Source: a virus
Virus record (IMG/VR): IMGVR_UViG_3300037264_009318
Coordinates: 1-33,971 of that record
Reading direction: 5' to 3' (one strand)
Length of the DNA: 33,971 bases
In this document: positions 1 through 33,971 of the stretch, one piece after another
How the letters are laid out: the number at the start of each line of letters is the position of its first letter
Numbering within the stretch: position 1 is the first letter of the stretch
Translations under genes and position numbers: made by a program
The notes under the pieces: generated by a model
What the model saw: the letters and a program-made list of their open reading frames with translations, nothing else
Databases searched by the model: none
Told to the model about the DNA's origin: nothing

Positions 1-34
1 TAATGAGTGAGAGGCCCGCCGCGCCGTGACTGCA

Positions 35-78
35 GACGGGCTCTCGAGGGGCGGGCGTTCTCGAGCCGTCAGCCCGTC
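35..78. repeat. imperfect inverted repeat, left edge
   Basis: GACGGGCT at 35-42 followed by CTCGAG at 43-48 can pair with CTCGAG at 60-65 and AGCCCGTC at 71-78, leaving a 5-nt bulge (66-70) and an 11-nt loop. It lies in the gene-free first 180 bases. No T-run follows, so it is not a classical terminator. A regulatory or structural role is possible but unproven. Confidence 0.4.
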
Positions 79-127
79 GGGGGCTTCGTCGCTCGCGAGC
101 CGGACACGAGGCCGCGCTCCGCGGCAG

Positions 128-168
128 AGTGGCTTAGTTTGAAAGGGGGTTGGTGTAATTAAGCCACT
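128..168. repeat. perfect 9-bp inverted repeat after the minus-strand gene
   Basis: AGTGGCTTA (128-136) and TAAGCCACT (160-168) are perfect inverted copies around a 23-nt, comparatively AT-rich spacer. The element lies just beyond the stop codon of the minus-strand gene that ends at 181. It could be a terminator hairpin lacking a U-tract, or a binding site for a dimeric protein. The sequence alone does not decide. Confidence 0.45.
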
Positions 169-180
169 ACCCGCCGCCGC

Positions 181-618
181 TCACCCCGGCGGCGCGGGGC
201 GCCCTGGCTGCGCCGCCGCGGTCGCCGAGGCCTCGGCCTGCTCCAGCTCGAGCTCGAACGTCACGACGGCGCGGAGCTCGGCCGCGAGCGCGCGCTCCGT
301 GCCCGACCGGTGATCCACACCCTCCTCGGAGTCCACGCCCGAGCCCGCCTCGGAGCCAACCTCGGAGAAGCAGGAGTACTCGAGCCGCTCGAGCAGCTGC
401 AGCGCCCGCGCGGGGTTCCTCGCCGCCAGGGCCTGCGCGGCCGTGATCGCTTCGGCCGTCGCCGGCCGGCACGTTCCCGGGGGCAGGAGGAAGGTGGCGG
501 CGAAGGCGCGCGCGTTGGCGGCGCTCAGCGCGGCCAGCGCCTCGACGACGGGGAAGGGGGCGCGGCTTGCGGCGAGGGCGATCGCCGCGAGATCCTCGGG
601 GGGCACGAGCTCGATCAT
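181..618 (-). CDS. hypothetical protein, divergent from HTH gene
   Basis: This 145-residue reading frame on the minus strand reads as a credible protein: an Ala/Leu-rich helical N-terminal half (about residues 1-80), then an acidic Gly/Ser/Glu stretch (about 85-103), and a helical Glu/Leu-rich segment before a Pro/Gly-rich tail. The overlapping frame on the same strand (167-640) is Arg-rich and looks like a shadow. No motif is recognised and no function can be assigned. The gene points away from the HTH gene starting at 643, with only 24 bases between the two starts, so they may share a control region. In phages a divergent arrangement next to an XRE-like gene is often regulatory, but that is inference. 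No signal peptide or membrane segment is seen. Confidence 0.5.
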   Translation of the reverse strand: MIELVPPEDLAAIALAASRAPFPVVEALAALSAANARAFAATFLLPPGTCRPATAEAITAAQALAARNPARALQLLERLEYSCFSEVGSEAGSGVDSEEGVDHRSGTERALAAELRAVVTFELELEQAEASATAAAQPGRPAPPG

Positions 619-642
619 TGACGACGACGGACGTTACCATAT

Positions 643-1080
643 ATGAAACGTTTCGCAGGTGAGAACATTCGACTCCGGACCGCTGCCGCTCCCGACGTGC
701 TCCGCGATGTTGCGGTCCCTCGTGCCCGCACCGGCGTGCAGCGGACGCGCGTCGCTCCGGAGGGCACGCCCGGCTACGAGCTGTGCAGCGTGCGCGAGGC
801 GGCGGGTGTCACACGCGCCGAGATGGTGCGCGCGATCCGGGCCATTGGAGGGAGCGCGAGCCCCGCGCAGGTCACGGGCTGGGAGTCGGGCGATCGGACG
901 ATCACGATGGAGGTCGCGGCGTGGTACGCGCGAGCGCTCGGCTATGCGCGCGTGCGGCTCGTGTTCGAACGAGAGCCGGGCGGCGGTCCTACGGAGACGC
1001 CGGCGCAGACGGGCAAGAAGCGGACTGCGTCGAGGGGTGCTAGGAATTCTTCCCAGGAGAAGCGATTGAAGAAGCCGTAG
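643..1080 (+). CDS. XRE-like helix-turn-helix protein
   Basis: A 145-residue protein. Residues about 49-108 fit a cro/CI-XRE-like fold: a first helix beginning SVREAAGVT, a helix pair around AEMVRAI, a recognition segment around SPAQVTGWESG, and a final helix-strand ending YARVRLVFE. The Q-V-x-x-W-E-S-G pattern is typical of XRE recognition-helix regions. The N-terminal 45 residues are not recognisable. The last 25 residues are Lys/Arg/Ser-rich, which could add non-specific DNA contact. No strong Shine-Dalgarno is visible before the ATG at 643. A 10-bp palindrome overlaps the start codon and could be its own operator. Likely role: phage transcriptional regulator; repressor versus activator cannot be told. 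No integrase is in view, so lysogeny is not shown. Confidence 0.65.
   Translation: MKRFAGENIRLRTAAAPDVLRDVAVPRARTGVQRTRVAPEGTPGYELCSVREAAGVTRAEMVRAIRAIGGSASPAQVTGWESGDRTITMEVAAWYARALGYARVRLVFEREPGGGPTETPAQTGKKRTASRGARNSSQEKRLKKP
645..654. promoter_or_regulatory. candidate operator palindrome at HTH gene start
   Basis: GAAACGTTTC is a perfect 10-bp palindrome overlapping the last base of the ATG of the HTH gene. It sits beside the only AT-rich stretch (about 634-654) of the 24-bp divergent gap. This position and symmetry would suit autoregulation by a dimeric HTH protein. This is inference; one copy was noticed. Confidence 0.3.
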
Positions 1081-1201
1081 CCCAGAACGCCGACGGCCGA
1101 AGCGCCCGCCAGCGCCCCGGCCGTCTCACTCCAGCCCGTTGCCCGAGAGGAGATGTCGCACCGTAGCACGGTCGAGCTGGTCTCGACCATTGGAGGTCCA
1201 G

Positions 1202-2362
1202 ATGGCTATCTCTCACGCCGATGAGGCGTTGATCAGCTTCTACTTTCGGGCGGACTCGCTCTTCGCTCGCAGCACGTTTGGCGCTCAGCTCGAGCGTGCA
1301 AGGAACTTCCAGCACGGGCTCGCGCCCTCGTGGGCATGGCGCCCGCCGACGCAGTGGAGCGGGGGTGTCGCGTCCCAGCCGGATCCTGCCGTCTACGTGC
1401 CTGGCAACTACGAGCCGAGCCACGGCTACGAGGTGGAGCACGAGGACTTGATGCGCTTCTCGCGCGCCTCTAAGCGGATCGCGGCTGTGGCGCGCGCGGA
1501 CCTGCTCGCTCACGCGGTCCTCGCGGCGTTCTACGGCGACCGCGGCGCTCGGTGGGCGGCCACGGGCGCCGGGCGCGATCACTGCGAGACGGGGCAGCCG
1601 ATCCGTGGCGCCGGGCCCGGGTCGATCGTCGCGCTCTATCCGTTCACCACGGCAGGGCAGGCGCTCCTCGCGAAGGAGCGGGAGCTCGCCGCGCGGCTTC
1701 GCGCCGGCCCACAAGCGGCGCCCAAGGGCAGCGGCAAGGGCAAGGGGAAGCAGCCGCCGATGGTTGGGCCCGACGCCGACGTGGCCGCCCGCCGGGCCGC
1801 GCTGGATGCCGTCGTCGCCAAGCGCAACGTCGAGCTCCCGCCGCTCGAGCTGGCACACCAGGGGGCGCGTGCGGCCCTGAAGGTCGTCCAGGCCGAGGTG
1901 GCGGCCGCGCGCGCCGTGGGCGCCGTGCCAGCGAAGTTGCGCGCCGCCTTGGACCGCGCCAACCGCGCCGTGCGCGCGGCGGAGGCGCAGCTCGACGAGG
2001 TGCGCCGGTCGATCGGGACGCTGCGCACCTGGTTCCCCACGACCGCCTTCCGCTCGCCGCTGCCCGATCCGGAGGAGACGCCGGTCGGGCCATGCCTCGA
2101 GGACGGCCGGTTCTACACCGACCCGAGCCTCGCGGGCCCGCCGCGCCTCGCTCGACTCCACCGCCGGGCCGCCCGCCCGGAGACTCCACACCTCACCGAC
2201 GACGAGCTCCTCGAGGTGGTCTTCGTGCTCGAGCACGAGCAGCCGCATCAGGGTCGCCGGATGCGGCTCGATCGCGTGCGCGATCAGGCCGATGGGCTTC
2301 TGGTTCGCGCGTGGGAGGCATGGCTCGCGACCGCGCCGGTGCGGCTGCAGAGGGCTGCTTGA
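1202..2362 (+). CDS. hypothetical protein with central coiled coil
   Basis: The reading frame is open from 1139, but a GGAGG at 1192-1196, five bases before the ATG at 1202, marks the start, giving 386 residues. The N-terminal third is mixed alpha/beta with many aromatic residues. A Gly/Lys-rich linker (about residues 172-186) leads into a long Ala/Arg/Glu-rich coiled coil (about 190-275). The C-terminal part (about 320-386) is charged and helical. No enzyme motif is recognised. Its stop overlaps the ATG of the next gene (TGATG), so the two are probably translated together. It lies directly upstream of the packaging genes; a role in packaging, late regulation or DNA binding is possible but cannot be assigned. 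Coding is well supported by start site, composition and coupling. Confidence 0.7.
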   Translation: MAISHADEALISFYFRADSLFARSTFGAQLERARNFQHGLAPSWAWRPPTQWSGGVASQPDPAVYVPGNYEPSHGYEVEHEDLMRFSRASKRIAAVARADLLAHAVLAAFYGDRGARWAATGAGRDHCETGQPIRGAGPGSIVALYPFTTAGQALLAKERELAARLRAGPQAAPKGSGKGKGKQPPMVGPDADVAARRAALDAVVAKRNVELPPLELAHQGARAALKVVQAEVAAARAVGAVPAKLRAALDRANRAVRAAEAQLDEVRRSIGTLRTWFPTTAFRSPLPDPEETPVGPCLEDGRFYTDPSLAGPPRLARLHRRAARPETPHLTDDELLEVVFVLEHEQPHQGRRMRLDRVRDQADGLLVRAWEAWLATAPVRLQRAA

Positions 2363-2772
2363 TGGCGCCTGCGCCGACCCCGGGGCGGCTCCTCGCTGGG
2401 CGCGACGCTCCGTACCTGCACACCGACGAGGTCGCCGATCTGCTGAATCGGGCGGCAGGCGGCGCGACGCGGTGGGACGCGCGGAAGGTCCGTCGCTGGT
2501 TGCTCGCCGGCGGTGCGGTCGTGCGTCTCCCGAAGGCGCTCGGCCGACAACCGCCGAAGCGGCGGACGGTCGTGACCACGTTGAGCAAGCTGCGTGATGT
2601 GTACCCGGAGATGTACGACGAGATTCTGCGCTCGTTGCCGGAGGACGAGCTCGAAGCGCGGCTCTCGCGAGACGAAGACGCCGAAGACCGTGAAGCCCGT
2701 GAAGCCCGTGAAGCCCGCGAAGACCAACGAGGACCCGTGAGGACCGGGACGACCAAACGCCGCACCATGTAG
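2362..2772 (+). CDS. winged-helix/excisionase-like DNA-binding protein
   Basis: A 136-residue protein whose ATG overlaps the upstream stop (TGATG). The frame stays open far upstream, but that part is a shadow of the preceding gene. Residues about 18-62 resemble a MerR/excisionase-type winged helix: a threonine-led helix (TDEVADLLNR), then a second helix ending VRRWLLAG and a basic wing (VVRLPKALGRQPPKRR). Residues 72-100 form another helical pair. The tail has a three-times-repeated Glu-Ala-Arg unit encoded by tandem 9-mers, then a basic end. Terminase small subunits often begin with such a DNA-binding domain, and this gene sits two genes before the large terminase. It is therefore a candidate small terminase or a late regulator. 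The DNA-binding call is moderately sure, the role is not. Confidence 0.6.
   Translation: MAPAPTPGRLLAGRDAPYLHTDEVADLLNRAAGGATRWDARKVRRWLLAGGAVVRLPKALGRQPPKRRTVVTTLSKLRDVYPEMYDEILRSLPEDELEARLSRDEDAEDREAREAREAREDQRGPVRTGTTKRRTM
2690..2716 (+). repeat. GTGAAGCCC x3 tandem repeat in coding sequence
   Basis: Three exact head-to-tail copies of a 9-bp unit (2690-2698, 2699-2707, 2708-2716), followed by a degenerate copy (GCGAAGACC). They encode the repeated Glu-Ala-Arg in the tail of the HTH protein. The unit is a multiple of three, so copy number could change without breaking the frame. Confidence 0.7.
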
Positions 2773-2848
2773 ATAGGGCGTGAGCCCGCGAGGCCACACG
2801 AGCCACCGACCTCCGGCGCGTGATGGCCTCGAAGTCTTCCGTCGCACC

Positions 2849-3466
2849 ATGTCCCTCCGCGAGATGCTCCGGATCGCCCGGGCCGCGCTGGCCGACCCGC
2901 GCATCCCCGCGGAGATCGAGAAGGCCCTCGCGCTGGGCGAGACGGGCGACGTCGCCGCGCTCCGGACCGTCGAGATCTGGCTCTTGGCCGAGGAGCTGCC
3001 GGGCCTCCCGGCGAGCGTCGCGGCCCACCTCGTTGATGCCGTCGCCGGCGATGTTGATGCCGTCGTCGCCGTCGGCGCCGTCGAGAGCTGGCTCGCCGCC
3101 TCGGAACCCATGGCCGCCTCCACCGCCGTTCGCGCCGAGGTGCGACGCCGCCTCGAGGCCGCGCGCGCCGCTCACCGGCCGATCGAGGAGCAGCGGCGTG
3201 ACCTCGCTCGCGACGTCGTGAGCTTCGCCCGCGAGTCGATGGTCGCCGCTCGGCAGAGCCAGGACCCCCGGCTCCTGGCCTCGGCGCTCGCCGCCACGAC
3301 GCGAGCGTTCGACGTGCTCGAGCCGGTCCACGACGACTACGGCATCGCCGAGCCACCGCGCTTCGTCGTCGAGCTCACGTACCCGGAGCGCCCGGCCCCC
3401 GAATGCCTGCCGCAGTCCCTGTCTGGCGATTCAAGCCCGCTGCCCGCCGACCCGGCTCCAGGCTGA
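2849..3466 (+). CDS. candidate small terminase subunit / packaging protein
   Basis: From the ATG at 2849 the protein has 205 residues. The frame is also open from a GTG at 2780, but those 23 residues are low in complexity, so the later start is preferred; no clear Shine-Dalgarno decides. The protein is almost wholly helical and rich in Ala, Arg and Glu, with a charged coiled-coil-like centre (about residues 105-150) and a short Pro-rich end. It overlaps the large terminase start by 64 bases. That position is where small terminase subunits usually lie, and size and helicity fit a ring-forming TerS that recognises DNA and feeds the motor. No family motif was recognised, so the call rests mainly on context. 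The HTH protein just upstream is the competing candidate. Confidence 0.5.
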   Translation: MSLREMLRIARAALADPRIPAEIEKALALGETGDVAALRTVEIWLLAEELPGLPASVAAHLVDAVAGDVDAVVAVGAVESWLAASEPMAASTAVRAEVRRRLEAARAAHRPIEEQRRDLARDVVSFARESMVAARQSQDPRLLASALAATTRAFDVLEPVHDDYGIAEPPRFVVELTYPERPAPECLPQSLSGDSSPLPADPAPG

Positions 3467-5250
3467 CCTGGTTCCAGAGCTGGCTCGTCACGCGAGCTCG
3501 CCGCAACGTCGTCGCCGTCGCCGCGCGGCGCTCGGGAAAGACGGTCGGCTGTCGAGGGAAGTTGATCTCCGCCTGTCTCGACTCGGGCCCGGGCGACGTC
3601 GGCTACATGGCCCCGACGCTGGGCCAGGCGAAGCGCCTGCTCTGGCGACCGCTGATGCAGGACCTGCGCGATCCCGCCGCGCGCGCCTTCATCACCGGCA
3701 AGCCCAACCACTCCGAGCTCTTCGTCGAGTTCCGCACCGGCGTTCGGCTCTACCTCTACAGCGCCGAGGCCTACGAGCGCGTCCGCGGCGACGGCTTCAA
3801 GCTCTTCGTCACCGACGAGACCGACGATCCCCTCTTCAGCGACGAGGTGTTCGACGAGGCGATCCACCCGGCGCTCTCGGACAACCTCGGCGAGCTCTAC
3901 CAGCTCGGCACGCCGAAGGGCCGTGGACGCCTCTACCGCGAGTACCGGAAGGGGCAGCCATCGAGCCCTGCGGAGGTTCGCGATCCCGACTACGACTCGA
4001 TCCAGGTGACCTCGCTCGAAGCGGGGATCATCCCCCGGAGCGAGATCGAGCGGGCGCGCAGGACGCGTCCCTCGCGGGCGTTCGCGCAGGAGTACTTGGC
4101 GACGTTCAACGCGCCCGTCGGGCTCGTGTACGACGCGTGGAACGAGGCTCGGCACGTCGTCAACGCGTCGAAGGTCCCGGCGCTCGACGAGCTCGACGAG
4201 GTGATCGTCGGCGTCGACTGGGGCACCGCCAAGCGCGGCTCGATGGTCGTCCTCGGGCTCGACCGTGTGTGGATCCCCCCCTCGGAGGACTACGACGGCT
4301 GCGAGCTGCCCCGCGTATGGCTCCTCGAGGAGCACAGCGAGGCGGGCCTCGCGTATGCCGACCGCTCAGGTGATCGGCCCGGCTGGTGGTCGATCGGGCG
4401 CGACATCCAGAGGCGCTGGCGCCCGACGCGCTGGTACTGCGATCCCGCCGGCGGCAGCGAGGAGGAGACCGAGGCGGAGGCTGCGGGCTACCTGCTGCAG
4501 CTGCAGCGCGCGCTCCACCAGGTCGACAACCGGGTGCAGGTCCTGCCGGGGGACAACCGCGTCTCGCTCGGCATCTCGGCGGTGCAGGGCTTCCTGCACT
4601 ACGACGACGTGCTGCTCGAGCCCCCGAGGCTCTTCGTGCTCGACACCTGCACGACGACGATCGGCGAGTTCAACGGCTACCGGTGGACGAGCAACCGCAA
4701 CCTCGAGGGCGAGTACGAGGAGCGGCCGGTGAAGCAGAACGATCACTGTGTGGCCGCCGGCGCGATGGTCGCCACCGCATCCGGTGATGTGCCGATTGAG
4801 GACGTCCAGGCGGGGATGCTCGCCCTCACGAGGGATGGGTATCGACCCATCGCGGCGGCGTGGATGGCGAGCTTCTCCGCTCCAACCCTCCTGCTCACGA
4901 CGTCCGATGGGCGCACGTTGGAGGCGACTGCAGAGCACCGCATCTGGTCGGAGGAACGCGGATGGATTCGACTGGACGAGCTGCGCCCCGGGGACCTGCT
5001 TCGCGTGTGCGGAGAGACGTGCGCGAGGACACCGATCGGGTCGTGTACAGCTGTGGAAAGCGTCACGCCCACCGGGCGAAGCGTGCCGGTCTATGACCTA
5101 ACGGTCGACGGGGCTCACGAGTTCTTCGCGAACCGCATCCTCGTCCACAACTGCCTCGACGCCTGCAGGTACGCGATCTTTTCGCACTTCTACCAGCGCC
5201 GGCGCCGGCGCGGACGCAACGAGGCGAGCTTCGAAGGGCGGGGAGGATGA
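3403..5250 (+). CDS. terL: terminase large subunit containing a mini-intein
   Basis: The DNA-packaging motor: an ATPase that threads phage DNA through the portal, and a nuclease that cuts concatemers. Visible in the 615-residue precursor are Walker A AARRSGKT (residues 40-47), Walker B LFVTDE with Asp138-Glu139, and coupling motif GTPKG (169-173). The RNase H-like nuclease domain begins at VGVDWG (Asp272), with a second acidic residue in the CDPAGG motif (Asp347). The third acidic motif (D-H-C-L-D-A) is split by an intein at residues 449-583; Asp586 follows the junction. After splicing the protein would be 480 residues, a normal TerL length. It overlaps the upstream candidate TerS gene and its stop overlaps a tiny downstream ORF. 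The ATPase/nuclease assignment is firm; activity requires splicing. Confidence 0.95.
   Translation: MPAAVPVWRFKPAARRPGSRLTWFQSWLVTRARRNVVAVAARRSGKTVGCRGKLISACLDSGPGDVGYMAPTLGQAKRLLWRPLMQDLRDPAARAFITGKPNHSELFVEFRTGVRLYLYSAEAYERVRGDGFKLFVTDETDDPLFSDEVFDEAIHPALSDNLGELYQLGTPKGRGRLYREYRKGQPSSPAEVRDPDYDSIQVTSLEAGIIPRSEIERARRTRPSRAFAQEYLATFNAPVGLVYDAWNEARHVVNASKVPALDELDEVIVGVDWGTAKRGSMVVLGLDRVWIPPSEDYDGCELPRVWLLEEHSEAGLAYADRSGDRPGWWSIGRDIQRRWRPTRWYCDPAGGSEEETEAEAAGYLLQLQRALHQVDNRVQVLPGDNRVSLGISAVQGFLHYDDVLLEPPRLFVLDTCTTTIGEFNGYRWTSNRNLEGEYEERPVKQNDHCVAAGAMVATASGDVPIEDVQAGMLALTRDGYRPIAAAWMASFSAPTLLLTTSDGRTLEATAEHRIWSEERGWIRLDELRPGDLLRVCGETCARTPIGSCTAVESVTPTGRSVPVYDLTVDGAHEFFANRILVHNCLDACRYAIFSHFYQRRRRRGRNEASFEGRGG
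4747..5151 (+). other. mini-intein (Hint domain) inside TerL
   Basis: A 135-residue in-frame insertion with the hallmarks of a class 1 protein-splicing element. It has Cys1 at the N-junction (residue 449 of the precursor), a block B T-x-x-H (Thr509/His512), block F around VYDLTVDGAHEFFANR, block G ending V-H-N (His582, Asn583), and Cys584 as the +1 residue. All residues needed for splicing are visible. At this length there is no room for a homing endonuclease, so it is a minimal intein. Base composition looks somewhat less GC-rich than the flanks. It interrupts the third catalytic acidic motif of the TerL nuclease, a site typical of inteins, which favour conserved active sites. Removing it joins N-D-H to C-L-D-A. 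Confidence 0.93.
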
Positions 5251-5297
5251 GCCGGAGCTTCGACGTCTTGGTCTACAAGGCCCCGCCGACATGCTGA
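5247..5297 (+). CDS. tiny 16-codon ORF coupling TerL to next gene
   Basis: An ATG at 5247 overlaps the TerL stop (ATGA) and follows a strong GGGGAGG sequence. The frame encodes 16 residues and stops at 5297, seven bases into the next gene's ATG at 5291. That next gene has no Shine-Dalgarno of its own. The tiny ORF may serve as a translation-coupling leader. Alternatively it could be the true N-terminus of the next protein, joined by a -1 frameshift or separated by a one-base indel. No function as a peptide is claimed. Confidence 0.35.
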   Translation: MSRSFDVLVYKAPPTC

Positions 5298-5560
5298 CAC
5301 TCCCCGAGTCCTGCCCGCGTGGCTGTGGCGACTGCTCACCGCTCTCTCAGATCCTCAGCGACAACGGCGTCTCATTCGTCTGCGTTGGTGAGAACGACGG
5401 GAGCCGACGCGCCGTGATGCAGGACATCTACACCGTGTGCGTCAAGAGCGCCGCGGTCGACTCGCGAGAGCACGTGGACGCTCGGGATCTGACAGACCAA
5501 GCGGCGGTTATTGCTGGGGCGCTGTCGGTGATCGCCAACCGAGCTGTAAGGCAGCGCTGA
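5291..5560 (+). CDS. small cysteine-rich hypothetical protein
   Basis: An 89-residue protein with cysteines at about 8, 12, 15, 31 and 50; the first three (C-x3-C-x2-C) could bind a metal, but no known zinc-finger type is completed. The C-terminal 30 residues are helical (an Asp/Ala/Val-rich segment ending ALSVIANRAVRQR). No Shine-Dalgarno precedes the ATG, and translation may depend on the 16-codon ORF that overlaps it. Codon use is coding-like but slightly less GC-rich than neighbours, like the intein just upstream. It lies between terminase and a conserved unknown phage gene. Function unknown. Confidence 0.6.
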   Translation: MLTLPESCPRGCGDCSPLSQILSDNGVSFVCVGENDGSRRAVMQDIYTVCVKSAAVDSREHVDARDLTDQAAVIAGALSVIANRAVRQR

Positions 5561-5599
5561 CTGTGCCCGCATCGTGGCGCGCTTCACCAGAGAGACCCC

Positions 5600-6427
5600 A
5601 TGAACATCCTCTCCGCGATCCGCAAAGCGCTCACGTTCGGCCGCCCGGAGGACGGAGGCAACGGCGTGCGGTGGCGCTGGCAGAACCTCGTCGAAGGCCC
5701 CAACGGCGAACCGAGAGGGTGGGCCTGGCACGGACGCGGCTGGCTCAACTTCGCGGACGCGGCGTCGGTGCGCGTGTCGTGGAACCTGTGGTCGAGCTTC
5801 GTCCACGCGAGGTTCCACGTCGACGCGATGGAGGACGAGGTCGGCGTCTCGGTGGCGCTCGCGCCGATCGCGCTCTGGTTCGCGGTCGAAAGCCGGCACC
5901 TCCGGCCGTGGATGAAGCGGCTGGGGCTGCGACACGGCGAGCGCGAGGTGTCGATCTCCGCGCACGATGGCACCGTGTGGTGGAAGGCTTGGGCCGATCC
6001 GAGCTCGCGGAGCTCGAGCGCGCCGCGGTGGCGCGACGGCTGGTGGAGCGTCGACGACGCGCTCCGCGGCAAGCCCGTCTACACGTCGCGCGTCATCTCC
6101 GAGACGCCGGCGATCATCCCGATGCCCGAGCGCTCGTACCGCGCCACCGTCGTGCTGACCGAGGACACGTGGACGCGCTCCCGGTGGCCCGCGACACGCG
6201 TCCGCGGGGCCACCGTCAAGATGGCCGCCGGTGAGCAGATCCCGATCCCCGGCAAGGGGGAGAACAGCTGGGACTGCGACGAGGACGCGATCTACTCGTG
6301 CGGCACGCGTGCCGGCACGGTGAGCGAAGCGATCGCATCGATCGTCGGCAGCGCGCTCGCGTCGCGCGAGCGCCACGGCGGTCGCAACTGGAAGCCCGAG
6401 GCGAAGCCCGCCGCGGCGACGGCATGA
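5600..6427 (+). CDS. conserved phage protein of unknown function (Trp-rich)
   Basis: A 275-residue soluble protein, unusually rich in Trp and Arg. Residues 20-135 contain repeated W-x-W and W-x-x-x-W patterns and beta-strand-like segments. Residues 140-160 carry the motif WWSVDDALRG. Residues 170-205 include PMPERSYRATV and a basic Trp-rich strand. Near the C-terminus is IPIPGKGENSWDCDEDAIYS. This ordered set, ending in GKGENSWDC-DA, recurs in uncharacterised proteins encoded between terminase and portal in many actinobacterial and proteobacterial phages; I recognise the family but know no established function. An AGAGAG-like Shine-Dalgarno precedes the ATG. The stop overlaps the ATG of a tiny proline-rich ORF. 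Location in the packaging/head segment suggests a role there, which is inference. Confidence 0.8.
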   Translation: MNILSAIRKALTFGRPEDGGNGVRWRWQNLVEGPNGEPRGWAWHGRGWLNFADAASVRVSWNLWSSFVHARFHVDAMEDEVGVSVALAPIALWFAVESRHLRPWMKRLGLRHGEREVSISAHDGTVWWKAWADPSSRSSSAPRWRDGWWSVDDALRGKPVYTSRVISETPAIIPMPERSYRATVVLTEDTWTRSRWPATRVRGATVKMAAGEQIPIPGKGENSWDCDEDAIYSCGTRAGTVSEAIASIVGSALASRERHGGRNWKPEAKPAAATA

Positions 6428-6534
6428 GCCCCAAGCCCCATCCGCGCCCCGCAGCGCCCATCCCGAAGCCGCCCGCGCCGCCCGTGGTTCACCGGCCCGC
6501 GCCCACGGGTGTGCCGGAACCCATCCGCGGCTGA
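6424..6534 (+). CDS. small proline-rich ORF
   Basis: A 36-residue frame opening with an ATGA overlap of the preceding gene's stop. About two fifths of its residues are proline, with His, Lys and Ala, and it ends PEPIRG. It has no fold signature. It could be a genuine small protein, a translational bridge to the portal gene, or chance. Coupling is the only positive evidence. Confidence 0.35.
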   Translation: MSPKPHPRPAAPIPKPPAPPVVHRPAPTGVPEPIRG

Positions 6535-6544
6535 TCCACTGCGG

Positions 6545-8344
6545 TTGATCCACCGCGCCCGCTCCACCAACCCCGTGCCCGATCTCGACTTCTTCGCCCA
6601 CCCGGAGCTGATCCGCGAGACGCGTCGGGCCAAGGAGATCGGCTGCCTCGAGGCGTACTTCAAGGGCACGCAGTACGATGGGCGACCCGACTGGTTCACG
6701 GGGGCAGGGAAGGACGGCGTGCCCGTCCCGCTCCGCGAGCGGAAGCCCTGCATCATCTACCCTCTCCCGAAAGCGGCGTGCCAGCAGGCGACGCGCTTCA
6801 CCTTCGGCGAAGGGCGCTTCCCCACGGTCGCCGTCGGCGCCACCGAGAGCGACGACGCGATCGCGCCCGAACTCGCGGTGACCGCCGAGGAGGCCGCCGA
6901 TCTCACCGCGTACCTCGCGGCGGTGATCGAGAGCGCGCACCTCAAGAGCGCGATGCGCACGCTCTGCCGGCACGGCACGTCGCAGCGCACGGCCGTCGCG
7001 GCGCTCTCGGTGCGGCGGGGCCAGTTCGCCGTCGACATGCCCCGGGCCCGGGACTGCTGGCCCACGTTCGAGGACGCCGATCCCGCCGGCGACGTCCAGC
7101 GGATGACCTGGTGCTACACGTTCGACAAGGAGGTCGACGGCGGCGGCAGCGTCGTTTCGCAGACGCACTTCTTCCGGCGCGACTACACCGACACGGAGGT
7201 CATCTTCTACGAGGATGCGCCGTGCCGGCCCGGCCAAGCCCCGGAGTGGCGCATCGACGAGGAACGCACGAGGCCTCACGGTCTCGGCTTCTGCCCCGTC
7301 GTGTGGATCCGGAACCTCCCGGAGCCCGAGTGCTCGAGCATCGACGGCGTCTCGCTGTACGAGGACCTCGAGGACGAGTTCGATGCGTTGAATTTCGCGT
7401 TGTCGCAGCGCCACCGCGGCATCACGTACTTCGGGACGCCACAGGCCTACGAGGCCGGTGTCGACGACGACGAGGAGCCCGGCGAGGTGGCGCGGGTGCA
7501 GCGCCCGGCGAAGGCGATTTCCGCGACACAGCACCCCGCGGACCCCTACAGCCGGATTCGTACGGCGGGGCGCGGCTCCGCAGCCGACGCGCGCGCGCGC
7601 AAGACCGCGCCGGACCAGATCTGGAGCTATCGGAATTCGGAGACGAAGGTCGACCTCATCGAGACGACGGGCAAGGCCTTCGAGGTCGCGACGAAGCACG
7701 TGCTTGACGTTCGGGCACGCATCCTCGAGGCGATCGACGTCGTGCTCCTCGACCCGATGACGGTCGCGGGCAAAGGCGAGATGTCGGCGAAGGCCCTCGC
7801 CCTGATGTACGCGCCGCTGCTCGCGCTCGTCGACGAGCTCCGCGACTGCTGGTGGAGCTTCGGGCTCGCGAAGCTCCTGTCGATGATCCTGCGCATCACC
7901 GCGGTGCTTCGCGGGAAGGGGATCTTCGTCCCGCGCTCGGGTCGCGTCGCCGAGATATGTTCGCGCTTCGCCCTGAAGCACGAGACGGGCACCGTTTGGG
8001 TCCCGCCGCGGATGACGCCCTCCTGGGGCGCGTACTTCTCGCCGACCAACCAGGAGCTGGGGCAACTCGTCGACGCCACGACCAAGGCCAAGGCCGGGAA
8101 GATCATCTCGCCGGCGACGGCCACGCGCGCCGTCGCGCCGTACTACGGCGTCACCGATGTGGAGGCCGAGCTCGAGGACATCGAGGCCGGAGGGCTCGAG
8201 GAGCCCGGTGCGGGCGGAGCGGAGGATACGCCCGCCGCGAAGGATCTCCCCGCAGGCGACGCCGCATCGAGCGGCGATGCAGCCGAGAGCGGGGTTGTCG
8301 ATGCGGCCGCGAATGCGGCTGGCGACGAGCCCGAGGCCGCGTAG
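6545..8344 (+). CDS. portal protein (SPP1 gp6-like)
   Basis: The dodecameric ring at the capsid vertex through which DNA is packaged and ejected. About 599 residues from a TTG at 6545; a GTG at 6575 (M-P-D-L-D-F-F) is equally possible and a GTG at 6509 is open but overlaps the previous ORF. No strong Shine-Dalgarno separates them. Supporting features: an N-terminal helix leading into a G-T-Q-Y-D motif, a long middle beta-rich clip/stem region, and a helical segment containing SAKALALMYAPLLALVDELRD. This last is typical of SPP1-type portals (the crown helices after the nuclease-like core). The final 60 residues are acidic and low in complexity. Its position directly after terminase and before scaffold/capsid genes supports the call. 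Confidence 0.85.
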   Translation: MIHRARSTNPVPDLDFFAHPELIRETRRAKEIGCLEAYFKGTQYDGRPDWFTGAGKDGVPVPLRERKPCIIYPLPKAACQQATRFTFGEGRFPTVAVGATESDDAIAPELAVTAEEAADLTAYLAAVIESAHLKSAMRTLCRHGTSQRTAVAALSVRRGQFAVDMPRARDCWPTFEDADPAGDVQRMTWCYTFDKEVDGGGSVVSQTHFFRRDYTDTEVIFYEDAPCRPGQAPEWRIDEERTRPHGLGFCPVVWIRNLPEPECSSIDGVSLYEDLEDEFDALNFALSQRHRGITYFGTPQAYEAGVDDDEEPGEVARVQRPAKAISATQHPADPYSRIRTAGRGSAADARARKTAPDQIWSYRNSETKVDLIETTGKAFEVATKHVLDVRARILEAIDVVLLDPMTVAGKGEMSAKALALMYAPLLALVDELRDCWWSFGLAKLLSMILRITAVLRGKGIFVPRSGRVAEICSRFALKHETGTVWVPPRMTPSWGAYFSPTNQELGQLVDATTKAKAGKIISPATATRAVAPYYGVTDVEAELEDIEAGGLEEPGAGGAEDTPAAKDLPAGDAASSGDAAESGVVDAAANAAGDEPEAA

Positions 8345-8355
8345 GCCCAATCACC

Positions 8356-8400
8356 GGATCGGATCCGATCCCGATCCCAATCCCGATCCCAATCCCGATC
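8356..8400. repeat. 16-bp palindrome plus 12-bp tandem repeat in spacer
   Basis: GGATCGGATCCGATCC (8356-8371) is a perfect 16-bp palindrome centred on GGATCC. It runs into tandem copies of CCCGATCCCAAT (8370-8381 and 8382-8393) and a partial third (8394-8400). The element fills the 67-bp gap between the portal gene and the next gene. The 10-mer CGGATCCGAT at 8360-8369 recurs at 32697-32706 in another spacer. Confidence 0.75.
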
Positions 8401-8411
8401 ACCGAGGACCC

Positions 8412-9029
8412 ATGCCCTATTTCTGCCCCATCACCGGCGCGCGGCTGATCGCGCCGGGCGTCAGCAAGGGCGCCGGCGGCACCGTGCTCGAGCACGACGG
8501 CTCGCCCGAGCACTGCGCCGCGGAGGAGCAGGCCATCGCCGCGCTCGCCAGCGGCAGGTTGAGCCCCACGGAGAAGGCGCCGACCGCCGACGCCATCGCC
8601 GCGTCCGTGAGCGCCGCGCGCGCGGTCGCGGAGCCACCTCGAGGCGACGAGGCCCCGGAGGCGGGGACGATCGCTCGGCTCTGGTACGACCGCGCGATCG
8701 CGATGCGCGCGGACGCGGAAGCGGGCCAGCAAGCGAACGCGGAGCTCCGGCGCGCCCGCGACGAGATGTACGCGGTGCTGTCGGACGTCGACGAGTGGAT
8801 CCGTGCCCAGCCGATCTTCGTCGATCCGGGGCTCACGCTCGTCGGGAAGCTCGACGCGCTGTTCGCGAGGCTCACCGCTCCGGCGCTTCCCGCGGCGCAC
8901 ATCGAGCCTCCTCCCGCTGCCACGCAGCCCTCGAGCGTGGAGGCCATCGCCGGCGACACCGTGCTCGACACCGCCGTTCCCAAGCCGCTGAAGCCGTCCA
9001 CCGCATCGCCGAAGCGCGGCGACAGGTAA
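8412..9029 (+). CDS. hypothetical protein, post-portal
   Basis: The ATG at 8412 follows GAGGA at 8404-8408, giving 205 residues; the frame upstream overlaps the portal gene and is not used. The N-terminus contains C-P-I-T-G and, about 30 residues later, H-C, which might bind a metal though no known finger is completed. Residues 60-130 are helical and charged, and 125-155 include the segment VDEWIRAQPIFVDPG. The last 45 residues are Pro/Ala/Ser-rich. No family is recognised. Its position between portal and capsid genes suggests a minor head or assembly protein, which is inference. Confidence 0.7.
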   Translation: MPYFCPITGARLIAPGVSKGAGGTVLEHDGSPEHCAAEEQAIAALASGRLSPTEKAPTADAIAASVSAARAVAEPPRGDEAPEAGTIARLWYDRAIAMRADAEAGQQANAELRRARDEMYAVLSDVDEWIRAQPIFVDPGLTLVGKLDALFARLTAPALPAAHIEPPPAATQPSSVEAIAGDTVLDTAVPKPLKPSTASPKRGDR

Positions 9030-9083
9030 TCCACTGCGCCAGCGGCATCGCCGCCGGCTCCTACCCGCACACGGAGACATCCC

Positions 9084-9491
9084 ATGGCCGTCACGTCTGG
9101 CACCCACTACTCCGTCGCCATGATCAAAGGCGACGCCCTCTTCGACGGGCTGCTCGCCGCGCTCGTGCTCTTCACCCTCTCGGGCACGTACGCCCAGGCC
9201 GACGACTCGATCCTGGCAGCCGTTCCCACGGCCATCCAGAACAGCCGGCGCAACGGGCGGACCGTCACGATCAAGGACGCGATGATCTGGCAGGCCGCGC
9301 AGCGCAGCGACACGCCGGGCCTCCTGCTGGGCGCGAAGACGCTCGCCGTCTCGGGTGCCGACATCACCTTCGAGCTCACGGCTGGAGCGACGCAGAACGT
9401 GCTCGACCTCTCCACCGAGTTCACGAACGCCACCGCGGTTCCGGCGCAGGCCTCGCCGTTCGGCTTCCTCGTCCTCTTCACCGAGGCGTGA
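9084..9491 (+). CDS. small putative virion protein
   Basis: A 135-residue protein with a GGAG Shine-Dalgarno before the ATG. The N-terminus has a hydrophobic stretch (about residues 17-36) but no clear signal-peptide cleavage site. The middle (RNGRTVTIKDAMIWQAAQ) and the C-terminal half look beta-rich, ending in FGFLVLF. Size, beta content and position between portal and scaffold suit a capsid decoration or head-associated protein, but no motif was recognised. The gene is followed by a spacer with three hairpins. Confidence 0.6.
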   Translation: MAVTSGTHYSVAMIKGDALFDGLLAALVLFTLSGTYAQADDSILAAVPTAIQNSRRNGRTVTIKDAMIWQAAQRSDTPGLLLGAKTLAVSGADITFELTAGATQNVLDLSTEFTNATAVPAQASPFGFLVLFTEA

Positions 9492-9497
9492 CCTCCG

Positions 9498-9526
9498 CGA
9501 CTCCGCCTTTCGCTCGAGCGGAGTCG
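9498..9526 (+). promoter_or_regulatory. hairpin 1 of spacer before scaffold gene
   Basis: CGACTCCGC (9498-9506) pairs perfectly with GCGGAGTCG (9518-9526) around an 11-nt loop, seven bases past the preceding stop codon. No T-run follows. It may be a weak terminator or attenuator, or an mRNA-stabilising 3' end. Confidence 0.55.
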
Positions 9527-9559
9527 TCGATTCTCCGAACAGCAGAGCGACACGGGCGC

Positions 9560-9595
9560 GCGCGGCGGCGCGTCCGTGGTCCCGCGCCGCCGCGC
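9560..9595 (+). promoter_or_regulatory. hairpin 2 of spacer, 13-bp GC stem
   Basis: GCGCGGCGGCGCG (9560-9572) is perfectly complementary to 9583-9595, with a 10-nt loop. The all-GC stem would be very stable in RNA. No T-run follows. It is the middle of three hairpins in the spacer before the scaffold gene. Confidence 0.6.
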
Positions 9596-9605
9596 CTCCA
9601 CCGCT

Positions 9606-9625
9606 CTCGCGAGCGATATCGCGAG
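9606..9625 (+). promoter_or_regulatory. hairpin 3 of spacer, next to scaffold RBS
   Basis: CTCGCGA (9606-9612) pairs with TCGCGAG (9619-9625) around a 6-nt loop. It abuts the AGGAG Shine-Dalgarno (9627-9631) of the scaffold gene, so folding could influence translation or mark an RNA-processing site. Confidence 0.5.
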
Positions 9626-9637
9626 TAGGAGACCACG

Positions 9638-10432
9638 ATGTCCATGATCGCACCGGGTGCCGCTGCGGCGCCCGCAGGCACACCTCCGCCCGCTACCGCT
9701 GCTCCTGCCACGCCCGGGGCCGGGGACGCGGCCCCGCCCGCCGGCAGCGCCGCAGCCCCTCCGGCAGCGCCGGCGCCCCCCACGCTGCCCGGCGGCCCGC
9801 CCCCCGGCGATTCGGCGGAGGTGCGGATGTCGTCGGCGCAGCTCAAGCAGCGTCTCGCCGACGAGCGCGACGCCGCTCGCAAGCAGCTGCTCGCAAAGCA
9901 CGGTGTCGAGAAGGCCGAGGACCTCGACACGAAGCTCGCGAAGCTGAAGGAGCTCGAGGACGCGCAGCTCACCGCGGCGGAGCGCACGGAGAAGAAGCTC
10001 GCCGAGCTCGCGGCCGCCGCCGAGACCGCCAAGGGGGCGAACGCCATCGCCGACCAGGCCGTCACCGAATTGCTCGCGCAGCTCACGCCCGCACAGCAGG
10101 AGGCGATCGCCAAGCAGGAGCCGAAAACGGCGGCCGACAAGCTCCGGCTGATCCGCTTCGTGCGCGAGCTCGCCGCCGCCTCGCCGCCTCCTCCCCCCGC
10201 AACGCCTCCGCTCGGAGCAGCTCCGCTCGGAACCGCCCCCGCCGCCCCTCCCCCGCCGCCGGCGCCGCCATCGCCTCCGGCCACCACCACGCCCGCTCCC
10301 GGCGCTCCGCGCCCCGGGAGCAAGTCGAAGTTCGACGAATACGTCGAGCTCAAGCTCAAGAGCCCCGCCGCCGCGGGCGCGTTCTACAGCGCGAACAAGG
10401 CGGCCATCGAGACGTCACGTCCGACGACGTGA
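9638..10432 (+). CDS. putative capsid scaffolding protein
   Basis: A 264-residue protein with an AGGAG Shine-Dalgarno seven bases before the ATG. Residues 1-60 are almost entirely Pro/Ala/Gly. Residues 65-180 form a strongly charged coiled coil (Lys/Glu/Ala/Leu) with the segment AEDLDTKLAKLKELEDAQL. A second Pro/Ala-rich linker covers about 183-225. The C-terminus is a short basic/helical module (KSKFDEYVELKLKS). Coiled coil, disordered flanks, a basic C-terminal helix and position directly before the major capsid gene all match tailed-phage scaffolding proteins. These guide capsid assembly and leave before or during packaging. No protease gene was seen, so how the scaffold leaves is unknown. 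Function is inferred from architecture and position. Confidence 0.75.
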   Translation: MSMIAPGAAAAPAGTPPPATAAPATPGAGDAAPPAGSAAAPPAAPAPPTLPGGPPPGDSAEVRMSSAQLKQRLADERDAARKQLLAKHGVEKAEDLDTKLAKLKELEDAQLTAAERTEKKLAELAAAAETAKGANAIADQAVTELLAQLTPAQQEAIAKQEPKTAADKLRLIRFVRELAAASPPPPPATPPLGAAPLGTAPAAPPPPPAPPSPPATTTPAPGAPRPGSKSKFDEYVELKLKSPAAAGAFYSANKAAIETSRPTT

Positions 10433-10452
10433 ACGCATAACGAGGTTCCCCC

Positions 10453-11595
10453 ATGGGTTTCATCGGTCGCAGCACTCTCCCGCAGAACTTCCTCGACTCC
10501 ACCTCCGACGGCATGCGCCTGCCGCAGCCGAATCCGCAGTTCTTCTTCGCGATGCTGGCGCTCGGAGCCATCCAGCGCACGGCCGCGATTGCGATGAGCG
10601 TGGACGGCGCCGAGTCCTTCGTGAAGATCATGTTCGCGGGCGGTGGTGCGCCGGTGCCCGCGAACCTCGAGCGGTTCGCCCGCACGGCGGACGCGTATCC
10701 GGACGCGATCCAGTACGTCAGCGGCTTCGGCAAGAACGCCGGCGACACCGTGACGATGCGGCGACCGGTCTACACCGGAGGTGGCTACTCGGAGGCGGCG
10801 CGGCGCGTAAACCCGGCGAAGCCCACGAGCCTCACCGGCCAGGCGCTGTCGATGGAAGACGTCGAGGTGACCCTGGGGCAGTTCGAGGGGCCGTACGACG
10901 CCACGAACAGCGAGGTTCGCCCGTACATGATCCTCGAGTTCGACACGAAGTACCGCAAGAACAAGGACAACCTCGCGCAGGAGACGGCCAACCACCTCAC
11001 GTTCGACTATGTGAAGTGGCTCGACACCGTCGTCCGAGATCGCTTCCGCGCGACGGCGAACATGACGTACGCCGATGCCGTCGCGAACGTCCTGTCGATG
11101 ACCGTCGGCGCCGGTCACTCGATCAACCTCGACCTCATCCTGCAGGCCCGCAAGGCCATCTCCGACCGCGAGCGCCGGCCGTTCGACAACGGCCGGTACC
11201 TCTGCCTCGTGCCCACGATCTTCAACACCGACATGATCCAGGATCCGATCTATCGGCAGCTCGCGGCTCAGCAGAACGGCAAAGGCAACCAGCTCTTCAA
11301 CTACCTCGCGAGCGTGCAGGACGTGGATATCTTCGAGGTGTCGACCCTGAAGAGCTACGCGGCCGGCGACACCGTGCCCAACGACGGCCAGGTCGTCCCG
11401 GCGGGCTCGACGGTCTACGAGGGCCTGCTGATCGGCCCCAACGCGGTGGGCTTCGGGCGTGCGGAGGATCCGACGGCGCACGACACGGCCGACACCGACT
11501 TCGGCAAGAACGCGAAGGTGATCTGGAGGAGCGTCGAAGCGTTCCAGACCCTCGACTCGCGCGGCATCCAGCGCATCCTCTTCCAGGCGGCGTGA
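10453..11595 (+). CDS. major capsid protein (HK97-fold)
   Basis: The main shell protein, 380 residues. Its N-terminal 30 residues include a Pro-rich opening; residues 75-150 contain a segment with K-N-A-G-D-T-V-T-M-R-R-P, where the E-loop/extended strands of N4 gp56/P22-like coats usually lie. The middle helical part (about 170-255) reads like the spine helix and A-domain, and there is a conserved ending: a strand with FGKNAKVIWRS and a closing VEAFQTLDSRGIQRI. That ending, D-S-R-G-(I/V)-x-R-I, is familiar from phage major capsid proteins. Location after the scaffold and a well-formed ORF support the call. The gene is bracketed by hairpin-bearing spacers, which may help set its high expression. 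Confidence 0.85.
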   Translation: MGFIGRSTLPQNFLDSTSDGMRLPQPNPQFFFAMLALGAIQRTAAIAMSVDGAESFVKIMFAGGGAPVPANLERFARTADAYPDAIQYVSGFGKNAGDTVTMRRPVYTGGGYSEAARRVNPAKPTSLTGQALSMEDVEVTLGQFEGPYDATNSEVRPYMILEFDTKYRKNKDNLAQETANHLTFDYVKWLDTVVRDRFRATANMTYADAVANVLSMTVGAGHSINLDLILQARKAISDRERRPFDNGRYLCLVPTIFNTDMIQDPIYRQLAAQQNGKGNQLFNYLASVQDVDIFEVSTLKSYAAGDTVPNDGQVVPAGSTVYEGLLIGPNAVGFGRAEDPTAHDTADTDFGKNAKVIWRSVEAFQTLDSRGIQRILFQAA

Positions 11596-11633
11596 GCCTG
11601 GGCCTGGGTGAGTCTGGGTGAGCTTGGGCTGAT

Positions 11634-11669
11634 CACCGCTCCTGTCACCGCTCCTGTCACCGCTCCTGT
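11634..11669. repeat. 12-bp tandem repeat downstream of capsid gene
   Basis: Three exact head-to-tail copies of CACCGCTCCTGT (11634-11645, 11646-11657, 11658-11669), followed by a degenerate copy near 11675. Just upstream (11592-11628) is another degenerate series of GGGTGAG-like units. All lie in the 136-bp spacer after the major capsid gene. Confidence 0.8.
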
Positions 11670-11688
11670 CTGATCACCACTCCTGATC

Positions 11689-11718
11689 GGGTCGTCTCGG
11701 CCGCCGGCCGAGCGACCC
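11689..11718 (+). terminator. strong hairpin after capsid gene (attenuator-like)
   Basis: GGGTCG (11689-11694) and CTCGGCC (11696-11702) pair with GGCCGAG (11706-11712) and CGACCC (11713-11718): 13 base pairs with one bulged T and a 3-nt loop. No T-run follows, so it is not a textbook rho-independent terminator. It could attenuate read-through or protect the capsid mRNA 3' end. The next gene's Shine-Dalgarno follows within a few bases. Confidence 0.55.
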
Positions 11719-11731
11719 CTCCGAGGAAAAC

Positions 11732-12112
11732 ATGGCATCGTCGGGTCCCAACAAGTCTCAGATCGGCCGCGCCGCGGCCATCCTCACCACCGCCGAGGTC
11801 GCGGGGTCCGCTCTCGACCTCAACAAGGCGTGGGGCGGCCAGGTCACCGTGGAGCTCGACTTCACGTTGGGCTCGCTCACCAACGTCACCGCGCGCTTCT
11901 ACGTCAGCACGGACGGCACCACGTACCGGCCCATCGCGGTCGGCGCGTCCCTCCTCACCGAGGTGCTCACCGCGACCGCGACGCGCTGCTACGTCCTCCC
12001 GTCCCTCGTCGGGTGGAAGTTCTTCCGCGTGTCGCTCCAGGGGAGCGGCACCACCACCAGCAGCACGGCCACGGTCACCTATCGGTACCTCGCGGCCGGG
12101 AGTCAGGGGTAA
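11732..12112 (+). CDS. beta-rich virion protein, paralogue A
   Basis: A 126-residue protein with a GAGG Shine-Dalgarno. It is mostly short beta strands: LTTAEVAG, a strand with VTVELDFTLGSL, a strand RFYVSTDGTTYRPI, then TATRCYVLP and a closing TVTYRYL. This resembles small phage head-decoration or adaptor beta sandwiches, but no named family is recognised. Its strongest feature is clear homology to the next gene. Presence directly after the major capsid gene suggests a capsid-surface protein; this is inference. Confidence 0.7.
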   Translation: MASSGPNKSQIGRAAAILTTAEVAGSALDLNKAWGGQVTVELDFTLGSLTNVTARFYVSTDGTTYRPIAVGASLLTEVLTATATRCYVLPSLVGWKFFRVSLQGSGTTTSSTATVTYRYLAAGSQG

Positions 12113-12117
12113 TCCGC

Positions 12118-12516
12118 ATGGGGACTTCCGCTTCAACCGTCGGCCGTGCCGCGACGATCCTCACCACCGGCGAGGTCGTCGGCGCGACTCTGGACCTCCA
12201 GAGCACGTCGCTCGACCACGCCGTCACCGTCGAGCTCGACTTCACGCTGGGCTCGCTCGACAACGAGATCGTCCGCTTCTACGGGTCGAGCGACAACGTC
12301 ACGTTCCGCCCGATCTCCGTCGACGGCACGGTGCTCACCGAGACGCTCACCGCCAACGCCACGCGCTGCTACGTGGTGCGCGTGCCGGGCATCCGGTACT
12401 TCCGCGCGTCGGTCCAGGGCACGGGCACCGTGACGAGCTCGAGCTGCGCGTACACGTACAGGTACCAGCCGTACCTCACCGCGACGCCGACGGACGGCGC
12501 GGCGCGGCTGCTCTGA
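12118..12516 (+). CDS. beta-rich virion protein, paralogue B
   Basis: A 132-residue protein starting at the ATG at 12118, six bases after the preceding stop; the open frame upstream is a shadow. It aligns end to end with the previous protein: shared GRAA-x-ILTT-x-EV, VTVELDFTLGSL, RFY, RPI, LTE-x-LTA-x-ATRCYV and TSS-x5-YRY. Roughly half the aligned positions are identical by eye. A Pro/Ala/Thr extension follows the common domain. The pair arose by tandem gene duplication and may form a hetero-oligomer or decorate different symmetry positions; this is inference. Confidence 0.7.
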   Translation: MGTSASTVGRAATILTTGEVVGATLDLQSTSLDHAVTVELDFTLGSLDNEIVRFYGSSDNVTFRPISVDGTVLTETLTANATRCYVVRVPGIRYFRASVQGTGTVTSSSCAYTYRYQPYLTATPTDGAARLL

Positions 12517-12526
12517 TCGCCGGCTG

Positions 12527-13141
12527 ATGGCGAACGCGGTCGTCACTGACGTTGATATCGAGGCACTCCGCTTCCATCTTGGGTATGGGAACCTCGGCGT
12601 CGCCGCCTATCCATACGCGCCCGACGGCTTCGTGGAGCTCTTCCACACCGTCATCCAGCCGAACCTCTCCACGGCCCCGGAGACGACGGCCACGACGGCC
12701 ATCGCCGCCGGCGAGATCGTCCAGGTGACCCCCGTGTCGATGACGGGGATCGCCGTCAACGTCCGGCTCCTCGTCGACAACGGCGAGGACGCCGAAGAGG
12801 TGGTCGTCAAGGCGACCACGGTGACGAAGTTCAGCGCGCGCTTCTCCAAGGCCCATGCCGCATCGGGCTACCCGATCCTGGTGGCCAGCGGCGTCGCTCG
12901 GCTGCGCCAACTGCTGCACGCGGCGCAGCTCGCGCACGAGCAGGTCACGGGGAGCACCGTGACGAGCACGGCCGGGCTGAAGAGCGTCGGCCGCGGCGAG
13001 GTCGAGTGGTTCGGCGAGTCCGCCGTCCTCGAGTCGCGCCGGGCCCACTACCTCGCGATCGTCGCGCAGCTCTCCAGCCTGGTGCGGGTCGCGCCGGTGG
13101 AGATGGGGACGAGCCGTGGTGGCACCATGGAGGCGTATTGA
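12527..13141 (+). CDS. putative head-tail connector/structural protein
   Basis: A 204-residue protein. The N-terminal half is mixed: LRFHLGYGNLGVAAYPY, then a beta-rich region with VQVTPVSMTGIAVNVRLLVDN. The C-terminal half is mostly helical (SKAHAASGYPILVASG, RLRQLLHAAQLAHEQV, ESAVLESRRAHYLAIVAQL). Position between capsid-associated genes and neck genes matches head-tail adaptor genes in Mu-like phages, but no diagnostic motif was found. No clear Shine-Dalgarno precedes the ATG, though the upstream stop is only 10 bases away. Confidence 0.6.
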   Translation: MANAVVTDVDIEALRFHLGYGNLGVAAYPYAPDGFVELFHTVIQPNLSTAPETTATTAIAAGEIVQVTPVSMTGIAVNVRLLVDNGEDAEEVVVKATTVTKFSARFSKAHAASGYPILVASGVARLRQLLHAAQLAHEQVTGSTVTSTAGLKSVGRGEVEWFGESAVLESRRAHYLAIVAQLSSLVRVAPVEMGTSRGGTMEAY

Positions 13142-13142
13142 G

Positions 13143-13196
13143 ATGACACTGCGCATGAATCGGCGAAGGAGCCAAACGGATGACGCTGCGCGATGA
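13143..13196 (+). CDS. tiny 17-codon ORF overlapping neck-gene start
   Basis: An ATG at 13143 is preceded by GGAGG (13129-13133) at a good distance. The frame encodes 17 residues, many of them arginine, and ends at 13196, inside the next gene that starts at 13180. Its first 12 bases (ATGACACTGCGC) nearly repeat the first 12 of that gene (ATGACGCTGCGC), 37 bases downstream. This looks like a duplicated gene start or a short coupling leader. Peptide function is not claimed. Confidence 0.3.
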   Translation: MTLRMNRRRSQTDDAAR

Positions 13197-13590
13197 CGTG
13201 CTCCCGCTGGTCAACATGGGGCGCCAGATCGTCGACGATTTGGGGTTGCGAACAACGACGGTCGCCCTGAGAACCAGGACGTGGAGCAGCGGCGTGGTGG
13301 GTCGGGGGACGACGACGGACGTGGACGTCGAGATCACCCCGCGGCCCAAGGTCGAACGTCGCGGCGACCTGGACCTTCTGGTTGGGCCCATCACGCCTGC
13401 GTTTTCGCTCGGCGGCTACACGGTGGAACAGCTCAACGGCGTGGACACGGCTGGTGTGGAGAGGCTGTTCGTCGTAACGGGGCCGTCCAACGTGAACCGG
13501 CTGTACGTCCTCCACCGGATCGAGGCCGAGGAGCCGTTTCGCTACATGCTCTGGCTCAGCCTATTCGATCACACGGCGCGCCTCGGATGA
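13180..13590 (+). CDS. putative head-closure / neck protein
   Basis: A 136-residue protein with an AAGGAG Shine-Dalgarno before the ATG. After a short helical N-terminus (VLPLVNMGRQIVDDLGLR), the rest is beta-rich: VALRTRTWSSGVV, VDVEITPRPKVE, and a closing YVLHRIEAEEPFRYMLWLS. Its size and beta content, and its position just before a gp10-like tail-completion gene, match the head-closure (stopper) proteins that seal the portal after packaging. No specific motif proves it. Its stop overlaps the ATG of the next gene (ATGA). Confidence 0.6.
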   Translation: MTLRDDVLPLVNMGRQIVDDLGLRTTTVALRTRTWSSGVVGRGTTTDVDVEITPRPKVERRGDLDLLVGPITPAFSLGGYTVEQLNGVDTAGVERLFVVTGPSNVNRLYVLHRIEAEEPFRYMLWLSLFDHTARLG

Positions 13591-14057
13591 GTTTCTGGAC
13601 GGTGGAAATCGACGTTGGGGAGCTCGAGCGTGACTGGGCGGACGCTTGCCGCGCGCTCTCCGATGGGTGTCGTCGAGGCGTTGCCCGGGGGATCGCCGAA
13701 GCCGCTGCGCAAGCTCGAGCGAGTCACCCCTACCGCGACCAGTCCGGTCGTCTCACTGGGTCAATCGGCGGACGCGTCGTGACCTCGACAGGCGGAGGCG
13801 CGGAGGGCGTGATCGAGGCGACAGCGCGCCACGCATCCTTCGTCGAGGGCGGGACGCCACCTCATGAAATTCGTGCAGGGAGAGCCGATGTGCTTCGCTG
13901 GGAGTCGGGCGGCTCCGTGCGGTTCGCTCGTGTCGTTCACCACCCCGGTACCTCGCCGCGGCCATTCATGGAACCCGCGGTCCTGAAGGTCGAGCGGGTC
14001 ATCGAGCGCGAGGTCGGCGTGGCAGAGGCAGAGGCAGCGCGCATCATGGAGCGATGA
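13587..14057 (+). CDS. HK97 gp10-like tail-completion/neck protein
   Basis: The ATG at 13587 overlaps the previous stop; the longer upstream frame is a shadow. The 156-residue protein has an N-terminal helix (about residues 8-45), then ASHPYRDQSGRLTGSI, a pattern typical of HK97 gp10/neck proteins. A strand region with ASFVEGGTPPHEIRA follows, then the characteristic GTSPRPFMEPAV (G-x-x-P-R-P-F-x-x-P-A). The C-terminus is a helix. Such proteins sit at the head-tail interface and help join the completed tail to the head. The next gene starts one base after the stop. Confidence 0.8.
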   Translation: MSFWTVEIDVGELERDWADACRALSDGCRRGVARGIAEAAAQARASHPYRDQSGRLTGSIGGRVVTSTGGGAEGVIEATARHASFVEGGTPPHEIRAGRADVLRWESGGSVRFARVVHHPGTSPRPFMEPAVLKVERVIEREVGVAEAEAARIMER

Positions 14058-14058
14058 G

Positions 14059-15117
14059 GTGGCGGACCACTACGGCGGCCTCGAGATCCCCGTTCCGGTT
14101 CCACTCGATGCGACGGCGGTCGCTGTTGTAGCCGACCCAGCCCTAGTCATCGTCGCCGAATTCTGTGCTGCGGTCCTCAATGCGTACGCACAGGCGGCGT
14201 GGACGGCGATCGCGAGCGGACTGGTCGTCAAGACCGTTCAGACCCACGACCCCGAGCGGCTGTACTTCAACTCCGATCAGCTTCCCGCGCTCTACCTCGA
14301 TCGGGTGAGCGGGAGCGCCCCGTACTGGCTCGCCGAGGACTACCGCAACACCCACGACTCATGGCGGTTGCAGTGGGTGTATCCATCGAGCACGCAGACG
14401 ACGCAACGTACTCGCGCAACATTCTCGCATGCGGCCGTTCGCATCATCGACCACGCCGTCGAGGCGATGCGCGATCCGAGCTACTACATAGCTGGCGACA
14501 CGGACGAGGCCGCAGCATCCGTGTCCGCGCGCCCGACCGCCATCAAGACCGCAATCGCTACCTCGGCGTCCGCGCAGAGCTACGCTGGCGCAGCGCTGAA
14601 TGGTTCCGTGGGCGGTGGCGCCTTCGCCCCAGCGCTTCTCCCGTCTGTCACCGTGACAGGAGCCGCCTCGAGCATTGCCGACGGCTCCATGGTCACGTTC
14701 ACGGGGCTCGGCGCCGACGGTTTCGAGCGCATCTCGACGGTGACGCTCACCCAAGCCGGGAGCCCGGGCGTGTTCTATGGGGACTGGGCTCTCAGGCAAA
14801 CCACGTCGCTCGACGTGGACGCCCAAGATGGCACGGCTGCGACTCTCGTGTTTGGCCTCGCCGCTCACGTTGGGGCGGGTTCCCAGTTCATGACTCATGC
14901 CGGTCTCCAGCAGATCGATATTGAGTCATGGTCCGACAAGCCGCTCGTCATCAAGACGCGCGACAACGCTGCGCCAGACATCTACGACACCTTGGAAGTC
15001 AACTTCAGGGTGGTCGAGCGAGACATGCCGGACGCATCGCTGCTCGAAGACAGCGAGCTCGCCGCGCAGTTCGCTCGCGAAGACGGCACCATCCAGCAGG
15101 AAGGGCTCTTTACGTGA
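14059..15117 (+). CDS. putative tail terminator/neck protein with beta insertion
   Basis: A 352-residue protein starting at a GTG one base after the preceding stop. Residues 1-165 and about 285-352 together look like one domain: an N-terminal helix, a strand-rich region around residues 55-115, a helix around 120-140, and a closing beta segment (VNFRVVERDMPDASLLEDS). Between them (about residues 180-285) lies a separate Gly/Ser/Thr/Val-rich beta region that reads like an inserted immunoglobulin-like domain. Position before the tail sheath matches tail-terminator genes, which cap the tail and bind the neck. Function is inferred from position; the insertion is seen in the composition. Confidence 0.5.
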   Translation: MADHYGGLEIPVPVPLDATAVAVVADPALVIVAEFCAAVLNAYAQAAWTAIASGLVVKTVQTHDPERLYFNSDQLPALYLDRVSGSAPYWLAEDYRNTHDSWRLQWVYPSSTQTTQRTRATFSHAAVRIIDHAVEAMRDPSYYIAGDTDEAAASVSARPTAIKTAIATSASAQSYAGAALNGSVGGGAFAPALLPSVTVTGAASSIADGSMVTFTGLGADGFERISTVTLTQAGSPGVFYGDWALRQTTSLDVDAQDGTAATLVFGLAAHVGAGSQFMTHAGLQQIDIESWSDKPLVIKTRDNAAPDIYDTLEVNFRVVERDMPDASLLEDSELAAQFAREDGTIQQEGLFT

Positions 15118-15635
15118 AAACGCTGCTCGCGGTCGCGAATCCATTCATCCACCTCGACGAGGAAGGCGTCCCCTGTGGGGCGTTCCCGTTCGACCCCGAG
15201 CACGCCGCGGGCGCTCGGCGATGGGTCGGTGCGACGATCGACGCAACGCGGACCGTCGTCCGGAAGCGCACCGACGAGCGCTTCCGAGCCTTCGGTGGTC
15301 GCCAGACCGACATGGCGCCGGTCCAGCGCACCTTCTTCGCTTACGACCTCGAGCCGCAGAAGGTGCTCGACAACCAGCACTACCGCCAGGCGTTCGCTCA
15401 GGGGGACCTCTTCCCGGCCGACGAACAAACGGCACGTGAGATCGGATGCCAGAAATTCGAGCCGCCCAGCGAAGCGCTCAGGCGCGTCTGTGCGGCGACG
15501 GTCGCCGTGTGGGAACGGGAGCACGGCGGCCCCCCACGCTTCGAGGCCTGGCCGGCCAACGTGCTGAAGATCCACCAGCCGGCGCGGTCTGCGACGTCGA
15601 CGGCCGTCGAGGCAGGTAGCGAGGTGACGCCGTGA
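15114..15635 (+). CDS. hypothetical protein upstream of sheath gene
   Basis: A GTG at 15114 overlaps the previous stop and is preceded by AGGAAGG, giving 173 residues. The protein opens with TLLAVANPFIHLDEEGVPCG, followed by a basic helical region (about residues 35-70), an aromatic segment (TFFAYDLEPQKVLDNQHY), and a helix around 120-140. Its stop overlaps the GTG of the sheath gene. In Mu a small gene (gp38) occupies the corresponding slot before the sheath, but this protein is longer and no homology is claimed. Function unknown; the coupling implies a tail role. Confidence 0.65.
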   Translation: MKTLLAVANPFIHLDEEGVPCGAFPFDPEHAAGARRWVGATIDATRTVVRKRTDERFRAFGGRQTDMAPVQRTFFAYDLEPQKVLDNQHYRQAFAQGDLFPADEQTAREIGCQKFEPPSEALRRVCAATVAVWEREHGGPPRFEAWPANVLKIHQPARSATSTAVEAGSEVTP

Positions 15636-17128
15636 CCATCAATATCGTCGGGTTCAGCTCCACCAATAAGGTCCCCGGATTTTTCGGCGAGACCGTCTAC
15701 CGAGCTGGCCCGATCAGCGTGGGCGACATCCCGCTGATCCTGCTGCTTTCCGGCAACAAGCTCTCGACCGGGAGCGCGACGCCCGACCAGGACATCGACG
15801 ACATCCAGAGCCTCGACCAGTCGGACGCGCTCCACGGCGCGGGCTGCGAGCTCAACCTGATGTGCCGCGCGGCGCTCCGCGTCCCGGGCGTCAAGATCAA
15901 GGCGGCTGCCTCCGCAGAGGCGGGTGGCGCGGTCGCAGCGACGCTCACCATCACGATCGCCGGGTCGTGGACGACGAGCGGCGAGTGGCGCTACCGCATC
16001 GACGGCGTGCCGTTCAGCGGCGGGATCGCGGCCACGGACTCGGTGACTAACGTCGCTACGGCGATCGTGGCTGCGGTCCAGGCCGATTCGCACATGCCCT
16101 GCTCGGCGGCGAACGTCGCCGGCGTGGTCACGCTGACGCGGAAGAGTAAGGGTACGCGGGGCAACGACGGCACGGCCTTTCAGGACATCTCTGCGCTTCC
16201 CTCCGGCGCGACTTCGACGCTCGGCGGCGCCGGCGCGGCCGTCACAGGCCCGGGCCTCCACTTCGGCGCCGGCACGGGCACGGACAACGTGACGACCCTG
16301 CTTACTAAGATCCTCCCAGGTCGCTATCATCGCAACGCGGTCGCGCAGGCGGACAGCTCAAACATCGTTCGGTGGCGCGACCAGGCCGTCGCGAAGGCGG
16401 GTGTGCTCGAAGGCCGGATGGAGCACATCGTTGTGGCCGTCTCCGGCACGCTCGGCGCGGCGACCTCCCTCGCCTCGGCGACGATCAACGCGGAGCGCGT
16501 CCAGCTCCTCCACTACCTCCACAGCGAGAACCACCCCTCTGAGCTCGCCGCGGTCTTCGGCGCGATCCGGACGGCGACGGAGCAGGACGACCCAGACGCC
16601 GCGTTCGACGACGTCGTGCTCACGGGCGTCGCGCCGCAGAGTCAGGCGGCCGACTGGCCGACGATGGCGAACAAGGTCTCTGCGCTCGACAACGGCGTCA
16701 CGCCGATCACGACGACCCCGGATGGCTACGCCGTCGTCGTGCGGAGCATCGTGACGCACTGCCTGCTCGGCGCGACGCCGGATTACCGCGTGCTCGACAC
16801 GTCGCAGGCCGTCGTCCCGGACTACGTGCGTGATGGCCTGGGCCTGCTTTGGACGACCCAGTTCAAGGTCGGCAACCCGAAGGTCAACAGCGACCCGGCC
16901 CCGACGGCTCGCGAGCGCCCGGCGGGTGTCGCGACGCCGAAGCGTTGGTCGCAGTTCGCGACCAACTACCTGCTGGGCCTCGAGGCCGCGCTCATCCTGA
17001 CGGACGTGGCGCTCAACCCAGTGGTGAGTGAGTACAACGCCACGGCGAAGCGGATCATGAGCATCGTACCTGTGATTCCCGCCGCGAATCAGCATCAAAT
17101 CGGCGTCAGTGTTCGACAGGTCGGCTGA
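15632..17128 (+). CDS. contractile tail sheath protein (Mu gpL-like)
   Basis: The sheath surrounds the tail tube and contracts to drive it through the host envelope. 498 residues from a GTG overlapping the upstream stop. The N-terminus (F-S-S-x-N-K-V-P-G) and a DIDDIQSLDQSD-like segment resemble the opening of Mu-type sheaths. Residues about 90-190 form a Gly/Thr/Ala-rich beta domain, probably the outward domain. The long central part and C-terminal third (VPDYVRDGLG, a helix with TPKRWSQFATNYLLGLEAALI, and the closing IMSIVPVIPAANQHQIGVSVRQV) match the conserved core by which sheath subunits interlock. The tube gene follows immediately, as in all contractile systems. Confidence 0.88.
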   Translation: MTINIVGFSSTNKVPGFFGETVYRAGPISVGDIPLILLLSGNKLSTGSATPDQDIDDIQSLDQSDALHGAGCELNLMCRAALRVPGVKIKAAASAEAGGAVAATLTITIAGSWTTSGEWRYRIDGVPFSGGIAATDSVTNVATAIVAAVQADSHMPCSAANVAGVVTLTRKSKGTRGNDGTAFQDISALPSGATSTLGGAGAAVTGPGLHFGAGTGTDNVTTLLTKILPGRYHRNAVAQADSSNIVRWRDQAVAKAGVLEGRMEHIVVAVSGTLGAATSLASATINAERVQLLHYLHSENHPSELAAVFGAIRTATEQDDPDAAFDDVVLTGVAPQSQAADWPTMANKVSALDNGVTPITTTPDGYAVVVRSIVTHCLLGATPDYRVLDTSQAVVPDYVRDGLGLLWTTQFKVGNPKVNSDPAPTARERPAGVATPKRWSQFATNYLLGLEAALILTDVALNPVVSEYNATAKRIMSIVPVIPAANQHQIGVSVRQVG

Positions 17129-17140
17129 TAGGAGCACCCC

Positions 17141-17509
17141 ATGGCGAGCGTCTTTCGAGCACAGTCGATCTACTGGAACGGGAAGAAGGTCGCCGAGGTC
17201 TCCGGCTCGACCTTCGATCTCAACGCAAACAGCGCGAACCAGTACGGCACCGAGGGAGTGCTGGGGCAGAGTCGTGGAGCTCAGGAGACCAAGCTGAGCA
17301 TGGACACCGTCGTGCCCACGCAAGGTCACGAGATCGGCTTCCTGCTCGGTCTGGTGAACGAAGAGACCGTGACCGTATCGGTGCTGGTCGACGCTCACCT
17401 CTGCAACGTGGAGGGGACGCTCGTGTCGCTCTCCTACACGGGCAAGTCCAAAGAGGGCGAGTCGACGTGCAAGGTCGAGTTCATCGGCGGCGCGGCGACG
17501 CTGACCTGA
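17141..17509 (+). CDS. tail tube protein
   Basis: A 122-residue protein with an AGGAG Shine-Dalgarno, placed directly after the sheath gene. It is beta-rich, with strands around FRAQSIYWNGKKVAEVSG, SMDTVVPTQGHEIGF and VSVLVDAHLCNVEGTLVSLSY, and a final KVEFIGGAATLT. Such small beta proteins form hexameric rings stacked as the inner tail tube of Mu-like phages (gpM type). Assignment rests on position, length and strand pattern. Confidence 0.78.
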   Translation: MASVFRAQSIYWNGKKVAEVSGSTFDLNANSANQYGTEGVLGQSRGAQETKLSMDTVVPTQGHEIGFLLGLVNEETVTVSVLVDAHLCNVEGTLVSLSYTGKSKEGESTCKVEFIGGAATLT

Positions 17510-17513
17510 GCCC

Positions 17514-18209
17514 ATGAGTCGCTTTGCCGCCATCGCCCGCGGGACGCGCGCTCTGAAACGCGTCCCGTTCACCATCTGGGAGACGACCGTCGAGGTCGCG
17601 TTGCGGCCGCTCAATGCAATGGAGGAAGGCGAAGCATTCGCTGGGGCGCGCGCCTATGCAGTCGGTAAAGGCGTCCCGGATCCCAAGCCGGGCGAGCGGC
17701 TCTACGACCTCGGTTTGATGGTCGAGACGCTCGCACGCGGGTGCGTCGATGCGGATGCGCCGACGGCGCCATTCTTCGCGTCGGCGGTGGAGATCCTCGA
17801 GCACCTCGATACCGACCGGATCGCGCTCCTCTTCGAGCAGCACCAGGCCTGGCAAGATGAATGCGCCCCTCGCCCGAAGGAGATGGGAGGTGAGGAGTTT
17901 CTGGCGTTGGTTCTTCGCGCGGCGGAGGACGAGTCGAACGGGGCGGAGAGCCCTTTTTCGACGTTGCAGCCCGTTTTGCGCGCGAGCTCGGAGCGTACTT
18001 TGGCCAGGCTGTATGTGAACTTACTGCAGCACAGGTCGCGCTCTGGCTTGCCCGCCGACACCGGTTCGAAGAGAACGTCCGACGCGCCCGCGGAACCTGA
18101 GCCCGTTGTCGAGGTAGGGGACGAGGGTGAGAGCGCCGACAGTCCGCTCGCGAGCTCCGAGGCCGACGCGCCCGAGGATGGCGACCCAGAGCCGGGGCCG
18201 GACACGTGA
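17514..18209 (+). CDS. tail assembly chaperone-like protein A
   Basis: A 231-residue protein starting four bases after the tube gene. The N-terminal part (about 1-130) is mostly helical with PLNAMEEGEAFAGARAYAVGKG and a segment listing LGLMVETLARGCVDADAP, like proteins that accompany the tape measure during folding. Residues 130-170 are helical, and the last 55 are acidic and low in complexity (Ala/Glu/Pro/Asp). The position between tube and tape measure is that of tail assembly chaperones. The stop overlaps the GTG of the next gene (GTGA). I looked for a -1 slippery heptamer in the overlap and found none. Confidence 0.65.
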   Translation: MSRFAAIARGTRALKRVPFTIWETTVEVALRPLNAMEEGEAFAGARAYAVGKGVPDPKPGERLYDLGLMVETLARGCVDADAPTAPFFASAVEILEHLDTDRIALLFEQHQAWQDECAPRPKEMGGEEFLALVLRAAEDESNGAESPFSTLQPVLRASSERTLARLYVNLLQHRSRSGLPADTGSKRTSDAPAEPEPVVEVGDEGESADSPLASSEADAPEDGDPEPGPDT

Positions 18210-18748
18210 GTGCGTTCCGCGAGCTCGTCGACGCCCGCTCCGTCGCGCCAGGCGTCGTCGTCCAGCTCCCGTTGAGCGCCTGGGCGAGCGACTGGCACGA
18301 CAGGCCGCTCGAGCCTATGCCGATCGGGCTCCGCGTACCCTCCGAGGCCGACTTCGTGTTTTGCCGCGCGGAGGCCGCCAGGAAGGCCTGGACGCTCCAC
18401 CCACGAGAGGACGACCAGGAGGGGCGCGTCGAAGCGTACAACAGCCACCTGATGGTTGGCGCGCTGGCCCGCGCGACCTGCCAGCCGGACAACGCGACGG
18501 CGCACTTCTGGGCCACGCCGGACGACCTCATCCCGCGCGCGCTGACGTCTACTGCGATCAAGGCTCTCTTCGACGAGCTCGTGAGACTGACCATCGCCGA
18601 GAGTGCCTGCCGTCCGGAGGCGACCGAAGCGGATATCGCGCAGCTTGCTGAGCTTCTCCAAACCGGGGAGCTGCGTCGAAGGCTCACTCCCGCGGAGTGG
18701 CCCGGCGTGAGCAAGCTCCTTCGCTACTGCCTCGAGCAGCTCGAGTAG
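18206..18748 (+). CDS. tail assembly chaperone-like protein B
   Basis: A 180-residue, mostly helical protein starting at a GTG within the preceding stop. Features: a hydrophobic N-terminal segment (GVVVQLPLSAWASDW), VPSEADFVFCRAEAARKAW, a Trp/His-bearing middle, and a C-terminal helical pair (ADIAQLAELLQTGELRRRL, SKLLRYCLEQLE). It precedes the tape measure gene, where the second chaperone (usually the longer frameshift product) is found in other phages. Here it is an independent gene with its own start. It probably helps load the tape measure protein; this is inference from position. Confidence 0.6.
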   Translation: MSAFRELVDARSVAPGVVVQLPLSAWASDWHDRPLEPMPIGLRVPSEADFVFCRAEAARKAWTLHPREDDQEGRVEAYNSHLMVGALARATCQPDNATAHFWATPDDLIPRALTSTAIKALFDELVRLTIAESACRPEATEADIAQLAELLQTGELRRRLTPAEWPGVSKLLRYCLEQLE

Positions 18749-18751
18749 GAC

Positions 18752-20887
18752 ATGGCAGCAATCCGGATCACCGTCGGCGCGGCGCTCGACCCGAGCGCCC
18801 TTGCGGTGTTCCAGCCGCTGATTGCCGCAGCGGGGCGAGCGCGCGGCAAGATCGCTGCGGAGTCGAAGGCGACGGCAACCGACATCGCTCGCGATTACCG
18901 GAGCGCGCCGGCGCACGCGAAGAAATCGTACGACGAGCAGGCGCAGGCCGCGGAAGACTCGGCCAACAAGCGCATCTCGTCGGCGCGCAAGGTGGCCGCC
19001 GAGGAGCGCCGGATCCTCAACCGGATGCAGGCCGATCAGGTAGCGGGCTATCGTAGAGAGGCGCAGGCCGCGGTACAGGCGGGGAATCGGCGCGCGCAGG
19101 TGGCCATCGGCGCGGGCCGCAATTTCGGCTCGATCGCACGGGCCGGCACCGGTGTTGCGGGAAGGATCGCCGGAGGTGCAGGCGTCAAGCTCGATGCGGG
19201 CGCACACATCGAAGCGACCGTCGAGAACGAGGCGAAGCTCATCGGCATCCTGAACCAGGTGAAGCTCGCCGGCCAGAAGGCCCCTGTTGGAGGGCTCGCT
19301 GGACTCCAGGGCTTTGCGCGCGACACCGCGAATAAGTCGGGTCAATCGACGGGAGGCGTCATTGATGCGCTCGCCGAGTTTCAGGCCAAGTCGAGCGACC
19401 TGAAAACGGGGCAAGAGGTCATGGCCGACCTCGGGAAGCTCGCTCTCGCGGCGGGCGCCGACTTCAAGGACGTCGGCTCGGCAGCTGCGTTCATCAACGC
19501 GCAGCTCGACGAGACGCCCGACAGAGGAAAGAAGCTCCTCGGCATCATGCGCGCGATCACGGCGCAGACCGCGGAGGGCCAGGTCGAGCTGAAGGATTGG
19601 GCCAAGTACATGCCCCGTATCGCCGCCGCCGCGAACGCTTTCTCCGGCGACTACTCGAAGAACATCGGCATGCTCAGCGCGCTGGCCCAGATCAGCGTCA
19701 AGGGAGGCCGCTCGACCGCTGCCGAGGCCTCGGGGAGCGCTGCCGCGCTCAGCCGCGATCTGCGCAAGGGTCAAACGATGAAGGCCTTTGCGAAGGAGGG
19801 CGTCGACGTCTTCCAGGACAAAGGCAAGACGAAGCTCCGCCCCGTCGAGGACATCATTTTTCAGAGCATCGAAAAGACCAAGGGCAACCAAGCCAAGCTG
19901 GCCGCCATGTGGAAGAACGTCGTGTCCTCTGCGCCCGTAATGGCCCTCGCCCAGAAGTACACCGCAGCCGGCGGCGGCAAGGCCGGCATGGCGGCGGCGC
20001 GCGCCGAGGTGGCTCGCTTCGACAAGTCCGTCAGCGCCGGCGACGTTGAAGGGATGTCTGCGTCGGCCATGACCTCGAACAAGGTGAAGGTCCAGCTGTT
20101 CAACAACGAGCTCGAGCGCATTGCTGCGGAGACGCTGCCAAAGCTGGTGAAGCCGATGGAGCAGCTCGCGCCGCTCGTCGCGCAGGCGGCCCAGGGCTTT
20201 GCCAGCCTCGTGGCGTGGACCGCAACCAACCCAGGGAAGGCCGTGGCCCTGGCGCTCGGCGCCAGCGTGGCCAAAGAGGTCGCGACGATCGGGCTGGGGA
20301 ACATGATCGCGAAGATGCTCTCTGGCGCGGGAGGCGGGAAGGTCGGCCTGGCGCTCGGCGCTGCGACGCTCGCGATTGGCGTCGCCACGCTCATCGTCTC
20401 CTCGATGGAGTCGAAGACCGCCGCGGGAGAGGAGCGCGCGGCCGGCGCGGTCGATCTCACCCACAAGACGTCCTTGAAGGCGGCGAAGGAGTTCAAGACG
20501 AGCGGCTCCCTCTCCCAGGAGACCATCTCCGAGCTGGCGCGCGCGAAGGCCGACATCGCCGAGCAGAAGGCCGCGGCCGAGCGCGCAAAAGAGGGCACCG
20601 CAGGGCGCATGTACGACGTCGCGACCGGGAAGAAGACGGTCGCCGACGTCGCTGCCGAGAACGAGTACCGCTCGCGTCTCCCGCAGATCGAGCAGCAGGA
20701 GGCGAACATCGACGCCCTGCTCGCGAAGGCCGGTGTCAAGACCTCAGAGCTGACCGCCGCGGCCGTGAGCAAGGGCATCGGCGAGCTCGCGGGCAAGACG
20801 CTCCGCGTGAACGTGGTCAACCTCCCCGACGGTGGCCTCGCCGGGGGCGCCCCGGGCGCCCAGACGGGCCCCCAACCGATACGCTGA
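18752..20887 (+). CDS. tail tape measure protein
   Basis: It sets tail length by spanning the tail lumen during assembly. 711 residues, nearly all helical and Ala/Lys/Glu-rich. Residues 1-120 form a coiled coil, 150-380 carry a globular helical part (e.g. LAGLQGFARDTANKSGQ, DLGKLALAAGADFKDVGSA), and 483-553 hold two hydrophobic segments suited to membrane insertion during DNA ejection. Residues 560-680 are again coiled coil. By the known rule of about 0.15 nm per residue, the predicted tail is about 107 nm. The gene lies between chaperone-like genes and a Mu gpN-like gene, the standard slot. Confidence 0.88.
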   Translation: MAAIRITVGAALDPSALAVFQPLIAAAGRARGKIAAESKATATDIARDYRSAPAHAKKSYDEQAQAAEDSANKRISSARKVAAEERRILNRMQADQVAGYRREAQAAVQAGNRRAQVAIGAGRNFGSIARAGTGVAGRIAGGAGVKLDAGAHIEATVENEAKLIGILNQVKLAGQKAPVGGLAGLQGFARDTANKSGQSTGGVIDALAEFQAKSSDLKTGQEVMADLGKLALAAGADFKDVGSAAAFINAQLDETPDRGKKLLGIMRAITAQTAEGQVELKDWAKYMPRIAAAANAFSGDYSKNIGMLSALAQISVKGGRSTAAEASGSAAALSRDLRKGQTMKAFAKEGVDVFQDKGKTKLRPVEDIIFQSIEKTKGNQAKLAAMWKNVVSSAPVMALAQKYTAAGGGKAGMAAARAEVARFDKSVSAGDVEGMSASAMTSNKVKVQLFNNELERIAAETLPKLVKPMEQLAPLVAQAAQGFASLVAWTATNPGKAVALALGASVAKEVATIGLGNMIAKMLSGAGGGKVGLALGAATLAIGVATLIVSSMESKTAAGEERAAGAVDLTHKTSLKAAKEFKTSGSLSQETISELARAKADIAEQKAAAERAKEGTAGRMYDVATGKKTVADVAAENEYRSRLPQIEQQEANIDALLAKAGVKTSELTAAAVSKGIGELAGKTLRVNVVNLPDGGLAGGAPGAQTGPQPIR

Positions 20888-21789
20888 TGGCCGCCTTCGA
20901 TAGTCTCCAGCGCGCCGGCTTTGCCGGGTTCGAGTTCCCGGTGTCCGAGATCCGGGTGACGGGAGCTCTCCGCGAGCACGTTCACGAGTACCCGCATGCG
21001 CCTGGTGGCGCGCCGGAGAAGCTCGGCCGCAAGCTCTACGAGTTCCACATGCGCGCGCCATTCCACAACACGTTCCTGAGCTACCCCAAGCTCTGGCCGG
21101 AGACGATCGCGAGCCTCCGGATCATCTTCGAGGGCGGGCGCTCGTTCGACCTCATCGTCCCGACGATCGGTTTGATTACCGCCTACTGCACGTCCTGGGT
21201 CGAGACAGCGGACATGCGCAGCGCGCGGAGCGGCGTCTCCGTCGAGATGACATTTCGCGAGGACCAAACCGATCTCTTCCTGGTCAAAGAGCTCGTCGCC
21301 GCGCGCGCCGCGGATCTCCAGAACGCCGGGCGCGTCTTCACGAAGGACATCGTGGAGGGCAAGGATCTCCAAGGGAACATCTTCGACTCGATCCAGGAGA
21401 TGCTCAACTCCATCTCCGGCATCGGGGACCAGTTCGAGCTCTACGGGACGCTATTCAAGGCAAAGCTCGACGGGATCGCGAACGCATGCAGCGCGATCGA
21501 CAGGTCGTTCAGCTTCTTCAACAAGCCGCAGAACCACGCCTCCACGGAGGCGCTTCACGCGCTCTGGGCCGCGGCCCTCAAGCTCTCGAAGGACGTCGAG
21601 AAACGGGCGGCCCCCGTCGAGCGCTTCCGTGTCCCCATCGTGATGAGCGTGGCCGACGTATCCCGACGCCTCTATGGGAACAGCACTCGAGCGATGGAGA
21701 TCCTCCGTATGAACGCCATCGAGAACCCCTTTGCGATCACGGCGGGCACCGTGCTCGTCGTCTACGCGCCCGAGCGTCTCGCGGCCTGA
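20887..21789 (+). CDS. Mu gpN-like baseplate/DNA circularisation protein with LysM-like end
   Basis: The ATG at 20887 overlaps the tape-measure stop (TGATG); upstream frame is a shadow. 300 residues. The N-terminal ~110 residues (GFEFPVSEIRVTGALREHVHEYPHAPGG...) match the Mu N/DNA-circularisation family opening, with the typical H-E-Y-P-x-x-x-G-x-x-x-E-K-L-G-R region. The middle is helical. Residues about 249-297 look like a LysM module: VADVSRRLYGN, then N-A-I-E-N-P, then GTVLVVYAP. LysM-like modules in this family help dock at the baseplate hub rather than necessarily bind peptidoglycan. In Mu this gene (N, gp43) is followed by P (gp44), as here. Confidence 0.85.
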   Translation: MAAFDSLQRAGFAGFEFPVSEIRVTGALREHVHEYPHAPGGAPEKLGRKLYEFHMRAPFHNTFLSYPKLWPETIASLRIIFEGGRSFDLIVPTIGLITAYCTSWVETADMRSARSGVSVEMTFREDQTDLFLVKELVAARAADLQNAGRVFTKDIVEGKDLQGNIFDSIQEMLNSISGIGDQFELYGTLFKAKLDGIANACSAIDRSFSFFNKPQNHASTEALHALWAAALKLSKDVEKRAAPVERFRVPIVMSVADVSRRLYGNSTRAMEILRMNAIENPFAITAGTVLVVYAPERLAA

Positions 21790-21792
21790 ACC

Positions 21793-22932
21793 ATGGCCGA
21801 CAGCGACGACTTCGACGAGGTGACCCTCCGCCTCAACGGCGAGGAGCTCCGCATCTGGGAGTCGTACGAGATCCGGCAGAGCATCCTGACGCAGCCGAGT
21901 ACGTTCACGATGCGACTTGGCTGGGGCGACGTCGTCCGCGACCTCTTCGCGAAGGTCAGGCCGAACACCAAGGTCCAGCTCCTCATCAACGGGACGCTCC
22001 AGCAGACCGGCACGATCGACGGCTTCGAGGCGTCCGGCGAGGTGGGCGCCACCGAGCTCACGGTCCACGGCCGCGACGCGCTCGCTCCGCTCCATGACGC
22101 GTTCGTCAGGGCGGACCTGTCGCTGCGCGACATTACGTACTTTGATCTCGTTGACAAGGCGCTCCTCGAGACCGTGCCTGATGCGCTGCTCTTCGGCTCC
22201 AATGAGGCGAACCGCAGGGCGACGACAGGCGTCGGGGTGAAGCAGAGCTCGGACCCCGACGTGACTAACACGACCGGTCCGACCCAGAAGATCCTCCAGG
22301 CGAAGATCGGGGAGCGGTACTACGAATTCATCAAGCGCCAGCTCGATCGGGCCGGAGCGTTCCTCTGGGCCGCGGCAGACGGGAGCTTCATCCTCTCCAC
22401 GCCGAACCCGAACCAGCAGCCCGTGTATCGCATCGTCCGGCAGCGAGGGTCGGATCGTGACACCGTGAACGTGCTCGGCGCCCGGTACCGGAACACGACG
22501 GAGATGCGCTACACGGAGGCGATCATCTACGGCCGCGGTGGCGGTCGAATCTCGGGGGCGGTCAAGGCCAAGGGCTCCTTCCTCGACGAGGAGATGATTG
22601 CCTATGGCTACAAGCGGCCGCTCGTCCTCCGGGACACGAACGTCACCAACGCGGAGCAGGGCGCGTTCTACGCTCGTCGAAAGCTGGCGGAGACACGCCG
22701 GCAGGGCTGGAACCTGACCTACACCGTGCAGGGCCATTCCGTGGCTTCGCTTCAGGACGGGCGCCGCGCGACATGGTCGGTCGACACGATCGTCGACGTG
22801 CAGGATGACGAGTTCGGGATCTTCGGCCCGCACTACATCGAGGCTGTTTCGTTCCGACGCGGTTCGAACGGCACTTCAACGGAGCTCGTGCTCATGCGCC
22901 CCGAGGACCTAATCTTCGGCGGGGAGGGGTAG
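21793..22932 (+). CDS. Mu gpP-like baseplate hub protein
   Basis: 379 residues; the central hub that plugs the tube end and receives the spike. Visible features are an N-terminal strand pair (VTLRLNGEELRIWESYEIRQ), a conserved GRDALAPLHDAFV-like region, and ERYYEFIKRQLDRAGAFLW in the middle. A beta-rich part with RRKLAETRRQGWNLTYTVQGHS follows, then a C-terminal VDTIVDVQDDEFGIFGPHYI. The L-N-G-E, G-R-D and D-D-E-x-G-I pattern and order match Mu P (gp44) and P2 gpD-type hubs. It follows the N-like gene by three bases and the spike gene follows directly. Confidence 0.85.
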   Translation: MADSDDFDEVTLRLNGEELRIWESYEIRQSILTQPSTFTMRLGWGDVVRDLFAKVRPNTKVQLLINGTLQQTGTIDGFEASGEVGATELTVHGRDALAPLHDAFVRADLSLRDITYFDLVDKALLETVPDALLFGSNEANRRATTGVGVKQSSDPDVTNTTGPTQKILQAKIGERYYEFIKRQLDRAGAFLWAAADGSFILSTPNPNQQPVYRIVRQRGSDRDTVNVLGARYRNTTEMRYTEAIIYGRGGGRISGAVKAKGSFLDEEMIAYGYKRPLVLRDTNVTNAEQGAFYARRKLAETRRQGWNLTYTVQGHSVASLQDGRRATWSVDTIVDVQDDEFGIFGPHYIEAVSFRRGSNGTSTELVLMRPEDLIFGGEG

Positions 22933-23529
22933 ATGCTGTCCACGCTGCACACGCTTCGCCTCGACCTCGGCCGCGTGCTCCTCTCCGAGTACGACGCCGA
23001 CGGGTTCATCGGTATCGGGCTCGACGGTTACGGGGAGGAGCAGAGCGGGCTGGGTACGCTCGAGGCGCATCACCCCTTCGGCTTCGCCGGCCGGCCTCTC
23101 GACCCCGATAGCGAGGAGGGACTCGGCGCAACCGTCCTCCGGTTCGACGACGACAACGGCGCGTTCGTCATGGCGCTGGGCGACCCGCGTATCACCAAGC
23201 TCCTCCCGCAGATGGCGAAGGGGTCGAGCATCCAGTACGGCGGAACCGCTGCGGCGCTCGCGTACGCGCTCGTGGACGGCGCCGACGGCTCGTGGACGGT
23301 GCATGTGCCGTCCGGCGCGGCGAAGGCGCGCATCGAGCACGCCGGTGGCGTGAGCATCGAGATCACCCCCGCGGAGGTCCAGCTGGGCGGCGTCGCGACG
23401 GCCGCGGTCGTCATCGAGACCGGTGCTCTTGCGGCCTTCTTCAGCGCTGTCGCTACGGCACTCAGCGCGCTCGGGCAGCCGGTGACTCCGCCAGCCGGCT
23501 TCACCGCGACGAAGGTCAAGGCGCTCTGA
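22933..23529 (+). CDS. baseplate spike/puncturing protein (Mu gp45-like)
   Basis: 198 residues. The N-terminal domain has an OB-like region with HHPFGFAGRPLDP, similar to the Y-x-F-G-x-x-x-R-P of Mu gp45 spikes. The middle (about residues 75-165) is beta-rich with WTVHVPSGAAKARIEHAGG and VSIEITPAEVQLGG, suiting a trimeric beta-helix spike. The C-terminal segment is hydrophobic (AALAAFFSAVATALSALG) and ends FTATKVKAL. Spikes of this class puncture the outer membrane. Its stop overlaps the ATG of the gp46-like gene (TGATG). Confidence 0.82.
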   Translation: MLSTLHTLRLDLGRVLLSEYDADGFIGIGLDGYGEEQSGLGTLEAHHPFGFAGRPLDPDSEEGLGATVLRFDDDNGAFVMALGDPRITKLLPQMAKGSSIQYGGTAAALAYALVDGADGSWTVHVPSGAAKARIEHAGGVSIEITPAEVQLGGVATAAVVIETGALAAFFSAVATALSALGQPVTPPAGFTATKVKAL

Positions 23530-23981
23530 TGCCTGCCGGTGACGAACTCGCGGGCGACGAGCTCGCGGGCGAGGATGTCCTCCCGGCGGGCTCCCCGGCA
23601 CGCAGCGTGACTCCGCCGGACGCGTTGCTGTTCGACGGCCGCACACGAGACTTTCCGCTCCTGAGCTCGGGGCTGTATCAGGCGAGCCATCCCGTGGATC
23701 AAGCCGTCGCCGAGGCCCTCCTGATCACGCTGGGCAAGGTCTCGTGCGCGCCGACGACGGGGAACAGGCTCCGGCAGATCAAGCGCATCGTGCCGAGCAC
23801 CGAGAACGCGGTGCGCGACGCGATAACGAACGCGCTCCAGAAACTCACGCAAAACGGCGACGTCTCGGCCGTCCGCATTGACTATGAGGCGCGCAAGCCG
23901 AGCGGCGCTGTCCTTGTTGCCGTGACCTACAGAAACCTCCGGACCGGCGAAGTGGGCAAGGTCGTGAGCCATGGCGCTTGA
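23529..23981 (+). CDS. baseplate wedge protein (Mu gp46/GpW-gp25-like)
   Basis: 150 residues from the ATG at 23529. The first 20 residues hold a near-duplicated D-E-L-A-G unit (encoded by two 15-bp repeats) and look like an extension. The remainder has the GpW/gp25 layout: RDFPLLSSGLYQASHPVDQAVAEALLITLG, CAPTTGNRLRQIKRI, a helix with AVRDAITNALQKL, a strand (AVRIDYEARKP) and GAVLVAVTYRNLRTGEV. In contractile tails this protein anchors the sheath to the baseplate wedge. It overlaps the gp47-like gene by 11 bases, as in Mu. Confidence 0.82.
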   Translation: MPAGDELAGDELAGEDVLPAGSPARSVTPPDALLFDGRTRDFPLLSSGLYQASHPVDQAVAEALLITLGKVSCAPTTGNRLRQIKRIVPSTENAVRDAITNALQKLTQNGDVSAVRIDYEARKPSGAVLVAVTYRNLRTGEVGKVVSHGA

Positions 23982-25473
23982 AGAGACGCCCGGCGAGATC
24001 CTCACCAAGACGCGCGATCAGGTGCGCGACCAGTTCACGCGCGACTACCAGCTCCGCGTCCCGAGCGCCGACGTCGGCGAGGGCACTCAGCCGTACGTAG
24101 ACGGCTCCAACGTCGCGGATGCGACGATGCTGCTCTACAACGACGCGGTCGTCATCGGGCGGGGCACGAACCTCCGAACGAGCGCTGGCACGTGGCTCCG
24201 GGAGATCGGTGAGCCGGAGGGGATCTTCGCTCGTCCGGCCGTCGGATCGAGTGGCTTCGTCGAGGTCGTGACATCGGCGGGCACTTGGACCATCCTGGCG
24301 GGCACGGAGCTGCGTGACCAGAAGAGCCGGCTCCGCTTCAAAGTCCTCACGACGGCGCTCTACGGCAACGGCGCTCTCGTTCCCGTGACGGGCATCGACA
24401 AGGGGCCAGCGACGAACCTCGACGCTGGGACCATTCTCCAGTTCACGGCCCCTCCGCCCGGCGTCTCGCCGTCGGCCGAGGTTGCGGAGGCGTCGGACGG
24501 TTCGGGGCTCTCTGGAGGGCGCGACGCGGACGACGACGCGGCCTATCGCAGGCTCATTGCCGCGCGCCGCGCGGACCCGCCGGCGAGCGGCAACGACGCC
24601 GAGTACCAGCGTGCGATTCAGAATGTTCCTGGCGTCGCCGTCGAGAAGGCGTTCACGATCCCGGCGATCCTCGGTCCGGGAACCACCGCCTTCGTCTTCA
24701 CGATGCGCCCCTCGAAACTCGGCGCCTCACGGGTGCCGAACGGGGCGGAGATCGCGACCGTCCTCGAGTACGTGATTGGGCAGGAGCCCGCCGACGACGG
24801 GATCTTCGCGTGCTCGATCCTCGAGGTTCCAGTCGTCGTCGCGCTGAAGGTGACATGGGCAAAAGGCGCCCCTTCGTGGGTCGATGTGACGCCGTTCCCC
24901 ACGTACATTTCGGGGGATAAGGTGCTCATCGATGGGGCCGTGGCGCCTACGACAACCACGGTCCGGCTCACGACCGCCACGAGCACTACCACTCCACAGG
25001 TCGGACAGACGATCGGCTTCTACGACGCGGCGAACGCCGTCTTCCGGCGCAAGCGCATCTCTGTCGTCGCCGTGGTGGTGGCGAACAAGAGCTGGGATAT
25101 CGAGGTGGACACGGCGAACAACGCCTCCGACACGAGCTACGCGCCCGTCGTCGGGACCGCTGCAAGCCCATGGTCGGAGTCGCTGGACGCCCTTGTGGGT
25201 CCCGTCCTGGGGCACTTCGAGGAGTTCGGCCCCGGAGAGCAGGTCGCCTCGCTGCCCGATCCTGGGCGCCGGCAACGCCGGCAGCCAGAGAGCCCGGCCG
25301 TGTGGCCGTCGGTGATCGGCAACCGCCTGATCCAGCCCGTCCTCGCAGCCACCAGCTACGTGGCCGATGCCGACCTGCAAGAGCCGACCGTTCCATTCGC
25401 CACGCCCGTTGGAACGCCCGGCGTGCTGAGCAAACTGCTGACGCTCGGCGACCTGTGCGCGTTCAAGCAATAA
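23971..25473 (+). CDS. baseplate J-like protein (Mu gp47-like)
   Basis: 500 residues. N-terminal helix (GEILTKTRDQVRDQFTRDY), then G-S-N-V-A-D-A and a helical segment characteristic of baseplate J proteins, followed by a beta-rich middle with GTELRDQKSRLRFKVLTT. A conserved acidic G-x-D-x-D-D-D-A-A-Y-R-R region (around residue 183-194) follows, then a NDAEYQRAIQNVPGV motif. The C-terminal third (LDALVGPVLGHFEEFGPGEQ) reads as the helical arm. The gene lies between gp46-like and gp48-like genes, the invariant Mu order. It forms the baseplate wedge ring that triggers contraction. Confidence 0.9.
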   Translation: MALEETPGEILTKTRDQVRDQFTRDYQLRVPSADVGEGTQPYVDGSNVADATMLLYNDAVVIGRGTNLRTSAGTWLREIGEPEGIFARPAVGSSGFVEVVTSAGTWTILAGTELRDQKSRLRFKVLTTALYGNGALVPVTGIDKGPATNLDAGTILQFTAPPPGVSPSAEVAEASDGSGLSGGRDADDDAAYRRLIAARRADPPASGNDAEYQRAIQNVPGVAVEKAFTIPAILGPGTTAFVFTMRPSKLGASRVPNGAEIATVLEYVIGQEPADDGIFACSILEVPVVVALKVTWAKGAPSWVDVTPFPTYISGDKVLIDGAVAPTTTTVRLTTATSTTTPQVGQTIGFYDAANAVFRRKRISVVAVVVANKSWDIEVDTANNASDTSYAPVVGTAASPWSESLDALVGPVLGHFEEFGPGEQVASLPDPGRRQRRQPESPAVWPSVIGNRLIQPVLAATSYVADADLQEPTVPFATPVGTPGVLSKLLTLGDLCAFKQ

Positions 25474-25489
25474 CCACAGCAGCAGACCT

Positions 25490-25969
25490 ATGGCCGCCCC
25501 CGAAGAGCTGACCTGGAACATCGTTCCTCCGCGGCGCCCCACGCTCGACGACCTCGGCAGCGCGCAGCTCGAGGACCACGCGACGCGTCCCCCGAAGCCG
25601 CCGCGCCAGCCCCACGCCGCGCAGCTCAATCAATGGGCCAAGCAGCTCGCGCGCCTCGGCGGGATCGTACCTGTGGCGCGCTTCTCCGTGCAGTTCGCCG
25701 GCGGCAACCCGAGCATCGTGCAGTTCATCACGATGCCGACCGGACCTGTGCTCGTGACGTTCACGGTCACGGACAACGGGCCCGGGGACACGAGCATCAC
25801 GTGGCCGGCTGACACGTTCCCCGCGAGCTCCCTGCGTCCAACGGTCAGCATCAACTCAGACACGTTCTCGGTGCCGCGCGCGTTCCTGATCACGAATGGA
25901 GTCCGGGTCAAGACGGCCGACATCGGCGGCATCCTGTCCGATGCCGACTTCACGGTGTCGGTGTTCTGA
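25490..25969 (+). CDS. small beta-rich tail protein, function unknown
   Basis: 159 residues. A Pro/Arg-rich N-terminal 50 residues precede a beta-rich remainder: PVARFSVQFAGGNPSIVQF, TGPVLVTFTVTDNGPGD, and a closing KTADIGGILSDADFTVSVF. It reads like a small fibre- or baseplate-associated beta protein. In Mu no gene sits between gp47 and gp48, so this is an extra baseplate-module gene. No family is recognised. Its stop overlaps the next start. Confidence 0.65.
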   Translation: MAAPEELTWNIVPPRRPTLDDLGSAQLEDHATRPPKPPRQPHAAQLNQWAKQLARLGGIVPVARFSVQFAGGNPSIVQFITMPTGPVLVTFTVTDNGPGDTSITWPADTFPASSLRPTVSINSDTFSVPRAFLITNGVRVKTADIGGILSDADFTVSVF

Positions 25970-26931
25970 TGCCGCTCCTCTCCGCGTTCACGCCCTGCGG
26001 CTTCCTCGAGCTCGCGGACGAGCCGTCGCACGCGGAGACCCTCTACGGCATGATGATCGGCGGGCTCGGCGGCGAGTACGACGTGAGCGAGGGATCGCGC
26101 ATGGAGGCGTTCTGCTACGCCTCGGCGATGCAGCTCGCCGAGGCGCGTTACACGCTCGAGCACGCCGGGCTGCAGATCTCCCCGCACTACGTCGACGAGA
26201 TGATGGCCGACCGCGAGCTCGAGTACGGCATCACCGCGGGTCCGAGCGACACGCTGTGGACGCGCCGGGCCGTGCTGGCCGCTCGAAAGGTGTTGCCGCG
26301 CGGCGCTCGGCGCGAGGCGGTCGTCGACGCTCTCCAGACCCTCCTCGGAGACGGCTTCGTGTTCTACCGGACGACGAAGCCAGCCGAGATCCTCAACTGG
26401 CCGTCGGCGCTGGGCGACCAGCCGCAGAACCTCCAGCTCCCTGGCGTACCGCGGAAGCTCATCAGCATCACGCCGACGATCTCGATCGGGCTCGGCGCGC
26501 CACAAGAGGTCACGTACACGCGCCTCGATACCACGCAGTCGGAGCTCCTCGTGGGCGACGATCTCGTGGTCGAGCCCGAGATCCTCGGCCGGGCCGAGGT
26601 CGTCACCGTCGAGGCGGTCGTCGCGCCGCCCCTGGGTCCGTACGCGTTCACCGCGACCTTCGACCAAGCGCACGAGCCTGGGTGTCTGGCGACGACGCAG
26701 CCCTTCCCTGCGTGGGTGGGCTCCCAGCGGTTCGCGTTGATCATCGTGACAGCGGCGGCCGCGACGAACCCTGAGACCCGGCGCAAGATCGACGAGTTGA
26801 TGCAGCGGGTCGCTCGCGGCGTCTCGACGTGGGCGATCGTCGCGCAGTCCGGCGCGGGGACCGCGGGCCCCTTCACAATCGGCGTCAGTCCTCTCGGTTC
26901 AGTGCCGATCGGCACCATCACCTTTCCCTGA
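25969..26931 (+). CDS. tail protein I / Mu gp48-like baseplate-fibre connector
   Basis: 320 residues from an ATG coupled to the previous stop. The N-terminal 150 residues match the tail-protein-I pattern: a helical segment containing EAFCYASAMQLAEARYTL, a short loop, then LPRGARREAVVDALQTLLGDGFV. The C-terminal half is beta-rich (YTRLDTTQSELLVGDDLVV, PYAFTATFDQA) and not recognised; it is probably a connecting domain to fibres. Mu gp48 and P2 gpI link baseplate and fibres. The gene ends three bases before the first fibre gene. Confidence 0.75.
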   Translation: MPLLSAFTPCGFLELADEPSHAETLYGMMIGGLGGEYDVSEGSRMEAFCYASAMQLAEARYTLEHAGLQISPHYVDEMMADRELEYGITAGPSDTLWTRRAVLAARKVLPRGARREAVVDALQTLLGDGFVFYRTTKPAEILNWPSALGDQPQNLQLPGVPRKLISITPTISIGLGAPQEVTYTRLDTTQSELLVGDDLVVEPEILGRAEVVTVEAVVAPPLGPYAFTATFDQAHEPGCLATTQPFPAWVGSQRFALIIVTAAAATNPETRRKIDELMQRVARGVSTWAIVAQSGAGTAGPFTIGVSPLGSVPIGTITFP

Positions 26932-26934
26932 GCC

Positions 26935-28149
26935 ATGGCCCATAACGACTATTTGAAGCCCGGTGGCGTCTGGGTGAACGGTGACGTGCCCACGGGCACG
27001 GATCTGACGAAGTTCGATCAGCGCCAATACCTCTCGATCCACGAGGGCGGAGGCACGTGGGCGCCGCTGACGCTCATCACGATCGGCGGCCTCGGGTTGT
27101 CGGTGACGGGACCGTTCGTGGCTTCGTCGGCCAACATCATCATCCCGACCGGGAAGACGCTCTCGATCGCGAGCGGCGGTTCGTTCACCACGGACGGTGG
27201 GGCGACGGTCAATTTCGGGAGCGACGCGACATTTGAGGGCCTTGTCGATATCGTCAACGGCGCCGAGGTCCTGCTCCAGAGCAACGCCGTCGTCCGGGTC
27301 AAGAACGGCGCGCTCATCGATGTGCAGGCCGGTGGTGAGCTCGAGATCAAGAGCGGTGGCTTCCTCGACGTGCGGCCCGGAGCGAGCATCGACGTTCACG
27401 GAACGATCGCAGCCAAAACGGGCGCCTCCATCGCCTGCGAGGCGGGGAGCTCGTTCTCCGTCGCGGGCACCGGCTTGTTCGTCACTGGCTCCACGACCAC
27501 GTTGGGGGGAACGTGGAACGTCGCCAGCGCGGGGGTGTTCAGCCTCCAGGCCGGATCTGTAACGACGATCTTCGGCGACCCGACGGTAGAGTCCGGCGGG
27601 TCGATCACGTGGAATACCGGCTCGAACCTCATCGTCCAGGCCGGGGGGACGATGACCTTCGGAGGGACCTTCAGCGCCGACACGGCGGCTCAGTTCACGT
27701 TCTCAGGCTCCGACGTCTTTTTCATAAGTGCCGCTGGTCTGTTCTACAGCAGCACCGTCACAATCGAGAACCAGGCAAAGACGACGCAGAAGGGCGCGGT
27801 CGTCCTCACCAACAACGGAAACATCGGCTACCGAATCGGGACCGCCCCCAACTCGACCACGAGCTACGACCCCTCGACGGCGGACATTTGGGAGGTCGCG
27901 ACTCTCACAGCGAATCGCGTTCACACGCTCAATGCTCCGTCCGATCCGACGGTTGGCAGCCGCCACCACTTCACGCGATACGAGAATCCGGGAGCGGGGA
28001 CGGATCTGACGATTCTACGCTCCTCGGATTCTACGCAGATCGCGCGGATCATTCAGAGCGCGACAGGCGGCTCGGTCGACGTGTACTGGCACGTATCGGC
28101 CGCCGAGTGGCGCGCGACGAATTCAGCTGGTAGCGGCCAGATCCCGTAA
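26935..28149 (+). CDS. tail fibre with beta-solenoid shaft
   Basis: 404 residues. A short N-terminal anchor (about 1-40) is followed by a long Gly/Ser/Thr/Val-rich repeat region (about 60-245) in which short strands recur every 10-20 residues (e.g. GGELEIKSGGFLDVRPGASI). This fits a beta-solenoid shaft. The C-terminal 150 residues are less repetitive, containing YRIGTAPNSTTSYDPSTADI and a closing DVYWHVSAAEWRATNS. It is probably a trimeric adhesion fibre that binds the host surface. It ends at 28149, directly abutting the stop of a minus-strand gene (TAATCA). Confidence 0.78.
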   Translation: MAHNDYLKPGGVWVNGDVPTGTDLTKFDQRQYLSIHEGGGTWAPLTLITIGGLGLSVTGPFVASSANIIIPTGKTLSIASGGSFTTDGGATVNFGSDATFEGLVDIVNGAEVLLQSNAVVRVKNGALIDVQAGGELEIKSGGFLDVRPGASIDVHGTIAAKTGASIACEAGSSFSVAGTGLFVTGSTTTLGGTWNVASAGVFSLQAGSVTTIFGDPTVESGGSITWNTGSNLIVQAGGTMTFGGTFSADTAAQFTFSGSDVFFISAAGLFYSSTVTIENQAKTTQKGAVVLTNNGNIGYRIGTAPNSTTSYDPSTADIWEVATLTANRVHTLNAPSDPTVGSRHHFTRYENPGAGTDLTILRSSDSTQIARIIQSATGGSVDVYWHVSAAEWRATNSAGSGQIP

Positions 28150-28554
28150 TCACGGCACTACGAAGGTCACGGAGGCGAGTTCGTCACTTGCACTATCGCA
28201 ACGCACAAGCAGCGACTCGTCTCCTACGAACATCGCCACGGTATGGCCGGTGTACGCCGATCCGAGCAGCCCAATGATGGTGGTGTCGATCGGGCGGCCA
28301 ACCGCGTGTGCCGTCGCGAGCTGCTCCGCGGATCGACCAGGGAACTTGGCCTCCGCGACCTTGATCGTTCCGGTGCTGCCCATGGAGGTCACCGTCTTGT
28401 CCTTGCACGGAATGACCTTCACCTCCGGTTCAGTGCCGCTCCCTCCGCCGGCGTTCGCGTTCCCACCGCCCGCCCCGCACGCGACCGCTCCCCACCCACC
28501 CGCAGCCGCTCCGAGGAGGAGAACCGCGACCCGCCCAATTTGCCTCAGCATCAT
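28150..28554 (-). CDS. predicted lipoprotein on the antisense strand
   Basis: 134 residues from the ATG at 28554 (the frame is open to 28590, but those 12 residues precede the signal peptide). It has a basic start (Arg4, Arg8), a hydrophobic stretch (VAVLLLGAAAGG) and Ala-Val-Ala-Cys with Cys26 as a near-canonical lipobox. A Gly/Asn/Ala/Ser-rich linker follows, then a small globular domain with two further cysteines (I-P-C-K-D and V-R-C-D). A lipoprotein expressed from a phage could coat the host envelope and block superinfection; that is established for other phages but only inferred here. It is transcribed against the fibre genes and probably with the upstream minus-strand gene. Its stop touches the fibre stop with no gap. 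Confidence 0.7.
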   Translation of the reverse strand: MMLRQIGRVAVLLLGAAAGGWGAVACGAGGGNANAGGGSGTEPEVKVIPCKDKTVTSMGSTGTIKVAEAKFPGRSAEQLATAHAVGRPIDTTIIGLLGSAYTGHTVAMFVGDESLLVRCDSASDELASVTFVVP

Positions 28555-28645
28555 GAGCCGCGACGGTAAGACGCCCGATGGCGGCGTCAAGCCGTCAAGT
28601 TTCAGCCGCAGCGGAACACGCGTTCAGATGCGCGCTGCGGTGGGT

Positions 28646-29164
28646 CTATCGGCCGAAACCGAGCCGTATGAACTGCTCCATGCTCACGCAGTTGCTGCCG
28701 CCGTATACACCGCCACCGGGCGTTGTCGGACGCAGGTCCATGATGGCGACGCACCCGTCCGACTTGCAAAGGATGCCCCGGACGCCGGCGGCCGCGAACT
28801 CTTCATGCGTCGCCTCGGCGGCGACCATGCTCGTCGTGAGGATGCCCTCCGAGCACGCTGGCAGCGGGTACGGCTCGCCGCGAACCAAGATCCGGGCCAT
28901 CGTGCCCGGCGCCACGAAGAGGCTTCCGGCCGCGTCACCAACCTTCGCCTCGATCGCCGACGGTTCGATGCTGGCGTTCTCCGCGATCTTGTCCCGAAGT
29001 TTTCTGAGTAGCGCGAGCGCCTTTGCGCGGTTGATCGGTGGCTCTCCCGGGACCCGGCCCAGAACATTGCCCATGTAGGCGACGCGGGCGTCGGGAGTAT
29101 CCGGCGCGTTCTTCCCCGGCATCGGGATCGACGCCCATGTCCCAGGAGGGACGCTCTTTGGCAT
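28646..29164 (-). CDS. unknown protein, antisense moron cassette
   Basis: From the ATG at 29164 the protein has 172 residues. The frame is open to 29350, but the extra N-terminal part is Ser/Arg/Ala-rich and overlies a + strand reading frame, so it is taken as a shadow. The coding part opens MPKSVPPGTWASIPMPGKN, followed by a helical segment (AKALALLRKLRDKIAENA), a mixed middle with FVAPGTMARILVRGEPYPLP, and a Cys-bearing C-terminus (GILCKSDGCVAIMDLR, then GGGVYGGSNCV). No family is recognised and no signal peptide is seen. With the downstream lipoprotein it forms a two-gene minus-strand unit inserted between fibre genes. Confidence 0.6.
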   Translation of the reverse strand: MPKSVPPGTWASIPMPGKNAPDTPDARVAYMGNVLGRVPGEPPINRAKALALLRKLRDKIAENASIEPSAIEAKVGDAAGSLFVAPGTMARILVRGEPYPLPACSEGILTTSMVAAEATHEEFAAAGVRGILCKSDGCVAIMDLRPTTPGGGVYGGSNCVSMEQFIRLGFGR

Positions 29165-29177
29165 CAGCCGAGGCGTC

Positions 29178-29717
29178 GTGACAGCGCGGAAGAAGCTGGC
29201 CCCCAAGCTCCGCACGAACCTCGACCGCACCGAGCTTGGCGCCGCCACCATCGCCGAGCTGCTCGCGTACGGTCTCACTTCCGAGGACGACCTCGCCCTC
29301 GGCGTGCTGCTCGCGGCCCGCCGGGAGCTCGAGGTGCTTAGTCCCGCCACCCCACATCACAACGCCTCGCCGGGCCTTGTCCAGCGAGGCGTTGCCGTTT
29401 CATCCGATCCCCCGAGCCATCCATGCCCCAGCCCCCCTACGCCAAACTCCTCGTCTCGAAGAACGCCGGCGCCCTCACGTCGGGCGGCATCGTCGCTGCG
29501 AATGGTGACACCCTCCAACTCTCCGGGGAGAGCACGGCGTTCTGGCAGCAGCAACGCTACGAGATCTACGCCTTTCCTGACGGATTCGCGGTGCCCGCCG
29601 GCTGGAGCACCGATGTCGTCTCGGGCGCGTACTACTACGCCGCGAGTCCCACACCCCCTGCGTTCGCGGTGCCGGCGCTCCCCCTGTGGGGGAAATTCCT
29701 GCTCTCGCTCGTCGTGA
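29178..29717 (+). CDS. short ORF upstream of terminator; end uncertain
   Basis: A GTG at 29178, preceded by GAGG, opens a frame whose first ~55 codons read as a credible charged, helical protein (TELGAATIAELLAYGLTSED, LGVLLAARRELEVL). Beyond about 29340 the frame passes through a terminator and 295 bases into the fibre gene in a different frame, where it becomes Pro/Ser/Arg-rich. The true protein therefore probably ends near 29341, where a TAG (29339-29341) lies one frame away. A one-base difference or a lost stop would explain this. The formal end given is that of the open frame. No function is recognised. Confidence 0.4.
   Translation: MTARKKLAPKLRTNLDRTELGAATIAELLAYGLTSEDDLALGVLLAARRELEVLSPATPHHNASPGLVQRGVAVSSDPPSHPCPSPPTPNSSSRRTPAPSRRAASSLRMVTPSNSPGRARRSGSSNATRSTPFLTDSRCPPAGAPMSSRARTTTPRVPHPLRSRCRRSPCGGNSCSRSS
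29361..29393 (+). terminator. rho-independent-type terminator hairpin
   Basis: AACGCCTCGC (29361-29370) is a perfect complement of GCGAGGCGTT (29384-29393) around a 13-nt loop, followed by GCCGTTTC. The stem is 10 bp. The trailing T-run is short, but the arrangement, 20 bases after a probable gene end and before the next gene, is typical of a terminator. Confidence 0.7.
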
Positions 29718-30781
29718 ACGCCGGGCTCAACGGCGCGGGCGAGTCGGACGTCACGCTGACCGACACCACCACGGCCGTCTCGGTGCTTTCGCCGAGCGGA
29801 CTGAAGGATCTCGCGCGCCTCGAGGGAGGCCAGTTCTCGAGCTCGCGGAAGTGGACAAAGGATCAGCAGGACAACCTGCGTGTCATCGAGGCGAACCTCG
29901 CTCTCTTCGGATCGCCCGTGCAATCCGTCAGCGTCCAGGCCCCGATCACGGACACGGGCACTCCCGCCGACCCCATCATCGGGATCGCGCCAGCGTCCGC
30001 GCTGGCCGCAGGATCGATGTCGTCGTCCCATTTCTCCGACCTGACCGACGCGACGCCGTCCGCGACCGGCAGCAAGCTCGCGAAGCGCCACGCCGACGGG
30101 CATGCGGACTTCGGCGGGGTTTGCGGCATGGTCGACGTGACGTGCTCGGGCACCGCGACGGCGGCAGCCGTGGTGTGCCCGTACCTCGCGCAGAACGGCA
30201 ACGGCGCGGTGCCCGCGTCGGGCCTCGTGCGCGTCGGCAAGACCGCGGCGACAACGATCGTCGCCGGCCGCGACGCCGCGGACGTGACCCACAACCTGCT
30301 CGTGTTCGATCCTGCATCGGGCACGTTCCGCGTCGGCGACGGGACGAACACGACGCTCCTCGATCTGAGCAGCTCGGCGTCGGCGACGCTCGCTGGGACG
30401 ACCGTGCAGCTCTTGATCGCGGGTGTCGCGCACGTCGACGTGACGTCGACAGGGGTGTCGCTGCGGTCACCCGATGGAGCAAAGAAGCTCGAGATCAGCA
30501 ACACCGGCATCGGCTATTGGGCCGCTGCGCCCGTCGCGCGCGTGACGTACACGCAGAATTACTCGACCGCGAGCGCGACCCTCGCCGCGTACACGTCCGA
30601 CCCCGAATCGGGCGCGTACCCAGGAATTGACAACCTCCAGGTGGGCGACGTCTATGCGCGAGTAAGTGACATGAATCTGTTCCGTGTCGCGTACGAAAAC
30701 CTGCGCGCGTCGCACGAGAGCCTGATGGCTTTCGTCAACGCACACATCGACGCGCATCAGGCCGACGGATCCGCACTGTAG
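29423..30781 (+). CDS. tail fibre protein
   Basis: 452 residues. The N-terminus (LLVSKNAGALTSGGIVAANG, then TLQLSGESTAFWQQQRYEIY and PAGWSTD) is a pattern I recognise from phage fibre/receptor-binding protein openings, which attach to the baseplate. A helical region (KDLARLEGGQFSSSRKW) leads to a long Ser/Thr/Ala/Gly-rich beta shaft (about residues 160-390). The C-terminus ends in a coiled coil (RVAYENLRASHESLMAFVNA), a common trimerisation end. It lies downstream of the antisense cassette and terminator, so it may have its own promoter, though none is identifiable. Confidence 0.82.
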   Translation: MPQPPYAKLLVSKNAGALTSGGIVAANGDTLQLSGESTAFWQQQRYEIYAFPDGFAVPAGWSTDVVSGAYYYAASPTPPAFAVPALPLWGKFLLSLVVNAGLNGAGESDVTLTDTTTAVSVLSPSGLKDLARLEGGQFSSSRKWTKDQQDNLRVIEANLALFGSPVQSVSVQAPITDTGTPADPIIGIAPASALAAGSMSSSHFSDLTDATPSATGSKLAKRHADGHADFGGVCGMVDVTCSGTATAAAVVCPYLAQNGNGAVPASGLVRVGKTAATTIVAGRDAADVTHNLLVFDPASGTFRVGDGTNTTLLDLSSSASATLAGTTVQLLIAGVAHVDVTSTGVSLRSPDGAKKLEISNTGIGYWAAAPVARVTYTQNYSTASATLAAYTSDPESGAYPGIDNLQVGDVYARVSDMNLFRVAYENLRASHESLMAFVNAHIDAHQADGSAL

Positions 30782-30820
30782 CTGGTGCAGTGAGGATCTG
30801 GAGTGCCTGGTTGCCAGTCG

Positions 30821-30886
30821 GCGCTCTCCCCGCTGCCCTCTTGCCCCCGCTTTCTGCCTTCCGCTCTCCGTCTCTCCTCCTCCACC
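30821..30886 (+). repeat. polypyrimidine tract in spacer
   Basis: The 126-bp spacer between the fibre and the next gene contains a ~66-base run made almost wholly of C and T on the + strand (blocks such as CTCTCC, CCGCTT, TCCTCC). The complementary strand is polypurine. It is not an exact tandem repeat. No other element was recognised in this spacer apart from the AGAGGA Shine-Dalgarno near 30893. Confidence 0.6.
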
Positions 30887-30907
30887 TGAACCCGAGAGGA
30901 TCTCGCC

Positions 30908-31384
30908 ATGCCCACTGTTCGCGACTACATCGGCAAAGTCTCGTTGGTCGCTGCAAAGCACGCCATCTATTGCACCTGGCAGGTGACGGTGGGCACCTCG
31001 ACCACGCCGCTGGTCCCCGCGTGGGCGCCTGGGGTCAACAAGGTGATCGGACAGGTCGTCACCAACGATACTCCGCTCAGGATGTATCGCTGCATCGACC
31101 CTGGCACGACGGATGTCTCTGGAGGGCCGACAGGCACAGCTACGGACATCACCGACGCCGGCGCTCACTGGGCCTACGTCGAGGAGTTCCAAGGTGGCTT
31201 CGAGATCACCAACATGGACGCGGTCAACGCGATTTACGTGTCGCCTTCGAGCGGCGGTACGATCGGCACGGGTGACGGTGTGCCGCGCGAGCAGAGCAAG
31301 GAATTCCCCTTCACCGATCCCTCTCAGTTCCACCTCATCGGCGCGGCCGCCAACCTGCAGGTCACGGTTCGGGCGCGTCTGTGA
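30908..31384 (+). CDS. small beta-rich tail protein
   Basis: 158 residues, with AGAGGA ahead of the ATG. Beta-rich throughout: VSLVAAKHAIYCTWQVTVG, AWAPGVNKVIGQVV, LRMYRCIDPG and THWAYVEE-like segments (WAYVEEFQGGFEITNM). The aromatic/Gly pattern W-A-P-G-V-x-x-x-x-G-x-V-V resembles small phage tail or carbohydrate-binding beta modules, but no family is certain. It overlaps the SGNH hydrolase start by four bases (GTGA), so the two may act as a unit on the host surface. Confidence 0.6.
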   Translation: MPTVRDYIGKVSLVAAKHAIYCTWQVTVGTSTTPLVPAWAPGVNKVIGQVVTNDTPLRMYRCIDPGTTDVSGGPTGTATDITDAGAHWAYVEEFQGGFEITNMDAVNAIYVSPSSGGTIGTGDGVPREQSKEFPFTDPSQFHLIGAAANLQVTVRARL

Positions 31385-32691
31385 GCCGCGGACCTCGCTG
31401 GACGCCACGGCGGCTCGGCGCCGGCGGCACCTCCTACTGGCTGCGCCCCTCGCGCGTCGTCGGTGGGTTGCTCGTGCCCGATCCATCCCTCACGCTCGTG
31501 AGCGGGAATATCTCGGCCGCCGCCGTCGGCGGCAAAACGCTCGTCCAGGCGACGGCGAGCAAGAGGCCAGTGACCTCGGCGGTCGACCTGCTCGACGGCC
31601 GTGGCGGCTACCAGACCACGACGGCTGCCCTGACCGAGCTCATGAGCTCAGATGGAGGTGTCACCGGGGGCGCGGATCATGCCGCCTGGTGGATTGGGCG
31701 GCACGGCACGACGGACAACTACCGCGGCCTCGTGACATTCGGACCCGCGGGCACTGCGAGCACGGTCGGAGCGCAGGGTACGAATCACTGGGGCGGTGGT
31801 CCCGGGTTCGTGCAGCCGAGCGCCGCCGGCGACGAGGGCGAGCACCTGTTCTTCGTTGAGTACGCTGGCGGAAAGAAGAGGCTGTTCGTCGATGACGATC
31901 GGACTGGGACCTACGAAGCAACGAGCACCTACGCGGTAGGAGACGCGCGCTTCGGGATCGGTCCAGCGTTCTCCGGGGCGGTGGCCAGCGGCACGATCCG
32001 CGAAGCGGGCTGGATGCTCTACGCGCCGTCCGCGAGCGAGAGGCGCGCGCTCGCGCACTACGCGGCCACGGAGTATCCGTCTGCGATCGCCAACGACAAC
32101 GCGCTGCTTGCTATCGGCGATAGCCAGTCAAAGGGCTTTGGGACGACCGCATCTCCGGCAAACTGGCCCTCACGGCTGGCGGCGCTCGGGCTGCTCACGT
32201 TCCCGTTCACCATCCTGATGGAGGCCACCGTGGCCCACACCACGACGCTCGTGCTCGCCGACTTCGGCCCGTTCGTGGTGCGGTTCAGTCGGTGCCGAAA
32301 GCGCTGCATCGCCACCGTTTGGGCCGGGACGAACGATCTGTTCTTCGGCGCCACCGCGGCCTCGACGTGGACCAACCTGATGGCGATCTGCGCCGCGCTG
32401 CGAGCGGCCGGCTGGTACGTGATCCTCTTCACGGTGTTGCCTCGTACGGAGCCTGGTACCGCCCCGACCTACGAGTCGGAGCGCGGGTTGCTCAATCCAC
32501 TGATCCTCGGCGCGGTCGCTGCGGGGGTCGCGGACGACGTTTATCACGTCGCGGCCAAGTTCCCGGACTCGACGAACGGCGCGTACTACCAGCTCGCCGG
32601 CCCCGCCGGCGTGCACCTCAACCAGACGGCGAACGACATGATCGCCGTCGACATCGCCGCAAAGGCGAACGCCGTCGCGATGGCCGCGTGA
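31381..32691 (+). CDS. SGNH/GDSL-type hydrolase tail protein (depolymerase-like)
   Basis: 436 residues from a GTG coupled to the previous stop. The first ~230 residues are beta-rich and read like a concanavalin/LamG-type binding domain (e.g. WWIGRHGTTDNYRGLVTFG). The C-terminal 200 residues are an SGNH hydrolase: block I I-G-D-S with Ser248, an intermediate segment, block III A-G-T-N-D (Gly316, Asn318, Asp319), and block V G-V-H-L-N with His412. The residue three before that His, normally the catalytic Asp of D-x-x-H, is Ala409. Such tail enzymes remove acyl groups from surface glycans or cut capsule. Catalysis by a Ser-His pair is possible but must be shown. Confidence 0.82.
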   Translation: MSRGPRWTPRRLGAGGTSYWLRPSRVVGGLLVPDPSLTLVSGNISAAAVGGKTLVQATASKRPVTSAVDLLDGRGGYQTTTAALTELMSSDGGVTGGADHAAWWIGRHGTTDNYRGLVTFGPAGTASTVGAQGTNHWGGGPGFVQPSAAGDEGEHLFFVEYAGGKKRLFVDDDRTGTYEATSTYAVGDARFGIGPAFSGAVASGTIREAGWMLYAPSASERRALAHYAATEYPSAIANDNALLAIGDSQSKGFGTTASPANWPSRLAALGLLTFPFTILMEATVAHTTTLVLADFGPFVVRFSRCRKRCIATVWAGTNDLFFGATAASTWTNLMAICAALRAAGWYVILFTVLPRTEPGTAPTYESERGLLNPLILGAVAAGVADDVYHVAAKFPDSTNGAYYQLAGPAGVHLNQTANDMIAVDIAAKANAVAMAA

Positions 32692-32693
32692 AT

Positions 32694-32732
32694 GCGCGGA
32701 TCCGATGCGTGGATCCGATGCGCGGATCCGCG
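32694..32732. repeat. 13-bp tandem repeat with GGATCC core in spacer
   Basis: Three head-to-tail units, GCGCGGATCCGAT (32694-32706), GCGTGGATCCGAT (32707-32719) and GCGCGGATCCGCG (32720-32732), each centred on GGATCC. They follow the SGNH gene stop and precede the GAGGTGA Shine-Dalgarno of the next gene. The 10-mer CGGATCCGAT matches that of the palindrome at 8356-8371. Confidence 0.8.
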
Positions 32733-32748
32733 ACCTCCGAGGTGATCA

Positions 32749-33159
32749 ATGGGCACTGTCACAACGACGTCGACCGCCACGTACCAAACGCCCGGACAGC
32801 CTGAGCCGACCCCGCGAACGTTTACGAAGGACACCGAATACACGGGCTTCTCGCTCGACGGGATTCCCGTCGCGCCCGGGGCCGCGGCGGGAACTTCGTA
32901 CAACGTGGTGCCGACCGGCGTTGGCGGCACGTGGCACGTGACGAAGCTCCGTATCGTCAACACGCTGCCCGGTAAGGTCGCTGTTCACACCAACGGAGCG
33001 ATCGCGGGCGCCTTCACGATTGGTCCGGACGACACGTACGAGGTGTCGTGTAGCGTTGCTTCCGTGAACCCGCTGCTCCAGGTGACCATCACGCTCGCCG
33101 AGGACCACGACGACACGGATGGAAGCATCTACTGCGAGGTGTTCGGCGTGCTGGTCTGA
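32749..33159 (+). CDS. small beta-rich virion protein
   Basis: 136 residues with a strong GAGGTGA Shine-Dalgarno. The first 30 residues are Thr/Pro-rich; the rest is beta-rich (YNVVPTGVGGTWHVTKLRIV, VAVHTNGAIAGAFTIGPDD, SVNPLLQVTITLAED) and ends GSIYCEVFGVLV. It reads as a small structural or adhesion protein. No family is recognised. It is the last clearly structural gene before the putative lysis genes. Confidence 0.6.
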   Translation: MGTVTTTSTATYQTPGQPEPTPRTFTKDTEYTGFSLDGIPVAPGAAAGTSYNVVPTGVGGTWHVTKLRIVNTLPGKVAVHTNGAIAGAFTIGPDDTYEVSCSVASVNPLLQVTITLAEDHDDTDGSIYCEVFGVLV

Positions 33160-33269
33160 CGGCGGACGAAAAGAAGCGGACCCCGGGGCGGCGGCAACCG
33201 ACCCGGAATCGCGCGGGCATTTTCTCGTTATCGAATCGCTGCAATCGCAAACATCTTACGGAGGGCACT

Positions 33270-33323
33270 ATGACCTGTCGATCGACACGGAGCCTGCTCA
33301 CGCACATCCAGAGGTGCCCATGA
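33270..33323 (+). CDS. tiny 17-codon ORF coupled to membrane-protein gene
   Basis: An ATG at 33270 is preceded by GGAGGG (33260-33265). The 17-residue frame ends at 33323, overlapping the ATG at 33320 of the membrane protein (ATGA). Two other tiny ORFs in this window show a similar arrangement. It may be a leader controlling expression of the membrane protein. No peptide function is claimed. Confidence 0.35.
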   Translation: MTCRSTRSLLTHIQRCP

Positions 33324-33769
33324 GCGCCGAGGTGACGGCGGTCCTGCAATACGGCGCTCTGGGCCTGCTTCTGCTGCTCTTCGTGGGGGCAGCCCTGGGC
33401 TTCCGGATGGTCTTCCCCGCGTCCCGCGACTTCCTCACGGGGCTCGTCGTGGAGCTCCGTGAGCTGCGCACCGGCCAGATCGAGATGCGGACCAGCCTCG
33501 GGGCGAAGATCGATGCCGTTTCGGCGAAGGTCGACGGGCAAGCGGCTCTCTCCCTGGAGCAGGTGCGGAGACACGTCGACGACGCTGCAGAGCGTGTAGC
33601 GGACGTCGTGAGGGATCGCGCCTCCCACGTTGTGGATGAGGCCCGCGAGGCGGTGCGCATGCCGACGGGGGAGCACGCGGCGTTGCCGATGGAGCGCGAT
33701 CTCGTGCGGGAGCCGGTGCGAACGGGGAGGGTGGCGCGCTTGCCGCTGCCGGGCGCCCCGGGTCGATGA
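33320..33769 (+). CDS. single-TM coiled-coil membrane protein (lysis candidate)
   Basis: 149 residues from the ATG at 33320, with AGAGGTG before it; the longer upstream frame is not used. One strong N-terminal membrane segment (about residues 9-30, GALGLLLLLFVGAALGF) is followed by a charged helical coiled coil (about 40-115, containing SLEQVRRHVDDAAERVADVV) and a basic tail. A single N-terminal TM plus coiled coil at the end of the structural genes fits a holin-accessory or inner-membrane spanin-type lysis protein, but no endolysin is in view, so the assignment stays tentative. Confidence 0.6.
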   Translation: MSAEVTAVLQYGALGLLLLLFVGAALGFRMVFPASRDFLTGLVVELRELRTGQIEMRTSLGAKIDAVSAKVDGQAALSLEQVRRHVDDAAERVADVVRDRASHVVDEAREAVRMPTGEHAALPMERDLVREPVRTGRVARLPLPGAPGR

Positions 33770-33784
33770 GCCAGGAGGTACGAA

Positions 33785-33971
33785 ATGAAGCTCACGTATC
33801 GTTCCGCGCTGTCCGTTCTCCGGTTCGCCTCCGACATCGCCGACAAGCTGCCTGAGCGCGCCGATGGGATGTTCGCCGTGATCGTGAAGGCCCTTGCGAT
33901 CGCCGACAGCGCCGAGAAGCAATGGGGCCGCAAAAGCACGACGAGCTTGCTCGAACAGTACGACGTGAAGG
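33785..33971 (+). CDS. unknown protein, truncated by window edge
   Basis: An ATG at 33785, preceded by AGGAGG (33773-33778), opens a frame that runs off the window after 62 codons. The visible part is helical (YRSALSVLRFASDIADKL, then MFAVIVKALAIADSAEK). No motif is recognised. Confidence 0.6.
   Translation, partial: MKLTYRSALSVLRFASDIADKLPERADGMFAVIVKALAIADSAEKQWGRKSTTSLLEQYDVK

Follow-up and report, generated by a model that had tools for sequence, protein, structure and literature searches.

Class 1 inteins carry Cys or Ser at position 1, a T-x-x-H motif in block B, a terminal His-Asn pair and Cys, Ser or Thr at the +1 position, whereas in class 3 inteins a W-C-T triplet replaces Cys1. 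BIL domains occupy variable sites in their hosts and usually come without a +1 nucleophile. Fractured genes, in which an endonuclease gene lies between the halves of a split intein, were reportedly described by Dassa and colleagues in 2009. Inteins of the phage large terminase subunit (TerL) are known from mycobacteriophages, at seven sites, none of them outside the N-terminal ATPase domain (Kelley et al. 2016, PMC5050341). A 2025 report on a phage methylase, that of ShiLan, describes an out-of-frame HNH insertion with zinc ribbons that leaves the frame of the host gene open (PMC11855218). The citing passages of that report point to a 2025 preprint (Gosselin et al., bioRxiv 2025.01.02.630785) that deals with inteins of actinobacteriophages and their ‘non-canonical architecture’, and to Gorbalenya 1998 for overlapping frames. 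The nested architecture that we find in TerL inteins may already have been described.

The window analysed here, which makes up one IMG/VR virus record, is 33,971 bases long, has 68% G+C and holds the gene set of a contractile-tailed phage, with portal, major head protein, tail sheath and Mu-like baseplate proteins. A GDSL-type lipase/acylhydrolase domain protein is encoded at 31381-32691, close to where the tail genes end. The earlier note on this DNA had guessed at a Myxococcota host, for which our analysis offers no support. An open reading frame at 3403..5250 (+ strand) encodes a TerL precursor of 615 residues, 480 without its intein, that matches the PHROG terminase large subunit with an E-value of 1.1e-37; intein-less relatives are 466-481 residues long. 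The N-extein (3403..4746, + strand) comprises the ATPase domain and most of the nuclease, ends in RPVKQNDH448 and shares 69-79% identity with intein-less TerLs across its length.

TerL codons 449-583 (4747..5151, + strand) form a class 1 mini-intein of 135 residues, delimited by profiles, alignment and predicted fold exactly where the earlier note had placed it. The splicing residues listed in that note are all present in the sequence, each on the + strand: the Cys1 nucleophile (4747..4749), the block B motif T61-A-E-H64 (4927..4938), which is invariant in the intein relatives, the penultimate His134 with the terminal Asn135 (5146..5151), and the +1 Cys584 (5152..5154), the first residue of the C-extein, where Cys is likewise found in the intein-less L002, L003/L006 and L023. 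Possession of Cys1 rules out a class 3 intein. Matches to Pfam Intein_splicing (E 1.2e-12) and NCBIfam intein_Cterm both exceed the curated cut-offs, and among solved structures the best sequence match is 4o1r, the Npu DnaB intein (E 2.3e-10). An AlphaFold2 model, for which the window intein was aligned with ten homologous mini-inteins, shows a complete Hint (HINT/horseshoe) fold at a mean pLDDT of 94.3, with only loop residues 92-94 falling below 50. When the model was compared with the PDB in Foldseek, inteins came out on top, namely Ssp DnaB M86 (6frg, E 9e-11), gp41-1 (6qaz, TM 0.85/0.89, 1.5 Å) and Npu DnaB. A self-splicing intron, that is, a catalytic RNA, was also considered for the insertion and is ruled out by the lack of any Rfam match up to E 1 and by a reading frame that is open throughout.

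The intein lies between His448 and Cys584, two residues ahead of Asp586 (5158..5160, + strand), which it separates from His448. Asp586 is invariant in seven TerLs and lines up with VKQNDHQLDADRY in 5oe8, a solved terminase (motif QLDADRY); from established knowledge of TerL structures we take it to be the third metal ligand of the RuvC-like nuclease. The first acidic residue, Asp272 (VGVDWGT, 4216..4218, + strand), is invariant in the TerL alignment and presumably catalytic, as we know it from RuvC-like TerL nucleases. Asp347 (WYCDPAGG, 4441..4443, + strand), also invariant, is probably the second. A model of the whole precursor reached a pLDDT of only 41.7 and was set aside. Comparison with intein-less relatives, as the earlier note had proposed, makes the position of the insertion exact. 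Six distinct TerLs from viral contigs align over the full length of the window protein at 68-78% identity, and the 135-residue insertion is the sole large difference. Their empty sites read NDH|CLDG, NDH|CLDA, EDH|AIDS, NDH|EMDA, NDH|AMDA and MDH|CLDA, which bears out the earlier claim that the third acidic motif of the nuclease is split as NDH|CLDA. Within the intein GC3 is 0.79, against 0.92 in the N-extein, as expected of a later arrival.

The same comparison bears on whether the stretch is an intein at all. A BIL structure occurs among the weaker sequence and fold matches, and one could picture a BIL domain, some other Hint domain that cleaves without splicing, or even a genuine conserved domain of TerL. 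We consider this most improbable, because a +1 Cys is present, the insertion is exact and lies in a conserved active site, the nearest fold matches are true inteins and the stretch is wholly absent from the six relatives. Taken together, Cys1, T-x-x-H, His-Asn, the +1 Cys, the Hint fold and an in-frame insertion at a conserved site are those of a class 1 intein. Because its motifs are complete, its fold intact and its insertion exact, we infer that this intein splices. The 615-residue precursor would be inactive as a nuclease until the intein is removed, and excision through the Cys1, His-Asn and +1 Cys pathway would yield a TerL of 480 residues.

Relatives of the intein were sought with a query of four sequences. 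One of its rows, L009, had a few residues altered toward the other rows; the altered row served only in the choice of search words, and every match was confirmed against the true window sequence. Scanning for conserved intein stretches gave 80 loci, and in most of them complete inteins could be delimited with N-half and C-half profiles. One relative, L094, happens to stem from a contig that is likewise 33,971 bases long; it has no sequence in common with the window, and we take the equal length as coincidence. By PHROG, 53 N-exteins are mainly terminase large subunits, 33 of which match phrog_2, the general TerL family; a few others are ribonucleotide reductases. About 38 distinct inteins with a short C-extein sit in the TerL third-Asp motif, at one of three offsets: H|xxD (that of the window intein), Hx|D, or after D-A/S. 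Further members of the family are located in Walker B. Judged by its homologous splicing domain and its location in the third-Asp motif, the window intein belongs to a broad phage intein clade that has repeatedly entered this motif. Mini-inteins of 121-157 residues are common in the clade, so that the small size of the window intein is no argument for conditional splicing, as the earlier note had wondered. In the TerL of L009 (IMGVR_UViG_3300027983_000118) three inteins coexist, in the N-terminal part, in the first Asp motif (VDWGG|C) and in the third. In L036 (2658-4043) two inteins stand in tandem in Walker B, four extein residues (CDEI) apart, the first with a nested HNH and the second a mini-intein.

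A distinctive feature of the clade is where it keeps its endonuclease. In 34 distinct phage inteins (among L007-L010, L012, L013, L015 and L036-L106), an HNH endonuclease is encoded in the +2 frame of the intein, within the linker between the splicing halves, typically with zinc ribbons downstream of the HNH. A six-frame search placed every HNH match that overlaps an intein in +2 and never in frame, and six of the nested HNHs match Pfam HNH_3 at E 1e-13 to 3e-20. Nearly all begin with an ATG or GTG of their own, about 200-305 bases into the intein. Their stops are formed by, or lie directly after, the block F Tyr-Asp codons, and for most the stop is a TGA, drawn from TAT GAx, 58 bases before the intein end. 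Selection on the two frames can be separated. Across 16 pairs of relatives, which are not independent of one another, differences at intein codon positions 1/2/3 number 424/364/760 in the splicing half, with the peak at position 3, and 1001/1664/1168 in the linker, with the peak at position 2, which is position 3 of the HNH frame. The switch implies that the linker is selected as an HNH gene, its intein frame being merely open. In three deposited records that we checked (TJE1, Highwayman and LS06), the HNH is unannotated inside terL. We see in this family a warning for annotation, as nested endonuclease genes go unmarked in these records and the linker resembles a meaningless low-complexity protein.

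The layout extends beyond HNH. A helicase intein of Xanthomonas phage FoX3 (L014, 2569-3366) encodes a LAGLIDADG endonuclease, likewise in +2 (Pfam LAGLIDADG_2, E 1e-21), which indicates that nesting is not restricted to one endonuclease type. In Vibrio phage 1.245.O (L110, NC_055736.1 4534-8763), the intein at the TerL third-Asp site is split (1699-2686): Int-N ends at a stop at 1834, the HNH gene at 1699-2430 overlaps both sides, and Int-C with the C-extein forms a separate open reading frame (2345-2686) annotated as a hint domain protein. The arrangement resembles a nested cassette that became a fractured gene.

No homing endonuclease was detected in the window intein or elsewhere in the window, and the HNH profile has no significant match there, in agreement with the earlier note. 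How the window intein came to lack one is best approached through its relatives. L076 (325 residues, with HNH) and L030 (144 residues) share the same site and have nearly identical splicing domains; in L030 the HNH core is gone and the HNH tail is retained in the +2 frame, with a junction near a shared CCGG that was read by eye, as automatic alignment puts the gap in the wrong place. Zinc-ribbon tails in +2 are also kept by L027, L028, L029, L048 and L070. On sequence grounds these other mini-inteins of the clade are clear deletion products that retain zinc-ribbon relics. The middle of the intein is exchanged by recombination as well. The TerL N-exteins of L011 (132 residues, a mini-intein) and L072 (345 residues, HNH-carrying) are 99% identical, and their intein N-halves are nearly identical up to residue 48, after which the middles differ.

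In place of the +2-frame HNH and zinc-ribbon gene of its relatives, the window intein has only a short candidate relic of the last zinc ribbon at 5046..5096 (+ strand, frame +2), reading YSCGKRHAHRAKRAGL and closing with a TGA stop from the block F Tyr-Asp codons. It resembles the HNH tails SCGQRSQNRSRRASL, also followed by a stop (L010), and SCGKRDFWRSRSG (L012). The stretch, 16 residues long, was noticed by eye and only afterwards tested, the reference being random synonymous recodings of its residues. A profile of nested-HNH tails gives it 12.6 bits and the recodings 0.5 on average (SD 2.7); with TerL or intein codon usage 5 in 10,000 recodings reach 12.6 bits, and with uniform usage 26 in 10,000. 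HNH-less controls, ribonucleotide reductase inteins included, reached 2.4 bits at best, with the exception of the mini-intein L073 (7.4 bits, 0.0015), and the full-length HNH profile did not detect the window relic (-1 bit). We consider the +2-frame stretch a likely, if not certain, relic of an HNH tail. A frame-0 loop, CGETCARTPIGSC, was also entertained as a zinc-ribbon remnant and dropped, as no profile supports it.

The tree of splicing domains groups the window intein with L031 (92/86) and intersperses mini and full forms, with deep forks unresolved; the position of the window intein in it is not firm, and taken alone it does not distinguish loss from ancestral absence. A primordial mini-intein, never associated with an endonuclease and spread by recombination involving larger DNA segments or in trans through a free-standing HNH, would fit this unresolved direction and the absence of an HNH from the window, and free-standing HNH genes of the same family do adjoin terminase genes in three other phages. 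We nevertheless regard this history as unlikely, as the window intein itself carries the +2-frame relic and there are clear deletion products among the other mini-inteins. Read from sequence, the window intein most likely lost its homing gene. Across the family, the disappearance of homing is directly legible in the DNA, since the vanished gene and the splicing domain that survives lie in separate frames.

In the model that we propose, the intein was copied into an empty TerL gene that an HNH endonuclease had cut at the conserved motif. An internal deletion in the window copy, or in an ancestor of it, would then have removed the HNH core, so that a mini-intein remained that is competent to splice and can no longer home. 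It would persist because it splices, exact loss is rare and an inexact deletion would destroy TerL. All in all, a canonical class 1 mini-intein in TerL, descended from an HNH-carrying clade, deprived of its HNH core and splicing to a 480-residue TerL, is in our judgement likely.

Two interpretations had been offered in the earlier note, a decayed relic and a conditional timing of DNA cleavage. The first is supported by the series from full intein through partial deletion to mini-intein and by the relic in the window. The second would have the intein kept as a switch, triggered by a cue such as redox state, sensed through Cys1 or the +1 Cys together with Cys89, Cys93 and Cys101 of the loop, with DNA being cleaved only from packaging onward. 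It is tempting to entertain, since the catalytic motif is interrupted and splicing would have to precede nuclease activity, the loop holds these three extra cysteines, and some inteins do splice conditionally (cited in PMC5050341). However, close relatives with TerLs 68-78% identical to that of the window do without the intein, one and the same site holds now a mini-intein, now a full, HNH-carrying form, and the analysis turned up no conserved regulatory feature. The loop cysteines vary among relatives and lie in or near the single low-confidence segment of the model. A role as a switch therefore strikes us as quite improbable, and a decayed relic remains the interpretation that we favor.

Beyond the single locus, the relatives outline a nested architecture in which the endonuclease, HNH or LAGLIDADG, is a separate +2-frame gene inside the intein, takes its stop from block F codons, gives rise to mini-inteins by decay and, in a single lineage, has become split; the window intein would be one of its deletion products. 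We think it fairly probable that this holds as a whole, centered on the TerL nuclease motif and possibly bridging contiguous, mini and split inteins. The family is of more interest than the window intein, as it forms a natural series of nested HNH, partial deletion, mini-intein and split intein. The window intein is ordinary, and out-of-frame HNH insertions have already been published (PMC11855218). It adds another selfish element lodged in the most conserved and indispensable part of a phage enzyme, here the TerL nuclease and not the ATPase domain.

Compared with known systems, the window intein has the fold, Cys1, T-x-x-H, His-Asn and +1 nucleophile of the DnaB-type class 1 mini-inteins (Npu DnaB, 4o1r; Ssp DnaB, 1mi8 and 6frg) and of phage-like gp41-1, and like them it has no endonuclease; it differs in its host protein, TerL, and in its site, the third-Asp motif of the nuclease. 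With the mycobacteriophage TerL inteins (PMC5050341) it shares residence in a phage large terminase at a functional motif, but it lies in the nuclease domain. Its nearest counterparts are the third-Asp-site inteins of Tetrasphaera phage TJE1, Acinetobacter phage Highwayman, Rhodobacteraceae phage LS06, the archaeal-virus vir335 and many IMG/VR contigs, which have a homologous splicing domain of about 35-50% identity in the same motif. The intein of vir335 is a mini-intein like that of the window, whereas most of the others contain a nested +2-frame HNH that the window intein lacks. The ShiLan insertion (PMC11855218) comes without a splicing domain, while in the relatives of the window intein the HNH resides inside a true intein. 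Among fractured genes and split inteins, finally, the TerL intein of Vibrio phage 1.245.O is such a split form around an HNH gene, and the window intein is contiguous and free of HNH.
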